Below are positions 1 to 64,000 of a stretch of DNA of 64,000 bases, in pieces; position 1 is the stretch's first letter; every line of letters begins with the position of its first letter. The position numbers and the translations under genes were made by a program. The notes below the pieces were generated by a model. That model was not told where the DNA came from and did no database searches. It was given only the letters and a program-made list of their open reading frames with translations. Source of the stretch: Hyphomicrobium methylovorum (GTDB taxonomy: Bacteria; Pseudomonadota; Alphaproteobacteria; Rhizobiales; Hyphomicrobiaceae); contig NZ_QHJE01000001.1 in assembly GCF_013626205.1 (NCBI RefSeq), positions 620,001-684,000 on the forward strand, read 5' to 3'.

Positions 1-318
1 AGCTTCTTGCGGCGGGCGCGGTTCAGCTCCAGGCGGCGGCTTCGGCGGCTCGACGGCGGAAGTCTGGCTTTCGAGATCAGCCTCGGTGATCAGCGAAACG
101 CTAAGCGCTTTCTCACTGCCTGATGGATCGCCGATGTACTTTGGTTTGCTCGTGAACGCACCGACGAACGCCGAGCCGTGCAGAAGCAAGGCGCATCCAA
201 GCGCAATCCAAAAATTGCGCTCGCGTTGCGTCGACGCGGCCCAGTGAACGGAGCCAGCGGTCGTCAGGTCGGCAATCTTGTCCATCCCCTCCGGACTCGT
301 ATTGACGGCTTGATCCAT
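1..318 (-). CDS. TonB-like energy-transducing protein, N-terminal part (cut by left edge)
   Basis: The reading frame starts at an ATG at 318 with GGAA just upstream and stays open to base 1, so only the first 106 residues are visible. A cytoplasmic tail of about 34 residues precedes one membrane segment (about residues 35-55) containing LLLHGSAFV. The His at about residue 47 sits where the conserved transmembrane His of TonB lies. The periplasmic part then turns Pro/Glu-rich (VEPPKPPPGAEPRPP), as in TonB and TolA linkers. TonB proteins couple ExbB-ExbD proton-motive force to outer-membrane transporters. The C-terminal domain is not visible, so a TolA-like protein remains possible. Confidence 0.6.
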   Translation of the reverse strand, partial: MDQAVNTSPEGMDKIADLTTAGSVHWAASTQRERNFWIALGCALLLHGSAFVGAFTSKPKYIGDPSGSEKALSVSLITEADLESQTSAVEPPKPPPGAEPRPPQEA

Positions 319-505
319 TTCCAAAGATTACCCGGTTGCCCCATGGCGGGCCAGAAATGATAAACTTTCGTTCTAATAAGTGGCGCAAAATGCTGTGGTT
401 ACATTGGGCGTGCGCGCCGACGCCGCGGGTATCGCTTGATTCGCGGCAACTCAAGCGCCCGCTTTTTGATTAGCCCGATAGCATGGCCGGAAAAGGGACA
501 TAAGA

Positions 506-1360
506 ATGGGGCGCGCACCCTCGCAAAAACCACGTGCAATCAAGGCCCGGCCGGGCAAATCCGGCATCATTCGCGCAGGGATTGGCGGCTGGACGTTCGA
601 GCCCTGGCGCGGGGTTTTCTATCCAGACGGCTTGGCGCACGCCAAGGAACTTCAGTACGCGAGCCGCCAACTCCCCGTCATCGAAGTCAACGGCACCTAC
701 TATGGATCGCAGAAGCTTGCGACGTTTGCGAATTGGCGCGAGGAAACGCCTGACGACTTCATCTTCACGGTGAAGGGTCCGCGTTACGCGACGAACCGGC
801 GTGAGCTTTCCGGTGCGGGTGAATCGATCCAGCGCTTCTTCGACTCCGGTGTGACGGAGCTTGGTGCGAAGCTCGGCCCACTTCTTTGGCAATTTGCTCC
901 GACTAAGAAATTCGACGAAGCAGATTTCGGCTCGTTTCTCGATCTGCTCCCGGAGACGTTCAACGGCGTGCGCCTTCGTCATGCGCTGGAGGTTCGCAAC
1001 CCGTCGTTCTGCACGCCAGAGTTCATAGCTTTGGCGCGGCGTAAGTCTGCTGCGGTGGTTTTCGCCGATCACGCAACGTATCCGGCGATTGCCGACGTCA
1101 CGAGCGACTTTGTTTACCTGCGATTACAGACAGGCGATGACACCGTGCCGACCGCCTATAAGCCGAAGGCGCTCGACCAATGGGCGGAACGGGCAAAGAT
1201 ATGGGCAAAGGGCGGACAGCCGGACGATCTGCCAGCGGCCGATAAAGACACGCAGGCGAAGAGCGAGCCGCGCGACACGTTCGTATTCTTCATCCACGAA
1301 GGCAAGGTGCGCGCACCGAATGCGGCCATGGCGTTTATGAAACGCATCACGGCCGACTGA
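506..1360 (+). CDS. DUF72 (YecE-like) protein
   Basis: This 284-residue protein matches the DUF72 family, which adopts a TIM-barrel-like fold and has no firmly assigned biochemical role. Family motifs are visible: AGIGGWTFEPWRGVFYP at 24-40, EVNGTYY at 60-66, FTVKGPR at 87-93, and the central LEVRNPSF strand. The length is in the usual range, with a short extra insertion (about 230-255) rich in Asp and Lys before the C-terminal FFIHEGKVRAPNAAMAF. It stands alone on its strand and nothing in the context points to a pathway. Confidence 0.85.
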   Translation: MGRAPSQKPRAIKARPGKSGIIRAGIGGWTFEPWRGVFYPDGLAHAKELQYASRQLPVIEVNGTYYGSQKLATFANWREETPDDFIFTVKGPRYATNRRELSGAGESIQRFFDSGVTELGAKLGPLLWQFAPTKKFDEADFGSFLDLLPETFNGVRLRHALEVRNPSFCTPEFIALARRKSAAVVFADHATYPAIADVTSDFVYLRLQTGDDTVPTAYKPKALDQWAERAKIWAKGGQPDDLPAADKDTQAKSEPRDTFVFFIHEGKVRAPNAAMAFMKRITAD

Positions 1361-1371
1361 TCCGTATGCCG

Positions 1372-1620
1372 CTACCGCGCTCTGCGCCAATGGCGCTTGC
1401 GGTCATACGATCTGTATGTGTGCGGTCTCGAGAAACGCGTCGGAGGATAGGTGCCGCTCAATGCGCCCCAGCGCTGGAGCATCTCGGCATCGTACTCGCT
1501 GACGAGACCGGCACGCGCGTTCGCCCGGGCGTGCTCTACGTCGAAGATCGTATCCGCACGCGCGGACGACACGGCGGCTGTCGCGGTTATCGCCACAATG
1601 AAAATACCAGTTCGCAGCAT
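1372..1620 (-). CDS. small secreted protein, function unknown
   Basis: This 82-residue protein has a clear signal peptide (MLRTGIFIVAITATAAVSSARA) and a short mature part with many Arg and Tyr residues ending in RSYDRKRHWRRAR. I chose the ATG at 1620 because a GGAAAG ribosome site lies just upstream and the signal peptide begins there; the frame is open further upstream, but that extension has no signal-peptide character. The gene converges on the DUF72 gene with an 11-base gap. I do not recognise the family. Confidence 0.6.
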   Translation of the reverse strand: MLRTGIFIVAITATAAVSSARADTIFDVEHARANARAGLVSEYDAEMLQRWGALSGTYPPTRFSRPHTYRSYDRKRHWRRAR

Positions 1621-1871
1621 GTGCTTTCCAACTTCACTTCGCTCGGGCAGTTGCTCGGCAGCTAGACATTTTATCTCATCGCGTCCTGCTCCGATTAGCT
1701 CGTGCAGCACATGGTGACCGAATAATCGAGAAAACATCAACATTTGCATAACCGAAGCAAATCCGCGCCTCGTGCTTGCCACGTTCCTGCGGCGAATCTG
1801 ATAGATAGGGAGAATAATTGAGGGTGGAGCGCTTTGGCGTGCCCTTTGACCATAATTAGACGGAGCGCATC

Positions 1872-2156
1872 ATGTCGGACCGGACTCAACTCGCCATCGG
1901 CCGTAATTCCATTTCGGTCCCCCGGCTCACAAAACGTGTTGTTGAAGCAGTGTGCGCCACGGCTGTGACCGCCTTCGTGGCACTGGTCATCCTCGTCTTG
2001 AACAACGTGCTCACCGGGCGCGGCGGCTGGCTGAACGGCTTTGACGTGTGGCGCGCGTTCATGAGTCAGCCCGCCATCCTTGGAACCATGTTTCTGACGG
2101 CGCTGGTTACAACGATATTCCTCGCCTGGCATCGCGACCAGGGATTGAAGCGCTAA
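1872..2156 (+). CDS. small inner-membrane protein with two TM helices
   Basis: This 94-residue protein has two predicted membrane helices: about residues 27-48 (VCATAVTAFVALVILVLNN) and 67-86 (AILGTMFLTALVTTIFLAW). Both termini are polar. The start is supported by a GGAG site eight bases upstream. It is followed by a strong hairpin terminator shared with the converging gene. I do not recognise a named family, and no neighbour suggests a role. Confidence 0.6.
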   Translation: MSDRTQLAIGRNSISVPRLTKRVVEAVCATAVTAFVALVILVLNNVLTGRGGWLNGFDVWRAFMSQPAILGTMFLTALVTTIFLAWHRDQGLKR

Positions 2157-2201
2157 AGCTTCCGCGCTGCGCTTTTCCCCGGCGAATACTCCAGGCAACA
2201 A

Positions 2202-2229
2202 AAAAGGCGAGGCCGCAGCCTCGCCTTTT
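2202..2229. terminator. bidirectional intrinsic terminator
   Basis: A perfect 12-bp stem (AAAAGGCGAGGC / GCCTCGCCTTTT) with a CGCA loop lies between two converging genes. The A/T run at each outer end gives a U-tract on either strand, so it can end both transcripts. Confidence 0.9.
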
Positions 2230-2258
2230 CGCATTTGGAAAGATCAAACGCTCGCGCT

Positions 2259-2672
2259 CTAGCCCTTCAGCGCGGCGTTGCAGCGGCTGTAGTATCCGCC
2301 GCCCTTCTGGATCCACTTCATGCCGCCGTTGCCGTTCGACGCCTTGTTTGCCTTGTACTGATCGAGGCACGTGTGCATACGCGCCTTACCCGCCGACTCC
2401 TTGCTGTATTTGGAATCGATCGCCTTCGGGAAGACCGCACCGGACGCGCCAGTCGCCGTCGATTTCGTTGCCGGCTTGTCTTCTGCAGCCGAGGCACCCT
2501 CGCCGCATTCCGCCTTGCGGAAGTCATTCCATGACTTGCCGTTCAACGTGCCTGCCGATTTCGCCGACTGGTATTTGGTGCTGCATTCTTTTGCAGTCAG
2601 CGCGTAGCCGGGTCCGGCACTGAGGACGGCGGCAGCCGCGAGCGCTATTGCGGATAATGCAAGGCGATTCAT
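2259..2672 (-). CDS. secreted PsiF-like Cys-containing protein
   Basis: This 137-residue exported protein begins at the ATG at 2672, behind an AAGGAGAG ribosome site; the upstream open frame is not signal-peptide-like. The signal peptide runs to about residue 25 (VLSAGPGYA). Two Cys-bracketed repeats follow: LTAKECSTKYQSAKSAG...WNDFRKAEC, and a C-terminal MHTCLDQYKANKA...YYSRCNAALKG. This resembles the PsiF-type repeat of small periplasmic proteins, although E. coli PsiF itself differs in detail. A low-complexity Ala/Thr linker (about 70-90) separates the two parts. The role is unknown; four Cys could form two disulfides. Confidence 0.6.
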   Translation of the reverse strand: MNRLALSAIALAAAAVLSAGPGYALTAKECSTKYQSAKSAGTLNGKSWNDFRKAECGEGASAAEDKPATKSTATGASGAVFPKAIDSKYSKESAGKARMHTCLDQYKANKASNGNGGMKWIQKGGGYYSRCNAALKG

Positions 2673-2963
2673 TTGAAGCTCTCCTTCGACGGCGCTGACG
2701 CTCAGCCGATGATCCTCGGCTTGCGTTGGGATACTCGGACTATGCGGAGCGTGCGTTTCCGCCCGATCCCGCAGTTCAGCTAGGATATAAGCCTCAGCTT
2801 TTCCCGCCGTAACACGAAACAATCGTACTTACGAAAAAGTATATGCCGAATTCAACTGTGTTCGCATCGAATTGAGCCGAGGACGGTCGATCGATCTGCT
2901 GGGTTCCGAAGCGCGCGTCGCATGCTATCCTTCGGCGCGAGATACCTCCGGGAAGGCCGACAC

Positions 2964-3416
2964 ATGCTCACGGCGACTGCACGAGCCGTTCATTTACTAT
3001 TTTTGGCCATGGCCCTCATGCCTCTTATACCAGCGGTGATCACGCCTCTTGCGGCGTTGCCGTCGCGGGAAGACATCGAGGCGGCACGCACCGCGGTCGC
3101 CAAATTGACGCCCTACGACGTCGGGTCGCGCTATGGTCAGGCACTTGGCGCGGAGCAAATTTGTAGCGGCACGAGGGCGACCACAAAGGCCCACGCGCTC
3201 GACCTGATCTATACGGAAGCCGACCTGCAAGCGTTCAAAGCCCAGGCTTCGCGGATCTACAATGCTTGGACCAAGATCGAGCACTGCAAGATCGAGGGCG
3301 ACCCGAACCAGTGCAGAATCGTGGTTGACGAGAGTTGCGCGGCCGCCATTTCGGATGTCGGTCCATCGGGCACGGTGCTGCCGGGTCTGCTGGAAGGGGC
3401 GCAGGCTGCGCATTAA
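2964..3416 (+). CDS. secreted protein with four cysteines, unknown function
   Basis: The ATG at 2964 is preceded by GGAAGG and starts a hydrophobic signal peptide ending near AALPSRE, giving a 150-residue precursor. The mature part is mostly helical, with four Cys (EQICSG, IEHCKIEGDPNQCRIVVDESCAAA), three of them clustered, suggesting disulfides in the periplasm. An earlier in-frame ATG at 2922 would add 14 residues that do not fit a signal peptide. I do not recognise the family. Confidence 0.55.
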   Translation: MLTATARAVHLLFLAMALMPLIPAVITPLAALPSREDIEAARTAVAKLTPYDVGSRYGQALGAEQICSGTRATTKAHALDLIYTEADLQAFKAQASRIYNAWTKIEHCKIEGDPNQCRIVVDESCAAAISDVGPSGTVLPGLLEGAQAAH

Positions 3417-3542
3417 GTGCGGGACCGGTTAAGAGCGGGGCCGGTTCTCGGAGGTGAAATTCCCGGCACTCATTTTGATAATACCGATTGTCCGAGAACG
3501 ATTTCGCCGTTATGGCCCCTCCTTTAAAACTGGAGCGGGCCT

Positions 3543-3953
3543 ATGGCAGATTTTTCGAAGCTCGTGGTGGGCCTCACAGGGTCGGCGAGCGCGCTCGTCA
3601 CCGAGCAGCGCCTGGCGACGCAAGTCGGCAGCGGCGACGTCCCGGTATTTGCCAGTCCCATGCTCATCGCCCTGATGGAAGGCGCCGCGGTCGACTGCAT
3701 CGAGGCGCATTTGCCTGAAGGTCATCAAAGTCTCGGCGTGCATCTGGATGTCACACATTCGGCGCCGACACCGCGTGGATTTACAGTTACCGCGACGGCG
3801 ACGCTGACCGCCATCGATGGACGCAAGCTGACATTCGACGTTAGTGCACATGATGGAACCGAGCGCATCGGAACGGGGCGGCATACGCGTATTCTCGTCG
3901 ATACGGCCCGGTTCATGGCGAAGCTCGCCGCCAAATCGCTGCCACGCAAATAA
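3543..3953 (+). CDS. thioesterase, fluoroacetyl-CoA thioesterase (FlK)-like
   Basis: This 136-residue protein has the hot-dog fold signature of the FlK-like thioesterase family. FlK uses Thr42, Glu50 and His76. Here Ser38, Glu46 and His72 keep exactly the same spacings (8 and 26 residues), in FASPMLIALMEG and LDVTHSAPT, so a Ser takes the place of the Thr. Family members hydrolyse acyl-CoA thioesters in the cytoplasm, and the natural substrate outside the fluoroacetate producer is generally unknown. The gene stands alone between secreted-protein genes. Confidence 0.75.
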   Translation: MADFSKLVVGLTGSASALVTEQRLATQVGSGDVPVFASPMLIALMEGAAVDCIEAHLPEGHQSLGVHLDVTHSAPTPRGFTVTATATLTAIDGRKLTFDVSAHDGTERIGTGRHTRILVDTARFMAKLAAKSLPRK

Positions 3954-4033
3954 GGAAGTTTGTATCCGCTAGGACTCGCGGCGTGTGGCGCGTATGCTGC
4001 TCGGCCGTTCATGACCCATCTGGAGCATCCTCT

Positions 4034-5275
4034 ATGCGATCGGCCATGCTTTTCACCGCGGCCGCGGCTGCGCTTCTCTTCTTGGCACCGGTTCCGGCGG
4101 CCCAGGCTGCAACGTGTACGGCGAAGGATTTTTCCGATGCTGTCGATCAATCGGGCGCGAGCCTGCGCAATCTGACGCTCGCGGCGCAGCCGAAGATCCA
4201 AGAGCGCATGCGCCGCTATAAAGAAGTGAAGAAGCTGAACGACGTTGACTACGAAAACGCCGCGCTTGATGCCATCCAGGATTCGACGCTGACGGAGTAC
4301 GACAGGAAAAGCAGCGAGCTTTTGATGACGGTCGACTCATTGGGGCGCGTTCCCGAGGGCGCGACGCCGGACTGCTCGAAGCTCGACGAAGTGAAGGCAG
4401 CGTCAGCCGAACTCAACGCAGTCATCCGGGCGAAGTCCGAGTACATGCTGCGGCGCCTGGATGAGAAGATCGCGGAGGCTTCGCCCGGTGGTTCTCGGAC
4501 CGCTGCGAAGCCTGCCGTAACGCCACCACCCGCTCAAGCTCAGGCTCAAATTCAGCCTCCGGCACCAACGCCGGCTCGACCGCCAACGCAGGCTCCTGTC
4601 TCCGAAAAAGCTCCGAAGGCTCCGTCTGCTCCTAAGGCTGAAAAACCTGCGCGTCCCTCGCCTGCTTGGACCGCAGATACACACCCGAGTGAAACCAAGC
4701 CGGGCGAAGCAAAACCAAACGACGCCTATTCACCGGATCTGGCGATGCGGACGCCCGGCGGCAGCACAAGTCATCCGCCGCTCTCCGAGGATGGGTACAC
4801 GATCGACGAAATTCGCGATGTGACGCGCGGATTTTTCGGCACGATCTCGACCAACCTCGCCAGCGTGATCGAGCATGCGTTCAAAGAGATGGGCCGACCA
4901 TCGGCGTACGTTCTTGGCACGGAAGGCGGCGGCGCGTTCTTGGCGGGGCTCCGCTTTGGCAAGGGCACGCTTTACATGCGCAACGAGCGCGGCACGCGGC
5001 AGGTCTACTGGCACGGTCCATCCGTCGGAACGGACGTCGGCGCCGCGGGATCGCAGACGCTGTTTCTCATCTATCGCATGGGCAATTCGGGTGATCTCTA
5101 CCGCTACTTCACCGGCATCGACGGCTCGGCGTATTTCGTCGGCGGCGTCGGCCTGACGCTGCTGAAGGGCGGGCCGGTTATCATGGCGCCGATCCGGACA
5201 GGAGTCGGCATGCGGATTGGCGCGAATATCGGCTACATCCGCTTCACCGAGCAGGCGACGTGGAACCCATTCTGA
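4034..5275 (+). CDS. DUF1134 protein with N-terminal coiled-coil and Pro-rich extension
   Basis: This is a 413-residue exported protein whose signal peptide ends near AAQAATC. Residues of about 25-150 are helical with charged heptad-like stretches. About 155-250 is a Pro/Ala/Gln/Lys linker (PPPAQAQAQIQPPAP). The last 161 residues (253-413) are a DUF1134 domain: DGYTIDEIRDVTRGFFG, a Gly-rich EGGGAFLAGLRFG, YWHGPSVGTDVG, and the terminal APIRTGVGMRIGANIGYI...TWNPF. DUF1134 proteins are usually little more than this domain, so the N-terminal region is an extension. The start at 4034 has GGAG upstream. The biochemical function of the domain is unknown. Confidence 0.8.
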   Translation: MRSAMLFTAAAAALLFLAPVPAAQAATCTAKDFSDAVDQSGASLRNLTLAAQPKIQERMRRYKEVKKLNDVDYENAALDAIQDSTLTEYDRKSSELLMTVDSLGRVPEGATPDCSKLDEVKAASAELNAVIRAKSEYMLRRLDEKIAEASPGGSRTAAKPAVTPPPAQAQAQIQPPAPTPARPPTQAPVSEKAPKAPSAPKAEKPARPSPAWTADTHPSETKPGEAKPNDAYSPDLAMRTPGGSTSHPPLSEDGYTIDEIRDVTRGFFGTISTNLASVIEHAFKEMGRPSAYVLGTEGGGAFLAGLRFGKGTLYMRNERGTRQVYWHGPSVGTDVGAAGSQTLFLIYRMGNSGDLYRYFTGIDGSAYFVGGVGLTLLKGGPVIMAPIRTGVGMRIGANIGYIRFTEQATWNPF

Positions 5276-5296
5276 TCTGCGATCGCTCCAGATAGC

Positions 5297-5327
5297 AAAA
5301 AGGCCCGGGGTTGTTCCCGGGCCTTTT
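5297..5327. terminator. bidirectional intrinsic terminator
   Basis: A GC-rich stem (AAAAGGCCCGGG / CCCGGGCCTTTT) with a six-base loop lies between the converging DUF1134 and L,D-transpeptidase genes. The flanking A and T runs allow termination in both directions. Confidence 0.9.
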
Positions 5328-5355
5328 CAAATTTCGGCGAGATCGGCTCTTTCGC

Positions 5356-6177
5356 TCAGTTGTTCTGCGCGTAGCCGACGTGCGGACGCTTGTAGACGAG
5401 GTCGCCATTGCTGGCGCGATAGACCTTCATGCGCTGGCCGCCGATGAGTGCGTAGCCACCCTTGCGAACCTGGCTCGGCTTGATCTTCACGTACTGCGAC
5501 TGCCCGTTGTTGTCCCAGGAGCTGCCACCACCAAAGAGCCAACCGCCACCTTGGTTGCTCGCGTATTTGTTCTGCGTTTCGGAGTTGCGGTTCGCGACGG
5601 CCGGATTGCTCCAGTTCGGACGACCATGAACGCTGACCTTCGTTGCGCGCATGCCGTGGCTCTGAACGAGATTGTAGAACGTGCGAGCGTTCGACGGGGC
5701 AAGGCGAATGCATCCGTGCGATGCCGGACGGCCAAGCGAGCGAAGGTGCACTGTGCCGTGGATCGCGATGCCGCCATGGATGAACACCGAATGCGGCATC
5801 GGAGCGTTATCGTATTTGCGCGAGAACCACGATTTCGCGGTCCACTGCGGATAGAACGTTCCCGTCGGGGTCGCGTGAGCGGCAACACCGGATGAGATCG
5901 GCCACGTATATTGCGTCTGACCGTTAACCTTCACCGACATCGTTTGCGTGGCGAGGTTGATGTTTGCAATCAGCGTCGGATGCGGGCGGGGCTGCGGCTT
6001 AGGCGCTTCCGCCTTTTCTGTGGCTCCCGTGTCGGAAGCATCTGCAGGGCTGGACGCCGTTGACGACGATTCCGAGACGCTGCCTGCTGGTGTTTCGGCT
6101 TGATCGTTCTCGGCAAACGCCGGAGCTGCAAGTGCGATAGCTAACGACGCTACCGCTAAAAACCGTACAGGCCACAT
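5356..6177 (-). CDS. L,D-transpeptidase (YkuD family)
   Basis: This 273-residue exported enzyme has a signal peptide (residues 1-22, ending PAFA), a Ser/Ala/Pro linker (25-65) and a YkuD catalytic domain from about 68 to 175. The catalytic signature SHGCIRL is at 153-159 with nucleophile Cys156, and the conserved His residues lie in VFIHGGIAIHG (131-141). Such enzymes make 3-3 cross-links in peptidoglycan or attach proteins to it, in the periplasm. The region after the catalytic domain (about 190-273) is Gly/Asn/Gln-rich and ends in a short basic module, whose role I cannot assign. Confidence 0.9.
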   Translation of the reverse strand: MWPVRFLAVASLAIALAAPAFAENDQAETPAGSVSESSSTASSPADASDTGATEKAEAPKPQPRPHPTLIANINLATQTMSVKVNGQTQYTWPISSGVAAHATPTGTFYPQWTAKSWFSRKYDNAPMPHSVFIHGGIAIHGTVHLRSLGRPASHGCIRLAPSNARTFYNLVQSHGMRATKVSVHGRPNWSNPAVANRNSETQNKYASNQGGGWLFGGGSSWDNNGQSQYVKIKPSQVRKGGYALIGGQRMKVYRASNGDLVYKRPHVGYAQNN

Positions 6178-6385
6178 CAGAAACTCTCCCTACGCAATAC
6201 ACCGGTCAATCTGGATACCACATAATATGCCGAATGATGCTGAACCCTTAATGCGATGCGAAAAAACTGGGATGTCGCGGTACGATTCCGCAACGCTTCA
6301 TTTCTGCATGGTTTCAGCGTTGAATTGGAATTTACTCATATGCCGCCGCACGCGGACCGTGCGTGCACGGAAAAATGCTACAATA

Positions 6386-8080
6386 TCAATTGCCGAATAG
6401 AAGATCGAAGATCGTTTTCGGCTTCGCATACCGCCTTTGGCGCTCGCTGGCGGCACTATCATAGCGGCGCTGGCTCGGTGCCGAATTCGCGGTGGCGACT
6501 GCAACGCGCCGAAGCTGGTATTCGTCAGTCACGCCATCCACGCTCGCGACTTGTAGATGGTCGCCTTCCCACGTCCAGGTTGCAATCCGGTCGCCTTGGC
6601 GATTTGGCTGGATTGCCAGGACTTTATTCCCGTTGATGTCGATGATCGCCGCAAGCTCGGTTTCCTCGAAGCCGTTTTTCACAGCCACCCGCCCGCCTGA
6701 GAACCGCAGGATGCCGTATCCAGAGTATGGCGCTGCCTTAATTTCCCACTCGAGGAGCTTCGGCGCGCCTTCGCCGATCATTTCCAGCGGTACGCGAATG
6801 AGCGGATAATCGTCCGCTACGGCGAAGTAGTCTTTGCCGCGCACGTAGACATGCCACTTGGCGATGTCGAGATCCGGTTGCGGCTTGCTTTCCCCATCAT
6901 CAGTCGGCGCACCGAGCCGCTTGAGCGCGTCAGCGGCGAACTGCCAACCGGGTTTGGTTTCGAGTACGCGCCGCAAATTCGTAATTGCGACGTCAGCCTG
7001 TCCGCTTGCTTCGGCGATCTCGCCTTCGGCCCACAACGCCTCTGGCGATTTGGGATCGAGCTTGATAGCCGTCTCAACGTCTTTGCTGCCGATGTCCGGC
7101 TGACCGTTCTGCTTGTAGACGACCGCGCGGAATGCGTAGGCGACCGGCGAACGCGGATCGAGTTCGATTGCGCGATTGAGATCGGCGTAAGCATCGTCCG
7201 GAGCTTCGGCGCGGCCGTTGGCAAGGCCTCGGCCTTCGAAAGCAGCGCTGGATTTCGGATCGAGTTCGATAGCGTGGGAGAAGTCCTTCAACGCGGAGGC
7301 CGTGTTGCCCGCCAGCAGATATGCGTAGCCGCGCACGACGTAGAGTTCTTGGTTGTTCACGTCGAACGCTACCGCGCGTGAAAGGTCTTCGATTGCCTCG
7401 TCACGCTGACCGATCGTCATGCGGGCTTCGGCACGATTGCGGTAAGCGGATGCGAAGCGCGTATCGGCGCTGACCGCGCGAGAGAAATCGCGAATGGCGG
7501 AGTGCGGTTTGCCGACGGACAAGTACGCGATGCCTCGGCCCGAAAGCGGCGGCGCGCTTGCCGGCATAAGCTCAATTGCCTTGCTGAAGTCCGCGAGCGC
7601 TTCAGCCGTATGGCCTAGCTTCATATTTGCATTGCCGCGATTGGAGTACGCTGCCGCGTAACCTGGAGCGAGAAGAACGGCCCGGTCAAAATCCTTGACC
7701 GCCTCGCCAAGCTGGCCCAGCGCGAGCAGCAGGTTGCCTCGATTGTTGTAGGCAACGGGATACTCGGGAAAAAGTTCGACGGCGCGATTGTAGTCTTCGA
7801 GCGCAAGCTTGGTTTGGCCGCTGCGCGCGATGGCAACACCACGGTCGTTCAGGATCGTCGCGCGTCGGTCGTTGGCGAGACCGGTGTCGCGCAGGGCGTC
7901 CGTGTAAGTGGCGATCGCCTTCGCTACGTCGCCATGCACGAGTTGGGAGGCACCGTCCGAGACGGATGGCGGCACCGGCGCTGCTTCGGCATCACCCGGC
8001 GTGTCTGCGGCCTGGCCCATCAGGGCACATGACAGCAGAACAATCGGCGCAATGTGTTTCAATCGGATCGACAATGTCAT
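6386..8080 (-). CDS. exported protein with ten tetratricopeptide repeats
   Basis: This 564-residue protein has a signal-peptide-like start (MTLSIRLKHIAPIVLLSCAL). I chose the ATG at 8080 because the upstream in-frame extension lacks such character, though no strong ribosome site is seen. About ten consecutive 34-residue TPR units run from about residue 45 to 390, with typical endings such as AYNNRGN, AYSNRGN and AYRNRAE. A separate C-terminal region of about 150 residues follows, rich in beta-strand-like sequence (WHVYVRGKDYFAVADDYPLI). TPRs mediate protein binding, probably in the periplasm. The C-terminal module is not one I recognise. Confidence 0.75.
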   Translation of the reverse strand: MTLSIRLKHIAPIVLLSCALMGQAADTPGDAEAAPVPPSVSDGASQLVHGDVAKAIATYTDALRDTGLANDRRATILNDRGVAIARSGQTKLALEDYNRAVELFPEYPVAYNNRGNLLLALGQLGEAVKDFDRAVLLAPGYAAAYSNRGNANMKLGHTAEALADFSKAIELMPASAPPLSGRGIAYLSVGKPHSAIRDFSRAVSADTRFASAYRNRAEARMTIGQRDEAIEDLSRAVAFDVNNQELYVVRGYAYLLAGNTASALKDFSHAIELDPKSSAAFEGRGLANGRAEAPDDAYADLNRAIELDPRSPVAYAFRAVVYKQNGQPDIGSKDVETAIKLDPKSPEALWAEGEIAEASGQADVAITNLRRVLETKPGWQFAADALKRLGAPTDDGESKPQPDLDIAKWHVYVRGKDYFAVADDYPLIRVPLEMIGEGAPKLLEWEIKAAPYSGYGILRFSGGRVAVKNGFEETELAAIIDINGNKVLAIQPNRQGDRIATWTWEGDHLQVASVDGVTDEYQLRRVAVATANSAPSQRRYDSAASERQRRYAKPKTIFDLLFGN

Positions 8081-8254
8081 CGGTATCGCGGACGCGTTCC
8101 TTGTACGGGCACCCGAGTCGCCCGCGGCGAGGTTAACGTGCCATTGTGGCCTGCTCCTGAGCAATGGCGAAAACTGCCCCTGCCCCATGATTGGAGCGGT
8201 TTGACGTGAGAATTTGGCCAGCCTAGCCTTCGGCATGGCGCTTCGGATTTCGCA

Positions 8255-8809
8255 ATGAATCTCTGGATACGGCTGTTATGGGTCCTATTCACGGCACGTC
8301 GACGGGGCGTGCTCGATTTGCCACGCTCGATCTCATCGCTGTACTTCCGTGTCTGGCCGCATGATCTGGACCTCTCGCTCCATTTGAACAACGGCCGCTA
8401 TCTGACTCTGATGGATCTCGGCCGCCTGGATACCATGGTGCGATCCAGCCTTTGGCGCAGTGTGATGCGCCATAAGTGGACGCCAATCGCCAGCGCCATC
8501 ACGATCCGCTTTCAACGCGAGCTTCGACCGTTTCAACGGTTCCGGCTCGACACCCGGCTGCTGTGCTGGAGCGCAAATCTTGTCGTGATGGAGCAGACAT
8601 TCATCATCGCGGACGGTCCGCGTCGTGGCCAGGTTGCTGCACGGGCGCTCTTCAAAGGCGGGCTCTATTCGCGCGCCGAACGCAAGTTTATCGAGATCTC
8701 GCGCCTGATGGCGGAAATTGGCGTTTCGGAAACGAGCCCTCCGGCGACGCCCGAAGTCGAAGCGTTCTTGCACGCCGACGATCAATTGAAGCAGGCCGGA
8801 CGCGTTTAG
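8255..8809 (+). CDS. THEM6-like acyl-CoA thioesterase (hot-dog fold)
   Basis: This 184-residue protein has the hot-dog motif WPHDLDLSLHLNNGRYLTLMDLGR at about 35-58, shared by 4-hydroxybenzoyl-CoA-thioesterase-like proteins and the THEM6 group. In these families HDxDxxxHLNN carries the conserved Asp and Asn. The N-terminus is hydrophobic and basic (LWIRLLWVLFTARRRG), suggesting membrane association. It is divergent from the TPR gene and converges on nnr with an 8-base gap. The substrate cannot be read from the sequence. Confidence 0.75.
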   Translation: MNLWIRLLWVLFTARRRGVLDLPRSISSLYFRVWPHDLDLSLHLNNGRYLTLMDLGRLDTMVRSSLWRSVMRHKWTPIASAITIRFQRELRPFQRFRLDTRLLCWSANLVVMEQTFIIADGPRRGQVAARALFKGGLYSRAERKFIEISRLMAEIGVSETSPPATPEVEAFLHADDQLKQAGRV

Positions 8810-8816
8810 AACGCAA

Positions 8817-10373
8817 CTACTCGGACACGCCATCTTTGAGGGCGCGTAAAGCCTCCGGCATGATCTCGGGAATATCCTCGGCGATGAGGCCCGTACCAAA
8901 GCGACGGGCGCAATCACCGTGTAGCCAGACCGCTGCACATGCCGCTTCGAAGGCCGACATATGCTGAGCCAGAAGTCCGAGCACGAACCCGGCGAGCACG
9001 TCTCCCGATCCCGCAGTCGCGAGTGTTGGCGGCGCGTTGGAATTGATCGCTGCCCGGCCGTCCGGCGCGGCGATGACGGTATCGCTTCCCTTCAAGATGA
9101 CGATCGCTCCGGACTGAGCCGCGGCAGCACGTGCGCGATCGAGCTTTGACCCTTCCAGATCGCCGAACAGCCTTTTGAACTCGCCTTCGTGCGGTGTCAT
9201 GATGACTGGCTCTGCGCGTCCCTTAATCGCCTCGAACAGTGCGGCGGGGGTAGCTGCGCTTTCGGTCGCCCGGTGCAGAAATCCAATATTCGCTTCGCTG
9301 TCTGCATTGCCGGAGGAGAATGACGTCAAGGCTCCGGCATCGAGGACTGCCGCTGCTTGAGATTTCAAGATCGTCAGCACATCGCCTGCGGTATCGGCAC
9401 CTACAGGCGCGCCCGGGCCGACCAGCACAGCGTTTCGACGCTTGTCGGAAAGGAACTCCTTTAGGGCCGCCGATCCGTTGACGGGATAAACCATGATGGC
9501 GGTAAGCTGCGTTGCGTTCATCGCCGTTGCTGCGGAAGTCCCGATGACGGTCACGACGCCCGCCCCGACGCGAAGCGCGCCGCGTGCGCTCAGGCGTGCG
9601 GCACCCGTCTGATGCGGCGGGCCCGACAGAACGACGGCGTGACCGCGGTCATATTTGTGGCCACCGTCTTCGAGCTGGGGCAATTCGGAAAGCCAACCTG
9701 CGGGCGTGTTCTCGCGAATGCCGGACTTGATCTCGCCAAGCACGCTCTCCGGGATTCCGATCTGTGCCACGGTGACGTGACCGCAGAACGCGCGGCCTGG
9801 CATCAGAACGTGGCCCGGCTTCTTTCGGAAAAATGTGATTGTTCGCTTTGCTTTGATGCACGGGATCGAAACTTGCCCGGTCGATCCGTCCAAGCCGCTT
9901 GGAACATCAACGGAGAGAACCGGAATGCCGCTTGCGTTGACGGCCTCGATCAAGTCCGCAGCCGCGCCTTCGGGTCCGCGCGAGAGGCCTGCGCCGAATA
10001 TCGCGTCGATCACGAGACTCATGCTTTGAAGCGCGTCTTCCGTTGCGGGACGGAGTGGAAGGAGCCAACGCCGCGCCATTTCAGCCGCGTCGCCTTTCAA
10101 CGCTGATCGCTCACCCAACAGCGATACGCGCACATCGAAATTCTTTTCACTCAGATAGCGCGCCGCCACGAAGCCGTCGCCGCCGTTGTTGCCCGGCCCG
10201 CACAGGATTGCGATGCGGGCGTTCGGCCTGCCGCGCAACATCTGGATTGCCGCTTCGGCAACTGCCGCTCCGGCGCTTTCCATCAGCTTCAGACTTGGCA
10301 CTCCGGCCGCGATCGCGAGCCTGTCGGCTTCCGCCATCTCGGATGTCGTCAGCAAGTCGTCCAAGTCGGTCAT
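8817..10373 (-). CDS. nnr: bifunctional NAD(P)H-hydrate epimerase / ADP-dependent NAD(P)H-hydrate dehydratase
   Basis: This 518-residue cytoplasmic enzyme repairs hydrated NADH and NADPH. The N-terminal YjeF_N epimerase domain (about 1-215) shows CGPGNNGGDGFVAARYL with the GNNGGDG phosphate loop at 61-67, and LVIDAIFGAGL. The C-terminal ribokinase-like dehydratase domain (about 225-515) has VGPGAPVG, TPHEGEFKRLF, LKGSDTVIA and the catalytic-region signature TAGSGDVLAG. Length and domain order match E. coli Nnr. It lies just upstream of the glnB-glnA regulatory region on the opposite strand. Confidence 0.93.
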   Translation of the reverse strand: MTDLDDLLTTSEMAEADRLAIAAGVPSLKLMESAGAAVAEAAIQMLRGRPNARIAILCGPGNNGGDGFVAARYLSEKNFDVRVSLLGERSALKGDAAEMARRWLLPLRPATEDALQSMSLVIDAIFGAGLSRGPEGAAADLIEAVNASGIPVLSVDVPSGLDGSTGQVSIPCIKAKRTITFFRKKPGHVLMPGRAFCGHVTVAQIGIPESVLGEIKSGIRENTPAGWLSELPQLEDGGHKYDRGHAVVLSGPPHQTGAARLSARGALRVGAGVVTVIGTSAATAMNATQLTAIMVYPVNGSAALKEFLSDKRRNAVLVGPGAPVGADTAGDVLTILKSQAAAVLDAGALTSFSSGNADSEANIGFLHRATESAATPAALFEAIKGRAEPVIMTPHEGEFKRLFGDLEGSKLDRARAAAAQSGAIVILKGSDTVIAAPDGRAAINSNAPPTLATAGSGDVLAGFVLGLLAQHMSAFEAACAAVWLHGDCARRFGTGLIAEDIPEIMPEALRALKDGVSE

Positions 10374-10572
10374 TTCATCGGGCTCCGGTTCGGGTTCGGA
10401 TCATGCCGTAGTCGGCACAACATCCGAGAGTGGGGTTTGTTAGATGTGCCGCCTAAAAAACAGTCAAGGCGCACAATTTTTAATCTTTTCGGCTAAGCAG
10501 AGCCTGTCGTCGAATTGCTGGATTTTCTCCAATACTTTGAATTTGCGTGATAAATTCACCAACCTCGAAACT

Positions 10573-10586
10573 GGCACGCGGTCTGC
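10573..10586 (+). promoter_or_regulatory. sigma-54 (-24/-12) promoter for glnB-glnA
   Basis: CTGGCACGCGGTCTGCTA fits the sigma-54 consensus TGGCACG-N4-TTGCW with one mismatch (CTGC for TTGC). The invariant GG (10573-10574) and GC (10585-10586) are separated by exactly ten bases. It lies 70 bases upstream of the glnB start. This implies activation by an enhancer protein, most likely NtrC, but I did not find a convincing NtrC binding palindrome upstream. Confidence 0.8.
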
Positions 10587-10595
10587 TAACCGTAG

Positions 10596-10994
<399 letters not shown>

Positions 10995-11084
10995 ACCGCA
11001 AACCCGCAGCGGCCGCTCACACCGAGACCGGCGCTGCGGCTTGCATGAGAACCCAACCAATTATTTGAGACCAGGGGAGTATCT

Positions 11085-12494
11085 ATGAAGACCGCAAGTG
11101 ACGTCCTGAATTACATCAAGGACAAGGAAGCCAAGTTCGTGGATTTCCGGTTCTCGGATACACGAGGAAAGATGCAGCACGTCACTGCCGACGTGAGCTG
11201 CGTCGATGAATCCATTTTCGTCGACGGCTACGCCTTCGATGGCTCTTCGATCGCTGGCTGGAAGACGATCGAAGCTTCCGACATGACGCTGATGCCGGAT
11301 CCGTCCTCCGCCCATATCGATCCGTTCTTCGCTCAGACGACCGTTGCGATTTTCTGCGACGTGCTAGAGCCGTCGACCGGACAGCCTTACGAGCGCGATC
11401 CGCGTTCGATCGCGAAGAAGGCAGAGGCATACATGATGTCTCTCGGCCTCGGCGATAAAGTGTACTTTGGCCCGGAAGCCGAGTTCTTCATTTTTGATGA
11501 CGTGCGCTTTTCGACCGACATGTACTCGACTGGCTTCAAGGTGAACTCCGGCGAGCTTCCGACGAACACGTCGACCGAAATGGAGATGGGCAACCTTGGT
11601 CACCGTCCGCGCGTCAAGGGCGGTTACTTCCCTGTTCCGCCGATCGACAGCGCGCAGGACATTCGCTCCGAAATGCTTTCCGTTCTTACGGAAATGGGCG
11701 TCGTTGTCGAGAAGCATCACCATGAAGTTGCGGCCGCTCAGCATGAGCTGGGCGTGAAGTTCGGCCCGATGATCACGATGGCCGACCACATGCAGATCTA
11801 TAAGTATGTGGTTCACAACGTTTCGCAGGCGTACGGAAAAACGGCGACGTTCATGCCGAAGCCGGTCTTTGGCGACAACGGTTCGGGCATGCACGTTCAC
11901 CAGTCGATCTGGAAGGACGGCCAGCCGATGTTCGCTGGCGACAAGTATGCCGACCTCTCGCAGATGTGCCTGTACTATATCGGCGGCATCCTGAAGCACG
12001 CGAAGGCGATCAACGCTTTCACCAACCCGCTGACGAACTCGTACAAGCGTCTGGTGCCTGGCTATGAGGCTCCGGTTCTGCTCGCATACTCCGCGCGCAA
12101 CCGGTCTGCATCGTGCCGCATCCCGCACGTCACCAATCCGAAGGCGAAGCGCGTTGAAGTCCGGTTCCCCGATCCGGGCGCGAACCCCTACCTCGCCTTC
12201 ACGGCATTGCTGATGGCTGGCCTCGACGGCATCCAGAACAAGATCGATCCCGGCCCGGCGATGGACAAGAACCTTTACGATCTTCCGCCGGCTGAGCTTG
12301 CTAAAATTCCGACCGTGGCAGGTTCGCTGCGCGAGGCTCTCGACGGCCTCGACAAGGATCGCTCGTTCTTGAAGGCTGGCGGCGTCATGAACGACGACAT
12401 GATCGACGCTTACATCGCGCTGCGTATGGAAGAGAACATGCGCTACGAGATGACGCCGCATCCGGTCGAGTACGATATGTACTATTCCGTCTAA
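11085..12494 (+). CDS. glnA: glutamine synthetase type I
   Basis: This 469-residue enzyme makes glutamine from glutamate, ammonia and ATP. It has the GSI signatures DGSSIAGW near the N-terminus, the metal- and glutamate-binding core, [12 protein letters not shown] and the ATP-site NRSASCRIP. The adenylylation motif NLYDLPPAE is present, with the target Tyr at about residue 398, so the enzyme is expected to be controlled by GlnE under PII. It has an AGGGGAG ribosome site and a strong terminator directly after the stop, ending the glnBA unit. Confidence 0.97.
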
Positions 12495-12521
12495 CGGCGG
12501 ATCGACGTTTCAAACGATCAG

Positions 12522-12550
12522 AGGCGGTCCCGGTTGGGGCCGCCTTTTTT
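12522..12550 (+). terminator. intrinsic terminator of glnBA
   Basis: A ten-pair stem (AGGCGGTCCC / GGGGCCGCCT, one G-T pair) with a GGTT loop is followed by a run of T residues, 28 bases after the glnA stop. Confidence 0.9.
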
Positions 12551-12576
12551 CGTGGGCTGACCCGGCGGCCGCGATC

Positions 12577-12879
12577 TCAATAGTAGAAGAGCACCACGGC
12601 GCAGATTGCGATCAGCACGTAGTAAAAAAACTGGCGTTCGCGGACAAGGAACCACGTCACGGCACGACGCGGGATGTCGGCCCAGTTGTATCGTCCGAGC
12701 AAGCCGAGCGATAAGCCCAGTACCAACCCGATCATTACCGAATTGAATTCGAGTGCGCCGGTTATGCCTTTGAGGCTCTCGGGCGCGAATCCGGTGAGCC
12801 ACGGCATAAGCGCGATCAGCGCGGCGGCAGACACGGCGCCGAAAGCCAGGACGGAGAAGAACGACAGAACAGGTCGCAT
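12577..12879 (-). CDS. small inner-membrane protein with three TM helices
   Basis: This 100-residue protein has three likely membrane helices (about residues 5-27, 45-62 and 80-98) and ends in the aromatic tail VVLFYY. I chose the ATG at 12879, which has AAGGTG upstream; a GTG at 12894 in the same frame would add five residues. It converges on glnA across the glnA terminator. I do not recognise the family. Confidence 0.55.
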   Translation of the reverse strand: MRPVLSFFSVLAFGAVSAAALIALMPWLTGFAPESLKGITGALEFNSVMIGLVLGLSLGLLGRYNWADIPRRAVTWFLVRERQFFYYVLIAICAVVLFYY

Positions 12880-12970
12880 GCGAGCACCTTGCACCTAGTG
12901 AGCGGCACCCTCCTCCGACGGACGAGGAGCGCCGACCTTTGCAAGCTACAGCGACACCGCAAACATTCTG

Positions 12971-14182
12971 TTAACCAAGGTTCTGCCCGTTGCGCGAGCC
13001 AGCGTGAATGTCTCGCCGGTTGATGAATTCGGCGATGAGGACAGCCGCCAAGCCAACAAGCATCAATCCGATCATCGTCGTGACGAAGCCCGTGACTGGA
13101 GAGAACGTCATAGCCAAGCCTGCCGCGAGCGGTCCGACAATTGCGCCTGCCTGGTACATCACGAGGAAGATCGCATTGGCAGCTGCAAGGGCTCCGGCGT
13201 CGACCCGCTCACCGATCACCGCGAGTCCGAGCGTATAAAAGCCCAGAACAACGCCGCCGAGCAGGAACACCAAAACCTGCGCCGTCGGCAGCGTTTTTAG
13301 CCCCTCCGGCATCACGAACACGAGGAAGACAAAGGCGGCCGCAAGCGCAACTGTCATTGCGATGCGCGAGATCTTGTCCGAGAGCCAGCCGATCGCGAAC
13401 TGAAGGATCACGCCACCAATCGTCAACGTCGTCAGCAATGCGAGGGCTTCGTCATGAGATCGCCCGGCGGCGATCGCCACGTTCGGGATCAACGAGAGGT
13501 TTGTGATTTCGGCAAATCCGCCGATGAAGCCCGATGCCATTGCCGCGGGAACGAGGCGCACGACCGCCATCGGATTGCGCGTAACATCATGATGAAACTC
13601 TGGCGCAAGCTTGCGCGCGAGGAAGATCGGCAGGCTTGACGCTGCTGTCACAATTGCAGCCGTGGCGAAGGGCCAGAGTCCGTTCAAGCCAAATTCCTGC
13701 AAAAGAACCGGCCCGATCGAGAAGCCAAGAAAGAACGCCATGGCGTAAAGCGCGATCACACGGCCGCGCGTCGCTTCCTCGGAGACCGAGTTGATCCATG
13801 TCTCGCCCGCCAGCCACGGCAGCGCAAAGCCAAGGCTCATCAGGAAGCGTATGCCGAGCCACGCCCACGGTGATTGAAAAAGATAAAGCGCAAGAAAGCC
13901 CAGTGCACCGCAAATGCAGCCCGTCAGAATTGCGGCGACCGGACCGACTTTCGTTATGAAGCGCGGACCGAAAGGCAAAGCGAACATGATCGCGATCGGA
14001 GGAATGGCTCCGGCGAGGCCGATCATCCAGTTTGCTTGCTGCCAGGCTTCGAACGTCAGCGATGTCAGCGGAAAGCCGATGCCGAATGACAGGCCGACGC
14101 CGAACGACGTCGAAATCACAGCGGCAAGGCTTTTGTGACGCTGCAGCCAGGTAAGCTGCCGCGTATCTGCAGTTGCGGTCAT
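12971..14182 (-). CDS. major facilitator superfamily transporter
   Basis: This 403-residue integral membrane protein has about twelve membrane helices. The cytoplasmic loop after helix 2 has the MFS motif-A-like FGPRFITKVGPVAAI, and ARGRVIALYAMAFFLGFSIGP in the fourth-to-fifth helix region is typical of the YcaD/drug-efflux type group. A second weaker motif-A-like loop, LSDKISRIAM, occurs in the C-terminal half. The substrate is not readable. It starts about 75 bases downstream of the aminotransferase gene on the same strand. Confidence 0.85.
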   Translation of the reverse strand: MTATADTRQLTWLQRHKSLAAVISTSFGVGLSFGIGFPLTSLTFEAWQQANWMIGLAGAIPPIAIMFALPFGPRFITKVGPVAAILTGCICGALGFLALYLFQSPWAWLGIRFLMSLGFALPWLAGETWINSVSEEATRGRVIALYAMAFFLGFSIGPVLLQEFGLNGLWPFATAAIVTAASSLPIFLARKLAPEFHHDVTRNPMAVVRLVPAAMASGFIGGFAEITNLSLIPNVAIAAGRSHDEALALLTTLTIGGVILQFAIGWLSDKISRIAMTVALAAAFVFLVFVMPEGLKTLPTAQVLVFLLGGVVLGFYTLGLAVIGERVDAGALAAANAIFLVMYQAGAIVGPLAAGLAMTFSPVTGFVTTMIGLMLVGLAAVLIAEFINRRDIHAGSRNGQNLG

Positions 14183-14256
14183 TTCATTCCCATACCGGCG
14201 GATTGATGCAGTGTCTCAGGATTTTCCGCGACACAGTGGCCGGACTTTTTACGGCT

Positions 14257-15363
14257 TTATCCGCGAACTGAGCGGAGAGCCTTCGGCAGTTCCTCAGCCA
14301 AGATATCCAGCTCCGGATCAATACCACATGAAATCCGTATGCAGTGATCAAGGCCGGGAGCAGCCGGCTTGCGGACAAAGATATCTCGTTCAAGAAGCGC
14401 CTTGAGCAGACGCTCGGCGAAGATGGCGTCTTTCCCACTGTCGACGGCGACGAAGTTCGTTGCCGAGGGCAGCGGCGTCAAACCGTTATCGCTTGCGATG
14501 GCGCTGATGCGCGTGCGGGCGGCTGCGATGCGCGAGAGAGCCTCGCTCAAGTAAACTTGGTCCCGCAGAGCGGCGAGTGCACCAAGCTGGCCGACGCGAT
14601 TGATGCCGTAGTGGTTTCTGACTTTGTCGAACGCTTCGATGAGGCTCGGCTCGGCGACAGCATAACCGATGCGCGCGCCTGCGAGGCCATAAGCCTTCGA
14701 GAAAGTGCGCAGGCGGAGCACCTGAGGATTGGCGCAGTCAATCGCGGGAACCGAAGCGGGCGGCGCGGTATCGCAATACGCTTCATCGAGGACGAGTAGT
14801 GTGTTTGCAGGAAGGGCCGCGATGAACGCGTCGAGATCCGATGCGCTCCAGCAACTGGCCATCGGGTTGTTGGGATTGGAAACATAGATCAGCTTCGCGG
14901 ACGTCGCTTTGGCAACGTCGATCAGGCGCGGAATGTCTTCGCGGAATTCCCGCATCGGCACCAATTGCAGTGCGCCACCGTGGGCCCGCACATGGAAATT
15001 GAATGTCGGATATGCGCCGTCGCTCGTAACGACTGCGTCTCCCGGGCTGAGGAAAAGCATACACGTCAGCCCCAGCAGGCCATCTATGCCTTCGCCAATC
15101 ACAACGCAGTCGCGCGAGACACCGTGAAAATCGGCGATCGCCGCGCGCAAGTCGGCGTTCTCTGGATCTGAGTATTTCCAGTTTTCTCCGGCCGCTTCGC
15201 GCATGACCGAGATCGCATTTGGCGACGGGCCGAAACTGCTTTCGTTGGCGCCAAGGCGAGCACGGAACGGGCGTCCCCGCGCGCGCTCCATCGCGTCCGG
15301 ACCGACGAATGGCACAAGCTTGGGAAGGGCCGCGATAATGGGCGTGAACGGCGGTCGGGACAT
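14257..15363 (-). CDS. PLP-dependent aminotransferase, histidinol-phosphate aminotransferase-like
   Basis: This 368-residue class I/II aminotransferase has the PLP features GANESSFGPSP (38-48), VSNPNNP (161-167), VLDEAYCD (191-198) and the Schiff-base Lys223 in RTFSKAYGLAGARIGYA. It is closest in style to HisC-type enzymes, which transaminate histidinol phosphate or aromatic amino acids, but no his gene is nearby. I chose the ATG at 15363, 17 bases after the DUF1489 gene stop; the open frame further upstream overlaps that gene. No strong ribosome site is visible, so coupling to the upstream gene is possible. Confidence 0.85.
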   Translation of the reverse strand: MSRPPFTPIIAALPKLVPFVGPDAMERARGRPFRARLGANESSFGPSPNAISVMREAAGENWKYSDPENADLRAAIADFHGVSRDCVVIGEGIDGLLGLTCMLFLSPGDAVVTSDGAYPTFNFHVRAHGGALQLVPMREFREDIPRLIDVAKATSAKLIYVSNPNNPMASCWSASDLDAFIAALPANTLLVLDEAYCDTAPPASVPAIDCANPQVLRLRTFSKAYGLAGARIGYAVAEPSLIEAFDKVRNHYGINRVGQLGALAALRDQVYLSEALSRIAAARTRISAIASDNGLTPLPSATNFVAVDSGKDAIFAERLLKALLERDIFVRKPAAPGLDHCIRISCGIDPELDILAEELPKALRSVRG

Positions 15364-15380
15364 GGATGGTTTCTGCCGCT

Positions 15381-15818
15381 TCAGATCAGGCCGAGATCGG
15401 CGAGCGTTTTTTTCATTTCCGTCGGCATCATCGATATCTGATTTTTCCGGCCGGGCTTCAAGTCGGGCGGAGCGTCGGCCGCGTCGAGATAGCGCCAGCC
15501 CTGAAATGCCCGGCGCGGCGTTGGGCGTACCGGAATGAGTTCGCGTGCAAGCAGCAAAAGACAGCACGGTGAACCGTCATCCTTCTTGCCGGGCTCAAGA
15601 CCGACGAGTTTCTGGCGCACGAGGATCGTTCCGCGAATGACCCAATAGAGCGATCCGCCGTCGAGCAACTCGTCGCGGCGCTTCGGCGCTTGGAACGTTG
15701 GATGAAACGCGCACGATTTACCCTCGTGCGTCTTCGTCTGGCGTTTTTGTGCCTGCCATGCGGCCAAGTCTTCGATGGAATCGGCGCCCGCGCAGAGCTT
15801 CACGAGATTGAGGGTCAT
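15381..15818 (-). CDS. DUF1489 family protein
   Basis: This 145-residue protein matches DUF1489, a family of uncharacterised alphaproteobacterial cytoplasmic proteins. Its N-terminus (MTLNLVKLCAGADSIEDLAAWQ), the HPTFQAPKRRDELLDGGSLYWVIRG core and FQGWRYLDAADAPPDL are characteristic. It precedes the aminotransferase gene by 17 bases on the same strand, so the two probably form an operon. The function is unknown. Confidence 0.85.
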   Translation of the reverse strand: MTLNLVKLCAGADSIEDLAAWQAQKRQTKTHEGKSCAFHPTFQAPKRRDELLDGGSLYWVIRGTILVRQKLVGLEPGKKDDGSPCCLLLLARELIPVRPTPRRAFQGWRYLDAADAPPDLKPGRKNQISMMPTEMKKTLADLGLI

Positions 15819-15876
15819 GGCCCTTTTGTGCTCCTACGTCCGGGAAACGGCAACTCGGCTGTCCACAGCCTCGAGC

Positions 15877-16311
15877 TTACGGTTTCTCGGTGCAGGTTCC
15901 TGCGTATTGGGCGAACATCGGCTGGCCGAACAACCCGAAGTGGCGAGAATGAACAGCCGGAAATTCGCCGGTTGCGGGGTCGCGGTCATAGATCGTGGTG
16001 AGGTTCAGGAAGCCCTCGTTGACCACTTCAAGGAAGTGATTGGCGTTGAGTGCGCGCACGATCTTGAGGGTGTTTGCGGATTTTCCATCGAGCACGAGCG
16101 TCGCCGACTGCTTTTCGAGATCGACGTTACCGATTTCAAACTTGAGTTCGGATGGCGGCGACGACGCGAACTTTCCTCCTTCGTAGGACCAGGAAAATCC
16201 CGCTTTGAAATCGCAGGCGTAGTGCGCGGGCGATTTCTCTTCGTCGGCGGCAGCAGCCGTCGCGTATATCGCACCGAGGCAGAGCACCAGCGCTACGCGC
16301 ATCATCGCCAT
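15877..16311 (-). CDS. secreted protein, function unknown
   Basis: This 144-residue exported protein begins at the ATG at 16311 behind AGAGGAAG, with a signal peptide ending near TAAAADEEK. The mature part is predicted to be mostly beta (FSWSYEGGKF, LKFEIGNVDLEKQSATLVLDG, EGFLNLTTIYD), with one Cys near each end (HYACDF, AGTCTEKP) that could pair. A second ATG two codons downstream is an alternative start. I do not recognise a named family. Confidence 0.6.
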   Translation of the reverse strand: MAMMRVALVLCLGAIYATAAAADEEKSPAHYACDFKAGFSWSYEGGKFASSPPSELKFEIGNVDLEKQSATLVLDGKSANTLKIVRALNANHFLEVVNEGFLNLTTIYDRDPATGEFPAVHSRHFGLFGQPMFAQYAGTCTEKP

Positions 16312-16509
16312 TGAATGTCTTCCTCTGAAACCGACGAAAGCCCAGCCCGACCACACCCTGTCCGACCTTACCACGCTCGTATTCAAAACGAACATCGGAG
16401 ACAAGACCGACACGATGCGGCAGGCGCTACTGCCAGCAAACGCTGAGTTTGCCATGGCGTTGCCCTGAAATCGTGTTGGAAAACCGCCCTTTGCTACCAA
16501 GAGGCCCTT

Positions 16510-16977
16510 ATGCGTCACAGCTCCGTCCTACACCCGGCTATCGCGGCAGTCGCCCTGCTCCTGGCACTCGGCGCTGGCGCACTGTTTCACGTACCGAGTG
16601 CCCTGGCTGCCAAAGCAAAGGGCGGAACTGGGCGGCAGGCACCGCTCGACGAAAGCAAGATGACGTGCAAGCAGCTTTCGGGGCGGATTCAGCTTCTCAT
16701 CCTGCAACTGCGCGGACACGAAACGCGACAGCAGTCGTCCAGTCTGTCGCGCGGGATGCAATCGGCTGCGTCGACGATCGGCGCTACTGCGACAGGGTCA
16801 GATCCAAGCGGACAACAGGCGAGCGATCTCAATCGGCTGCAGAGCTATAATCAACGCCTCGCATCCATGGGGTGCAAAAGCTACAATCTCGAACAAGAAT
16901 TGAAACAGACCGATCCGATGCAATCGCCCTCGGCGACGGTTCCGCCTCCGAAGAAGGCGAAATCGAGCAAACCGTAG
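16510..16977 (+). CDS. secreted helical protein, function unknown
   Basis: This 155-residue protein has a signal peptide to about residue 33 (HVPSALA). Two conserved-looking Cys (MTCKQLSGRIQ and MGCKSYNLEQ) flank a Gln/Ser-rich helical region of about 60 residues. The tail is Pro/Lys-rich (VPPPKKAKSSKP). The arrangement suggests one disulfide closing a helical hairpin in the periplasm. It is divergent from the preceding secreted-protein gene. No family is recognised. Confidence 0.55.
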   Translation: MRHSSVLHPAIAAVALLLALGAGALFHVPSALAAKAKGGTGRQAPLDESKMTCKQLSGRIQLLILQLRGHETRQQSSSLSRGMQSAASTIGATATGSDPSGQQASDLNRLQSYNQRLASMGCKSYNLEQELKQTDPMQSPSATVPPPKKAKSSKP

Positions 16978-17086
16978 AGGCCGGTCAAGCCCCCGCCTAT
17001 TGCGCGCATGCTTTTGCCACGCAGTCGGGATTGCATGCGCTGTCGCATCGGCTGACGGTCGCGATATTTGTCTGTAGACTGCCGCC

Positions 17087-17581
17087 ATGAGCGAACGAGA
17101 GACACTTGACGGCGGCGCGACGCGCGGTCCGACCCGATTTCCCTGGCCCCCAGTTCTGTTGATCGGAGCCGTCGCGGCAGCGATGACGCTGACAACCAGC
17201 TATCCGCTGCCTTGGCCTGGAATGGACGACTCGCCTGCGCACTGGGTTGGCCTCGGCTTCGGCGCTCTGGGCATTCTTCTGGCGGGGTTTGGCATCTGGG
17301 CGCTCATGAGAGCCGGAACGACAGTCCTGCCGGACGTGGCCGCGACCCACCTCGTCACGTCTGGCCCATATGTACGTTTTCGCAATCCAATCTATCTCGG
17401 TGAAGTTCTGATCCTGCTGGGCACGGCTGAGATCACGAAATCGATCTGGTTCGTCGTTGCCGGACTCGTTTTCGCTGTTCTCATAACCGTGCTTCAGATC
17501 ATTCCCGAAGAACGCCATCTCGAAGAGACCTTCGGCGAGGCTTACCTCGACTACAAATCGCGTTCTCGTCGCTGGATCTGA
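17087..17581 (+). CDS. isoprenylcysteine carboxyl methyltransferase-like membrane protein
   Basis: This 164-residue membrane protein has about four helices and the C-terminal signature of the ICMT/PEMT-type methyltransferase family: LVTSGPYVRFRNPIYLGEVL (about 90-109) and IPEERHLEETFGEAYLDYKSRSRRW. These residues bind SAM in structurally known members. Bacterial members methylate lipids or unknown small substrates rather than prenylated proteins. It lies 11 bases before the next gene on the same strand, suggesting joint transcription. Confidence 0.85.
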   Translation: MSERETLDGGATRGPTRFPWPPVLLIGAVAAAMTLTTSYPLPWPGMDDSPAHWVGLGFGALGILLAGFGIWALMRAGTTVLPDVAATHLVTSGPYVRFRNPIYLGEVLILLGTAEITKSIWFVVAGLVFAVLITVLQIIPEERHLEETFGEAYLDYKSRSRRWI

Positions 17582-17592
17582 CGCAGCAAGCC

Positions 17593-18288
17593 ATGAGCAC
17601 CGATTATGCGGAAAAGGAGCGAGAGTTCGTTGCTGGTCTCCATGAGGATACCGGCCGTGATCTCGCTGCGTGGATGGCTGCGATTTCAGCAAGCGGACAT
17701 AATGAGCGCAATGCGATCATCGACTGGCTGCGCCATCAGGGCTTTCAGTTCGCGTGGGCTTCGTGGCTGGAACGCATTCACTACAATGGCGGACGGCTGA
17801 TTTATGCTGACGCGACGGGGAACGGGCTGCCGAGGGATCGGCCGGTTCGCGCAGGCGCTGTCGTCGATGATGAACCCCCGCGCCGGGAGCGGCTGCAGCC
17901 TACTCACGTCCCGACCGCATCGCAGGTGACGGCAGCGCAGCCGACGTCCGGAGACGGCGTTGCTGAACTGCTGGCGACCGCAAAAGGGTTGAGGCCGCTT
18001 GCCGATCTTATTCTGCGAGAGGTCCGCCAGACCGTTCCCGACGTAATGATCTCCGTTAAGGGTCCGCTCGTCATCATGGCGGCACCGACGGCCTTCGCGG
18101 CGCTGTTTCCGCAGCCTAAAATGCTTCGGCTATTTGGCCGTTTCGGACCGGCCGGCGCTGGCCGTGTGACTTCCGCCGATTTGGTTATGAAGGCGCCGGC
18201 GCCTTTTCCTGAAATGCTCGCGCTCGACGACGCGCGGAGCGTCGACAGTGATTTCCGGCAATTGATCCTGGCCGCAGCGGGCCGGTAG
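17593..18288 (+). CDS. DUF4287/DUF5655-like protein
   Basis: This 231-residue cytoplasmic protein has an N-terminal helical region (EREFVAGLHEDTGRDLAAWMAAI...IIDWLRHQGFQFAWASWLERI) resembling DUF4287. The C-terminal half (LLATAKGLRPLADLILREVRQTVPDVMISVKGPLVIM) resembles DUF5655, a small domain often fused to DUF4287. A variable Pro-rich linker joins them. The function is unknown. It follows the methyltransferase-like gene by 11 bases. The family assignment is by eye and moderate. Confidence 0.55.
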   Translation: MSTDYAEKEREFVAGLHEDTGRDLAAWMAAISASGHNERNAIIDWLRHQGFQFAWASWLERIHYNGGRLIYADATGNGLPRDRPVRAGAVVDDEPPRRERLQPTHVPTASQVTAAQPTSGDGVAELLATAKGLRPLADLILREVRQTVPDVMISVKGPLVIMAAPTAFAALFPQPKMLRLFGRFGPAGAGRVTSADLVMKAPAPFPEMLALDDARSVDSDFRQLILAAAGR

Positions 18289-18382
18289 ACTGAGACGGCC
18301 GGGACGGTCGCGGCTGCCGCAATTGCGGTGATCATTGATTTGCCTGAATTTTCAGTGTCATTGGCTGAGACGGAGGCGCCTT

Positions 18383-19732
18383 ATGTCGGTTCAGCGGCGG
18401 CCCGCAACGGCCCTGTCTTTTGCGATCGTTGCACTTTTCATCGTTCCGCACTGTGCGCTTGCTCAGTCTGCGAAGCGCGACGCTATTGGCGAACTGCTGA
18501 AAACCGCGCCTACACCAGCGCCGGTACCTTCGCTGGATCCCACGAAAGAGAAAACCAAAGCGCCGCCATCCGCCGAGGAAAAATCCGTATCCGAACAGGA
18601 AGCGGCCGCGGCCGACCCGCGCGACGGCGATTTGCAATATGAACAAGCAAAGGCGCTCATGGTCGCTGTCGATGCGATCTTGAACAATGCCGCGGGCACG
18701 CGGGCGGGTGCGCAGAAACTTCCCAGCCGCGACGACTACATCATTCCTCCGTTCTGGAAGGAAACGCGCGAGGACCGCGACGCCAAGGTGCGCGACCTGC
18801 TCGACGCGGCTCTGGCGATCGTCACCGATGTGCCCGTCGTCGACGTGCAAAAGAAGCTCGACGTTCTGCGCCGGAACATCCGCGAGATCGAAGACGCAAA
18901 CGTGAAGCTGAAGGAAAAGCAGCTCGTTGCGCCGAAGGACGCGGGGTTCGGCAACATCCTGACCGATACAGTCGCTGACATCGACAAACGGATTGCCGAA
19001 AACGTCAAACGCATCGAAGCGAACCGCGAGCAGATCAAAGCCGAGAAGGAAGAGATCGCCAAAGCGCTGCGCGCGTCGGGCATCGAGCTTCAGGACAATC
19101 AGATCGACTTGCTTCTCGACAGCGTTCTGTCGGGCGATCTCGTGCGGCTCGTTGCTGTCTTCAACGCTGCGAAGATGATCGACGGGCAGCTCGCCAAGCT
19201 CATCAGCACGTCCGGTGATAACATGACGGCGGCCCGGCGGTATTTTGCGATGCACGCCGCGCTGTTCGCGATGCTGGTGCAGGCCCAGGACGCGACGATC
19301 ACGAAAATCGACACGCATTATCTGCCGCGACTTGAAGCGATCATTGCGGATATCGCCGCAGCGCGCGGACGCACGGCCGAGCTTTTGAAGGCCGAGAACA
19401 GGCCAGATCAGCAGCGCGCGCTCGAATCAAATCGAGAGAGTCAGAAGCTCGCCGATTCCGCAGCGAAGGCATACCGGCGCTATCTTCAGCAGCAGCGCGA
19501 GCAGATCGCCAAGGCGCGGCTGAAAGCGACGCACGATCTCAAGATCGCGGACAACACCTACGAGACGGTGGAGGCTAGCGTGCAACTCCGCAATCTGATG
19601 CGCGATAGCTCGACGTCATTCGAGGCCATCCAACGACTCGAATCACCCAGCTTCGAGCAGATCTTCAAGAACGATGAGTTGCGTAGGGAATTCGAGAACT
19701 TGACCCGTAAGCTCGACGTTCCTGCGAGCTAA
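18383..19732 (+). CDS. exported coiled-coil protein
   Basis: This is a 449-residue protein with a signal peptide to about residue 25 (PHCALAQS), started at the ATG at 18383 behind CGGAGG; the upstream in-frame start has no signal-peptide character. Most of the mature protein is charged and helical with long coiled-coil stretches (IREIEDANVKLKEKQLV, EANREQIKAEKEEIAKAL, RRYLQQQREQIAKARLKA). There are no Cys in the mature part. It may be a periplasmic scaffold, but I recognise no family. Confidence 0.65.
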   Translation: MSVQRRPATALSFAIVALFIVPHCALAQSAKRDAIGELLKTAPTPAPVPSLDPTKEKTKAPPSAEEKSVSEQEAAAADPRDGDLQYEQAKALMVAVDAILNNAAGTRAGAQKLPSRDDYIIPPFWKETREDRDAKVRDLLDAALAIVTDVPVVDVQKKLDVLRRNIREIEDANVKLKEKQLVAPKDAGFGNILTDTVADIDKRIAENVKRIEANREQIKAEKEEIAKALRASGIELQDNQIDLLLDSVLSGDLVRLVAVFNAAKMIDGQLAKLISTSGDNMTAARRYFAMHAALFAMLVQAQDATITKIDTHYLPRLEAIIADIAAARGRTAELLKAENRPDQQRALESNRESQKLADSAAKAYRRYLQQQREQIAKARLKATHDLKIADNTYETVEASVQLRNLMRDSSTSFEAIQRLESPSFEQIFKNDELRREFENLTRKLDVPAS

Positions 19733-19835
19733 CAGCGGATATCAACAGGGCGTGAAAGCTTCAGTTGGCTTTCGCCACCGCCTATGGTCTGCTTGAGAAC
19801 TAAGGGCAGAAGCCCTCTTGGCGGGCTGCAGTACG

Positions 19836-20801
19836 ATGAAATTTCACGGACGGATTACGGAAAGTTCTGCGGCGACTAAAACGTTCTCTACGTTGCGGAT
19901 CGAACGCCGCGTTCTGACGACGCCAACCCGCACGATCGCCATAGCCAACATCTCCACGGTGAGCGTTGGCACGCATGTCGTTTCCAAGCCGACCGTTCTT
20001 TACTGGTGTCTGGCAGCACTTTTTCTTTTGGTGACCTTCGGCTCGATGCGGCCCGACTTTTCGCTCGGCGCGCTTGCGCCAAGTGGGGCAACCGTCGTGC
20101 TCGCCATCATGACGCTTGTGTTCGCGGCACTCGCGCTCCGGCCAGACGACAAGACGCACTATCTCATCATTTCTTCCAACGATGGCGTGCTTTCGCGATT
20201 CTCCGCGCACGATCGCTCGATCCTGGAGGAAGCCCGCAATATTCTGACGGACAAAATCAATCACGCCGACGACACAATGGCGTTCGTTATCAATTTCGAA
20301 AAAGGCCAGATCGACTCGCTGTCAGGCGGAAGCCCCGGCCCGGCGCAACCTCTCAACGGGACCGCGCAGCCGGCGCTCAGCAATGGAAGCGGTGCTATCG
20401 AGCGCCACACACCACAGTCCGGTACTCCGAGACTGCGCCAGAGTCTGCCATCCGAACCTGTGCGGACCGCGCCGCCGCGACAGGCGCGCAACGGTGCTCC
20501 GCAAATGCCTGCAGCGAATGGGGCAGCGCCGAGCAACACGAGCGATACGTTCGTGGATTACAGTGGCGTTCTTTCGGCGATCGTCGAGATGCACCGTTTC
20601 TATGCACGGCAACAGGGAACGCAGCATCTCGAACAGCGGCTTTCAGAACTAGAGCTGCTTATGCGCGCGGGAACGCCGACGGGAGCGCAGAAAGCCCGCT
20701 TGCGCGAACTGTCCAACGATCTCTCGCAGATCCTGCAAGCCTATCCGCAGGCGGTCGAGCTATTCGACCACATTGGTGAACTCGGCGGCGCCTCACGGTA
20801 G
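19836..20801 (+). CDS. membrane protein, N-terminal DUF6232-like
   Basis: This 321-residue protein has a beta-rich N-terminus (TFSTLRIERRVLTTPTRTIAIANISTVSVG), two membrane helices (about residues 58-73 and 84-104), then a cytoplasmic stretch HYLIISSNDGVLSRF...EEARNILTDKIN. This layout resembles DUF6232. A long Pro/Ala/Asn-rich low-complexity region (about 165-240) and a helical C-terminus follow. I chose the ATG at 19836; an in-frame TTG at 19818 is an alternative. The function is unknown. Confidence 0.55.
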   Translation: MKFHGRITESSAATKTFSTLRIERRVLTTPTRTIAIANISTVSVGTHVVSKPTVLYWCLAALFLLVTFGSMRPDFSLGALAPSGATVVLAIMTLVFAALALRPDDKTHYLIISSNDGVLSRFSAHDRSILEEARNILTDKINHADDTMAFVINFEKGQIDSLSGGSPGPAQPLNGTAQPALSNGSGAIERHTPQSGTPRLRQSLPSEPVRTAPPRQARNGAPQMPAANGAAPSNTSDTFVDYSGVLSAIVEMHRFYARQQGTQHLEQRLSELELLMRAGTPTGAQKARLRELSNDLSQILQAYPQAVELFDHIGELGGASR

Positions 20802-20818
20802 GCGATCGCGGATCTTTT

Positions 20819-21259
20819 CTAGCGGCGGTACTGGAGAAAATCGGTCAGCGTCGCGAGGCGATCGTAGAGCGCGCGTGCAGCCGCGTTTTTTTCCTGCGTG
20901 GCCCAATATGTGCGGGTAGCGCCCCGGCGATCCGCTTCCTGATAGGTTGCTTCGATCAGAGCGCGGCCAACGCCGCCGCCCCGCACGTCTGGCGCAACGA
21001 AGAGATCTTCGAGATAGCAATACCAAGTGGGCGACCACGTCGAGCGGTGGAACACAAGCGTCGCGATGCCGACCGGACGGCCGGTTTCGTCGAGTGCAAT
21101 CAGCGCCATCATATTGTCGCTGCCAGCCAGCAGTCGCTGCCACGTCGACATGAGAACGTCTTCGCCAACGGTGGCTTCGTAGAACGTGACGTAGTCACGG
21201 AATAGCTGGAGCCAGGCTGCCTCATCGTCGGCAACGACGGGTCGAACGCGAATTGTCAT
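20819..21259 (-). CDS. GNAT-family N-acetyltransferase
   Basis: This 146-residue cytoplasmic enzyme has the GNAT fold signatures YLEDLFVAPDVRGGGVGRALIEAT at about 86-109, where the R/Q-x-x-G-x-G/A acetyl-CoA pyrophosphate loop appears as RGGGVG. The C-terminal motif B appears as YWATQEKNAAARALYDRLA. Such enzymes acetylate amines of small molecules or proteins; the substrate is not evident. It converges on the preceding membrane-protein gene with a 17-base gap. Confidence 0.9.
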   Translation of the reverse strand: MTIRVRPVVADDEAAWLQLFRDYVTFYEATVGEDVLMSTWQRLLAGSDNMMALIALDETGRPVGIATLVFHRSTWSPTWYCYLEDLFVAPDVRGGGVGRALIEATYQEADRRGATRTYWATQEKNAAARALYDRLATLTDFLQYRR

Positions 21260-21541
21260 GTGTCACTCTGGGGGTTCGTAAGGTGTTTCGCCTGTTTCAT
21301 TTGCGCGAGTATTTGTGCTCGCGAAACGCTAAAGTTGCAGAACATCCTCTGGCCGCGTGTGCGTCTCTTTAGCCGGGTTTCTCCACGAGCACGCCCGAAT
21401 GCCGACAAAGGTTGTATTACAGCCGCAATGGAACGCGACTATTGGGTAACATTCTGTAACCGTATCGCTCCGCATGAGGGGCGCTGTTGGTTGAACATTC
21501 ATATTTGCCTTCTTACAAGTTCATCATCTCTCGGAAAGCGG

Positions 21542-22612
21542 ATGATCATGCGACAGGTTTCGGTGTTCGGCTTTGCTTTGGCGGCCCTGATGACTGCGGT
21601 GACGATTTCGCCGCTCGCTGCGGAATTTGAGCCTGGCGGCCCCGTGAAGGTCGATCAATGCGCTAGCGATCCGAAGCTGCTTGGCGTTTCGAGAATTGTC
21701 GAAATCGATACCAAGGGCGGCGCGCAAATCGGCAGCGGCCGCGCTGACGCAACCAATTTTCTCAAAGACGGCGAAGTGGTGCTGACGTTCGACGACGGCC
21801 CGATCAAGGCGCCGACGTCTGCGATCCTCAAGGCGCTCGCGGATCAGTGCACCAAGGCCACGTTTTTCATGGTCGGGCAAATGGCGCTTTCGAACCCCGC
21901 CATGGTTCGGGAAGTCGCTGCCGCGGGACATACGATCGGAACTCACACCTGGTCGCACAAAAACATGCGGGCGGTGAATTTCGACAAGGCTCAGCAGGAG
22001 ATCGAAAGCGCGATTTCTATGGTTTCGAAGGCGAAAGGCTCGCCTGTCACGCCGCTGTTTCGCTTTCCGTATCTGAGTTCCAACCGCAAAGTTGAAAGCT
22101 ATCTCGATAGCCGGAACATCGCTGCCGTCTGGATCGACGTGGATTCAAAAGACTATCTCACACGCAGCCCTCGCGTGGTTGAGCAGCGGATCATGGCGCA
22201 GCTCATCAAGCGGAAGAAGGGCATCATCCTGATGCACGACATCCATGCTTGGACGGCCAAGATGCTGCCGGACCTGCTGAAGGATTTGCACGAGCACGGG
22301 TTCAAGGTGGTCCACATCGTACCGAAGGGTCCGGTGGAGACACTGGAAGCGTTCGATGTCGACGCCGAGAAAGTGTTCGAAGCAAAAACGGCCGCCAAGA
22401 ACGCGAACCCTATGGCTCCGCGATCTGTTGTGTGGTCGATGACGCCCGCTCCCGGCGCAAAGCAAAAGCCCGCTGCTAAAAAGACGGCAACCAAACCGGC
22501 TCAGATCGAAAATGCCGGCGCGGCGAATGGGGCTCCGGCAACGCCTGCCAAAGCCAAAAAACCTGCCAAGCAGGAAGAAGGCTTTCCCTGGCAGATGAAC
22601 TTCTTCAACTGA
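21542..22612 (+). CDS. polysaccharide deacetylase (NodB homology domain)
   Basis: This 356-residue exported enzyme is a carbohydrate esterase family 4 member that removes acetyl groups from N-acetylated glycans. All five NodB motifs can be followed: TFDDGP at 82-87 (catalytic and metal Asp), THTWSHKN at 134-141 (metal His135 and His139), FRFPY at 173-177, a DVDSKDY-type fourth motif, and LMHDIHAW. The signal peptide ends near PLAAE. The C-terminal 90 residues form an Ala/Lys/Pro-rich tail ending FPWQMNFFN. The ATG at 21542 has GGAAAG upstream; the open frame extends back another 94 codons without a plausible start. Confidence 0.9.
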   Translation: MIMRQVSVFGFALAALMTAVTISPLAAEFEPGGPVKVDQCASDPKLLGVSRIVEIDTKGGAQIGSGRADATNFLKDGEVVLTFDDGPIKAPTSAILKALADQCTKATFFMVGQMALSNPAMVREVAAAGHTIGTHTWSHKNMRAVNFDKAQQEIESAISMVSKAKGSPVTPLFRFPYLSSNRKVESYLDSRNIAAVWIDVDSKDYLTRSPRVVEQRIMAQLIKRKKGIILMHDIHAWTAKMLPDLLKDLHEHGFKVVHIVPKGPVETLEAFDVDAEKVFEAKTAAKNANPMAPRSVVWSMTPAPGAKQKPAAKKTATKPAQIENAGAANGAPATPAKAKKPAKQEEGFPWQMNFFN

Positions 22613-22651
22613 AGCTGAAAGCGGCGCACGGAACCCGCCTCATAAAGTCCT

Positions 22652-22677
22652 CCTCGCCAGCATTGCAACTGGCGAGG
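22652..22677 (+). terminator. hairpin after the polysaccharide deacetylase gene
   Basis: A perfect 9-bp stem (CCTCGCCAG / CTGGCGAGG) with an eight-base loop lies 39 bases after the stop codon. The following CCGTTATTGTTG is only weakly T-rich, so it may be an inefficient terminator. Confidence 0.6.
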
Positions 22678-22805
22678 CCGTTATTGTTGCGCCTATTGCG
22701 ACCGAAAATCCTTCGCGCTCGCAGCGCTCTGTCTCCCCTTTCCCGCCAGCACGACGCCAGTCTAATGTCTGCTGAGATCATAATGGGAGCCGGGGGGCGT
22801 CAAGA

Positions 22806-24155
22806 ATGTTTGGGCGTAAGACGGAGCACGCCGCTGGCGGGCCCGTAATCGTAACCGTACACGGCACAAACGATGCGGCTGCGTCTGACGAAGGTGACAG
22901 CTGGTGGCAGAAGGGTTCGACCTTTACGCAGCGCCTCATCGGAGAACTTGAGCGGCGTGGCATTGCCGATGCCGAGATCATGCCGCTTCGATGGTCTGGC
23001 GCGAATTCCGACTACGACCGGCTTCGCGGCTCATCGGACCTCGTTCGTCTTCTTGGTGACCTGGGCAAGATGCGGCGGCCGCATGCCGTGATCGCGCACA
23101 GTCACGGCGGCAACATCACCCAGGAAGCACTTGCCCGCGCTTCGCGCGCTGGCAGCCGTGGCGGGATCGTTTCTTTCGGAACGCCCTTTTTCACCCGCCG
23201 CCTGAAGGCGGTTCCGCTTGCGATCGCTTTGTTCCAAATCCTGATGGGGGCCGTGATTGCACCGATCATGGTCTGGTATCTCGTCTCCATTCTCGATGCG
23301 GGCACGACCAAGCTGATCGAAACGATTGTCGTCTTCGGCGGGCTTCTTCTTCTCGCGCTGTGGAGTCTCTTTGCTGGTTTACGCAAGGTGTTTCATCGCT
23401 CGTTCGCGATGCGCCGATTTAAAACCGCGCTTTCGCCCGACGATTGGCTGGTGATCTACAGCCCGCGCGATGAAGCGATGCGCCTCTTGGAGCAGGCTGC
23501 GATACTGACGCCGTATTACGTGAAGACGGAAGCTGCGGTGCGGTCGCTGACGGCCTTTGCCTCGCTGGCCGGGGTGGTTGCGACGGCGGGACTGTTCATC
23601 GCCTTCGGCGGATACTTTCTCAACCCAATCGTCACGAAAATTTCCGCCGGAGAGTTCGGATTGGGCATGGCGGCGGATTTCACTTTCCTCCTGCTCATTC
23701 CCATCGTGTACGGCGCGATCTTCCTGGGAATCGCCGGTCTTGCGCGAGCGGGCGGCGGCTGGCTCTACGCAAAATTTCTGAGCTCTGCCATTCACGGCGG
23801 CGTTCTGGGCGCAGCATTCGGCGGCGATGGACCGTTCAGGCTTACCGGGATCCGACGTATGCCCCCTTATCTGTCGGGGGCCAAAGAACAGCGCATTGAA
23901 GCACTCAGCTTCGGCGGCATCGATGATGCGGCGGTGTTCGTTGCTGCGCAGAAGCTCTACGATACGATCGTTATGGCTGAGGGCCCGGAAGGCGGCATCG
24001 CTGATCCCGATACTATGTGGAAGCGCCTGAGTGATGCGCTCTATCACAACGCATACATGCGCGACGACGACGTGATTTCGTCGGTCGCGGACCATCTCGT
24101 GCAGACTTGGGCCAGAAAGAATTACCCGGCGGACCAAACGCCGGTAACGGCTTAG
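22806..24155 (+). CDS. alpha/beta-hydrolase-like protein with multiple TM helices
   Basis: This 449-residue protein starts with an alpha/beta-hydrolase-like domain: VIVTVHGTNDA at 14-24 (oxyanion strand) and HAVIAHSHGGN at 93-103, a G-x-S-x-G-like nucleophile elbow with Ser99 (AHSHGG). Four hydrophobic helices then follow, two near 135-195 and two near 250-320, before a soluble C-terminal part. The combination of a lipase-like front with a polytopic middle is unusual, and the catalytic Asp and His cannot be placed confidently. The role could be a membrane-lipid hydrolase, but this is inference. Confidence 0.6.
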   Translation: MFGRKTEHAAGGPVIVTVHGTNDAAASDEGDSWWQKGSTFTQRLIGELERRGIADAEIMPLRWSGANSDYDRLRGSSDLVRLLGDLGKMRRPHAVIAHSHGGNITQEALARASRAGSRGGIVSFGTPFFTRRLKAVPLAIALFQILMGAVIAPIMVWYLVSILDAGTTKLIETIVVFGGLLLLALWSLFAGLRKVFHRSFAMRRFKTALSPDDWLVIYSPRDEAMRLLEQAAILTPYYVKTEAAVRSLTAFASLAGVVATAGLFIAFGGYFLNPIVTKISAGEFGLGMAADFTFLLLIPIVYGAIFLGIAGLARAGGGWLYAKFLSSAIHGGVLGAAFGGDGPFRLTGIRRMPPYLSGAKEQRIEALSFGGIDDAAVFVAAQKLYDTIVMAEGPEGGIADPDTMWKRLSDALYHNAYMRDDDVISSVADHLVQTWARKNYPADQTPVTA

Positions 24156-24307
24156 AGCGACGCGCAGTGCTCTAGCGACCGCGGACTTTGTGAGTCTCTG
24201 GGTTCTCTGGCGGGCGGGCTCTCATCGCGCGGCGACATCGGTTGTATCGGCTGCACCGATATGTGGGGCTGCCCGACGCCATGCCCAGCGGGCGTCACAC
24301 GCTAGCT

Positions 24308-24349
24308 AAAGAGTAGGCAGCGGCGATCTTCGCCTCTGCGCTATTCTTT
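24308..24349 (-). terminator. imperfect hairpin downstream of tRNA-Leu
   Basis: AAAGAGTA...TATTCTTT frames an inner stem (GCAG/CTGC, GGCGA/TTCGCC), 33 bases beyond the 3' end of the tRNA on the minus strand. It is the likely terminator of that transcript, though imperfect and with a short T run. Confidence 0.5.
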
Positions 24350-24381
24350 AAGCTATTTATTTTGTTGATTTTTTAAAAGAG

Positions 24382-24468
24382 TGGTGCGGTTGAGAGGACT
24401 CGAACCTCCACGCCGTTTCCAGCGCCACCACCTCAAGGTGGTGCGTCTACCAATTCCGCCACAACCGC
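24382..24468 (-). tRNA. tRNA-Leu (anticodon GAG)
   Basis: The 87-base minus-strand sequence folds as a class II tRNA. The acceptor arms GCGGTTG and CAACCGC pair, followed by discriminator A and an encoded CCA (24382-24384). The anticodon stem CCACC/GGTGG holds the loop TTGAGGT, giving anticodon GAG at 24432-24434. The T arm GAGGTTCGAGTCCTC and a long variable arm (GGCGCTGGAAACGGCGT region) are typical of tRNA-Leu. The anticodon reads CUC and CUU codons. Confidence 0.95.
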
Positions 24469-24817
24469 ATTTTCGAGGCGTTACCTCAACGATCGAAAAC
24501 CCGAACCGCGCCGTGCGCCGCCCGATGTTTCCGCGAAGACGTGCAGGTAACAGAGGCATCCGAGGAAGGCAAGCGGCAGATTGGCCCCAAGCCTCTCGTC
24601 CGCCTCGGAAAACCGAGGACTTTGCGTCGCGGACGCGGTTCTTCCTTCGGCGCGTGCCTGGTCCGAACTGCACTTTTCGCCAGCCCTACACTGAAAGCAT
24701 GTTCGACCGAACCGACAAATCGATGTGCATTCGCGCTTCAGCGTCCGGCTCGGTTCTTTATAGTTCTCAGTGAATTTCGATTCCGAATGGCGGCGCGCTT
24801 CGCCATTTCAACTCGGG
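24469..24817. other. intergenic region between tRNA-Leu and lipB
   Basis: I see no convincing gene in this stretch. Open frames on the plus strand run across it and the tRNA but have no ribosome site or protein-like composition. It should contain the tRNA promoter (minus strand) and the lipB promoter; a TATAGT element near 24761 could be a -10 for lipB. Confidence 0.5.
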
Positions 24818-25555
24818 ATGATGAGCATGACCTACGGAGCAGCTGCGATCGCGGACATCTCACCGGTCGAATGGTCCATCGGCGAAGCGCCGGTCGACTA
24901 TCCCTTCGCACTCAATTTTATGAAGGAGCGCGCGGGACAGATCCGCGATGGGACCGCGCGCGAACTCGTCTGGCTGCTGGAGCACCCGCCGCTGATCACG
25001 GGTGGAACCGGCGCGAAGGACGTCGACCTTCTCGATCCAGCGCGATTCCCTGTGTTTCGATCCGGCCGCGGCGGCAAGTTCACCTATCATGGCCCGGGTC
25101 AGCGCGTCGTTTACGTGATGCTGGATCTCAAATCGCGCGGATTCGATGTTCGCGGATTCGTAAATGCACTTGAGACCTGGGTCGTCGCGACGCTCGCCAC
25201 GTTTAACGTGAAGGGGGAAACGCGGCGCGACAGGGTCGGGGTTTGGGTCCGCCGACCGGCGGTGTCCGGTTCAACGGAGGATAAAATCGCGGCGATCGGA
25301 TTGCGTGTCAGCCGCTCCGTTTCCAGTCATGGCATCAGCATCAACGTCGACCCAGAGATGTCTCACTATGAAGCGATCGTTCCTTGCGGGATCCAGGGAC
25401 ACGGCGTGACGAGTCTTGCGGATCTCGGATTGCCGGTGACGCAGTATGATGTCGACGTAGCGCTGCGGGCTACGTTTCGGCATGTGTTCGGGCCTGTCGT
25501 ATCGGTGGAACCGATAGGTGGCCCGCCACCCGAACCGCGTTCAGAGCGCAACTAG
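24818..25555 (+). CDS. lipB: octanoyl-[acyl-carrier-protein]:protein octanoyltransferase
   Basis: This enzyme of about 245 residues transfers octanoate from ACP to lipoyl domains, the first step of lipoate synthesis. Signatures are [31 protein letters not shown] and the thiolate region [18 protein letters not shown], where the Cys is the acyl-thioester residue. The partner Lys lies in [13 protein letters not shown]. Start codons at 24770, 24818 and 24827 are all in frame. The last two lie close behind CTCGGG, and conservation begins near the third, so the true start may be 24827. Confidence 0.93.
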
Positions 25556-25580
25556 CAAGGCATTGAGAAAGAAATGAAAA

Positions 25581-25609
25581 AGGCGCCGTGTCGGTGGACA
25601 CGAGCGCCT
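25581..25609 (-). terminator. intrinsic terminator downstream of the secreted-protein gene
   Basis: Read on the minus strand, AGGCGCTCGTGTC pairs with GACACGGCGCCT (one bulged base, four-base loop), followed by TTTTTC. It sits 28 bases beyond the stop of the 25638-26009 gene. The T run at the other end could also serve lipB. Confidence 0.8.
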
Positions 25610-25637
25610 CAAAAAACTTTACCGCGATCTTATTCAT

Positions 25638-26009
25638 CTACTTCTGATCGCCAGTGCCAGAACCGCTGCCGGGTCGAGGCGCGACTCTGTTGTCGGGCTG
25701 ATCGTAGTAGAGAAATCCCTCTTCGACCGAGACGCTTTCCGAACCTTCGAGTTCGTACTCGTCTTTTGAACTGTCGTTGAGGCGGATGATGCAGCCCTTC
25801 CGACAGACCCCGTCGATGACCTTGCCAGGTGGCAGAACTTCGTCTTTGCGAGACGAGCCCTCGGTGATTGTGAGTTTGATCTCTTTGTCACCGCGGTTGG
25901 AAATCGTGGCCGCTGCAGCGACCGAGGTCGTAAGAAGAGTTGCGATCGTGCAAACCGTAAAAACTCGAAGCTTCGTACGGCCGCTCCCGAGATCGCGGCA
26001 GAACGTCAA
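25638..26009 (-). CDS. secreted protein coupled to the Lys/Ala peptide gene
   Basis: This exported protein of about 123 residues has a hydrophobic signal peptide (KLRVFTVCTIATLLTTSVAAAA) and a small beta-rich mature part (ISNRGDKEIKLTITEG...KVIDGVCRKGCIIRLNDSS) with two Cys four residues apart. There is no ATG in a suitable place. A TTG at 26009 lies one base after the stop codon of the upstream 25-residue gene, whose AAGAAG end can act as ribosome site, so I infer translational coupling. The tail is Gly/Ser-rich. The start is uncertain and the family unknown. Confidence 0.55.
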   Translation of the reverse strand: MTFCRDLGSGRTKLRVFTVCTIATLLTTSVAAAATISNRGDKEIKLTITEGSSRKDEVLPPGKVIDGVCRKGCIIRLNDSSKDEYELEGSESVSVEEGFLYYDQPDNRVAPRPGSGSGTGDQK

Positions 26010-26010
26010 T

Positions 26011-26088
26011 TTACTTCTTCTTCTTCGCTGCCTTTTTGGCAGGAGCCTTTTTCGTGGCTTTCTTCGCAGCTTTTGCAGCTTTAGCCAT
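26011..26088 (-). CDS. 25-residue Lys/Ala-rich peptide
   Basis: This open frame encodes MAKAAKAAKKATKKAPAKKA followed by AKKKK. It consists almost only of Lys and Ala, with one Thr and one Pro. An excellent GGAAGGA ribosome site lies ten bases upstream of the ATG. The composition is that of histone H1-like or AlgP-like C-terminal tails, which bind nucleic acid through charge. It is much shorter than those proteins, and I cannot name the family. It stops two bases before the TTG of the downstream secreted-protein gene. Confidence 0.6.
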   Translation of the reverse strand: MAKAAKAAKKATKKAPAKKAAKKKK

Positions 26089-26213
26089 TTTAGATCGTCC
26101 TTCCGTTTGAACGTTGACAGACGACGAAACGTCCGTCGACCCAACTCGAGTCGGGTCGTCGCCGACATTGATAAGTTTCAAACCGATGCACAAACGAAAT
26201 TTGATGTTTGGTA

Positions 26214-26248
26214 CTATCGAAAATTTCGATAGATGAGTTTCTATCGAA
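26214..26248 (+). promoter_or_regulatory. palindromic operator upstream of the LysR gene
   Basis: CTATCGAAAATTTCGATAG (26214-26232) is a perfect inverted repeat of two nine-base arms around one central base. A third half-site, CTATCGAA, follows at 26241-26248 in the same orientation. The site is 36 bases upstream of the LysR start codon, between that gene and the divergent peptide gene. I infer a LysR-type autoregulatory site that may also control the divergent pair. Confidence 0.6.
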
Positions 26249-26267
26249 CGCGTCGAGGCATCGCCCA

Positions 26268-27116
26268 ATGGACGTCAATCTCGCACGAACATTTCTGATT
26301 GTTGCGGAGACCGGCAGCTTCGTTGATGCCGCCAAGAAACTGAACATCACGCAATCAACGGTCTCGGCGCGAATCAAAGGCCTGGAAGAACTGCTCGGAA
26401 GACCGCTGTTTACGCGCTCAAAGACGGGTGCGGACCTGACCGGAGCGGGTGAACTATTTCAAAAGCATGCACTGGCCATGGTGCGTGTCTGGCAGCAGGC
26501 GCAGTTGCAGGTTTCGCTCGCTGATCAGCATCCGGAGCACATTTCGGTCGGCGCACCGCTCAGTCTCTGGAGCGGATTTTTGATGAAGTGGATCGCGGGT
26601 CTTCGGATTCAAATTCCGGGAATTGCTGTCTCCGCTACCGCCGGAGCTTCGGCCGCGCTCAGCCAGAGGCTTATCGAGGGCACCCTCGATATCGCCGTCA
26701 TGTACCGGCCTTCGCCACCTCCCGGTTTGACGATCGAGCACCTTTTCGATGAGGAATTCGTGCTGGTTTCGTCGAGTAAAGTCGGCGCGCGGCGCGCGGC
26801 GACGGACTATTTGCTGGTCGATTGGGGCAGCGATTTCGTGCAGGACCACGCTACGGCGTTTCCGGAACACGCCAATCCGGCGATCAGTCTCGATCTTGGA
26901 CCGATGGGGCTGGACTACCTGCTCACGAACGAATGTTCGGGATACTTCCCGGCCCGCATGGTGCGCAAATTGATCAGTCGCGGCGTCTTGCGAGAGCCGA
27001 AACGGTCCCGCAAATTCATTTATCCGGTCTATATGGTCTACCCGGAAACGCGGAACGAGGAGGCCTACGAGCCCATCCTGCGCGGTCTCCGACGGGCCGC
27101 GACGAAGCTCGCCTGA
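26268..27116 (+). CDS. LysR family transcriptional regulator
   Basis: This 282-residue protein has an N-terminal winged helix-turn-helix (about 1-60: LARTFLIVAETGSFVDAAKKLNITQSTVSARIKGLEELLGRPLF), typical of LysR regulators, and a periplasmic-binding-protein-like effector domain (about 88-280). I chose the ATG at 26268 because GAGG lies ahead and the LysR family begins there. It is divergent from the 26011-26088 and 25638-26009 pair, with a palindromic site between, so those genes are candidate targets. The effector is unknown. Confidence 0.92.
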   Translation: MDVNLARTFLIVAETGSFVDAAKKLNITQSTVSARIKGLEELLGRPLFTRSKTGADLTGAGELFQKHALAMVRVWQQAQLQVSLADQHPEHISVGAPLSLWSGFLMKWIAGLRIQIPGIAVSATAGASAALSQRLIEGTLDIAVMYRPSPPPGLTIEHLFDEEFVLVSSSKVGARRAATDYLLVDWGSDFVQDHATAFPEHANPAISLDLGPMGLDYLLTNECSGYFPARMVRKLISRGVLREPKRSRKFIYPVYMVYPETRNEEAYEPILRGLRRAATKLA

Positions 27117-27153
27117 CGTCGATCCATCGAACAATCAGCGATGCGAGAAAACG

Positions 27154-27183
27154 AAAAGGCCGCCCAAATGGGACGGCCTTTTT
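27154..27183. terminator. bidirectional terminator between lysR and pccA
   Basis: AAAAGGCCGCCC pairs with GGGACGGCCTTTT (with small mismatches next to the loop) between two converging genes. A run at one end and T run at the other allow use in both directions. Confidence 0.85.
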
Positions 27184-27220
27184 GCATAATGAATGTCGAG
27201 GCTGGTCTATCCCATCTCGA

Positions 27221-29245
27221 TCACTTGCCTTCGAATTCCATGATTATGGCGTCGACGGCCAAGCTGTCTCCGGCCTTGGCGGCAATCTTCTTCACCTTTC
27301 CATCGCGCTCCGCTTTCAAGATGTTTTCCATCTTCATCGCTTCGACGACGGCCAGCGCGTCCCCGGCCTTCACTTCCTGGCCTTCGGTGACGTTGATCGC
27401 TTTCACAAGACCCGGCATCGGGCACAGCAGATATTTGGACATATCGGCGGCGACTTTCACCGGCATCAACGCCGCCAGCTCGGCCTCGCGCGTCGTGTAG
27501 ACGTACGTGGGCGCCTGAATGCCACGGAATGAAAGGAGCGTTCCGTTGGCGATCGGGCGCACCTGCACGGCAACCTCTGCGCCGCCAACCGTGCCACTCC
27601 AGACCGGTTCGCCCGGCCACCAATCAGAGGTGATCTCAAGAGTTTTGGTTGGCTCGCCCGCTGGATCCAGGATCGAGACGTAATAAGGACCTGGAATTTC
27701 GCCCATCGCTTCGAGGAGCACTGTTTTCGATCCGATCTTCACCACACGGCGCTTGGCGAATTCGACGGAGCGGCCCGACATCTGATGCGTGATGCCCCGG
27801 CGGCGCGCATTGCCGAGATGGTCGATGGCGCCTGCGACAGCGGCCAGCGTGATGAGATCCTTGCCCTCAGGTTCGCGCGGAACGAAGCCGTCAGGAAATT
27901 CTTCCTTGATGAAGCCCGTCGAGAGGTTGCCGTCGCGCCAGCGCGGGTGCTGCATCATCGTCGCCAGGAACGGGACGTTGTGCTGGATGCCGTCGATATA
28001 GAAAGAGTCGAGCGCGACGCCTTGCGCTTCGATGGCGGCGGTGCGCGTCGGAGCGTGCGTCACGAGCTTGGCAATCATCGGATCGTAGAACATCGAGATC
28101 TCGCCGCCCTCGAAGACGCCGGTATCGTTGCGGACCGTGACGCCGTCCTTCGTACCTTCGGCAGGCGGGCGGTATTTCACGAGGCGGCCGATGGACGGCA
28201 GGAAGCTGCGGAACGGATCCTCGGCGTAAACGCGGCTTTCGACGGCCCAGCCCTTAAGCTTGATGTCGGACTGTTTGAACGCAAGCTTTTCGCCAGCAGC
28301 CGACCGGATCATCTGCTCGACGAGGTCAATGCCGGTGATGAGCTCGGTCACCGGATGTTCGACCTGGAGACGAGTATTCATTTCCAGGAAGTAGAACGAG
28401 CGATCCTGCCCAGCGACGAATTCAACGGTGCCGGCGCTATCGTAACCAACGGCTTTGGAGAGCGCGACGGCCTGCTCACCCATCAGCTTTCTGGTCTTCT
28501 CGTCGAGAAGCGGCGATGGGGCTTCTTCGAGCACCTTCTGATTGCGGCGCTGAATGGAACATTCGCGCTCGCCGAGGTGAATCACGTTGCCGTGCTTATC
28601 GCCCAAAACCTGAATTTCGATGTGGCGCGGATTTTCGATGAACTTTTCGACGAAGCAGCGGTCGTCGCCGAACGATGATTTTGCTTCAGAGCGTGCAAGC
28701 TGGAAGCCCTCTTCGGCTTCTTTCGCATTATAGGCAATGCGCATGCCCTTGCCGCCGCCGCCGGCCGAAGCCTTGATCATGACGGGGTAGCCGATCTCGT
28801 TGGAGATCTGAACAGCGTGCTTGGCGTCTTTGATCTCACCCATGTAACCGGGGACTGTCGACACCTTGGCTGCGGCCGCGGCCTTCTTACTTTCGATCTT
28901 ATCGCCCATCGCGGCGATGGCCTTGGCGTTCGGGCCAATGAACACGATGCCGTTTTTCTGCAGCTCGGTCGGGAAGGACTCGCGCTCGGAGAGAAAGCCA
29001 TAACCGGGATGGACCGCATCAGCGCCCGTCGCCTTGCAGGCGGCGATGATCTTATCCATCAACAGATAGGATTCAGCGGCGGCCGGAGGTCCGATGTGGA
29101 CGGCTTCGTCGGCCATCTCGACATGGAGAGCATCGCGATCGGCGTCGGAATAGACGGCAACCGTCTTGATGCCCATCCTGCGTGCCGTCTTAATAACGCG
29201 GCACGCGATTTCACCGCGGTTTGCGATCAAAATCTTCTTGAACAT
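27221..29245 (-). CDS. pccA: propionyl/acetyl-CoA carboxylase alpha subunit (biotin carboxylase plus biotin carrier)
   Basis: This 674-residue subunit carboxylates its own biotin using ATP and bicarbonate. The N-terminal biotin carboxylase part (1-450) has MFKKILIANRGEIACRVI, the ATP-grasp Gly loop KASAGGGGKGMRIA and FLEMNTRLQVEHPVTE. A linker of PccA type follows. The C-terminal biotinyl domain has CPMPGLV and the biotin site EAMKMEN, with Lys638. The length and middle region favour the propionyl-CoA carboxylase alpha subunit; no beta subunit gene is adjacent. In alphaproteobacteria it feeds methylmalonyl-CoA metabolism. Confidence 0.9.
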   Translation of the reverse strand: MFKKILIANRGEIACRVIKTARRMGIKTVAVYSDADRDALHVEMADEAVHIGPPAAAESYLLMDKIIAACKATGADAVHPGYGFLSERESFPTELQKNGIVFIGPNAKAIAAMGDKIESKKAAAAAKVSTVPGYMGEIKDAKHAVQISNEIGYPVMIKASAGGGGKGMRIAYNAKEAEEGFQLARSEAKSSFGDDRCFVEKFIENPRHIEIQVLGDKHGNVIHLGERECSIQRRNQKVLEEAPSPLLDEKTRKLMGEQAVALSKAVGYDSAGTVEFVAGQDRSFYFLEMNTRLQVEHPVTELITGIDLVEQMIRSAAGEKLAFKQSDIKLKGWAVESRVYAEDPFRSFLPSIGRLVKYRPPAEGTKDGVTVRNDTGVFEGGEISMFYDPMIAKLVTHAPTRTAAIEAQGVALDSFYIDGIQHNVPFLATMMQHPRWRDGNLSTGFIKEEFPDGFVPREPEGKDLITLAAVAGAIDHLGNARRRGITHQMSGRSVEFAKRRVVKIGSKTVLLEAMGEIPGPYYVSILDPAGEPTKTLEITSDWWPGEPVWSGTVGGAEVAVQVRPIANGTLLSFRGIQAPTYVYTTREAELAALMPVKVAADMSKYLLCPMPGLVKAINVTEGQEVKAGDALAVVEAMKMENILKAERDGKVKKIAAKAGDSLAVDAIIMEFEGK

Positions 29246-29403
29246 CGGCCGACCCCGATCCTTCCCGAAATCTTTTTGTTGGAGATGCTTATGGGACTAC
29301 TGAGCGCCGTTCTAGTGGCTGCATCAGGTCCAGTAAACATGCCGGGGCCGCGGCAGACCCGCCGCGACTGCGATTCGCTGCCGCACGACGCCTTTGAGCC
29401 GGA

Positions 29404-30414
29404 TCAGGCCGCGCGGGCGAGCCTCTCCACCGCTTCCGTGAGCGCGGGGTGGATTCTGGGGCATTCCTGCTTCAGGTAGGCAATTAGTGCCATTTCGCTG
29501 GGGCTGAGATGACCATCCCGCCCCAGACGTGCGACGAGCCAGCTCGCCTCGGCGTGCGTGATCTCTTCGTTGGTAATAATTTCGATTCTCTGGTGCTCCA
29601 GACGCGCCAAAGCCCGCTCTTCGGCGGTCTGATCGCGGTAAGCTTCCCGTACCGACGCCAAGTTGGACTGGGCCATCTTCAGAAGTGTGCTGAGAACGGA
29701 AATAGACTGCTCACCGATGCTGGCACCGGCTTCGTGGCGCAGAGCCTCTTCGCGGGACGGCACGGAATAGCCCGACGCTGCCATCATCACGTTGGCAACT
29801 GCCTTAACGAAGAGATCCGTCCATGCCGCGTTCGCCGGGCCATTGCGGACGGCCTCGTCGATGTCGAATAGGACGTCGGCTTCTTCGCGGGTGACAGCCA
29901 CGTTTCCGTCGCCGCCGAACGCATAGAGAATGCGCCGCAGAAGATCGACTTCGCCTTCGGTGATCTGGCCGGGAGGCAAAGTCTTGCCTTTACGCAGCGG
30001 ACCGTCGGCATGGATCACGGCGGCTTTAACCTGCTCCAGCCCAAACTTCGTAAGGCTGACTGGCGACCAGCGCGCTTTGTCGAGAATATTGATGATGAGC
30101 GCCATCTCAGATTTGCTCGTGACGCGGCCATCGCGCGAGACACGGTCAATCAGCCAATTGGCGTTGGTGAGGGTCAGGTAGCCCTGTGGCGCTTCCTGGA
30201 AAACCATGTAGTCGGTGATCGCTTCAACAAAGAAGTCCGACCACTCGGGCGTATGCGGCGTGCACCTATCATTCAACTGAAAGAGAAGCTCAGCCTCTCC
30301 TGCCGTGACGATGCCGTCCTCATAGAACACATGCCGCAAAGCGCGCATGTCGCTAGCATCAATACGTCCACGCTTTAGAATTTCAGCAACTGGAACAGAC
30401 TGCAGCTCACTCAT
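29404..30414 (-). CDS. uncharacterised protein with a duplicated A-B-A-B architecture
   Basis: This 336-residue cytoplasmic protein shows an internal duplication. Module A (about 19-70: ALRHVFYEDGIVTAGEAELLFQLND...WSDFFVEAITDYM) recurs at about 145-205 (LLRRILYAFGGDGNVAVTREEADVLFDID...WTDLFVKAVANVM). Module B (NANWLIDRVSRDGRVTSKSEMALI) recurs near the C-terminus (AEASWLVARLGRDGHLSPSEMALI). The helix-loop-helix units with DGxV/Lxxx(S/E)E look EF-hand-like or TerB-like, but the Ca-binding residues are not complete. The ATG at 30414 fits the conserved start better than the upstream frame. It lies 158 bases upstream of pccA on the same strand. Confidence 0.65.
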   Translation of the reverse strand: MSELQSVPVAEILKRGRIDASDMRALRHVFYEDGIVTAGEAELLFQLNDRCTPHTPEWSDFFVEAITDYMVFQEAPQGYLTLTNANWLIDRVSRDGRVTSKSEMALIINILDKARWSPVSLTKFGLEQVKAAVIHADGPLRKGKTLPPGQITEGEVDLLRRILYAFGGDGNVAVTREEADVLFDIDEAVRNGPANAAWTDLFVKAVANVMMAASGYSVPSREEALRHEAGASIGEQSISVLSTLLKMAQSNLASVREAYRDQTAEERALARLEHQRIEIITNEEITHAEASWLVARLGRDGHLSPSEMALIAYLKQECPRIHPALTEAVERLARAA

Positions 30415-30542
30415 CGCAAACCCACGACCCAAAACCCCGACCCGAGGCTAAGAGTAAGTGGGAGTACTTAATCGGCCCTTAAAAATTGACCGATTGTCGG
30501 ACTGCCGGAGCAGAACGTGCCGAGGTGCATCTGATGGGCATC

Positions 30543-30570
30543 GAGGGCCGCAGTTTTGGCTGCGGCCCTC
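30543..30570. repeat. perfect 11-bp hairpin, no U-tract
   Basis: GAGGGCCGCAG and CTGCGGCCCTC pair perfectly around a TTTTGG loop. There is no T run on either side, so it is not a standard intrinsic terminator. It could be part of an RNA or a protein-binding site. Confidence 0.55.
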
Positions 30571-30716
30571 GTTGGGTCTGTCGCGCTCCCGCAAGCGCAA
30601 CAGAAAGCAGATTTCCGCACCTTTCTGTCCCGTTCGGCATGAACGGCAGATGAAAGCAGATGCGGCGAATAGGTGGTTGTTCGCATGTCATTCACGCGGG
30701 TCTCCGGGTGCCAAAC

Positions 30717-30755
30717 AAAGCACCCGTCCGGCGGGGGAATCCGGACGGGTGCTTT
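30717..30755 (-). terminator. strong 15-bp hairpin, probable recO-operon terminator
   Basis: AAAGCACCCGTCCGG pairs perfectly with CCGGACGGGTGCTTT over a nine-base loop. On the minus strand it is followed by GCTTTGTTTGG, a short T-rich tail. It lies 183 bases beyond the recO stop and is the best candidate for the end of the rpoZ-to-recO gene block. Confidence 0.65.
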
Positions 30756-30937
30756 ATCTCAGCGACTGCCCATGGAATGCCAAGCAATGCCAAGTCTGCA
30801 CGGGCGGCCTGGCGGCCGCAGGAAGAGACTGTCTGAAACATCGGATCCCGCGATCCTTATTTCGACTGTCAGTTAGGAAACGGCGCACGCGCCGGGTTCC
30901 GTCGCAGATTTTTGGCGAAATGTTTTTCCGTTGCGCG

Positions 30938-31669
30938 TTAGCCCGGCGACCAAGCCGACAGATGCGCAAGCAGGCGCGCACGCGATTCCGGCAGCGTTTG
31001 ATTGCGCGGCAGCAGGACGCGATGTTCGAGAAAATGCCCCGTCAACGCGAAGCCCAATCCGATATCTGAATTCGATACGTGACCACCGCGGTCGCGCGTC
31101 AGAAATTGCGGAAGCGCGAGCAGCTTGTCGCGATAGGGCTCACCCGCGGAGGCGGAGACTGCCCTGCCCGTCCTCGGCGACACATAGATCAATCGGTCGT
31201 TGCTGCCGGTTGCCGCGCACTGACTGAGGTCAAGCCCAAAGCCAAGCTCATCGAGCAACGCCAATTCCCAGCGCACAAGCAGCGGCGGCCATACGGTCGC
31301 GTCGTTGAGAAAGCCGAGAACGAAAAGCGTGATCTCGTAGAGGTTCGGATGGGGATCGCGTTCGGGCAGCAGATGCGTCAGGGCCGTCATGGTCGAAAGC
31401 GCTGCGAGAGCACTTGCGTCGTCGAGCGTTTCGGCTGCGAAGGCGCGGCGCATCTCAATCGAGACGTGGCCAAGCTGATCGCTCAGGCGGGCCTTCCAGG
31501 TTGCGTCAACGTGATTTCCTGGTTGAAGCAACGGCCGCAGCCGCCGCGAGCGCCCGCCGTGTACGAGGCCGAGATGACGGCCGTGAGCTCGCGTCCACAG
31601 CTCCACGACCGCCGCGGTTTCACCGTGCGATTTTACCGATAGGACTATGGCTTCGTCGGTCCACTGCAT
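30938..31669 (-). CDS. recO: DNA repair protein RecO
   Basis: This 243-residue protein acts with RecF and RecR to load RecA on gapped DNA. The N-terminal OB-fold region is clear (MQWTDEAIVLSVKSHGETAAVVELWTRAHG...LVHGGRSR). The helical C-terminal part carries the family phrase RWELALLDELGFGLDLSQCAATG. Only a single Cys of the zinc-type cluster is visible there, as in many alphaproteobacterial RecO proteins. It is the last gene of the collinear minus-strand block after era, 24 bases downstream. Confidence 0.93.
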   Translation of the reverse strand: MQWTDEAIVLSVKSHGETAAVVELWTRAHGRHLGLVHGGRSRRLRPLLQPGNHVDATWKARLSDQLGHVSIEMRRAFAAETLDDASALAALSTMTALTHLLPERDPHPNLYEITLFVLGFLNDATVWPPLLVRWELALLDELGFGLDLSQCAATGSNDRLIYVSPRTGRAVSASAGEPYRDKLLALPQFLTRDRGGHVSNSDIGLGFALTGHFLEHRVLLPRNQTLPESRARLLAHLSAWSPG

Positions 31670-31693
31670 GATCGCGCCAAGCGGCTGGGCGCC

Positions 31694-32635
31694 TCACGAC
31701 TTGGGGAAAGGCAGGCCCATTTCGCGATACCGTTCTGGATCGCTTTCCCAATTCTCGCGCACTTTGACGAACAGAAACAAGTGGATCCGGTGACCGGCCA
31801 TTTCTTCGATCGCCTTGCGCGCGGAACTCGAAATCTTCTTGATGGTTGCGCCGCCCTTGCCGAGGACGATCTTTTTCTGTCCGTCGCGCTCAACGTAGAT
31901 CGTCTGCTCTACGCGGGCTGAGCCATCCTTCAGCGTCTTCCAGCTCAGTGTTTCCACCGTCGTCGTGTACGGAAGCTCCTGGTGCAGGAAGCGATAGATG
32001 CTTTCGCGCGTCATCTCGGCGGCCTGCGTGCGCATCGGCACGTCGGTCACGTCGTCTTCGGCGTAGTGCCAAGGGCCCTCGGGTACGATCTCGAGAAGAT
32101 GCTTCTTGAGATCGGTAACGCCTTTGCCTTCGAGCGCCGAGATCATGAAGACCTTGTCGAACGCCAACGCGCCGTCCAGCTTCTCGGCGAGTTTCAAAAG
32201 TTTGGTTTTGTCTTCCACGCGGTCGACCTTGTTCAGGACCGCGATGCGCTTGCTCTTGGCGGACTTCAACCGTTCGACGATCTTCATCGTGTCGTCGTCG
32301 GGATCGGTCGCCGCGTCGATGACCAGCAGAATGACATCCGCGTCTTCGATGCCACCCCAAGCGGCATCGATCATAGCGCGGTCGAGGCGGCGTTTCGGAT
32401 TGAAGATGCCGGCCGTATCGGTGAAGACGATCTGGCTGCTGCCCTCCGTCAGGATGCCGCGAATGGGCGCGCGCGTGGTCTGCACCTTGTGGGAGACGAT
32501 CGCGATCTTCGTGCCCACAAGCGCGTTGACGAGCGTCGACTTGCCCGCGTTTGTCGGGCCAAGCACCGTCACGAACCCGCAGCGACGGCCCTCTTCGGGC
32601 ACGTTTGCAGGCTGTTCTGTTTCAGTTGTCGACAA
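31694..32635 (-). CDS. era: GTPase Era
   Basis: This 313-residue GTPase assists 16S rRNA maturation and 30S assembly. GTPase motifs are visible: G1 GPTNAGKSTL, G3 DTAGIF and G4 NKVD. The C-terminal KH domain contains GQKKIVLGKGGATIKKI, the RNA-binding GxxG loop. The start is a TTG at 32635, strongly supported by GTAGGAGG six bases upstream. It overlaps the end of rnc by 14 bases, so the pair is translationally linked. Confidence 0.96.
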   Translation of the reverse strand: MSTTETEQPANVPEEGRRCGFVTVLGPTNAGKSTLVNALVGTKIAIVSHKVQTTRAPIRGILTEGSSQIVFTDTAGIFNPKRRLDRAMIDAAWGGIEDADVILLVIDAATDPDDDTMKIVERLKSAKSKRIAVLNKVDRVEDKTKLLKLAEKLDGALAFDKVFMISALEGKGVTDLKKHLLEIVPEGPWHYAEDDVTDVPMRTQAAEMTRESIYRFLHQELPYTTTVETLSWKTLKDGSARVEQTIYVERDGQKKIVLGKGGATIKKISSSARKAIEEMAGHRIHLFLFVKVRENWESDPERYREMGLPFPKS

Positions 32636-33335
32636 GCGGGCCTCCTACTCCTTCACGCGTCAACAGGACCGTTGCGGCGGCCTGTTCGGCGATACGTTTC
32701 GAAGCGCCTTCGCCTCGTGCCGGTTCCCGGCCTGCGATCACCACCTCGGCAGTGAAGCGCGGCGCATGGTCAGGACCCTTGCGCGAGATAACCGTGTATT
32801 TCGGCAGTGCCAATCCCTGGCCCTGCGCCCATTCCTGCAGCGCCGATTTGGCGTCCACGGCGACTTCGGGAACAAGCTCGGATTGTTCCCGCCATAGATT
32901 ATGGACGACGGCGCGAGCTTTGTCGAAGCCTCCGTCGATGAAGACAGCCCCAAGCAGGGCTTCGGCCGCGTCTGCCAGGATGGTCGTCTTATCGCGACCG
33001 CCGCTGTCGGCTTCACTGTCCGACAATATAAGGTGGGAGCCGAGGCTAATCGCACGGGCAACCTTCGCGCAGGCCTCTCCCCGCACGAGCCGGTTATAGC
33101 GGCGCGCGAGTTCGCCCTCATTTGCATCCGGATACTGTTCGTTCAGGATTTCAGCGATGGCGAGACCCAGCACGCGGTCGCCGATAAACTCCAATCGTTC
33201 GTTATCGAAACGCGCGATCTTGCCTCCGCGAACGCTCGCATGAGTTAGCGCGCGCTCCAGAAGATCCTGATTTTTGAACCGGTGACCGAGCTTGGTTTCC
33301 AGTTCCTTGAATTTGCGAGGTCTCAACATCGCCAC
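32622..33335 (-). CDS. rnc: ribonuclease III
   Basis: This 237-residue endonuclease cleaves double-stranded RNA, including rRNA precursors. The catalytic signature NERLEFIGDRVLGLAIAE lies at about 45-61 and the second acidic pair at DAAEALLGAVFIDGG. The C-terminal dsRNA-binding domain has the PKYTVISRKGPDHAPRFTAEVVI motif. The frame starts with a GTG at 33335; an ATG two codons later (33329) is an equally reasonable start. It lies between lepB and era as in most alphaproteobacteria. Confidence 0.96.
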   Translation of the reverse strand: MAMLRPRKFKELETKLGHRFKNQDLLERALTHASVRGGKIARFDNERLEFIGDRVLGLAIAEILNEQYPDANEGELARRYNRLVRGEACAKVARAISLGSHLILSDSEADSGGRDKTTILADAAEALLGAVFIDGGFDKARAVVHNLWREQSELVPEVAVDAKSALQEWAQGQGLALPKYTVISRKGPDHAPRFTAEVVIAGREPARGEGASKRIAEQAAATVLLTREGVGGPLVDN

Positions 33336-33347
33336 GCGCCGTTGCGG

Positions 33348-34106
33348 TCATCGAACGAGTTGGAAGAACCTATTCCAGCGTATGTCGAATGGCCACGTCC
33401 ATGGCGTCCACAAACGCAGGGCATCGGGATCGTCGACGCGCGCGGAGAAGAAGATGATTTCAGCGCGACCGATGAAGTTCTCGAGCGGTACGAAGCCGAC
33501 GGCGCTGCGAACGCGACTGTCCGTCGAGTTATCGCGATTGTCGCCCATCATGAAGTAGTTACCCTCGGGGACCTTGTAGATCCCGGTGTTGTCGAGCGGG
33601 CCGTTAGGATCGCTGTCGAGCACCTTGTACTTCACGCCGTTCGGCAGCGTTTCCTCGAAAACCGGAATGGTGCGTTCCCGTCCCTCTTCGCGCGTCGTGA
33701 ATTCGCCGGCGGGGGTTTTGGGCACGGCCTGCCCGTTGATGAAGAGCTGGCCGTCCTTCATCTGAATTTCGTCGCCCGGCAAGCCGATCACGCGCTTGAT
33801 GTAGTCAGTCGAGTTGTCTCGCGGCAGCTTGAAGACGGCGACGTCGCCGCGCTTGGGCTCGGCCGAGAAGATGCGGCCGGAGAACAGGTTCGGGCTGAAG
33901 GGGAAGGAGTATTTGCTGTAGCCATACGAGAGCTTGGAGACGAACAGGTAATCGCCGATCAGCAGCGTTTCCTTCATCGAGCCCGATGGAATGTTGAAGG
34001 GCTGATAGAAGAAGACCCTTACGAACATCGCAATGGCGAGTGCTTCGACGACGATGATGAGGGTTTCAGACCAGCTCGATCTCGACGTCTTGGTACCAAG
34101 GCTCAT
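33348..34106 (-). CDS. lepB: signal peptidase I
   Basis: This 252-residue membrane protease removes signal peptides from exported proteins. An N-terminal membrane helix (about 14-34) leads into the periplasmic catalytic domain. The nucleophile Ser43 lies in NIPSGSMKETL and the general-base Lys104 in DYIKRVIGLPGD. Box D (GDNRDNSTDSR) and box E are also present. It lies 12 bases before rnc. Confidence 0.96.
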   Translation of the reverse strand: MSLGTKTSRSSWSETLIIVVEALAIAMFVRVFFYQPFNIPSGSMKETLLIGDYLFVSKLSYGYSKYSFPFSPNLFSGRIFSAEPKRGDVAVFKLPRDNSTDYIKRVIGLPGDEIQMKDGQLFINGQAVPKTPAGEFTTREEGRERTIPVFEETLPNGVKYKVLDSDPNGPLDNTGIYKVPEGNYFMMGDNRDNSTDSRVRSAVGFVPLENFIGRAEIIFFSARVDDPDALRLWTPWTWPFDIRWNRFFQLVR

Positions 34107-34286
34107 GCAGGGGCTCCTATGCGGCCGCCGAGCGGCATTGGCCGGGGCACTCGCTTTGTGTCAGCGGACCGCTATAGCGACTTTGCATAATGGCTGCAAC
34201 GAGGGGTGGCAACATGACGAAAAGGTAAGCAGATACAGGACGTCGCGTTCAATTTCGCCGTGTTTTCAAAGTTGCAGTAGCGCGTC

Positions 34287-34706
34287 CTATTTGCCAGGCG
34301 CTGCAGGGTGTGCGGCAACGAGTGAAATAATAACGACTGCCTCGGCCAGCGGGTACTCATCGGTCAGAGTGACGTCGATGCGTGCCTGAAACCCCTCGGG
34401 CGTCATCGACGCAAGGCGCCGGGCAGCGCCGCCAGCAAGCGCCAGTGTTGGCCGACCGTCGGGCGAGTTGACGACGCCAATGTCGCGAAAATGGACACCG
34501 TAGCGAAATCCGGTCCCCAGCGCCTTCGTTGCCGCTTCCTTCGCCGCGAACCGCTTTGCGAACGTGCGCGCCGGGTGGGCACGCGAGAAGGCCTTGCGCT
34601 GCTCCTCGGGAGTAAACACGCGGTTTAGAAAGCGCGTACCAAAGCGATCGATCGATTTCTCGATGCGGCGAATGTCGCAGAGGTCGTTCCCGATGCCGAC
34701 GATCAT
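34287..34706 (-). CDS. acpS: holo-[acyl-carrier-protein] synthase
   Basis: This 139-residue enzyme transfers 4'-phosphopantetheine from CoA to acyl carrier protein. It has the two family signatures: [20 protein letters not shown] near the N-terminus with the Mg-binding Asp, and [17 protein letters not shown] in the middle with the Glu-Ala pair. It overlaps pdxJ by four bases (ATGA), indicating translational coupling. A 180-base gap with no visible gene separates it from lepB. Confidence 0.96.
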
Positions 34707-35503
34707 ACGCGTGCTTTTGCTGTGCGGCGCGTGGCGTACAGGTTGCGCGCGTCGTCCATGAGAAGGCGCATCCGGCGAACTGCCGCTGGCAAACCGCCGA
34801 AGATCGCCTCGCCGATCAGAAAGTGCCCGATATTGAGTTCGATGATTTCGGAGAGCTCTGCGATTGGCCGGACTGTGTTGTAGGTCAAGCCGTGCCCGGC
34901 GTGGACTTCCAGGCCCACGCTCGCAGCGACCCTGGCGGCCTCCGCATGGCGTGCAACTTCATGAGCCACTCCGGCTGCGTCATGCGCAAGGGCGAGATTG
35001 CAGTAGCGACCGGTATGCAGCTCGACAATATCGGCGCCCGCTTCGGCTGCAGCTTCGATCGTTCTGGGATCGGGCTCGATGAAGAGCGAAACGCGAATAC
35101 CCGCATCCTGCAAACGCGCGATAAACGGCGTCAAAGTTTTGGCGCTGCCGATAACATCGAGACCGCCCTCCGTGGTGCGTTCTTCGCGCCGTTCCGGCAC
35201 GAGGCAGCACGCATTCGGAACGTGACGAATGGCGATTTCCAGCATCTCGTCGGTCGCCGCCATCTCAAGGTTGAGCGGGCGGGTGAGTTCGTTCTTGAGG
35301 CGGGTGATGTCGGTATCGGAGATATGACGACGATCCTCACGCAAATGCGCGGTGATGCCGTCGGCGCCGCCCTCGATCGCCAGATGCGCGGCGCGCAACG
35401 GATCGGGATGCAAGCCGCCACGCGCATTACGAAGCGTCGCGACGTGGTCGATGTTTACGCCGAGGCGAAGCGGACCCCGCGTTTCGGCGGTTTCAATAGG
35501 CAT
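34703..35503 (-). CDS. pdxJ: pyridoxine 5'-phosphate synthase
   Basis: This TIM-barrel enzyme of about 266 residues makes pyridoxine 5'-phosphate from deoxyxylulose 5-phosphate and aminoacetone phosphate. Hallmarks are [17 protein letters not shown] near the start, [21 protein letters not shown] and the C-terminal [15 protein letters not shown] chose the ATG at 35503; an in-frame TTG at 35530 would add nine residues. Neither has a strong ribosome site. It overlaps acpS by four bases. Confidence 0.95.
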
Positions 35504-35565
35504 ACGGGTAGCAGCCACGATACTTACCAATCGAATGAAAATGAAAAGCAGGTGCTGACGTCAAC

Positions 35566-36141
35566 TCAGCTGCTCAGAACTCTACGGCGCTTCTGAAAAA
35601 CGCGCACGGCCTGACGCGTAGGATAGTAACTAAACAGTGCCGCGACCAGACCGACGAGAAGTCCGCCGACGACCATCGGCTCAACAAATGGCGACAGGGT
35701 GACGACGGCTGTGTCGAGCGTTTCGGGCGAAGGCTCGAGCAGCGTTTTGCTCAAGGCATTGGCCGTCTCAACGAAATGTTCCGTCGCATAGGCTGGGTCG
35801 TGTCCGAGCACCCAGACGCCCGCGACGTACGATGCGCCCCAGATCGCAGGCCAACTCAATGGATTGCCGATAAATGTGCCGAGCATGGCTGCGGGGATGC
35901 TGACGCGGAGCAGGAATGCGAGCGCACCCGCCATCGCCATCTGGAACCCGATGAAGGGGGTGCAGGCCGCAAACACGCCTGCGGCGCAGCCCAGCGCAAC
36001 TTCATGTGGCGTTGCTCTGATGCGGAGAAGACGGCGCCAGTAATAGGAGAGGCGCTTACGAAGCGGCGCAAGCAGGGACGTCCATCGCCCGACGGACTCC
36101 CACGCTACCGACAACCGATTTCGCAAACCGTGACGTACCAT
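35566..36141 (-). CDS. DUF2062 membrane protein
   Basis: This 191-residue inner-membrane protein has a basic N-terminal tail and about three membrane helices. The DUF2062 signature is ATPHEVALGCAAGVFAACTPFIGFQM, followed by NPLSWPAIWGASY. The family is widespread and uncharacterised, often adjacent to pdxJ and rsh in alphaproteobacteria as here. It ends in a basic tail (QKRRRVLSS). Confidence 0.9.
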   Translation of the reverse strand: MVRHGLRNRLSVAWESVGRWTSLLAPLRKRLSYYWRRLLRIRATPHEVALGCAAGVFAACTPFIGFQMAMAGALAFLLRVSIPAAMLGTFIGNPLSWPAIWGASYVAGVWVLGHDPAYATEHFVETANALSKTLLEPSPETLDTAVVTLSPFVEPMVVGGLLVGLVAALFSYYPTRQAVRVFQKRRRVLSS

Positions 36142-36192
36142 TTCACGCCTGTATCAAATTCAACCCGCGCCCGGTTTCCACGCGGTTATAAC

Positions 36193-38412
36193 CTACTCGA
36201 AGAGCCGTTCCACCTTCGCGACTGCGGGTTTAGCCCGCAGGCCTGCTACTATGTGGTTCAAATGCACCAAATCGAAAACCTCGAGGTCAATGTGCATCAC
36301 GGTGAAATCGGCTGCCCGCTTGGCCATCTTAATGTTGTCGATGTTGCCGCCCGTCTCGCCAATAACCCTAGCGATATCGGCCAGCGACCCCGGCGCGTTT
36401 AGAGCGGTAACACTGATTCGGGCCGGAAATCGCTGCGGATGTTCAGGATCGATGTCCCAAGTCACATCTATCCAGTGCTCTTGCTCGTATTCCTTTAGCC
36501 GCGGCGAATGGATCTGGAACACCCGAATCCCCTCACCCATCGCCATCACGCCGACGATCCGGTCTCCCGGCACAGCGCCGCCCGGCTCAAAGCGGATTGG
36601 CAGGTCCTGGCTCGGTCCGCTGATTGAAACAGCCGTGGCGCCGTCGATTTCGGACGAGCGAAATTTAAGGCTGGTTACCTTGTCGATATTGACCCAGCCG
36701 TCCTGCGCTTGAGCGCGGCCGAACTTGCGGGCCGGTTTGTACGAAGGTTCGTTTTGCTCGGCTGGCGCGTTAGGGATGACCACGCCGAGGAGATCCGACA
36801 ACGCGATTTCATCCCGGCCGATGGCTGCGAACATCTCGTCTGCGGACTTGAAACCAGACTTCAAAGCCGCAGCCTTGATCTTTTCCTCCGAGTAGTCGAC
36901 CTCGGCACCCGCCAGAGACGAGCCGAGCAACTGGCGACCGAGTGCGATGAAGCGCCGGCGCTCCGCCTCTCGCGCTGCGCGCCGGATAGCGGCACGAGCC
37001 CTTCCCGTGACGGCAAACGCTTCCCACGCGGCCGGGCGGACGTGATTTTTCGAAGTCTCGATCACCACTTCGTCGCCGTTACGCAAGTGCGTGTCGATCG
37101 GCATATGGCGGCCGTTGATGTAGGCGGCGATTGCTTCGTTGCCGATGTCGGTGTGTACCGCGTAGGCGAAGTCGAGCGGCGTTGCGCCGCGAGGAAGGGC
37201 GATGAGGCGACCCTTCGGCGTGAAGCAGAAGACCTGATCGTGAAAAAGTTCGAGCTTCGTATGCTCGAGGAACTCTTCGGGGTTCGCCGCTTCGAGCAGC
37301 GTCGAGATCATCGCACGCAGACGCCCGTAAGGACTATCATCGCCGCTCTCGGCGTCGTGGCCGTTCCGGGCGTGCGCCTGCTCGTTTTTATAAATCGCAT
37401 GCGCCGCGATGCCGTATTCTGCGGTGTGGTGCATTTCGTGCGTGCGAATTTGCAGTTCGACGCGCTGGTGGCGCGGACCATAAACGGTCGTGTGGATCGA
37501 CTGGTAATTGTTGCGCTTCGGCGCAGAAACGTAATCCTTGAAGCGGCCCGGCACGGTGCTCCACGTCGTGTGGACGATGCCGAGCACGCGGTAACAGTCT
37601 TCGATGGAATCGACGAGCACTCGAAAGCCGTAGATGTCCGACAGCTGTTCGAGACTGATCTGCTTGTGCTCCATCTTGCTCCAGATGGCGTAGGGCTTCT
37701 TTTCGCGCCCCATCGTATCTGCCTTGATACCGGCATCCGCGCATTTGCGAGCGATCGCCTGCCGAATTTCTTCGACCAGGCCGCGATTGCGGTTGCGCAT
37801 ATCGCTCAGTCGCTCGGTTACGGCCTGATAGGCATCGGGGTGCAGCCAGCGGAATGCGTGGTCTTCAAGCTCTTCGCGCAGCGCCTGCATGCCCATCATG
37901 CCGGCGAGCGGGGCGTAGATATCGAGCGTTTCTTCGGAGTTGCGGCGACGGCTCTCCGGCTTCATGTGCTCGAGCGTGCGCATGTTGTGGAGGCGGTCGG
38001 CGAGCTTGACGAGCAGAACTCGGATGTCGGTCGAAATCGCGATCAGGAGCTTGCGGAAATTCTCCGCCTGCTCGGCTTTCTTCGAGACGAGGTCGAGGCG
38101 CTTGATCTTGGTTAGACCGTCGACGAGGCTGCCGATCTCCGGGCCGAACATCTGATCGATTTCGGTGCGGGTGGCGTCAGTGTCCTCAATGACGTCGTGC
38201 AACAGCGCCGTAGCGATGGTGGCGTCATCCAGCTTCAAGTCGGTCAGGATCGCCGCGACTTCGAGAGGATGAGAAAAATAGGGGGCGCCCGACGCGCGGC
38301 GTTGGTTGCCGTGCGCCTTCATGGCGTAAACGTAGGCGCGATTAAGAAGCGCCTCGTCTGCCTTCGGATCGTATTTGAGAACCCGTTCGACGAGCTCGTA
38401 TTGCCGCATCAT
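36193..38412 (-). CDS. rsh: bifunctional (p)ppGpp synthetase/hydrolase (Rsh)
   Basis: This 739-residue enzyme makes and degrades (p)ppGpp. The HD hydrolase domain (about 25-180) keeps the HD pair in ATALLHDVIEDT, so hydrolase activity is expected. The synthetase domain (about 235-350) has YGFRVLVDS and NNYQSIHTTVYGP. A TGS domain (about 395-455: FTPKGRLIALPRGATPLDFAYAVH) and a C-terminal ACT domain (about 665-739) follow. Alphaproteobacteria usually carry this single Rsh for the stringent response. It lies 99 bases downstream of rpoZ. Confidence 0.96.
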   Translation of the reverse strand: MMRQYELVERVLKYDPKADEALLNRAYVYAMKAHGNQRRASGAPYFSHPLEVAAILTDLKLDDATIATALLHDVIEDTDATRTEIDQMFGPEIGSLVDGLTKIKRLDLVSKKAEQAENFRKLLIAISTDIRVLLVKLADRLHNMRTLEHMKPESRRRNSEETLDIYAPLAGMMGMQALREELEDHAFRWLHPDAYQAVTERLSDMRNRNRGLVEEIRQAIARKCADAGIKADTMGREKKPYAIWSKMEHKQISLEQLSDIYGFRVLVDSIEDCYRVLGIVHTTWSTVPGRFKDYVSAPKRNNYQSIHTTVYGPRHQRVELQIRTHEMHHTAEYGIAAHAIYKNEQAHARNGHDAESGDDSPYGRLRAMISTLLEAANPEEFLEHTKLELFHDQVFCFTPKGRLIALPRGATPLDFAYAVHTDIGNEAIAAYINGRHMPIDTHLRNGDEVVIETSKNHVRPAAWEAFAVTGRARAAIRRAAREAERRRFIALGRQLLGSSLAGAEVDYSEEKIKAAALKSGFKSADEMFAAIGRDEIALSDLLGVVIPNAPAEQNEPSYKPARKFGRAQAQDGWVNIDKVTSLKFRSSEIDGATAVSISGPSQDLPIRFEPGGAVPGDRIVGVMAMGEGIRVFQIHSPRLKEYEQEHWIDVTWDIDPEHPQRFPARISVTALNAPGSLADIARVIGETGGNIDNIKMAKRAADFTVMHIDLEVFDLVHLNHIVAGLRAKPAVAKVERLFE

Positions 38413-38511
38413 GGTGCCGCCGCACTCCTTCCGAGCGCAAGCTAGCCGAAGACCGTAAACTTATTAAAGGATTTCACGGTGTGACAGCGACGCGCGCACC
38501 CGTGACGCGGC

Positions 38512-38964
38512 TTAACGCGAGCGGTCACGCGGATCGCGGTCACGTTCGCGCGGGCCGGGGCCCGATCCGATGTTGGCTGATGGCTCAAGCGGCGTCATGC
38601 TTTCCAAGCCGCGGAGCAGCTGCTCCTCGGTCATCACATCGACCTGCGTGTCGTTGGAAAGATCATCGCGGCCGAGCATCGGTGCGCGCCGATCAGGCGG
38701 AAGAAGCGGAGCGGCGACGGCTTCAGGCTCATCCACTTCGGTGTTCTTCTGGATCGACGAAATCAAAGTCTCGCGCATATCGTCCGGCGCGATCGTGCGC
38801 TCTGCAATTTCGCGGAGAGCGATAACGGGATTCTTGTCGTCATCGGCGGCGATGGTCATCGCGCTGCCATTGGTGATGGAGCGAGCGCGGTGCGCTGCGA
38901 GCAGCACCAACTCGAAACGGTTGGGAATCTTATCGACGCAATCTTCGACGGTAACGCGAGCCAT
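38512..38964 (-). CDS. rpoZ: RNA polymerase omega subunit
   Basis: This 150-residue subunit promotes assembly of RNA polymerase. The conserved N-terminus [28 protein letters not shown] and [15 protein letters not shown] are clear. The rest (about 75-150) is a long acidic and then Arg/Gly-rich tail ending in [15 protein letters not shown], longer than in enterobacterial omega. It heads the minus-strand block rpoZ-rsh-DUF2062-pdxJ. Confidence 0.95.
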
Positions 38965-39306
38965 GAAGGCTGACCTTCCCTTGGTTAAATCTCGGCGGCT
39001 TATCGGAGTTGTAGCGCAACCTGACGCTGAAGCGCGACTATGCCCGGGAAGTCTCCCGTGACGTTCACCTCATTACTGACACGCTAGCGCTCAAAAATCA
39101 AGGCACCGGTGACGTTCGGTGTGCAAACGCAGCAAATTTTGCTGCACCGAACTAGACTTTTTGTCGCACACAAACGAAAGGCCGTGAGATCAGATTTTCT
39201 TGATCTACTGCGTAGAAGTACCCTTTTAACTTTTGAAGGTGTGCGGCTTAATTGACCATACAATACTGTACATCATTCAATGAATTAAATAGCGCAGGAT
39301 ATTTCG
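38965..39306. other. 342-base divergent intergenic region with a nested inverted repeat
   Basis: No gene is evident here. The region separates rpoZ (minus) from the NYN-domain gene (plus) and should hold both promoters. It is A/T-rich from about 39110. GCAGCAAA / TTTGCTGC (39129-39145) is a perfect inverted repeat around one base. It lies inside a wider TTCGGTG...CACCGAA pairing (39114-39151) that competes with the inner one. Confidence 0.6.
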
Positions 39307-39945
39307 ATGCACTTTTATCCGACGGAGCGGGTCGCCCTCTTTATTGACGGCGCAAACTTATATGCCACCGCAAAATCGCTCGGGTTCGACATCGACTACA
39401 AGCGTTTGCTTGGGATGTTCCGTCAAAAGAGCAACCTCATCCGCGCGCTTTACTACACCGCGCTTGCTGAAGAGCAGGAGTACTCGTCCATCCGTCCGTT
39501 GATCGACTGGCTCGATTACAACGGCTTCTCGATGGTCACGAAGCCGACCAAGGAGTTCACGGATTCCACCGGTCGCCGGAAGATCAAAGGCAATATGGAT
39601 ATCGAACTGGCGGTGGACGCGATGCGCCTTGCCGACCACCTCGATCATCTGGTCATCTTCTCGGGCGATGGGGATTTTCGAAGCCTCGTAGCGGCCCTGC
39701 AGCAAAAGGGTAAGCGCGTCAGCGTGATCTCGACGCTGCAGACGCAACCGCCTATGATCGCCGACGAACTGAGGCGGCAGGCCGATCAGTTCATCGATCT
39801 GGCTGACCTTGAAGATCAGGTTGGCCGGACGCAGGGCAGAGCGCCCGCTCGCGAGGCTCGCGGCTATCAGGGTCGTGGACCGGCTCCGAGCGGTCGGGAA
39901 CCGGACTATCTTGGCGACGATGATCTCGCCGAAGAAGAAATCTGA
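39307..39945 (+). CDS. NYN-domain (LabA/DUF88-like) protein
   Basis: This 212-residue protein has the PIN-like NYN fold of putative RNA-cleaving enzymes. Acidic residues of the active site are visible in VALFIDGANLY (about 10-20), DIELAVDAMRLA and VIFSGDGDFRSLV. The last 45 residues are Arg/Gly/Pro-rich and then acidic (PAREARGYQGRGPAPSGREP), a likely disordered RNA-contacting tail. It starts about 340 bases from rpoZ, and its 3' end lies 25 bases before the uracil-DNA glycosylase gene. Confidence 0.88.
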   Translation: MHFYPTERVALFIDGANLYATAKSLGFDIDYKRLLGMFRQKSNLIRALYYTALAEEQEYSSIRPLIDWLDYNGFSMVTKPTKEFTDSTGRRKIKGNMDIELAVDAMRLADHLDHLVIFSGDGDFRSLVAALQQKGKRVSVISTLQTQPPMIADELRRQADQFIDLADLEDQVGRTQGRAPAREARGYQGRGPAPSGREPDYLGDDDLAEEEI

Positions 39946-39970
39946 TCTACAAAAGAGGCACGCTCGGTCC

Positions 39971-40687
39971 ATGCCGGTCGGTCTGGCAGAGAACGAGAGC
40001 TTTCCCCCTGAAGCGCCGGTGAAATGCCCGCGGTGCCCGCGGCTTGTTGCCTATCGCATGGAAAACGAAACCGATGAGCCGTCGTGGTTCAACGGGGCTG
40101 TTCCGTCGTTCGGCAGCGAGACTGCGCGCTTGGTCATCGTCGGACTTGCACCCGGGCGTAATGGCGCCAACCGGACTGGCCGCCCGTTCACAGGCGACTA
40201 TGCGGGCGTTCTTCTCTACGAGACGCTGCTGGATTTTCACTTCGCGCGGGGCAACTACGACGCGCGGCCCGACGACGGCGTTGAGCTTCTGGACTGTCTC
40301 ATCACGAATTCGGTGCGTTGCGTGCCGCCGCAGAACAAGCCGGAGCCCAAAGAGATCGCGACTTGCCGCCCGTTTTTTCAATCGCGGCTCGCGCATCTGC
40401 CTCGGATGACGATCCTTCTCGCGCTTGGCCGCATCGCGCATGAGCAAACGCTGACGACGCTCGGAAAGCGCAAAGCGCTCTTTCCGTTTGCGCACGGCTC
40501 ACGCCACCAGCTCGAACCGAATCTCGCGATGTTCGATAGCTTTCACTGCTCGCGATACAATACGAACACCGGAAGGCTGACGCGCGAAATGTTCCGCTCT
40601 GTCTTTGCAGCTATCCGAGGCGAGCTGGATTCAGGGCCTGCAAAAGTTCGCGCGCGTGGGAAGCGGGCGGACGAACGGGGTAGATGA
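39971..40687 (+). CDS. uracil-DNA glycosylase, family 5 (UdgB-type)
   Basis: This enzyme of about 238 residues removes uracil from DNA. Four Cys fit the iron-sulfur cluster of families 4 and 5: KCPRCPRLV (Cys19, Cys22), Cys117 (SVRCVPP) and Cys132 (IATCRPF). The GLAPGRNGANRTGRPFTGD loop at about 58-76 and the HCSRYNTNTGRLT motif near the C-terminus are of family-5 type. In-frame ATGs at 39809 and 39920 exist, but conservation begins near 39971. Its 3' end overlaps the converging peroxiredoxin-like gene by 77 bases. Confidence 0.87.
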   Translation: MPVGLAENESFPPEAPVKCPRCPRLVAYRMENETDEPSWFNGAVPSFGSETARLVIVGLAPGRNGANRTGRPFTGDYAGVLLYETLLDFHFARGNYDARPDDGVELLDCLITNSVRCVPPQNKPEPKEIATCRPFFQSRLAHLPRMTILLALGRIAHEQTLTTLGKRKALFPFAHGSRHQLEPNLAMFDSFHCSRYNTNTGRLTREMFRSVFAAIRGELDSGPAKVRARGKRADERGR

Positions 40688-41171
40688 CGCGGTAGATGAT
40701 CCCGTCTCGAACGACCAATGTCAGCCGCTCTAGATAAGTCTTTCCTCCCGTTTCGAACCGCGGGAGTTTCAGCGCGTCAGCGAAAGCAAGCCGTTCGTCG
40801 CTCAACAGAAGATACGGGATTCCGGCACGCTGGGCGAAGGCGCGTTGCTCGTCGCGCGACTGGCCGCTCAATCCAAAGATCTCGTATCCGGCAACTTCGA
40901 ACTCGGCGTAGCAATCGCGAAAGCCTTCCGTTTCCGGCGTCGATCCGTGGGCATCCGGAATGTTGTCCCAATCGGGCGGGTTCGGAAGTCCCGGCGTGCC
41001 CGTCATCGGATAGACGAAGACAATCGCGCGTTCCTGAAAACGCGCAAGATTGACGTCAGCGCCACGCGTTGCAGGCAGCGGAACGTCAGGAACACGTGTT
41101 CCAGCAAGCAAGTGCTGAACGCCGGTGTTGTTTGCGGGCGAGCTTTTCGGTGTGCCTGATTGAGCTGCCAT
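40611..41171 (-). CDS. peroxiredoxin-fold (AhpC/TSA-like) protein lacking the usual peroxidatic Cys
   Basis: This 186-residue protein has the peroxiredoxin fold: GTRVPDVPLPATRGADVNLARF, the beta-strand IVFVYPMTGTPG, FRDCYAEFEVAGYEIFGLSGQSRDEQRAFA, and LLLSDERLAFADALKLP. In this subgroup the peroxidatic Cys is normally in a GCTP...FRD segment. Here it reads GSTPETEGFRD, so Ser77 replaces the Cys, and the only Cys in the protein is Cys87, ten residues later. The protein may use another redox residue or have lost peroxidase activity. It lies six bases downstream of smpB. Confidence 0.75.
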   Translation of the reverse strand: MAAQSGTPKSSPANNTGVQHLLAGTRVPDVPLPATRGADVNLARFQERAIVFVYPMTGTPGLPNPPDWDNIPDAHGSTPETEGFRDCYAEFEVAGYEIFGLSGQSRDEQRAFAQRAGIPYLLLSDERLAFADALKLPRFETGGKTYLERLTLVVRDGIIYRVIYPVRPPASHARELLQALNPARLG

Positions 41172-41177
41172 GTCGAC

Positions 41178-41651
41178 TTAGCCCTTATCGCGCAAGAGCC
41201 GCGCTTTCTGGCGGTTCCAGTCGCGCTTGGCGGCGTCCTGGCGTTTATCCGAGTGGTTCTTGCCCTGCGCCAAGCCGACTTTCACTTTCGCGCGGCCCTT
41301 CTCGTTGAAATAGAGTTCGAGCGGAACGAGCGTCATGCCTTTGCGAGCGATCTGGATTCCAATTTTGTGGATCTCCTTCCCGTGCATCAGCAGTCGGCGC
41401 TTGCGGCGCGGCTCATGTGGGAAGAGCGCGGCTCCGGGATATTCGGCGATGTAGCTGTTGATCAGCCAGATGCCACCATCCTCGATCGATGCGTAACTCT
41501 CGGCGATGTTGGATTGGCCACGGCGCAGCGATTTCACCTCCGAGCCGAGGAGCTCGATGCCCGCCTCCCAGCTATCGGTGATGAAGTACTCGTGACGTGC
41601 TTTGCGGTTTTCGGCGACAAGCGTCGTGCCGTCGTCGCGTTTGGCGGCCAT
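41178..41651 (-). CDS. smpB: SsrA-binding protein SmpB
   Basis: This 157-residue RNA-binding protein delivers tmRNA to stalled ribosomes. Hallmarks are [61 protein letters not shown] and the basic C-terminal tail ending LLRDKG. No ssrA gene is visible nearby. It follows dapA by 23 bases on the same strand. Confidence 0.97.
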
Positions 41652-41674
41652 GGATCAATCGGTCCGAGATGCGA

Positions 41675-42565
41675 TCACTCGGCAGCCTTAGCGCCGATAA
41701 GATCAAGCTGAACGAGCACGCGATCAATCGCCTTGCGGGAGGCTTCCGAAATCGGAACCATCGGCAGCCGCATTTCGGTTGAGCACAGTCCCAGGCGAGA
41801 GACCGCATATTTCACGGGGCCGGGATTGGTTTCGATGAAGAGAACGTCGTGCAGAGGCATCAAGCGATCCTGCAGCGCGAGCGCTGTCTTGAAATCACCC
41901 GCGAGGCAGGCGCGCTGGAACTCAGCGCAAAGCCGCGGCGCCACGTTTGACGCGACCGAGATGCAACCACGCCCGCCATGCGCCATGAAGCCAAGCGCCG
42001 TCGCGTCCTCGCCGGAGAGCTGGCAGAAATCAGGCCCAAGCGCTGCGCGAACCTGTGACGGACGCGCGAGATTCGCGGTGGCATCCTTCACGCCGACGAT
42101 ATTCTTCAGTTCATAAAGACGCGCCATCGTCTCGACAGACATGTCGACAATCGAGCGCCCCGGAATGTTGTAGATAACGATCGGAATTGAGATCGCGTCG
42201 TTGATCGCCTTGAAGTGCTGATAAAGCCCCTCTTGCGACGGCTTGTTGTAATAAGGCGTGACGATCAGCACCGCGTCCGCACCAATCTCCTGCGCATAGC
42301 GCGACAGCTCAACCGCTTCGTCCGTCGAGTTCGATCCCGTACCGGCAATAACCGGCGCGCGCTTCTTGGCGGCGAGCACGCAAAGTTCAATGACGCGCTT
42401 GTGTTCATCGTGGTCTAGCGTCGGGCTTTCGCCGGTCGTACCGACAGGAACGAGGCCGTTCGTGCCTTCCGAAATCTGCCAGTCTACGAAGCGGGTAAAG
42501 GCGGCCTCATCCACTTTGCCGTTGCGAAATGGTGTTATGAGAGCCGTAATGGAGCCGTTGAACAT
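41675..42565 (-). CDS. dapA: 4-hydroxy-tetrahydrodipicolinate synthase
   Basis: This 296-residue enzyme condenses pyruvate with aspartate semialdehyde in lysine and diaminopimelate synthesis. The Schiff-base Lys160 lies in [11 protein letters not shown] and the catalytic Tyr132 in [16 protein letters not shown] at 42-50 is the substrate loop. It precedes smpB in an operon and is divergent from the lytic transglycosylase gene, another peptidoglycan-related gene. Confidence 0.97.
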
Positions 42566-42739
42566 GCGGTTGCCTTGGATTGGATCAGCACACGGCCGAC
42601 TCGTTAACTCAAGAACCTACTGTCCCGTCAGCCCCATATAAGAGCGACGGGTCATGGTCTCGCCGCACGAGCATGCCACCTCGCCAGGTGTGAAATGCTT
42701 GCGCCAGACACCATACCACCCCTTAATGCTGGAGAAACG

Positions 42740-45040
42740 ATGACCGGCGACGCAGGTCCAGCGACATTAGGCGCTCGGCTGGCCCGCCGCAAGATCGGCA
42801 GTGCCGCGTCTCAGCGAATGAGAGCCATGCCTACAATTTCTTCCTCGGTCGCGCCTTTTAGCCTTCGCCGACGCGCTTCTTTCCGCGCGTTTGCTGGCCT
42901 TTTCGCTCTTGCGGTGGCCGGGTTTTCGGTGCCTGCCAGCGCGCAGGGCACGCCGAGCATCAGCCCAGCCCCTACAATCTCTGCTGCCGAAAAGCAGCAC
43001 CTCGCAAAGCTTGACGCCGCTCTCGCTCCCTTGTTGTCGGTGACACCCTCGTCCGGCGATGCGAGTCGCCTTCGTGAGGCCTCTGCTGCGGTCCGTAAGC
43101 GCGACATCGATGCGTTCATGGATGCCCGTAACGGGATCTCAGATCCGGTTGCCCGCAAACTTGCCGACTGGATCCGTCTCCGGTGGGGTCTTGGCAAGCC
43201 TGCGGAGTTTCAGGCGTTCCTGCGAGACAATCCACTCTGGCCAAATCGCGAGATGATTACGCAGCGGCTGGAGGAAGCGCTTTTCAAAGATGGCGGTAGC
43301 GCGCAGGAGATCAAGGACTTCCTGAAGAACGGCGGCCCGCAGACGGGCGTCGGCAATGCGGCCCTTGCCTCCGCGTATCTCGCGGAAGGGAACACGCAGA
43401 AAGCTCGCGCTCTCGCTGCGAAAGTGTGGCGCGAGATGACGATCGCGCCGGAGCTTGAAAGCGGGTTCATTGCGAGATTCGGGAAGCTGTTGACGCCTGC
43501 CGATCACAAGTGGCGCTTCGACCGGATGGTAACGAACAACGTCCGCTTTGCAGCCAACCGCGTTGAACGAGCGGCGGCAGCGAAGCGGCTCATTCCGCTG
43601 CTTCCCGCGTCTGAGCAGAAAATCGCAACCGCGCGGCTCGCTGTTTTCAACAGGGCAAAGAACGCTGACAGCCAACTGGCCGCTGTCTCTTCCGGTGAGA
43701 GCGACGATCACGGGCTCGACTTTCATCGCGTGCAGATGCTGCGCAAAGCCGGAAAGATAGAGGAAGCATCCCGCATCATTCTCTCGGTTCCGACCGATCC
43801 CAAAAAGATTGCCGAACTTGATGAGTGGTGGGCGGAGCGGCGCGAACTCGCGTATGGCGCGCTCAAGGCTGGAAAAATGCAGCTTGCCTACCGGCTCGTG
43901 AAGGACGCCGGACCGCTCAGCGTGAACCCGCTCAAAGATCAGACGTTCATGGCGGGCTGGATTGCACTGCGCTACCTCAACAATCCGACGGCTGCGGAAC
44001 GTCACTTCCAGGACATGGCGAAAGCCGCCGATGGTCCGTTAAGCCGCGCGAAATCCGCTTATTGGCTCGGTCGCGTGTCAGATGCTCGCGGCGATCGTGC
44101 AGGCGCAATGGCTCGGTATCAGCTCGCCGCGAAGAACCCGGACACGTTCCACGGGCTTCTCGCGATGCAAGTTCTGGATCCCGAACGCCGGTCGATCAAG
44201 ATCACGCCGCCCGCGCTTCCGACCGCGGAGCAGATCCGTAATTTCAATACGCTCGACGCTGCGAAGGCGTTGATCATTGCTGGCAAGGCCAATCTATCGC
44301 GCGCCTATACGCGGAGCTTTTTGACCGGATTGCAGAGCGCGTTCCCGAGCGAAGCCGAAGGCGGCATCATTGCCCATATCGCCGAAGTTCTCGGCGATCC
44401 GCAGATGTCGCTCCGGCTGGCGAAAAGCTCGGTGGCGCGTGGGCAGAATCTGCTCATGTATTCGTATCCGGTGAAGCCGTTCCCTGCCTACAAGCCGCTG
44501 CGTCCACCGCCGGAGACGGCGCTGCTTCTCGGGATCGCGCGGCAGGAGACGGAGTTCGAACCGCAGACCATTTCAGGCGCCGGTGCAAAAGGCATGCTTC
44601 AGGTGATGACCATCACGGCGAACCACGTTTGCCGCGACTACAAGATCAAATGCCAAATTGCGAAGCTCACGACGGACACGCCCTATAACGTCATGATCGC
44701 ATCGGCGTATATCGCCGACCGCATGCAAGACTTTAAGGGCTCCTATGTTCTCGGGCTCGCGGGCTATAACGCGGGGCCTGGCCGCGCGCGCCAATGGATT
44801 CGTGAGAACGGCGATCCGCGCGATCCGAATGTCGATACAGTCGACTGGATCGAACGCATTCCGTTCAAAGAAACCCGTGAGTACGTGACGAAAGTTCTTG
44901 CGAACATACAGATTTATCGGTCCAGACTTGGCGACACCAAGAATGCTCTGCGCATGCAGCAGGATCTCATTCGAATTCACGACGGGCAATCGACGGGAAG
45001 TGCCAACACACGCGCCCGCCCCTCGGGCAACGAAGGCTGA
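42740..45040 (+). CDS. soluble lytic murein transglycosylase (Slt70-like)
   Basis: This exported protein of about 766 residues cleaves peptidoglycan to 1,6-anhydro-muropeptides. A long helical superhelix (about 70-560) precedes a C-terminal SLT domain with ARQETEFEPQTISGAGAKGMLQVM (catalytic Glu) and AGYNAGPGRARQW. I chose the ATG at 42740 because GGAG lies just upstream; the hydrophobic signal segment starts about 45 residues later, and in-frame ATGs at 42695, 42818 and 42827 are alternatives. It is divergent from dapA. Confidence 0.9.
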   Translation: MTGDAGPATLGARLARRKIGSAASQRMRAMPTISSSVAPFSLRRRASFRAFAGLFALAVAGFSVPASAQGTPSISPAPTISAAEKQHLAKLDAALAPLLSVTPSSGDASRLREASAAVRKRDIDAFMDARNGISDPVARKLADWIRLRWGLGKPAEFQAFLRDNPLWPNREMITQRLEEALFKDGGSAQEIKDFLKNGGPQTGVGNAALASAYLAEGNTQKARALAAKVWREMTIAPELESGFIARFGKLLTPADHKWRFDRMVTNNVRFAANRVERAAAAKRLIPLLPASEQKIATARLAVFNRAKNADSQLAAVSSGESDDHGLDFHRVQMLRKAGKIEEASRIILSVPTDPKKIAELDEWWAERRELAYGALKAGKMQLAYRLVKDAGPLSVNPLKDQTFMAGWIALRYLNNPTAAERHFQDMAKAADGPLSRAKSAYWLGRVSDARGDRAGAMARYQLAAKNPDTFHGLLAMQVLDPERRSIKITPPALPTAEQIRNFNTLDAAKALIIAGKANLSRAYTRSFLTGLQSAFPSEAEGGIIAHIAEVLGDPQMSLRLAKSSVARGQNLLMYSYPVKPFPAYKPLRPPPETALLLGIARQETEFEPQTISGAGAKGMLQVMTITANHVCRDYKIKCQIAKLTTDTPYNVMIASAYIADRMQDFKGSYVLGLAGYNAGPGRARQWIRENGDPRDPNVDTVDWIERIPFKETREYVTKVLANIQIYRSRLGDTKNALRMQQDLIRIHDGQSTGSANTRARPSGNEG

Positions 45041-45076
45041 TACCGCGCGGACTTGATACGGGACGACAGCAAGCTG

Positions 45077-46069
45077 ATGACCACCGAGACCGCGACAGGT
45101 TACGATGAAATCTATTTTCATGGACGTGACGGATTGCGGCTCTACGGCCGGCATTATCGCGCGGCGATACCGGCCGGTGCCCGCCCGATCGTTTGCTTGG
45201 CCGGACTGACACGCAACAGCCGCGACTTCCACACGATCGCGCTGGCGCTGAGCCAGAACAGCAGTCCTGCGCGCGACGTCTTCACGCTCGATACGCGCGG
45301 ACGCGGCCTTTCCGAGCACGATCGTGATTGGAAGAACTACGCCGTTCCGATCGAGATGCAGGATGCCATCGACTACATGACGATGCTCGGACTGCGCGAA
45401 GCGGGCATCATCGGAACGTCTCGCGGTGGACTGATCACGATGGTGCTCGCGGCCGTTCAACCGTCTTTGGTCGGACCTGTTGTCTTGAACGATATTGGTC
45501 CGCTTATCGAGATGGACGGGCTTGCGCGAATTGCCGGTTACGTCGGCCGGATTCCTGTGCCGAAAAATTGGCCAGACGCCGCGCGCATCGTTCGGGATCT
45601 CACCCAGCGCGATTTTCCTAATCTGACAGACGAAGATACGGACGCCGTTGCACGGCAACTCTTCAACGAGAAGAACGGCAAGCCGACGAGCGGATACGAT
45701 AGCAAGCTCACGAAATGTCTCTCGGTACTCGACGGTCCTATTCCTGCTCTCTGGCCGCAGTTCGAGGCACTGAAGCGCGTTCCGCTTCTCGTTCTTAGAG
45801 GTGGCAATTCCGATCTGTTGTCAGAAGCGACCGTCGAAGAGATGCGGCGGCGGCATCCGCAGATGAGTTCGGTGACGGTTCCGGGTGAAGGACACGCGCC
45901 GCTTTTGCGCGACGCGCCAACGATCGGAGCGATCGCCTCGTTCTTCGCGAATACGGACGAAGTTCATGACGGTGTGCATCACGGGGCGATGACGCGCAGC
46001 GACTTCAACTACGTTTCGCGGCTGGTATCGACTTCGCCGCGATCCACGCGCCGCGAAAATTCCGTATGA
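45077..46069 (+). CDS. alpha/beta-fold hydrolase
   Basis: This cytoplasmic protein of about 330 residues has the alpha/beta-hydrolase core: [14 protein letters not shown] (oxyanion region), the nucleophile elbow [15 protein letters not shown] (G-T-S-R-G), [11 protein letters not shown], and the C-terminal [10 protein letters not shown] His. Substrate unknown. I chose the ATG at 45077; an in-frame TTG at 45053 is an alternative. It lies 36 bases after the transglycosylase gene, and its 3' end overlaps the converging Glu/Pro-rich gene by 61 bases. Confidence 0.85.
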
Positions 46070-48165
46070 CCGCCGCTCGATAGAATGCGCGCCTGCTCGA
46101 CCCAGCCCTCGCGCTCGATCCGGCCCTTGAATTCGAGCACCTGACTCACACGATCGATATCGCCGCTGGTCCAGTTGGCGATATGTTCGTAGCGCGTGAT
46201 GCCCATCCCATTCAGGCGCTTTTCGCTCAGGACGCCAATTCCGCGGATGCGCTTGAGATCGTCGTGCGGCTCATCGCTGGCGGCGATGGGTTTCGCAGGC
46301 TCCGGCTTCTCGGCAGGCGCCGGGGCGTTCGCGGCTTCCTTCTCTTTGATCGCGTCCGTGAGCTTCGCAGGAATAGAGATTTTCGGATCGACCTTCGACA
46401 GCGGCGAGATCGGCTCGATGGGACGCAGTCCGCGCGTCACGCTGGCAGATGCCGCAGCGATTGCCGCCGCAGCCGCTGCTGCCATTTCCGCAACGGATCG
46501 ACCCTGGCTTGCAGCGGCGACGCCCAATTGTTTCGGAGCGCTATCAGTGTCTTCAAGGTGGGTCTCAGAGTCCGCTTCAGCTTCCGGCGCAGTTTCGGTG
46601 GAGGGCGAAGACTCGTCGTGTTCTTCCTCCGAGTGGTCGCCTTCTGACTCGTCGTCCTTCGGCGTCTCGGAGTCGATGGCTGCCTGCGTTACGGACGCGA
46701 TGGTTGTCGCCACGGGCTTTGCCGCGTTCAGCGCGGCGAGGCGATTGCGCGAATAGAACGTCTCTCCGCCCTTCGCGAGAATTTGCGCTTGCTCAACCCA
46801 CTGTTCGCGGTCGATCCGGCCGGGGATTTCAAGCAATTGTCCGAAGCGATTGACGTCGGCCGCGGTCCAGGCGGCGATGTGCTCGAAGTCGTTCACGCCC
46901 TCATGTTTCAAGCGCTGTTCGAGGTCTGAGTTGATCGCGCGAATGCGCTGGAAATCATCTCCACCTTCGATGAAGACGCGGGGACGCTCCTGCGGCTTCG
47001 GTGCCGGAATTGGGATGATCGGCTCGGGTTCGGGCTCGATTTCCGGTTCGAGATCCGGCTCTGGCTCAGGTTCTTGCTCAAGCTCGGGCTCCGGTTCTGC
47101 TTCGGGCTCGTGCTCAGGTTCTGTTTCGAGTTCTGCTTCGTGTTCTGGCTCGGGTTCTTCTGCAGACTCAGGTTCGAGGTCCGGTTCAGGCTCTGCTTCG
47201 GATTCGGAGACGGCCTTTGCGACGGTATCTGCGTCGCGAGAGGTTTCTGTTTCCTCACGGCTGCTTTCGTTTGACGGCTCGTCTTCCACTCCGCTCGGAC
47301 GCTTCGTTTCATCAGCGCTTTCGCGATCGTCTTCGTTCGCGTCTTCTCGCGTCGCTGCTTTCGAGCGCATTGAGTCACGGAATTTCGGAAGGAACGAGAT
47401 CGACGCGGCTGCGGCGGCTTTGGCCGTCGCGACTGCCGCCGCTGCTGCCGACGTCGTCGCGTCGGTCAAACGCGAACGTCTTGTGGTCGGTTGATCGTCT
47501 GTTTCGGCCTCGGCGGATTCCGTTGGCGCCACGTCTTCATCGGACGACGACGGTTCGTCTTCGGTGCGAACAGCAGGCTCGATCTGCGGCTGAAACACCG
47601 GAGCGGCGACTGGTTCAGGTTCGGGCTCGTAAACCGGTTCCGGTTCATAGACCGGCTCGGGTTCGTAGACGGGCTCTGGCTCGTAGACGGGCTCTGGCAC
47701 ATACACGGGTTCCGGTTCCGGCTCAGCCGGCGGCGCATACGTTCCCGTGAGATAGTCGCCGGTGACGGCTGCCAGAACTGCCGGGCGAACTTCGACGATC
47801 GCGCGCCTCGGGATGCCTTCGTTCGGATCCGGCCCCATCAGCGCGCGTTCAAAGCGTGCTGGGTCAACCAGCTTCGGCACCGGGCGCGGTTCGGGGCGGC
47901 GCAGCACGTCGATCCGCGGCTGGACAGGATCAATCGAACGCGGAGCAACCATCTGCGGAGCAGCGCGCGAAGTGTGGACCGGCACGTAAACGGGTGCGGG
48001 CGCTGGTGCGGGGTAGTTTTGATCGACGCCGGAATCGACCGGAACATACACGGGTTCGGCTTCGCGCACACCGAAGAGCGCGCGCTTCAGCGTGCACGCG
48101 AGAAAGGCGCCGAGAAAATACGCGGCAAGCAGCAGTAGAAATGTCTGAACGTACAGATGTGTCAT
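46009..48165 (-). CDS. membrane-anchored Glu/Pro-rich protein with two helix-hairpin-helix domains
   Basis: This 718-residue protein begins with a single membrane helix (about 8-27) followed by a short basic stretch. A VYEPEP repeat region (about 150-190) and a Glu/Pro repeat region (about 315-395) are highly acidic and low in complexity. Two homologous helix-hairpin-helix domains occupy about 403-470 ([22 protein letters not shown]...[12 protein letters not shown]) and 635-705 ([22 protein letters not shown]...[12 protein letters not shown]). These resemble the C-terminal domain annotated as flap-endonuclease-like in COG3743-type proteins. Such domains bind nucleic acid or mediate protein contacts; nuclease activity is not shown. 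It is the last gene of a three-gene operon. Confidence 0.75.
47623..47712 (-). repeat. 18-bp tandem repeat encoding VYEPEP units
   Basis: Five imperfect 18-base units lie head to tail inside the Glu/Pro-rich gene and encode VY-E-P-E-P hexapeptides. The units differ at silent and a few coding positions, so copy number could vary by slippage. Confidence 0.8.
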
Positions 48166-48217
48166 CTACGTCCGTCCGCTCCGTCGGCAGGAGAGCCCGG
48201 TTTCAAAGTGCATTTCC

Positions 48218-48316
48218 TCATGCCTTCGGCTCTCGGCATGAAAACCAACCCGCGGCGAGCCCCAGCGCGAAGGCCAACGCAATCCACCAGAAGAGCTTCA
48301 CAAACAAATAGTCCAT
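48218..48316 (-). CDS. 32-residue single-TM microprotein
   Basis: This 33-codon frame encodes MDYLFVKLFWWIALAFALGL and then AAGWFSCREPKA. It is one hydrophobic helix of about 22 residues with a short cytoplasmic or periplasmic tail carrying one Cys. A strong GGAGAGGGCGAAG ribosome site precedes the ATG. It lies 24 bases after the OmpA-like gene and 53 bases before the Glu/Pro-rich gene, all on the same strand, so it is the middle gene of the operon. I recognise no family; gene size and context suggest a small membrane adaptor. Confidence 0.65.
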   Translation of the reverse strand: MDYLFVKLFWWIALAFALGLAAGWFSCREPKA

Positions 48317-48339
48317 TTCGTGCTTCGCCCTCTCCGGCC

Positions 48340-50490
48340 TCAATTGACCTTGACGTTGAATTCGATGCGGCGGTTCTTGGCGCGCCCTGCTTCCGTCGCG
48401 TTATCGGCAATCGGACGCGTCGCGCCGTAGCCGATCGTCGTCAGCCTGCGCGCGTCGACACCGTGCGCGCCAAGAAAATCTGCAACAGCGCGCGCTCGGC
48501 GGTCAGATAGACGTTGGTTGCGCTCGTCAGTGCCTTCGGCGTCTGTGTGGCCTTCGATCTGGATGCTAAACGCGGGGCATTCATTCGCGATCTCGGCCAG
48601 GTCTTTCAGAGTCTGGGTGCTATCCTGCGTCAGGTCCGCCTTGGCACGATCGAAATTGATGACGCCCTTCGACGACGTTTGGCGCATCAGCGTCTGGCAG
48701 CTATCGGCCGCCTTTTCCTCAACCGACATGACCGTGATGGCATCCGTCACCTTGAAGCCGGGAGGCAAGTCCGTCGAAAGGACGCTGCGGACATCGTTGG
48801 CGACACGATCCGTTTCGGCTGCGCCGTGGATCGCCAAGTTCTTACCCTCGATGGAGACGTCTCCATTTCTCAGCTTGGAGAGTTGCTCGAGCGCGACGCG
48901 CGATGCCGACAACCAAGGTTCGGCCGACGCACCGACGACCTTCATGTTGTCTGCAATACTTTCGCCTGGATAAATCCTTTGAGCATTCTCGATCAGGCGG
49001 AGGCGAGACGGGTCGTCGGGAGCTTCACCCTCCAGAGTGATCATGCTGTTGGATTCACGGATCGCCTTCCATGACAGATCCGTTTTCATTGTGCCGGTGA
49101 AAGATATGTTCGCCGTCGTCTCGCACGTCTGCCCGGCGGCCGCCTTAACGTCGCCCGGTACGGTTTGTGCCGCCGCGTAGTCATCCGTTTCGCCCGAAAC
49201 GTCGAGCTTGCGATCCGACAGGATCGACTTTCCGTTCTTGAGACGCGGCAATGACGCGAGCCCGGCAACGACGCATTGTTGCCAGCCTTCCGGCGCACCG
49301 GCTGCGACCTGCGTTTTGTCGTTCACGGTGCGGTTGGGGAACCGCGCGCGCACGGCGTCTACGAGAGCGGCGCGTGCGGCTTCGCTCGGGACCATGCCGA
49401 TCACATCGACGTTCGTTCCGGTGTTGACGATGCCCATCACATAGCCGCCGCTCGGCAGAGCCAGATCGGAGCGCGGATAATGGATGCGGTCGACGATCTT
49501 GAAGTTCTGCGGCACGTCGAGCTTTAGCGAACGGCGGACAGCCGTTGCCACCTGCTCGTCCGCAGCTTCGCCGGTGAACGTCAGGTTTCTATCGCTGAAT
49601 GACGCCTCACCCGATTTCAATTGCGCCAACTGGTCGAGCGTGACGGCGACGGCCTTTGCCCAATCCTTAGGCGAGCCGTCCGCTACGTCGGAGCGATCGG
49701 AAATCGTCATCTTGCCGAAGAGCGTCTTGGCGCGCGACGCGATTTTTGCCTTATCGCCATCGGTCGGTGCAAAGCCAGAAAGGGTTACGCCGTCACCGCC
49801 CTTTCGGGCTGCCCACACGAACGGCTTTGCGATCGGAGCGGAAATTTTTGCGGATGCCAGATTGACGCCGCGAGGACGACGACTCTCAAGCGCGGTTCGA
49901 ACTTCGCGATATACCGCCGAGGTTGGCGCTTCTCCGCGCATCGACAGATCGAGCGCCGAAAGCTCGGCTTCGCCCCGCTTCAGGGCCGCTAGATTCTTGA
50001 GTGTGAATTTCGCCCCAGCCAGCCAGGTGTCGCGATCGATCGAGCCGCGCGCGAGGCGCATTTCATCGGCGACTGCCGCCTTCGGAAATTCATTTCGTGC
50101 GGCATCGAGCAATGTCTGGCGCGCAGCTTCGGACGGAACGTAGCCGCCGAGACGCAGCCGACCGGGTCCGTCGGACGTTGCCGACCAGCGGTAGTTATCG
50201 ACATGCTCGATGAGTTCCGCGCGGTTACGCGCGACGCGAACGCCCCAGATGTTCTTTGCATAGGCGAGTGCGAGGCCGGGTCCGCGGTCTTCCGGCGAGC
50301 GTCCCGTCAAAATAACGTCGCGGCCTGAGACATTCGGAGCGGCCCAACCGAGCCCTGCCCTGTTCAATGCTTCGGATGTGCGCCGGGCGAGATCGCTTTC
50401 GATGTCGTCGCGCTGCACCTCAACGGCAACCCAACTCAGAATCGCGATCGGGATCAGTCCCAAAAGCCAATATGAGGGATTGCAACGCAT
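48340..50490 (-). CDS. OmpA-domain envelope protein with repeated BON-like modules
   Basis: This 716-residue protein has an N-terminal membrane segment (NPSYWLLGLIPIAILSWVAVEV, about 3-24), several BON-like repeats (phrases such as GYVPSEAARQTLLDAARNEFP, FAPTDGDKAKIASRAKTLFG and MVPSEAARAALVDAVRARFP), and a C-terminal OmpA peptidoglycan-binding domain (NFDRAKADL...IQIEGHTDAEGTDERNQRLSDRRARAVADFL...KNRRIEF). I chose the ATG at 50490; an in-frame start at 50541 lies earlier. It heads the envelope operon. Confidence 0.8.
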   Translation of the reverse strand: MRCNPSYWLLGLIPIAILSWVAVEVQRDDIESDLARRTSEALNRAGLGWAAPNVSGRDVILTGRSPEDRGPGLALAYAKNIWGVRVARNRAELIEHVDNYRWSATSDGPGRLRLGGYVPSEAARQTLLDAARNEFPKAAVADEMRLARGSIDRDTWLAGAKFTLKNLAALKRGEAELSALDLSMRGEAPTSAVYREVRTALESRRPRGVNLASAKISAPIAKPFVWAARKGGDGVTLSGFAPTDGDKAKIASRAKTLFGKMTISDRSDVADGSPKDWAKAVAVTLDQLAQLKSGEASFSDRNLTFTGEAADEQVATAVRRSLKLDVPQNFKIVDRIHYPRSDLALPSGGYVMGIVNTGTNVDVIGMVPSEAARAALVDAVRARFPNRTVNDKTQVAAGAPEGWQQCVVAGLASLPRLKNGKSILSDRKLDVSGETDDYAAAQTVPGDVKAAAGQTCETTANISFTGTMKTDLSWKAIRESNSMITLEGEAPDDPSRLRLIENAQRIYPGESIADNMKVVGASAEPWLSASRVALEQLSKLRNGDVSIEGKNLAIHGAAETDRVANDVRSVLSTDLPPGFKVTDAITVMSVEEKAADSCQTLMRQTSSKGVINFDRAKADLTQDSTQTLKDLAEIANECPAFSIQIEGHTDAEGTDERNQRLSDRRARAVADFLGAHGVDARRLTTIGYGATRPIADNATEAGRAKNRRIEFNVKVN

Positions 50491-50833
50491 GCACACGCGA
50501 CTCCGAAACCAAAAAAACGCGGAGCCCCGCAGCACGGCCAAAGCTCAGCAGGAGAAGAAGCGATACGCGACCGCTCCGTCTCGTGGCCAGACTTTGATCC
50601 GAGCGGACCCCCGATGGGAGTATAGTCAAGTGCCGTGGCCATTCCAAGCCGAGGAGGCTCGCCACCGCCATTAACTAACGTCATGAATTTGTGGGTATTT
50701 TAGGGTCTAAGTCGCGCTTGCCTATACGATTTTCGTCTTGCCGTGGCCTATTGCTCGCATTTGGGCAAGGCTATGGCGAAAGCGCATTTTCCGGCCGCTA
50801 ATCCCTAGAGACTGTCGCTAGCGCCGAGCGCGC
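50491..50833. other. 343-base intergenic region
   Basis: No gene, hairpin terminator or known regulatory site stands out. It should hold the promoter of the OmpA-like operon (minus) and the 3' end of the CysG-like gene's transcript (minus). Confidence 0.5.
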
Positions 50834-51886
50834 TTAGAGAACAATGACGGATTTTCCCGCCGCAGCGATCGCGGAGGCGACCGGGTGACCATCTCTCAGA
50901 CCCGCCATGTCACGCGGGGACGCGCACACAAGGCAGACGATCCGGCGTCCGGCGTTGGCGGCGACCAGTCTCTCTATTGACCCGTTTGATGGGGTCTTGC
51001 CTGGGCCTGCAAGGCAGTGACGCTCAGATTCACGGCGTGCGAAATCGAGGGCGGCAGGTGGAACGCCATCTTCGAACAGGATGACATCGGCGGCTCGAAG
51101 CGCCCGGACGGCCGCAAGAGTCAATGTCTCGGCGCTGGAACCAACCTCAACCACAGGAACGGCGGCTGCTTCGATGGTTGCCGGATCTGACGCGGCTTCA
51201 AGCAGCGCAACGCGGTCAGCGGACGTCGGGGCACGCGCGGCGTCGCGCATCGCGAGATCGGCGAAGCAGGTCCAGAAGGTTCGCTTCCGCGCGGCGGGCT
51301 CCGCCTCAAGGACCGGGTCGCGGCGCCACTCTTTTGCTGCTTCCGCCCAGCGCCGGAACCCGTCGGGCAGCAGGCTTTCGATGATCGAGCGGATCGCTTG
51401 GCCGAAAACGGGCGCGCCGCCATCTGTCGAGATTGCGACGACCAGCGGTGAGCGGTTGACGATTGCGCCGAATTGAAAATCGCAAAACGCTGGACGGTCG
51501 ATGACATTGACCGGAATGCTTGCCGCGCGGCAGGCGTTGGCGAACTCGTCCGCGTCTCGATCTTCTGTCATGGCGCCGATCGCCAGCGCGGCACCACGTA
51601 AGTCAGAAGGCTGCCAACTTCGTCTCTCCAGCGTGACGCGCCCGTTGACGGCTGATGCGTTGAGTTCTGTAAATCCACTTACATACTGGTCCGCAAAGAC
51701 CTCGACGTTCGCACCGGCGGCGGCCAGCAGCTCGGATTTCCAAAGCGCGGCGTCCGTGCCGCCAGCAACGACAACGTGTTTCCCGGCGAGCTTGAAGAAC
51801 ACGGGTAACGTCGCGAGAGGAGCCATCCTTGCCGCGGATGTCGTGGCAAGTGTTTTGAGGTTTCGATCTTCAGGCACAGCGCTCAT
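50834..51886 (-). CDS. CysG-like protein: siroheme-synthase N-terminal domain plus shortened methyltransferase-like part
   Basis: This 350-residue protein has an N-terminal Rossmann domain like the precorrin-2 dehydrogenase/ferrochelatase part of CysG: PVFFKLAGKHVVVAGGTDAALWKSELLAAAGANVEVFA and FCDFQFGAIVNRSPLVVAISTDGGAPVFGQAIRSIIE. Only about 100 residues of a SUMT-like region follow (AETLTLAAVRALRAADVILFEDGV), instead of the roughly 240 of a full methyltransferase. The GGDP SAM-binding segment is absent. It therefore probably keeps only the N-terminal activity, if any. It overlaps the GlxA-type gene by four bases. Confidence 0.7.
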   Translation of the reverse strand: MSAVPEDRNLKTLATTSAARMAPLATLPVFFKLAGKHVVVAGGTDAALWKSELLAAAGANVEVFADQYVSGFTELNASAVNGRVTLERRSWQPSDLRGAALAIGAMTEDRDADEFANACRAASIPVNVIDRPAFCDFQFGAIVNRSPLVVAISTDGGAPVFGQAIRSIIESLLPDGFRRWAEAAKEWRRDPVLEAEPAARKRTFWTCFADLAMRDAARAPTSADRVALLEAASDPATIEAAAVPVVEVGSSAETLTLAAVRALRAADVILFEDGVPPAALDFARRESERHCLAGPGKTPSNGSIERLVAANAGRRIVCLVCASPRDMAGLRDGHPVASAIAAAGKSVIVL

Positions 51887-52851
51887 GCGTGCGTCTCTGG
51901 CATCTGAGCGCCTGCCACCTCGGCGCGGGCGTTGCGGCGGATGACCCGCGGCGGCTGGCCAAATACACGCAAAAATGCCCGGCGCATCCGGTCGCCGTCG
52001 CCAAATCCGGTTTGCCGCGCAACGACGTCAATCGAGTGATGGCTTTGTTCCATCATCAATCGAGCCGTCTCAACGCGGAGTTTTTCAATCGCCTTTGCGG
52101 GTGACTGACCCGTTTCGGTGCGGAATGCACGACTGAATTGGCGCGGGCTCAAATGCGCGGCGTTCGCCAGAGCCGCGACTGTAAGATCAGTGTTGAGATT
52201 GCGCTTCGCGTAGTCCAGCGCCAACTGGATGCGATCCGATTTCGGTTCGAGTTCGAGAAGTGCCGAGTATTGCGATTGGCCACCCGCGCGCCGATGGTAG
52301 ACGACGAGCTTGCGCGCGATGATACGCGCGACCTCAGCGCCGAGATCATCTTCGATGAGTGCCAATGCGAGGTCTATGCCCGCCGTCATTCCCGCAGAGG
52401 TCCAGATCGCTCCGTCATTCGAGAAGATGCGATCGGCATCCACTTTCACGTTTGGAAAACGCAACTGCAGTTCGCGCGCGTAATACCAATGGGTGGACGC
52501 GCGGCGGCCATCGAGTAGACCTGCCTCCGCGAGAACGAAAGCGCCCGTGCAGATCGACGCGATCCGCCTGCTGCGATCGGCGGCGCGACGAATATAAGTG
52601 ACCATGCCCGCGCTTGGCGGAATTGAAACGTCGCCACCTCCGATTATGACCGTGTCGACGGCATCTTCGATGAATGTCTCGGTTTCGATTGCCACTCCGG
52701 CCGACGTTTTGACGAGACCACCCGCCTCAGAAACGAAGCGCATTCGATAATATTCATTGCCCGTCAGGCAGTTCGCGAGCTCGAAAACCGCGGTAACGCC
52801 GAGCTCCATGACGGAGACGCCGGGGAAAACAACAAAGTCGACTGTTTGCAC
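51883..52851 (-). CDS. GlxA-type AraC-family transcriptional regulator
   Basis: This regulator of about 322 residues has an N-terminal DJ-1/PfpI-like domain (VDFVVFPGVSVMELGVTAVFELAN; SICTGAFVLAEAGLLDGRRASTHW with the nucleophile-elbow Cys) and a C-terminal AraC-type double HTH (LTVAALANAAHLSPRQFSRAFRTETGQSPAKAIEKLRVE). I chose a GTG at 52851 because GAGG precedes it and the family begins there; a TTG at 52914 in the same frame would add 21 residues. It is translated just before the CysG-like gene. Confidence 0.88.
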   Translation of the reverse strand: MQTVDFVVFPGVSVMELGVTAVFELANCLTGNEYYRMRFVSEAGGLVKTSAGVAIETETFIEDAVDTVIIGGGDVSIPPSAGMVTYIRRAADRSRRIASICTGAFVLAEAGLLDGRRASTHWYYARELQLRFPNVKVDADRIFSNDGAIWTSAGMTAGIDLALALIEDDLGAEVARIIARKLVVYHRRAGGQSQYSALLELEPKSDRIQLALDYAKRNLNTDLTVAALANAAHLSPRQFSRAFRTETGQSPAKAIEKLRVETARLMMEQSHHSIDVVARQTGFGDGDRMRRAFLRVFGQPPRVIRRNARAEVAGAQMPETHA

Positions 52852-53150
52852 GCGCGACCTCAACTGAATGTCCTGAATTGCCGGATATATGACATTTGAG
52901 ACGCGAGGGGGCAATCCTATCTTCGCACTGCACTGCCCTGCGCAATGAGCGCTGGTGACTGTCTCTATTAACCCGCAATGCCAATCGCCTCGACGATTTG
53001 CCGGAGTGCCGGCAGGTGGAACCCTTCAAGCTCCGCCCCGGTTTCGGTTTTGAGAATGTTGGCAATGCGGACCACGTGATTACCTTTGCCGGGCCGCTAG
53101 TTCCGGCGCCCCGTGAACGATCTCTTTTTCTGCAACCGTGGACATCCATT

Positions 53151-54125
53151 ATGACAATTCAAATGCGTCTTGCCCAAGCCGCTGCGCTGACACTTGCCGG
53201 TGTGATCTCGATTGCCTCGCCGGTATCAGCGAACGACATGAACGCCATCGCCGTTGCCGGTGATCGCGCTTATCCCGAGAGCATCGCGGCTGCGTCGGAC
53301 GGCACGTTGTACGTGAGCAGCCTTGCGTCCGGCGGCATCTTCCGCATCAAGCCAGGCGCTTCGACGTCAGAAGAATGGATCAAACCGGGCGCATTCGACA
53401 CGCGCTCCACGTTTGGCGTGCTCGTCAACGACAAGACCGGCGAACTTCTGGTTTGCTCAAACGACGCTTCGGGGATCGGCGTACCGGGACCGAGTGAGGT
53501 CAAGGGAAGTCATTTGAAGGCTTTCGATCTTGCAAGTGGCGAAGGCAAATGGAGCGTGAAGCTGCCGAAGGACGGCAGCATCTGCAATGACGCGGCGATT
53601 GCGAACGATGGTTCGATCTACGTCACCAACACGTCGTCACCGCAGATCCTCAAGCTGAAGCCGGGCGCAAAAGAGTTTGAAGTCTGGCTCGAGAGCGAAG
53701 AGTTCAATCAGCCGAAGGAAGGCGCAGGGCTTGATGGAATTGCCATCGGCACCGACGGCAATCTCTATCTCAACACATACACAAATGCTGAGCTTTATCG
53801 TGTCGAAGTGAAGGACGGCAGCCCCGGTAAGATCACGAAGCTGAAGCCATCGCGTGCGCTTCAGTTTGCTGACGGTTTGCGGCCTGTCGACGGCGAGAAC
53901 ACATTTATCATGGCCGAAGGCAGCGGCTCGATCGACCGTGTCACGATCAAAGGCGACACGGCTGAAATCGAGACGATCAAGGATGGATTTTCCGGCCCGA
54001 CGTCCGTCGCACTTGTGAATGGTGCCTACTATGTGACGGAAGGCCAGCTGCCGCACCTGTTCGACCCCAAGGCCGGTCCTCCGAAGCTGCCGTTCCAGGT
54101 CACGAAAGTTCCAGCGAAGAACTAA
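53151..54125 (+). CDS. exported SMP-30/gluconolactonase-like beta-propeller protein
   Basis: This 324-residue protein has a signal peptide ending near ASPVSAND and a six-bladed propeller pattern with repeated phrases SIAAASDGTLYVSSLASGGIF, NDAAIANDGSIYVTNTSSP and GIAIGTDGNLYLNTYTNAEL. SMP-30-like proteins are lactonases or related hydrolases; metal-binding residues cannot be confirmed by eye. It lies 45 bases before the sorbosone-dehydrogenase-like gene, suggesting joint action in the periplasm, perhaps on a sugar lactone. Confidence 0.75.
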   Translation: MTIQMRLAQAAALTLAGVISIASPVSANDMNAIAVAGDRAYPESIAAASDGTLYVSSLASGGIFRIKPGASTSEEWIKPGAFDTRSTFGVLVNDKTGELLVCSNDASGIGVPGPSEVKGSHLKAFDLASGEGKWSVKLPKDGSICNDAAIANDGSIYVTNTSSPQILKLKPGAKEFEVWLESEEFNQPKEGAGLDGIAIGTDGNLYLNTYTNAELYRVEVKDGSPGKITKLKPSRALQFADGLRPVDGENTFIMAEGSGSIDRVTIKGDTAEIETIKDGFSGPTSVALVNGAYYVTEGQLPHLFDPKAGPPKLPFQVTKVPAKN

Positions 54126-54170
54126 GCGGACGTATCCGCGCGCTATTTTTAGCGACGAAGGAGTATTGCG

Positions 54171-55934
54171 ATGACTATCCATTTTTCACGGCCAGCGCGT
54201 TTTGCGCTGGCTGCCGGCGCCCTGTTGTCAATTTCCAGCGCCGGCACAACACCTGCTTCCAGCCAGGAAAAAACTTGCCCTGAGGGGGCCGCTGCCGGGA
54301 TCACACTGCCGAAGGGTTTCTGCGCAACGATCGTTGCCGATAAAGTGGGTCACGCGCGTCAGCTCGCCGTCGCGCCCGATGGCACGCTCTACGTGAACAC
54401 GTGGAGCGGCGTCTATTACGGCAACGATACACCGCCGGACGGCGGTTTCCTCGTCGCGTTGAAAGACACCAAAGGATCGGGACACGCGGACAGCGTCAAA
54501 CGTTTCGGCCCGTCGTTCGCGGAAGGCGCGCACGGCGGCACCGGCATCGCTCTTCACGATGGCTGGCTCTATGCCGAAATCAACGATCGGATCGTTCGCT
54601 ACAAGCTGAAGGACGGCGAGACCGCGCCGACCGGCAAGCCTGAGACGATTTTGAGCGGAATGCCCATCACGGGCGACCATCCGATGCATCCGTTCACTAT
54701 CGATGGCAGCGGAAACCTTTTCGTCTCGATGGGTTCGGCAACGAATGCGTGCGAGGTGAAGAACCGCATGCCACGCTCGCCCGGCAAAGATCCCTGCGTT
54801 GAGCTCGAAACGCGTGCAGGCATCTGGCGATATGACGCCAACAAGCAGGACCAGGTCTTTTCACCTAAGGAGCGTTTCGCGTCCGGCATCCGCAATCCGG
54901 AAGGTCTCGATTTCGATGCGTCGGGCCGCCTTTACACAACACAGCACGGCCGCGATCAGCTTCATGAAAACTGGCCGGAGCTTTACACTGCCAAGCAAGG
55001 TTTTGAGCTTCCCTCTGAAGAGGTGATGATCGTCAAGGAGGGCGCGTCGTACGGTTGGCCGAAGTGCTACTTCGATCCCGATCAGAAGAAACTGGTGTTG
55101 GCGCCTGAGTTCGGTGGAGACGGCGGCAAGAAGGTCGGCGAATGCGACAAGGCTGAGCCGCCGACTGCGGTATTCCCTGCGCACTGGGCACCGAACGATC
55201 TTAAAATCTACAAGGGTGCGCAATTTCCGAAGGCCTATGCGGGCGGTGCATTCATTGCCTTCCACGGATCATGGAACCGCGCGCCCGATCCGCAGGCTGG
55301 CTATAACGTCGTGTTTCAGCCGCTGGCAGATGGCAAGACGTCTGGCGGCTACGTTGTGTTCGCAGATGGGTTCGCTGGAAAGTTCAAGGATCCGGGTCGC
55401 GCAGCGCATCGTCCTTCGGGTTTGGCAATCGGACCCGATGGCTCGCTCTACATCAGCGACGACAAGGCCGGACGGATTTGGCGTGTGACGTTCAATGGTG
55501 ATCCTTCGGTCGGCATTGAAGCTGCCGCAACGCCCGCCGTCGAAGCTTCTGCCTCACCAGACGCTCTGCCGCCGGAAGGCGTTCATCCGGATGCGGGCAA
55601 GATGGCTGCGCTTCCCGTGCCGGAAGGCGCGACTGCCGAAGACGTCGCGCTTGGTCAGAAAATATTCCACGGCGAAGTCGCAGGTGCGACCTGCGCCGGT
55701 TGCCATGGTGCAAACGGGATCGGTACGCCGGTCGGTGCCGATCTGACGAAAGGGACTTGGCTTTGGAGTGATGGCAGCGTCGCCGGTTTACAAAAGACCA
55801 TCGAAGATGGCGTTACCGAACCGAAGGAACACCCTGGTGCTATGCCGCCCATGGGCGGCGTGGCGCTCTCCGATAAGGAAGTGGCCGCGGTGACGAGCTA
55901 TGTTTGGGCCATTGGTCACCAAAAGGCGAAGTAA
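54171..55934 (+). CDS. PQQ-type sorbosone-dehydrogenase-like propeller fused to cytochrome c
   Basis: This 587-residue exported protein has a signal peptide to about residue 30. A beta-propeller of the glucose/sorbosone dehydrogenase type follows (about 45-450: GIALHDGWLYAEINDRIVRY, NPEGLDFDASGRLYTTQHGRDQLHENWPELY, RPSGLAIGPDGSLYISDD). A C-terminal monohaem cytochrome c domain has CAGCH at 508-512 and an axial Met in GAMPPMGG (558 or 561). The fusion would pass electrons from substrate oxidation straight to haem. A GAAGGAG site precedes the ATG. No PQQ synthesis genes are nearby. Confidence 0.85.
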   Translation: MTIHFSRPARFALAAGALLSISSAGTTPASSQEKTCPEGAAAGITLPKGFCATIVADKVGHARQLAVAPDGTLYVNTWSGVYYGNDTPPDGGFLVALKDTKGSGHADSVKRFGPSFAEGAHGGTGIALHDGWLYAEINDRIVRYKLKDGETAPTGKPETILSGMPITGDHPMHPFTIDGSGNLFVSMGSATNACEVKNRMPRSPGKDPCVELETRAGIWRYDANKQDQVFSPKERFASGIRNPEGLDFDASGRLYTTQHGRDQLHENWPELYTAKQGFELPSEEVMIVKEGASYGWPKCYFDPDQKKLVLAPEFGGDGGKKVGECDKAEPPTAVFPAHWAPNDLKIYKGAQFPKAYAGGAFIAFHGSWNRAPDPQAGYNVVFQPLADGKTSGGYVVFADGFAGKFKDPGRAAHRPSGLAIGPDGSLYISDDKAGRIWRVTFNGDPSVGIEAAATPAVEASASPDALPPEGVHPDAGKMAALPVPEGATAEDVALGQKIFHGEVAGATCAGCHGANGIGTPVGADLTKGTWLWSDGSVAGLQKTIEDGVTEPKEHPGAMPPMGGVALSDKEVAAVTSYVWAIGHQKAK

Positions 55935-55941
55935 AAGCCGC

Positions 55942-55967
55942 GGAAACAATCGCCGCTGCGGGACGTT
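55942..55967 (+). promoter_or_regulatory. EcfG-like promoter, one mismatch
   Basis: GGAAA (55942-55946) and CGTT (55964-55967) are separated by 17 bases, close to the alphaproteobacterial EcfG consensus GGAAC-N16/17-CGTT. It lies 54 bases upstream of the His-rich protein gene. Confidence 0.5.
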
Positions 55968-56021
55968 TATCCGATCAACAGCATAGGCCGTCACTGGCCT
56001 CTGCTTTCGATAGGAGATTCA

Positions 56022-56315
56022 ATGAGAAACTCACTCATCCCGTTAGCGGCTGTTGCCGCAGCATTTTCGTTAGCGACCGCCATTCCTCCGGCTGAAGCAG
56101 CGCCGCGCCATCATGGTCATCACGCGTATGGGCATCATGGCGGAGGCGGCCACTATCACGGTCAGAGGTATAGCCATCGAGGCTACCATCGTGGCCGCGG
56201 ATATTGGCGAGACGGACGTTGGATCGCGCTCGGTATTGGCGCGGCCATCGCAGCCGGAGCGGCGGGTGCTTACCGCGACTGCTACTATGAAGACGGCTAT
56301 CGCTACTGCGATTAA
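56022..56315 (+). CDS. secreted His/Gly-rich protein
   Basis: This 97-residue protein has a signal peptide (to about residue 27, PPAEA). A His/Gly/Tyr/Arg-rich stretch follows (HHGHHAYGHHGGGGHYHG...YSHRGYHRGRGYW), then a short hydrophobic segment (about 69-82) and the tail YRDCYYEDGYRYCD with two Cys. Such His-rich proteins can bind metals such as Ni, Zn or Cu. AGGAG precedes the ATG and a near-EcfG promoter lies upstream. The function is inferred only. Confidence 0.7.
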   Translation: MRNSLIPLAAVAAAFSLATAIPPAEAAPRHHGHHAYGHHGGGGHYHGQRYSHRGYHRGRGYWRDGRWIALGIGAAIAAGAAGAYRDCYYEDGYRYCD

Positions 56316-56626
56316 AGCGATCTAACAGATTTAAATCGAGCGTTTCGGCCTTCATGGGCCGGAGCGCTTATTTATTGCCGTCGCGAGGTTATCCACAAAG
56401 GTTTTATAGACATTGCGAAACTCTCTTCGCGATCTCCGGGTTCGACTAGTGCACCCCTTGCGATCGGTATTGCGTCATACGGGGATGCAAGTGGTGAAGG
56501 CGTCCCGGCATGAGTTCCGCCGGGACGTCTCGCGCAATCGGAACCGCAATTCTTGATTTGGATGTGAGGGTTGCGCGTCGGACGCGATGCCAACGTCTAG
56601 CAACCTACGGACATCAGTGAGCCGAA
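56316..56626. other. 311-base intergenic region with two hairpins
   Basis: No gene is evident. AGCGTTTCGGCC...GGGCCGGAGCGCTT (about 56338-56371) could be a terminator for the His-rich gene, with a T-rich tail. CGTCCCGGC / GCCGGGACG (56501-56527) is a perfect 9-bp stem with no U-tract. Confidence 0.5.
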
Positions 56627-56878
56627 TTAAATTGGAAGCTCTGCTTCGCGCTCCGTCCAATAGAGATCAGCGAGCCGATCGAGCAGAATGTCTGGCAACG
56701 GGTGATCGATGAGGCCCGTCTGCAAATAGTTTTCTGCGCGAATGACGTCTGCAGACGGCAATAGGATCTTCGTTTTATTGTCGAGTAGAGCCTCTTCGCG
56801 CACGTTGACGGTCGGAATGGAAAATGCAGCCCGCCTCATAGCCTCCGACCAAATCCAAAACGCCATCCAGGGATGCAT
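56627..56878 (-). CDS. small cytoplasmic protein, unknown function
   Basis: This 83-residue protein (MHPWMAFWIWSEAMRRAAFS...LLDRLADLYWTEREAELPI) starts behind TTGGAG. The aromatic-rich start and helical C-terminus look like a folded small protein. A GGAAC-N17-CATT element lies upstream on the minus strand (56923-56948), a weak EcfG match. I do not recognise the family. Confidence 0.5.
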   Translation of the reverse strand: MHPWMAFWIWSEAMRRAAFSIPTVNVREEALLDNKTKILLPSADVIRAENYLQTGLIDHPLPDILLDRLADLYWTEREAELPI

Positions 56879-57062
56879 TGCTCAATTCTCCAAATTCGGT
56901 CGATGACCGAATGCACCATACCAATGCGATGTGACGTTTCTGAGTTCCGCTATTTTATCGCGGCAAAAAGGGCAGAAACGGCCGTAACATGCGTGGAAGA
57001 TGGCCTAAGCAAATGAACAAATTGAAAATCGGTTTGTATATTGAACGACGGTTTTAAAACGC

Positions 57063-57248
57063 TCACGCTCCCGTCTTCTTCTTCGGCACCTTTTTGCCGG
57101 CGCGGCGTGCTTCCGAAAGCCCGATCGCAAGGGCCTGCTTTTTACTCGTGACTTTGCGTCCGCTGCTCGATCGCAACGTTCCCTTCTTTCGTTCATGCAT
57201 GGCGCGTCCAACTTTTTTGGAAGCGGCTTTGGAATATTTCCGGGGCAT
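57063..57248 (-). CDS. DUF6496-like small basic protein
   Basis: This 61-residue protein (MPRKYSKAASKKVGRAMHER...KKQALAIGLSEARRAGKKVP) matches the DUF6496 pattern, a very basic small family found in soil bacteria. It is rich in Lys, Arg and Ser with a central SSSGRKVTSKKQALAIGLSEAR motif, suggesting nucleic-acid or membrane contact under stress. GAGG precedes the start. An EcfG-like promoter on the minus strand (57283-57307) is just upstream, divergent from the CsbD promoter. Confidence 0.8.
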   Translation of the reverse strand: MPRKYSKAASKKVGRAMHERKKGTLRSSSGRKVTSKKQALAIGLSEARRAGKKVPKKKTGA

Positions 57249-57282
57249 GTGAACACCTCAGTTGGAAAATGACTGCAAAACC

Positions 57283-57307
57283 AACAGCGACATTTTCAAT
57301 TGGTTCC
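57283..57307 (-). promoter_or_regulatory. EcfG-like promoter of the DUF6496 gene
   Basis: On the minus strand GGAAC (57303-57307) and TGTT (57283-57286) are 16 bases apart; the -10 differs by one base from CGTT. It lies 34 bases upstream of the start codon and is divergent from the CsbD gene promoter. Confidence 0.6.
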
Positions 57308-57341
57308 GTCGAAAATCACATTCGCAGCGCGCAAAGTACGC

Positions 57342-57367
57342 GGAACCGTCCGGCGATCGCGAACGTT
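57342..57367 (+). promoter_or_regulatory. EcfG-type promoter of the CsbD gene
   Basis: GGAAC (57342-57346), 17 bases, then CGTT (57364-57367): an exact match to the general stress sigma factor consensus of alphaproteobacteria. It is 42 bases upstream of the CsbD start codon. Confidence 0.75.
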
Positions 57368-57409
57368 TCTGAGGCACACCACATGAGCCACAGCACAAGG
57401 AGGTTCGGA

Positions 57410-57607
57410 ATGAATTGGGATCGCATCGAAGGTAACTGGAAACAGTTCTCCGGTAAGGTCAAAGAGAAGTGGGGTGAACTCACCGACGACGAACTGACGA
57501 AGATCAATGGTAACCGTGAGCAGCTCGAAGGTGTTCTTCAGCAGCGTTATGGCTATGCTAAGGATAAGGCTAAGGACGAAGTCGATCGCTGGTCGAACGG
57601 CCTCTAA
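57410..57607 (+). CDS. CsbD-family stress protein
   Basis: This 65-residue protein (MNWDRIEGNWKQFSGKVKEK...QRYGYAKDKAKDEVDRW) is a typical CsbD family member, a small hydrophilic protein induced under general stress in many bacteria. The ATG at 57410 follows a near-perfect AAGGAGG. An exact EcfG-type promoter lies upstream and a hairpin terminator follows. The molecular function of CsbD proteins is unknown. Confidence 0.95.
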   Translation: MNWDRIEGNWKQFSGKVKEKWGELTDDELTKINGNREQLEGVLQQRYGYAKDKAKDEVDRWSNGL

Positions 57608-57634
57608 GGTTTCTGTCCGGTTTTGAAATGAGAG

Positions 57635-57659
57635 AGGCTCCTTCGGGAGCCTTTCTTTT
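57635..57659 (+). terminator. intrinsic terminator after the CsbD gene
   Basis: AGGCTCC and GGAGCCT pair around a TTCG tetraloop, followed by TTCTTTTG, 27 bases after the stop codon. Confidence 0.85.
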
Positions 57660-57732
57660 GTGGTCAGACCCGAAATGCCTCACCTCTACCTGCGCGAATC
57701 TTGCTAACGCGGGATTGGGTGGGGGTTTTGCA

Positions 57733-58098
57733 ATGACAAAGAAGTTCTTTGCAGAAATGTTGGTGAGCTCGAAACATGATCGAGCAACGTCGCGGCTGGA
57801 GCTTTGTCTGACCGACGCACACGGAAATCGGCAGGCTCTCAGTCTTAGTCCAGAAGCACTCGCGGGCCTCGCAGCGGCGCTGCAAGCTCTCCCGGTAAGC
57901 GCTGCTTCCCACACTGGATTGACCAAAATGCCCGACAGTTTTTCAGTTGGGCGCGGTCGGCACGAGTCTGTCGTTCTGGTGCGTTTCGAAGACGACACAC
58001 CTTATGGTCTCTCTGCCGCTCAAGCTGCTGAGCTGGGCGAAGCGTTGCTTGAAGAAGCAGAGACGACTGCGGATGCACAGTACGATCTCCGTCACTAG
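57733..58098 (+). CDS. small hypothetical protein
   Basis: This 121-residue cytoplasmic protein (MTKKFFAEMLVSSKHDRATS...VLVRFEDDTPYGLSAAQAAELGEALLEEA) looks like a compact alpha/beta fold. There is only a weak ribosome site, so the start is uncertain. No family is recognised. It lies in the stress-gene cluster after the CsbD terminator, with no visible EcfG element of its own. Confidence 0.55.
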   Translation: MTKKFFAEMLVSSKHDRATSRLELCLTDAHGNRQALSLSPEALAGLAAALQALPVSAASHTGLTKMPDSFSVGRGRHESVVLVRFEDDTPYGLSAAQAAELGEALLEEAETTADAQYDLRH

Positions 58099-58104
58099 CG
58101 CAAG

Positions 58105-58263
58105 TTACTTCCGCACCGGCTTTTCGTTCGGCTGTGGGGGATCATCGAGAGGAATTGGCTTCGGTTGCGGCGGCTCTTTGGGCTCCGGCGGCAACGGTGG
58201 GAGTTCGCCCGGATCCTTATTGGGAGGGGGCGTTTGCGCGGGATCGTTCGTTCCATTTGTCAT
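58105..58263 (-). CDS. 52-residue proline-rich protein
   Basis: This frame encodes a Pro-rich protein (MTNGTNDPAQTPPPNKDPGE, then repeated PP, PEPKEPP, PKPIPLDDPP blocks). About a third of the residues are Pro, with Glu, Asp and Lys. No ribosome site is visible, yet a perfect EcfG-type promoter (58272-58296) ends eight bases before the ATG, which would give a leaderless mRNA. Small Pro-rich proteins like this occur in rhizobial relatives, but I cannot name a family. Confidence 0.6.
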   Translation of the reverse strand: MTNGTNDPAQTPPPNKDPGELPPLPPEPKEPPQPKPIPLDDPPQPNEKPVRK

Positions 58264-58271
58264 GGATCACG

Positions 58272-58296
58272 AACGCCCGGTTTGCTCTACGGTTCC
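58272..58296 (-). promoter_or_regulatory. EcfG-type promoter of the Pro-rich gene
   Basis: On the minus strand GGAAC (58292-58296), 16 bases, then CGTT (58272-58275): an exact match. The start codon follows eight bases after the -10, so the transcript would start at or next to the ATG. Confidence 0.7.
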
Positions 58297-58311
58297 GCGA
58301 GGCTGAAGCTA

Positions 58312-58482
58312 TCACTCACGGGCGTCCCGGTCTCTCGCGGCGATCATTGCGGCGGTCGCAGCGGCTTCGCGCTCGCTTCTTCGGGAACGCGGACGCTCTT
58401 GCGTAAGAGATGCGTACAACAGCGCAATCGCGACAACCAATGTGCCGCCAAGCACCAGTATCATCGTGAGCGTATTACTCAT
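58312..58482 (-). CDS. 56-residue single-TM protein
   Basis: This protein (MSNTLTMILVLGGTLVVAIA...) has one hydrophobic helix (about 5-24), followed by a charged Arg/Glu/Ala-rich tail (RSRRSEREAAATAAMIAARD). Its start overlaps the end of the upstream 79-residue gene by eight bases, so the two are coupled. I do not recognise the family. Confidence 0.55.
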   Translation of the reverse strand: MSNTLTMILVLGGTLVVAIALLYASLTQERPRSRRSEREAAATAAMIAARDRDARE

Positions 58483-58714
58483 CTTCCATGATCCGCTGCT
58501 GTGCCAACGATTCGTCACTTAGCGACGTTCGTGCAGGGCGCTCATGCTCCATTCCGTCGTCACTATAGGATTGGAAAAGTTCGGCTCGCCCATCGCCAGG
58601 CGAATGAGAGTGCGATCCACCATCAGCTCGCACGCGGCTCAAGGTGGAAATGAACACAAGACTCGCAACGACTGCCGCCGTCGTGAGTGTTACCGCTGTT
58701 GCAAACGCGCTCAC
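58475..58714 (-). CDS. 79-residue single-TM or secreted protein
   Basis: This protein has an N-terminal hydrophobic segment (FATAVTLTTAAVVASLVFISTL) and a polar C-terminal part with Ser, His, Gly and Glu (DGGSHSHSPGDGRAELFQSYSDDG). The start is a GTG at 58714 behind a strong AAGGAGG. An EcfG-like promoter (58736-58760) lies 22 bases upstream. It overlaps the next gene by eight bases. The function is unknown. Confidence 0.6.
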   Translation of the reverse strand: MSAFATAVTLTTAAVVASLVFISTLSRVRADGGSHSHSPGDGRAELFQSYSDDGMEHERPARTSLSDESLAQQRIMEDE

Positions 58715-58735
58715 CGAAATCCTCCTTCAAGGAAG

Positions 58736-58760
58736 AACCGGCTTTATGTGCGGTAGTTCC
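58736..58760 (-). promoter_or_regulatory. EcfG-like promoter of the two-gene TM unit
   Basis: On the minus strand GGAAC (58756-58760), 16 bases, then GGTT (58736-58739), one base different from CGTT. It lies 22 bases upstream of the GTG start at 58714. Confidence 0.6.
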
Positions 58761-58925
58761 CGGGATTTTTCGGACGGTTCAGCGGTTACGCACCCGCTAT
58801 GCCAAAAGACATAGGCCGCATAGTCATTGGCCATCTCCATGCTCGCAACCGACGACGTGTTGCAGCACACTCAGAGGTGTCGGGTCGTCCGCTTCAGCGG
58901 CCCGGCAATCTCCTAGCTAGCCTCG

Positions 58926-58958
58926 CCCCGACGGCCACCGCCGTCGGGGTATTCTTTT
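58926..58958 (+). terminator. strong intrinsic terminator without an upstream protein gene
   Basis: CCCCGACGGC and GCCGTCGGGG form a perfect ten-pair stem with a CACC loop, followed by TATTCTTTT. No plus-strand protein gene precedes it, so it may end a small RNA. Confidence 0.75.
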
Positions 58959-59162
58959 GGAAATCCGTGCATTTGCGCGTGCAAATTCCGCGGCGTGTGA
59001 CTGGATTTCGCGAGCAAACGCGATCATCTCCCGCGACCACTTCAATGGGTCTGAGCGAGTTCTCGGAGAGTGTTCACGTAGGTTTGCAAAGCTGGCAAAG
59101 ACTACAAGTCAATTCGCTTTCTAAGCATACGTCGCATGGTTTCAGCGGCGTTTTCTATGCTG

Positions 59163-59405
59163 CTATTTCGCGAACCACAAATTTAGTTCAGACGCCCATG
59201 CCATTGATCCAATGTTGGATGTGGTAACTGGCATGTCGCGTTCGATGCGATAGGCGTAGGGAAACCCGCGACAATATTCGGTGCCGGCCTTTTCCGCCTC
59301 TTCGCGCGTTTCAAACTTGCCGATGGCCTCGGTGCCTCCGCCAAAACAGCCTTCTTCGTCGTCCTGGCACGCTTTGCACCAGACGACCACACGAAATGGT
59401 CCCAT
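59163..59405 (-). CDS. 80-residue Cys-containing hypothetical protein
   Basis: This protein (MGPFRVVVWCKACQDDEEGC...FGGGTEAIGKFETREEAEKA) has CxxC (Cys10, Cys13) plus Cys20 and a later Cys, suggesting a small metal or disulfide site, followed by the helix-turn phrase FETREEAEKAGTEYCRGF. The ATG at 59405 follows GGGGAC; the longer upstream frame lacks a better start. The family is not recognised. Confidence 0.55.
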   Translation of the reverse strand: MGPFRVVVWCKACQDDEEGCFGGGTEAIGKFETREEAEKAGTEYCRGFPYAYRIERDMPVTTSNIGSMAWASELNLWFAK

Positions 59406-59602
59406 CACGTCCCCGCTAAACGATGTCGGCGAGCCGCCCTGTAGCCGCGTCTCGTCGAACCACACGCAGCAGAATGCCGACACGCGGTTCGACTCTGATG
59501 TCATTGCCGGAATGGGGCCAAGTTGCGACGCACAATGAGATCGTGATTCATGTTGCAGCGCGTTTCCGTCAGCTTCCAGAAACGTCACAAACGAGTAATT
59601 GG

Positions 59603-59628
59603 GGAACTCGACCTGTTGTGTTGCCGTT
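59603..59628 (+). promoter_or_regulatory. EcfG-type promoter of the 66-residue gene
   Basis: GGAAC (59603-59607), 17 bases, then CGTT (59625-59628): an exact match, 28 bases upstream of the start codon at 59657. Confidence 0.75.
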
Positions 59629-59656
59629 ACCGCCGTATCAAACGGGAGTTTGCGTT

Positions 59657-59857
59657 ATGCGGAATAAAACGGTGTCTCACGTCTACGACGTCTTGAAGGC
59701 GGTCTATGAACTCGAGAAGGAGTTGAAGACCTCTCCCACGCTTGATGAAGCCAATCGCATCGATTGCTCAGAGCATCTGCGTCAGGCGCGTCGGCAGCTC
59801 CACGAAGTTCTCGACGAAGTATATTCTTCGGACTTCCGTGATCGGCACGCAGCTTAA
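59657..59857 (+). CDS. 66-residue helical protein
   Basis: This charged, helical protein (MRNKTVSHVYDVLKAVYELE...EHLRQARRQLHEVLDEVYSS) starts behind GGGAG and directly after an exact EcfG-type promoter. It is followed 14 bases later by another short helical protein gene, probably in one transcript. I do not recognise the family. Confidence 0.65.
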   Translation: MRNKTVSHVYDVLKAVYELEKELKTSPTLDEANRIDCSEHLRQARRQLHEVLDEVYSSDFRDRHAA

Positions 59858-59871
59858 GAACGGCGGTTCCA

Positions 59872-60153
59872 GTGGCTCACGATCCCAACACACTCATAAC
59901 TGGCTGTTTGACACGTCTCGATCGCATTGAGGCGTCTGTGGCTCGCCTGCAAAAGGCGCACGCTATGCGCCTGAGCAATCCGCGTGGTGAACGTGCCTTC
60001 AATGAGATCCGCTTGGCCAAGGCGGCGATTGAAGCGGAGTGTCAGGTGATCAAGCTGAAGCTGACCGAGCTTCGCAGTCAATCAACTGGCGACGAGCAAC
60101 GAGAAAAGTTGAAACGTCGGCAAGACATTGCGGCTCGCCTTTCCGCTTCGTAA
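59872..60153 (+). CDS. 93-residue helical protein
   Basis: This helical protein starts with a GTG (MAHDPNTLITGCLTRLDRIE...RLQKAHAMRLSNPRGERAFN) behind GGCGG. It is coiled-coil-like (KAAIEAECQVIKLKLTELRSQ). It follows the 66-residue gene by 14 bases and is likely cotranscribed from the same stress promoter. The function is unknown. Confidence 0.55.
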   Translation: MAHDPNTLITGCLTRLDRIEASVARLQKAHAMRLSNPRGERAFNEIRLAKAAIEAECQVIKLKLTELRSQSTGDEQREKLKRRQDIAARLSAS

Positions 60154-60165
60154 CTTCGGCTCAGT

Positions 60166-60546
60166 TTAGAGGCGCCAAGTCAGGGGCTTGGTGATGCACA
60201 TCAGACGGTCCACCACGATCGCGTGTCGATCCTGACGTTCGGTGAGGTCCGCTATGACCTTCGCCCTCATTTGCGGCGACCAGGGTTTTCGACTGATGGT
60301 GTGAATCTCAACGGACAATTCGCTGACGATTTCGCTGTGCCAGAATACGGCTTCATCGATCGACGATGCGTCGATGGCTCGGGTGTAGCAACGGAGCAAA
60401 TATAGGTTATCCGAATGCGCGTAGGTTTTGACGGCAGAACCGCTCGCACTCAGCAATACACGCAACGTTTTCTCGTTCTCGAATAACGCGTGTGCTCCCT
60501 CGGGTTCAAATCGAGGATCGTTGCGAAATTTCCCCTTCTCGGACAT
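60166..60546 (-). CDS. 126-residue hypothetical protein
   Basis: This cytoplasmic protein (MSEKGKFRNDPRFEPEGAHA...LYLLRCYTRAIDASSIDEAVF) looks mostly helical, with a conserved-looking WHSEIVSELSVEIHTISRKPW block. It converges on the preceding small-gene pair. No family is recognised and no clear ribosome site or promoter was found. Confidence 0.5.
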   Translation of the reverse strand: MSEKGKFRNDPRFEPEGAHALFENEKTLRVLLSASGSAVKTYAHSDNLYLLRCYTRAIDASSIDEAVFWHSEIVSELSVEIHTISRKPWSPQMRAKVIADLTERQDRHAIVVDRLMCITKPLTWRL

Positions 60547-60972
60547 TGCCCCATCCCGTCTCGGTTGCGCGCAACTTTGCTGCGCGGCAGCCTCCCCGCA
60601 TTTGCTACCTTCGAGCGGGACATTGGTTCCACCAAATCGAGAAGAATTCTCGGACGCGCCGCCCCAAGAAAGTCCGTGTCGTCAAATTCGAACGATTTGG
60701 ATGCAGCCACTCTGGTTAAAAACCGAGTCTGGAGCGAATGAGCACCAGTCAAAATTCGCTGCTGTGCCTGAATTAAACAACGCACGACGGCTTAGAAGCC
60801 GCGTTCGGTCTTCCAGAATATCCCGGAGAGGTTTGCCAAGCATTCCATTGCGCAGAACAAGCAGAAAGGTGCCCGTTGAGGTGTTGCCCGGAGGTGGCTT
60901 CGCGGCCTCCTCCGTATCGGCGACCAGGAGCGTTATTCAACTTAAAACAATCGACGCCAGGGAGAAAACGTA
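60547..60972. other. 426-base intergenic region
   Basis: No convincing gene is present. A plus-strand open frame that crosses the region has no ribosome site and a Ser/Arg-rich composition typical of a shadow. It should hold the promoters of the EF-hand gene (plus) and the hypothetical gene (minus), but none is clear by eye. Confidence 0.5.
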
Positions 60973-61281
60973 ATGACCAAGACATGCGCTGCGCTTGTTT
61001 CCGTATTTTTGCTGACCGGCATTGGAGCCGCGTCTGCTTCGGATTGGACTGCAAACTTCAAGACCCTCGACACGGACGGCAGCGGCTCGATCAGCCGCGT
61101 TGAGTGGGAAGATAACGTCCAGAAACTTAAACTGGATCCTGCTCCGACCTTCACGGCGATGGACACCGACACCAACAACAGCATCGACGAAGACGAATGG
61201 GCAGCTGCTGAAAAGATGGCGAAGGCCTTCCCGACGGCATGCAAGTCGTCCAGCGAATCTTGGTGCCCGAAGCAGTACTAA
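60973..61281 (+). CDS. exported EF-hand protein
   Basis: This 102-residue protein has a signal peptide to about residue 23 (GAASASDW) and two canonical 12-residue EF-hand loops: DTDGSGSISRVE at 33-44 and DTDTNNSIDEDE at 64-75, each with Asp at positions 1 and 3 and Glu at 12. Two Cys near the end (TACKSSSESWCPK) may form a disulfide. GGGAG precedes the ATG. A periplasmic calcium-binding or sensing role is likely, with unknown partner. Confidence 0.85.
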   Translation: MTKTCAALVSVFLLTGIGAASASDWTANFKTLDTDGSGSISRVEWEDNVQKLKLDPAPTFTAMDTDTNNSIDEDEWAAAEKMAKAFPTACKSSSESWCPKQY

Positions 61282-61477
61282 TTCGGCGGCCTGGAACGCT
61301 ACGAACTATTTCGAAACCCGGCAGGCAACTTCCGGGTTTCGATTTTTGGGACCGTGTTTCGGAGACCTGGTGACGACGGACGATTGTCCGATATCGCTTG
61401 GGGCTTTGGATTTGCGCTGACCCATGACCTGGGCATCGCCTATAGTCGCCCAGCGGACGGACAGGTGGGCGTGCCAG

Positions 61478-62197
61478 ATGTTCCTTTCCAGATTGCGTTC
61501 TTTCGTTATCACTGGAATGGCATTTGTGGTTTGCGTTACTCAGCCTGCAATTGCAGCGAAACCAACCTGTACTTCCGATGCCATGATCGTCTTCGATGCG
61601 TCTGGCTCAATGGCCGCAAGCGACTTCCCAGATGGTGCGCCATCGCGGATTGATCGCGTCCGACAAGCGATCTCACGCTTCGTCCCGACTGTTTCCAAAG
61701 TTCGCAATCTCGGTCTGATTATCTATGGACCAGGCCCGCATTTCGATACGTGCCGCAACGTCTCGCTACGTTTTCGCCCGATCCCGAACGCAGGCAGCCG
61801 GATCATCTCCGAAGTCGAACGCGCGAAGCCGGAGGGACGCACGTCACTTACCGCAGCGGTACGTTTGGCTGCGCGCTCATTTCGAACCAGCGATAGTGTT
61901 GGCACGATCGTGCTCGTTACGGACGGGGAAGAAACGTGCGGTGGAAATCCGTGCAAGCTGGCGAGCGAATTGAAAGCGTCCTATCCGAATGTCACGGTGC
62001 ACGTCATCGGATATAAGCTGCAGTCATTCGACGGCTATAGCGCCTCGTCCGGAGCGGAATGCCTAGCTGAACAGACGGGCGGCTACACGGCCACCGTCGA
62101 GACGATAGATGCGCTCGTTCGAGCGCTTACGAAATCCCTGGGCTGTCCTGAGGTTGCATGGCATAAGCCCGCCAAGCCGCTCCTGCGCCAGCATTAG
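61478..62197 (+). CDS. exported von Willebrand factor A-domain protein
   Basis: This 239-residue protein has a signal peptide (about 1-27, PAIAA) and one VWA domain. The metal-ion-dependent adhesion site is visible: DASGS (Asp40, Ser42, Ser44), a Thr in GRTSL and the final Asp in LVTDGEE. Two CxxxxC-like pairs (CGGNPC region) suggest disulfides. VWA domains bind proteins through a bound metal. I chose the ATG at 61478, behind AGGTGGG; an in-frame ATG at 61424 is an alternative. Confidence 0.82.
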   Translation: MFLSRLRSFVITGMAFVVCVTQPAIAAKPTCTSDAMIVFDASGSMAASDFPDGAPSRIDRVRQAISRFVPTVSKVRNLGLIIYGPGPHFDTCRNVSLRFRPIPNAGSRIISEVERAKPEGRTSLTAAVRLAARSFRTSDSVGTIVLVTDGEETCGGNPCKLASELKASYPNVTVHVIGYKLQSFDGYSASSGAECLAEQTGGYTATVETIDALVRALTKSLGCPEVAWHKPAKPLLRQH

Positions 62198-62238
62198 AGC
62201 GCGCGCAATTCGCCAATATATTTGATCTGGAGTTTGCG

Positions 62239-62697
62239 ATGAAATCCGCCGCCATTCTGTCCTTGAGCGTGGGCCTTTTCATACTTCCTCATTTTGCGAT
62301 TGCCGAGGGCGTCACGGTTCCGCTTCCGGTTCGCAAACCTGGCCATTGGCAAATCACGACTGTCGCTCAGAGCATCGGCATGAAAACCTTCGATGCCTGC
62401 CTCACGGAAAGCGACAACATCGTTACGGGCACGGAAGATCCGAATTGCGGAAAGCCCGACGTGAAGCGGATCCACGATGAGATCTTCGTCAATGTCGTTT
62501 GTAAGACTGCTAACGGCACGCAGAAGATCAGCTCGCTTTTAACCGGCGATTTCCAAACGTGGTATCGCTCAATATCGAAGGTTACGTTCGATCCTCCGCA
62601 AGACGGCGTACCGCACATGGGCGCCACCATTGACGGCAAGTTCATCGGACCGACGTGCGATGAAAAAACGATCGAACAACCGGCTACCAAGAAGTAG
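62239..62697 (+). CDS. DUF3617-family exported protein
   Basis: This 152-residue protein has a signal peptide (to about residue 22, AIAEG) and the DUF3617 pattern of a small periplasmic protein: RKPGHWQITTVAQSIGMKTFDACLTE near the start, paired Cys (DACL, PNCGK, VVCK, GPTCDE) and a C-terminal GATIDGKFIGPTC. The function of the family is unknown. It lies 41 bases after the VWA gene, so joint transcription is possible. A terminator follows ten bases after the stop. Confidence 0.82.
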   Translation: MKSAAILSLSVGLFILPHFAIAEGVTVPLPVRKPGHWQITTVAQSIGMKTFDACLTESDNIVTGTEDPNCGKPDVKRIHDEIFVNVVCKTANGTQKISSLLTGDFQTWYRSISKVTFDPPQDGVPHMGATIDGKFIGPTCDEKTIEQPATKK

Positions 62698-62706
62698 CGC
62701 CCAACA

Positions 62707-62740
62707 AAAAAGCCGACCGCTTCACAGCAGTCGGCTTTTT
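62707..62740. terminator. bidirectional intrinsic terminator
   Basis: AAAAAGCCGAC and GTCGGCTTTTT pair around a 12-base loop. It ends the DUF3617 gene and can also serve the converging minus-strand gene. Confidence 0.88.
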
Positions 62741-62785
62741 CGAACATTGTCGTAGTGATCTAGCTGCGAGCGAGCAGACTTCCGA

Positions 62786-63469
62786 TCAATTCGGAACTAC
62801 CGGCGGTGCAGCAGCCGGTGGTGCTGGCGCTTCCGCTACCTGCGGCGCGTCGATCTTCGCGTCGTGCAGTATCGTGAACGTGCCATCGAACAGGCGCTTA
62901 TCCGGCTCGGTAACGGGCGTGACGATGTTGCGTACCGGAAGCCCGGTTGCCTTATCGACATAGACGCTGTTCTGGTTCGGAACCGCGACTGCTGTTACGC
63001 GCGGGCCCTTTTCTTTTGCGTCGGCCGAGAGCGGCGTGGCCAGCACACCTTCGAACACTTCGTAGCTCTTGCCTTCGAAGTCTTTCTCTCCGACGCACTT
63101 GTAATCAGTCGCGCCCTTCGGCGACTCCGCAACCGACTCGCGGATTTGCTTCGCGACGGTCTCAGCAAAATTCTCTGGCAACTCCGCCCAGCCCTGCCCC
63201 TGGTTGGACCATGCCTTCTTGCCGACTACGATCATCTCGAGAGGTGTCGCGTCCTTACCGAGAAGCACCGTCTGGTGCATACGATCCGGAAGAACGTAGT
63301 CCACCTTCATATCGAGTGAACCCTGAGGGCTGGTAATTTTCGTTTCGAGACGGAAAGCCTTTGACTCGCGCAATTTTTCAAAAGCCGTATCGACCTTCTT
63401 TTTGCAGTCTGCGTCAGCCAGGGCAGGCCCCGAAAATAAAACGAGAAAAGCAATTAAAACGACGCGCAT
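62786..63469 (-). CDS. exported LolA-like protein, unknown function
   Basis: This 227-residue protein has a signal peptide (MRVVLIAFLVLFSGPALADADC). Its mature part has a pattern resembling the LolA/RseB-like fold (ESKAFRLETKITSPQGSLDMKVDYVLPDRMHQTV and VDKATGLPVRNIVTPV). A Pro/Ala tail ends the protein. LolA-like proteins bind lipids or lipid-linked molecules in the periplasm. I chose the ATG at 63469, behind GGTGG. The fold assignment is by eye. Confidence 0.55.
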   Translation of the reverse strand: MRVVLIAFLVLFSGPALADADCKKKVDTAFEKLRESKAFRLETKITSPQGSLDMKVDYVLPDRMHQTVLLGKDATPLEMIVVGKKAWSNQGQGWAELPENFAETVAKQIRESVAESPKGATDYKCVGEKDFEGKSYEVFEGVLATPLSADAKEKGPRVTAVAVPNQNSVYVDKATGLPVRNIVTPVTEPDKRLFDGTFTILHDAKIDAPQVAEAPAPPAAAPPVVPN

Positions 63470-63547
63470 GAGTTCCACCGGGGTTGGAGGTTCCTATAAA
63501 GGCGAACGGATGACGCGAAAGCGCCTGCCAAGTCACGGCATTTTTCG

Positions 63548-64000
63548 TTACCAAATTTTCCCGCCGCGATCTTGCAGGCCGCCGCGGTCGCTTCCGCGGT
63601 GCCCTGCCATCTCCGGAAGATGATCGATTGCGATACGCATCAGCTCCGGTAGCGACTTGACGCCGAGCTTGGTTTTGATCTGCGAGCAGGTGTTGGCGAT
63701 CGTCTTGTAACTGACGTGCAACTCTTCAGCGATGGCGGCGTATTGCTTGCCCTGGGCGATGAGTTCCAACGTCTGCAGCTCGCGCAGCGTCATGCCGCTG
63801 AGCGGATTGGTTCGTCCCTTCGTTTCCATCACCGCGATTGCGGATGCGATGGCGTGACTGAGGAACGGCTTGCCTTGGCGAACCATCTGCAGCGCCTTGA
63901 CGATGTCGACGGACGAGGTGTCCTTCAGGATGTATCCATTTGCGCCCAGGCGGAGCGATTGACTCGCGATCATCGGATCTTCGTGCATCGTCAGCACAAG
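63548..64000 (-). CDS. LuxR/NarL-type response regulator (cut by right edge)
   Basis: The frame is open to base 64000, so the N-terminus lies outside the window. The visible end of a receiver domain (LVLTMHEDPMIASQSLRLGANGYILKD, with the conserved Lys) is followed by a LuxR-type HTH (TLRELQTLELIAQGKQYAAIAEELHVSYKTIANTCSQIKTKLGVKS). Response regulators of this type are controlled by a sensor kinase, probably encoded to the right. The C-terminal tail is Gly/Arg-rich. Confidence 0.9.
   Translation of the reverse strand, partial: LVLTMHEDPMIASQSLRLGANGYILKDTSSVDIVKALQMVRQGKPFLSHAIASAIAVMETKGRTNPLSGMTLRELQTLELIAQGKQYAAIAEELHVSYKTIANTCSQIKTKLGVKSLPELMRIAIDHLPEMAGHRGSDRGGLQDRGGKIW

Follow-up and report, generated by a model that had tools for sequence, protein, structure and literature searches.

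Genes and promoter-like sites at the locus

The window, that is, the whole stretch of 64,000 nucleotides of Hyphomicrobium methylovorum DNA that was analyzed, contains an island of small genes preceded by sites of the GGAAC-N16/17-CGTT type. The genes and features are as follows.

55942..55967, plus strand: EcfG-like site with a GAAAC -35 box and a CGTT -10 box, one mismatch, 54 bp before the His-rich gene
56022..56315, plus strand: His-rich protein, 97 aa, homologues in L060 and L066
56627..56878, minus strand: p83, 83 aa, of a family that resembles the second half of NepR
56923..56948, minus strand: EcfG-like site GGAAC-N17-CATT before the p83 gene, one mismatch
57063..57248, minus strand: DUF6496 protein, 61 aa (PF20106, 73.1 bits against a curated cut-off of 24)
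57283..57307, minus strand: EcfG-like site GGAAC-N16-TGTT, one mismatch, 34 bp from the DUF6496 start
57342..57367, plus strand: exact EcfG site, N17, 42 bp from the csbD start
57410..57607, plus strand: CsbD-like stress protein, 65 aa (PF05532, 83.6 bits against a curated cut-off of 40)
57733..58098, plus strand: p121, conserved neighbour without EcfG-like site, internal negative control
58105..58263, minus strand: Pro-rich protein, 52 aa, homologues in 11 other genomes
58272..58296, minus strand: exact EcfG site, N16, 8 bp from the start codon of the Pro-rich gene, a leaderless-type arrangement
58312..58482, minus strand: TM1, membrane-type small protein, 56 aa, homologues in L055, L056, L063, and L068
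58475..58714, minus strand: TM2, 79-aa open reading frame with a GTG start, overlapping TM1 and missed by the gene caller; the weakest gene of the island
58506..58531, minus strand: EcfG-like site CGAAC-N17-CGTT before TM1, one mismatch
58736..58760, minus strand: EcfG-like site GGAAC-N16-GGTT, one mismatch, 21 bp from the TM2 start
58795..58956, plus strand: candidate sRNA, a conserved non-coding element containing a terminator-like hairpin (fold z -5.66)
59163..59405, minus strand: p80 open reading frame, without EcfG-like site
59603..59628, plus strand: exact EcfG site, N17, 28 bp from the p66 start
59657..59857, plus strand: p66, 66 aa
59872..60153, plus strand: p93, beginning 14 bp after p66, without a site of its own

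The sequence-only reading had reported three exact sites, before the csbD, Pro-rich, and p66 genes, and near matches before the His-rich, DUF6496, and TM-pair genes. All six were present, the near matches with one mismatch each. The distances to the start codons (42, 8, and 28 bp for the exact sites; 54, 34, and 21 bp for the near matches) agreed with the 8-54 bases claimed, and all six proteins were smaller than 100 aa, as claimed. However, the sites before p83 and TM1, which also have one mismatch, had been overlooked. Five of the eight island sites contain a mismatch. The proteins had been called mostly undescribed, and only CsbD and DUF6496 passed the curated Pfam cut-off; p66, p83, TM1, the Pro-rich protein, and the C8 family (see below) matched no Pfam family significantly, and the His-rich protein had no Pfam or NCBIfam match.

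No EcfG-like site was found upstream of p121 or p80, both inside the 55942-59628 interval, or before p93, p126, and EF, three genes examined just downstream of the island. The best motif match before the p121 start (57733) had four mismatches, and upstream of the called start none of 17 p121 genes had a site within one mismatch of the motif. Between csbD and p121, a hairpin and its T-run were read from the sequence by eye (57631-57661), and p121 was therefore rejected both as a member of a csbD operon and as an EcfG target. The order p66-p93 was retained in L057, L060, and L066, and p93 is probably co-transcribed with p66. An exact site was also present upstream of a p66 paralogue (29% identity) at C1:3403.7 kb and of a second DUF6496 copy at C1:861 kb; the latter site overlaps another called gene and is therefore outside the 43 intergenic sites described below.

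Excess of sites over chance

The boxes GGAAC and CGTT are short, and under chance clustering some well-placed matches would be expected in any 4 kb that include much non-coding DNA. The exact motif was counted in the whole genome, with the reversed pattern as control and permuted motifs as further controls. The motif occurred 73 times and the reversed pattern 82 times, and the bare genome-wide density was therefore uninformative, so that position relative to genes was needed as the test. Moreover, 30 of the 73 exact sites were non-intergenic, and lone exact matches are therefore often due to chance. Both results are in keeping with chance clustering. However, the intergenic share (43/73) exceeded the 16% expected (binomial P = 2.6e-16), and 31 of these 43 sites were followed by a called start within 150 bp. 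In 504 kb of the organism's own sequence, 14 intergenic upstream sites were found, whereas 150 permuted motifs averaged 0.36 and gave 3 at most; this comparison favours the real motif, as the set includes the window and L073-L077, which were given or picked around sites or nepR genes. All five exact sites in 16 stretches of 20 kb, taken from this genome at round coordinates, were non-intergenic.

At the genome mean, 0.078 exact sites were expected in the 3,687 bp of the island (Poisson P = 7.5e-5 for at least three). Of the 9 auto-called genes between 55900 and 59900, 7 had a site with one mismatch or none no more than 80 bp away, compared with 6 of 326 background genes from the 16 stretches (P = 6.8e-10); a gene list made by hand gave 8/10 and 6/313. 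These data bear out the claim that such clustering is improbable by chance. Only at the island and at the phyR-nepR-ecfG locus did three intergenic exact sites fall within 3.7 kb, and when 43 sites were placed uniformly in simulation, a triple within 2.3 kb appeared somewhere in 1.6% of runs. The raw motif is not enriched genome-wide, but an equal density of exact sites elsewhere in non-coding DNA, which would have refuted the reading, was seen at that one other locus only, and the reading was not refuted.

Conservation of the sites in relatives

The conservation of the sites was examined against 200 permuted motifs. An exact site preceded csbD in 17 of 18 genomes, window counted (control maximum 2), p66 in 5 of 12 (control maximum 1), and TM1 in three of four genes, the window's gene being the fourth (control maximum 1). 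With at most one mismatch, sites were present before 12/12 p66 genes and 14/15 members of the p83 family, in which exact sites numbered 0/15. At this setting the best permuted motif reached 10/18 for CsbD, 8/12 for p66, 11/15 for p83, and 6/14 for p126, with means of 0.4-0.6. As 6/14 was also the count for the real motif before p126 orthologues, p126 is not counted among the EcfG targets. The sites of csbD, p66, p83, and TM1 recurred before orthologous starts, and their spacers diverged. Across the loci of 18 relatives, 56 of the 69 exact sites had a called start at most 150 bp away.

Few or no orthologous sites were found for the His-rich, DUF6496, and TM2 genes. In the two His-rich orthologues found, the -35 box was GCAAC, at 99 and 52 bp from the respective called start. 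The 18 loci contained no TM2 homologue at E up to 1e-3, so the TM2 site rests on one genome. The DUF6496 and Pro-rich genes gave no tblastn match in these loci and were therefore searched genome-wide, which recovered a Pro-rich gene in L057 that the locus search had missed. A site with at most one mismatch preceded 11 of 12 Pro-rich genes, a count without permuted-motif control, and the gene is usually relocated in relatives. Four other species kept the arrangement with the GGAAC box and 8-9 bp, with one-mismatch -10 boxes.

The conservation of exact sites beyond the permuted-motif controls largely contradicts chance clustering. The sites before relocated Pro-rich genes and the difference between island and background genes also speak against it, and we regard chance as a highly improbable source of the island.

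PhyR, NepR, and EcfG genes and the assignment of the sites

The genome of H. methylovorum was found to encode two nepR-ecfG-phyR loci, each with NepR, PhyR, and an ECF sigma gene named EcfG from its ECF domains and its position beside nepR. At one of these loci, divergent exact sites precede nepR and phyR. In genome G009, csbD lies within 5 kb of nepR-ecfG-phyR, in which the names ecfG and phyR were read from the sequence.

The island sites were compared with those of studied alphaproteobacteria. The consensus given for Methylobacterium extorquens is GAAC-N16,17-C/GGTT (PMC4814048). In Sphingopyxis granuli, GGAAC and GCAAC are reported as the commonest -35 boxes of EcfG promoters, the -10 boxes include CGTT, TGTT, CATT, and GGTT, and csbD is EcfG-dependent (PMC7083833). 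EcfG sites as close as 2-10 bp to start codons have likewise been listed in Sphingomonas melonis, where the reported targets include a PRC-barrel protein and many hypothetical proteins (PMC6599016). Promoter architecture and spacing in the island are the same as those described for these three regulons, and csbD carries a site here as it is a target in S. granuli.

Some sites may instead serve a different ECF sigma factor whose -35 box is related, above all the site of p83, whose orthologues mostly have GAAAC. GAAAC-N16/17-CGTT was found upstream of 11 of 14 p83 orthologues, compared with 2 among the 350 remaining genes in the 18 loci. However, the p83 site is GGAAC-N17-CATT in the window's genome, L057, and L060, with a -10 box known from S. 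granuli EcfG promoters, and the genes adjoining p83 carry the canonical form. A second sigma factor is thus an improbable explanation.

The reading of the locus as a general-stress island was supported by the positions of the sites, their recurrence before orthologous starts, and the two PhyR/NepR/EcfG loci. Judged from sequence, the island is very probably an EcfG (general stress response) regulon cluster of Hyphomicrobium, and it is best explained as a cluster of a known kind in a genus new for it. The analysis showed that the promoter-like sites exist, exceed chance expectation, and are conserved, and that the genome carries PhyR, NepR, and EcfG genes; that EcfG uses the island sites and that the partner switch operates as in studied relatives, we infer. 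Under stress, PhyR would sequester NepR and EcfG would be released; the freed EcfG would then act on a series of mostly single-gene promoters, leading to production of CsbD and several other very small proteins.

Resemblance of p83 and C8 to NepR

p83 was present in 15 of 22 same-genus genomes including that of the window. The C8 family, a neighbour of p83 in related species, occurred in 13 of 21 relatives, and the search of the window's genome found no copy of it. NepR was the sole Pfam family matched by p83, by three of eight members (best E 0.016). The window's own p83 had no Pfam match alone and gave E = 0.64 in the profile search. The NepR (PF18557) cut-off of 25.7 bits was not reached, the best p83 locus in the genome search scoring 15.9 bits. 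Only NepR columns 23-45 align to p83, which retains the PxPD helix region; its N-terminus is conserved and includes two invariant Trp, and the LRxxY/F contact motif for PhyR is absent. An AlphaFold model of p83 was uninformative (mean pLDDT 57).

C8 resembles NepR2 more clearly than p83 does. None of 11 C8 members matched any Pfam family, so that the NepR cut-off was not reached. In these 11 sequences, L22 is invariant and F26 nearly invariant; by the hhalign register to NepR, an alignment from which NepR2 itself is absent, they are the equivalents of NepR2 L31 and F35, which matter in S. melonis NepR2 (PMC6599016). An exact EcfG site preceded all nine island-type C8 copies and 9 of the 18 copies examined overall (permuted motifs at most 1).

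The likeness to NepR might be convergent, p83 and C8 being unrelated helical proteins. In its favour, the p83 alignment spans just 23 columns, C8 has no Pfam match, the profiles of the two families fail to match one another (0.7%), and the C8 genome search also gave a match within an open frame of 1451 residues in G025 (E 1.5e-4), so not all weak C8 matches are NepR. However, in hhalign 0 of 300 column-shuffled NepR profiles reached the real score for either family, 16 other families of the same loci reached at most 0.9%, the C8 profile picked up NepR in genome G039 (E 0.0016), and C8 keeps the Leu and Phe named above. Convergence is a serious possibility, though we do not favour it. Small NepR-like proteins under EcfG control, which bind PhyR and reduce the response, have been described, namely NepR2 in S. 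melonis (PMC6599016) and MexAM1_META2p0735 in M. extorquens (PMC4814048). C8 has the same L-K/R-x-x-F pattern and an EcfG-type promoter. Unlike these proteins, C8 and p83, whose PhyR binding is putative, score below the Pfam NepR cut-off, and p83 keeps only the PxPD helix region, together with its own N-terminus. By analogy with NepR2, p83 and more clearly C8 may be NepR-like proteins that damp the response, a proposal much less certain than the regulon reading.

The candidate RNA element

The element at 58795-58956 was found in four species. Covariation was seen in only 1 of 19 consensus pairs, no Rfam family matched, and the covariance model recovered the four source species and two weak matches near E = 0.006. 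No upstream EcfG site was common to the four species, the best matches having 2, 3, 1, and 3 mismatches (1 in L060). Like the GsrN sRNA of Caulobacter as described in PMC5869019, the candidate RNA sits inside a putative general stress response island; unlike GsrN, it has no EcfG site shared by its four species, and with no Rfam family either, a GsrN-like identity was rejected.

Implications for Hyphomicrobium

Unlike in the alphaproteobacterial regulons named above, the putative targets in Hyphomicrobium adjoin in one island common to many species, and p66, p83, C8, TM1, and the Pro-rich protein stand outside the significant Pfam families. Tentatively, the island might be a self-limiting stress module, in which EcfG would induce CsbD, unnamed small proteins, and its own NepR-like brakes (p83, C8), with effector output and feedback side by side and varying between species, and with the candidate sRNA as a post-transcriptional arm in one four-species group; we consider this rather unlikely as a whole.

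Among the papers listed by literature searches, no title was devoted to the general stress response in Hyphomicrobium. The present reading would extend the alphaproteobacterial general stress response to this genus, with a testable regulon, and would give a common regulatory context to the small-protein families p66, Pro-rich, TM1, p83, and C8, which have no Pfam name. Should p83 and C8 prove to bind PhyR or EcfG, feedback proteins of the NepR type would be more widespread, and would have diverged further, than is apparent from the Pfam model.

Sites and genes of the island

The small-gene island (about 55900-59900) carries promoter-like sites, GGAAC-N16/17-CGTT, of the type used by the general stress sigma factor EcfG. 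The three exact sites reported by the sequence-only reading were all found, and its three near matches were located before the His-rich, DUF6496 and TM2 genes. The distance from site to start codon, which had been put at 8-54 bp, was measured as 8 bp (Pro-rich gene) to 54 bp (His-rich gene) over these six genes. Additional sites, each with one mismatch, were present before TM1 and before p83, an 83-aa gene absent from that reading (the number after p gives the residues).

EcfG-type sites of the island (window positions)
55942-55967, plus strand: near match, His-rich gene, 54 bp to start codon
56923-56948, minus strand: additional site, one mismatch, p83
57283-57307, minus strand: near match, DUF6496 gene, 34 bp to start codon
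57342-57367: exact site, CsbD gene, 42 bp to start codon
58272-58296, minus strand: exact site, Pro-rich gene, 8 bp to start codon
58506-58531, minus strand: additional site, one mismatch, TM1
58736-58760, minus strand: near match, TM2, 21 bp to start codon
59603-59628: exact site, p66, 28 bp to start codon

No EcfG-like site was found upstream of p121 or p80, both inside the interval, and p93, p126 and EF, three genes further downstream, were also without a site.

Of the 9 automatically called genes at 55900-59900, 7 had a site with no more than one mismatch within 80 bp upstream, compared with a background of 6 in 326 genes (Fisher P = 6.8e-10). The observation of clustered sites was right. 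With a manually compiled list of ten genes, TM2 included, the values were 8/10 and 6/313 (P = 4.9e-11), and elsewhere in the window such a site preceded 1 of 52 genes.

At 58795-58956 (plus strand) lies a non-coding element that contains a GC-rich hairpin of terminator-like form and is conserved at the corresponding position of three related species (L057, L060 and L066). Its fold had a z-score of -5.66, with covariation in only 1 of 19 consensus pairs; no Rfam family matched it and no clear EcfG site was found. It is a candidate sRNA.

Placement of the sites across the genome

The window comprises bases 620001-684000 of the main contig in a genome of 3.445 Mb, which contained 73 exact sites (48 N16 and 25 N17). 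In the genome-wide density comparison proposed earlier, the reversed pattern was as frequent (43 and 39), and the bare count is therefore uninformative; placement relative to genes is informative. When all 73 sites were classified with a purpose-built simple gene caller, 43 were intergenic, against an intergenic share of 16.4% in a 504-kb sample, for which the caller settings differed slightly (binomial P = 2.6e-16). A same-strand called start lay at most 150 bp downstream of 31 of these 43. The 504-kb sample held 14 intergenic upstream sites with spacers of 16 and 17 together and none with 15 or 18, and 150 permuted motifs averaged 0.36 such sites, with at most 3 for any one of them; the sample (the window, L073-L077, the window flank L078 and, at round coordinates, 16 further stretches) favours the real motif, L073-L077 having been picked around sites or nepR genes. 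The 16 round-coordinate stretches held five exact sites, all classed as non-intergenic, one of them 30 bp before a start.

Triplets of intergenic exact sites spanning no more than 3.7 kb occurred at two places in the genome, the island and the phyR-nepR-ecfG locus. Under uniform placement of the 43 sites, a triple within 2.3 kb arose in 1.6% of simulations. A second cluster, of five exact intergenic sites in 9.6 kb, was seen at 104762-114373 of the main contig (L075); the genes behind these sites resemble, by sequence, those for an NRAMP-type transporter, a LigD-type ligase and Ku.

Conservation of the sites in relatives

Sixteen of the 18 relatives whose loci were compared share the window's genus; the remaining two (L070 and L072) come from other genera of the family. 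With the window included, the site before csbD was exact in 17 of the 18 genomes and had one mismatch in the last. The other counts, also with the window included, were exact 5/12 and at most one mismatch 12/12 for p66 (a GGTT -10 box in six of the seven non-exact), exact 0/15 and at most one mismatch 14/15 for p83, and exact 3/4 for TM1. The maxima reached by 200 permuted motifs were 2 (csbD) and 1 (p66, p83 and TM1) for exact sites, and 10, 8, 11 and 4, respectively, with one mismatch allowed (means 0.2-0.6). The constant neighbour p121 had a site in 0 of 17. Over all 18 loci, a called start lay within 150 bp of 56 of 69 exact sites. Exact sites also preceded a PRC-barrel protein family (7/7; one permuted motif gets 5), the Pro-rich secreted-type family C10 (7/10) and the small-protein family C8 (7/11) in the relatives' loci.

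A p66 profile scan of named genomes gave seven loci, five in Hyphomicrobium (including H. facile DSM 1565) and two in genomes classed only as Proteobacteria. A p66 paralogue with 29% identity, preceded by an exact site, was observed at 3403700 of the window's own contig (L126 3893-4159). In 10 of 11 relatives the Pro-rich gene was located away from the island; its copies, own included, had an exact site in 6 of 12 and one mismatch in 5 more, as raw counts without a permuted-motif control. Its site ended 8-9 bp from the ATG in five species, which leaves no space for a ribosome-binding site, and at least 55 bp away in six others. DUF6496 was present in 3 of 36 genomes (E <=0.001, own included), and the second copy in the window's genome had an exact site.

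Passages of PMC4814048 and PMC7083833 document the same box variants in other Alphaproteobacteria, and the latter describes csbD as an EcfG target in Sphingopyxis granuli. The comparative evidence gives good support to the earlier interpretation of the sites as probable EcfG promoters.

Likeness of p83 and C8 to NepR

Among 24,736 Pfam models, NepR, the brake of EcfG, alone matched the p83 family (3 of 8 members, best E 0.016); the window's own p83 matched none of these models. When a 29-sequence NepR alignment was compared by hhalign with 18 families of the loci, C8 scored 82%, p83 50% and the other 16 at most 0.9%, and 0 of 300 column-shuffled NepR profiles attained the real score of C8 or p83. 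A NepR profile run against 860 called proteins placed three true NepR on top and then six p83/C8 proteins (E 0.001-0.03), with the window's p83 at E 0.64, under an unrelated protein at 0.28. p83 aligns with only the latter half of NepR and has no LRxxY/F motif, so that a NepR-like p83 in the window's genome is put forward as a hypothesis from sequence likeness. A sample of the order yielded no p83 in its 149 other genomes, among which one is listed for the same genus.

Hits of the C8 profile across 60 genomes included the G039 NepR gene (E 0.0016) and the inside of a long open frame of G025 (E 1.5e-4). C8 has one invariant Leu and one nearly invariant Phe, which by hhalign register correspond to residues L31 and F35 in NepR2 of Sphingomonas melonis; according to passages of PMC6599016, the source of these residues, NepR2 is under EcfG control, binds PhyR and acts in negative feedback. 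C8 was present in 13 of 21 same-genus relatives, and the profile search found no copy in the window's genome. The promoter survey covered 18 of 34 C8 matches, the G025 and G039 loci and matches without a returned locus being left out: island-type C8 (RDIDDWMFHF) had an exact site in 9 of 9, and the other nine copies had one mismatch (2) or two or more (7). A second C8 subfamily (HDDW/HEDW type) was observed at L207, L208, L209, L210 and L215; these five loci had no EcfG-like site even at two mismatches, and csbD lay within 1.5 kb of 4 of the 5 copies.

Stress-switch genes and proposed regulation

Two NepR genes exceeded the Pfam cut-off in the window's genome, each with an ECF sigma gene directly after it and a PhyR gene adjoining, giving two complete nepR-ecfG-phyR sets at 2260.9 kb (L074) and 3229.4 kb (L073) of the main contig. 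At one such locus, divergent exact sites preceded nepR-ecfG and phyR. In another genome, G009, a stretch of under 5 kb (L071 4002-8804) brings together nepR-ecfG-phyR, csbD and a small ORF that may be NepR-like; this ORF (L071 8210-8437) resembled NepR at E 0.5 as a single sequence, had no Pfam match and had an exact EcfG site upstream.

The analysis shows directly where the promoter-like sites lie, that they are conserved, and that the regulatory genes are present. By analogy with studied relatives (passages of PMC8103513), phosphorylated PhyR would bind NepR, and EcfG, thereby freed, would transcribe the island genes; with lower certainty than these steps, p83 and C8 may damp the response. 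The sequence evidence supports well the reading of the island as a putative EcfG regulon cluster, a kind already known. The new parts are the clustering shared genus-wide, the small-protein families and the possible NepR-like members.
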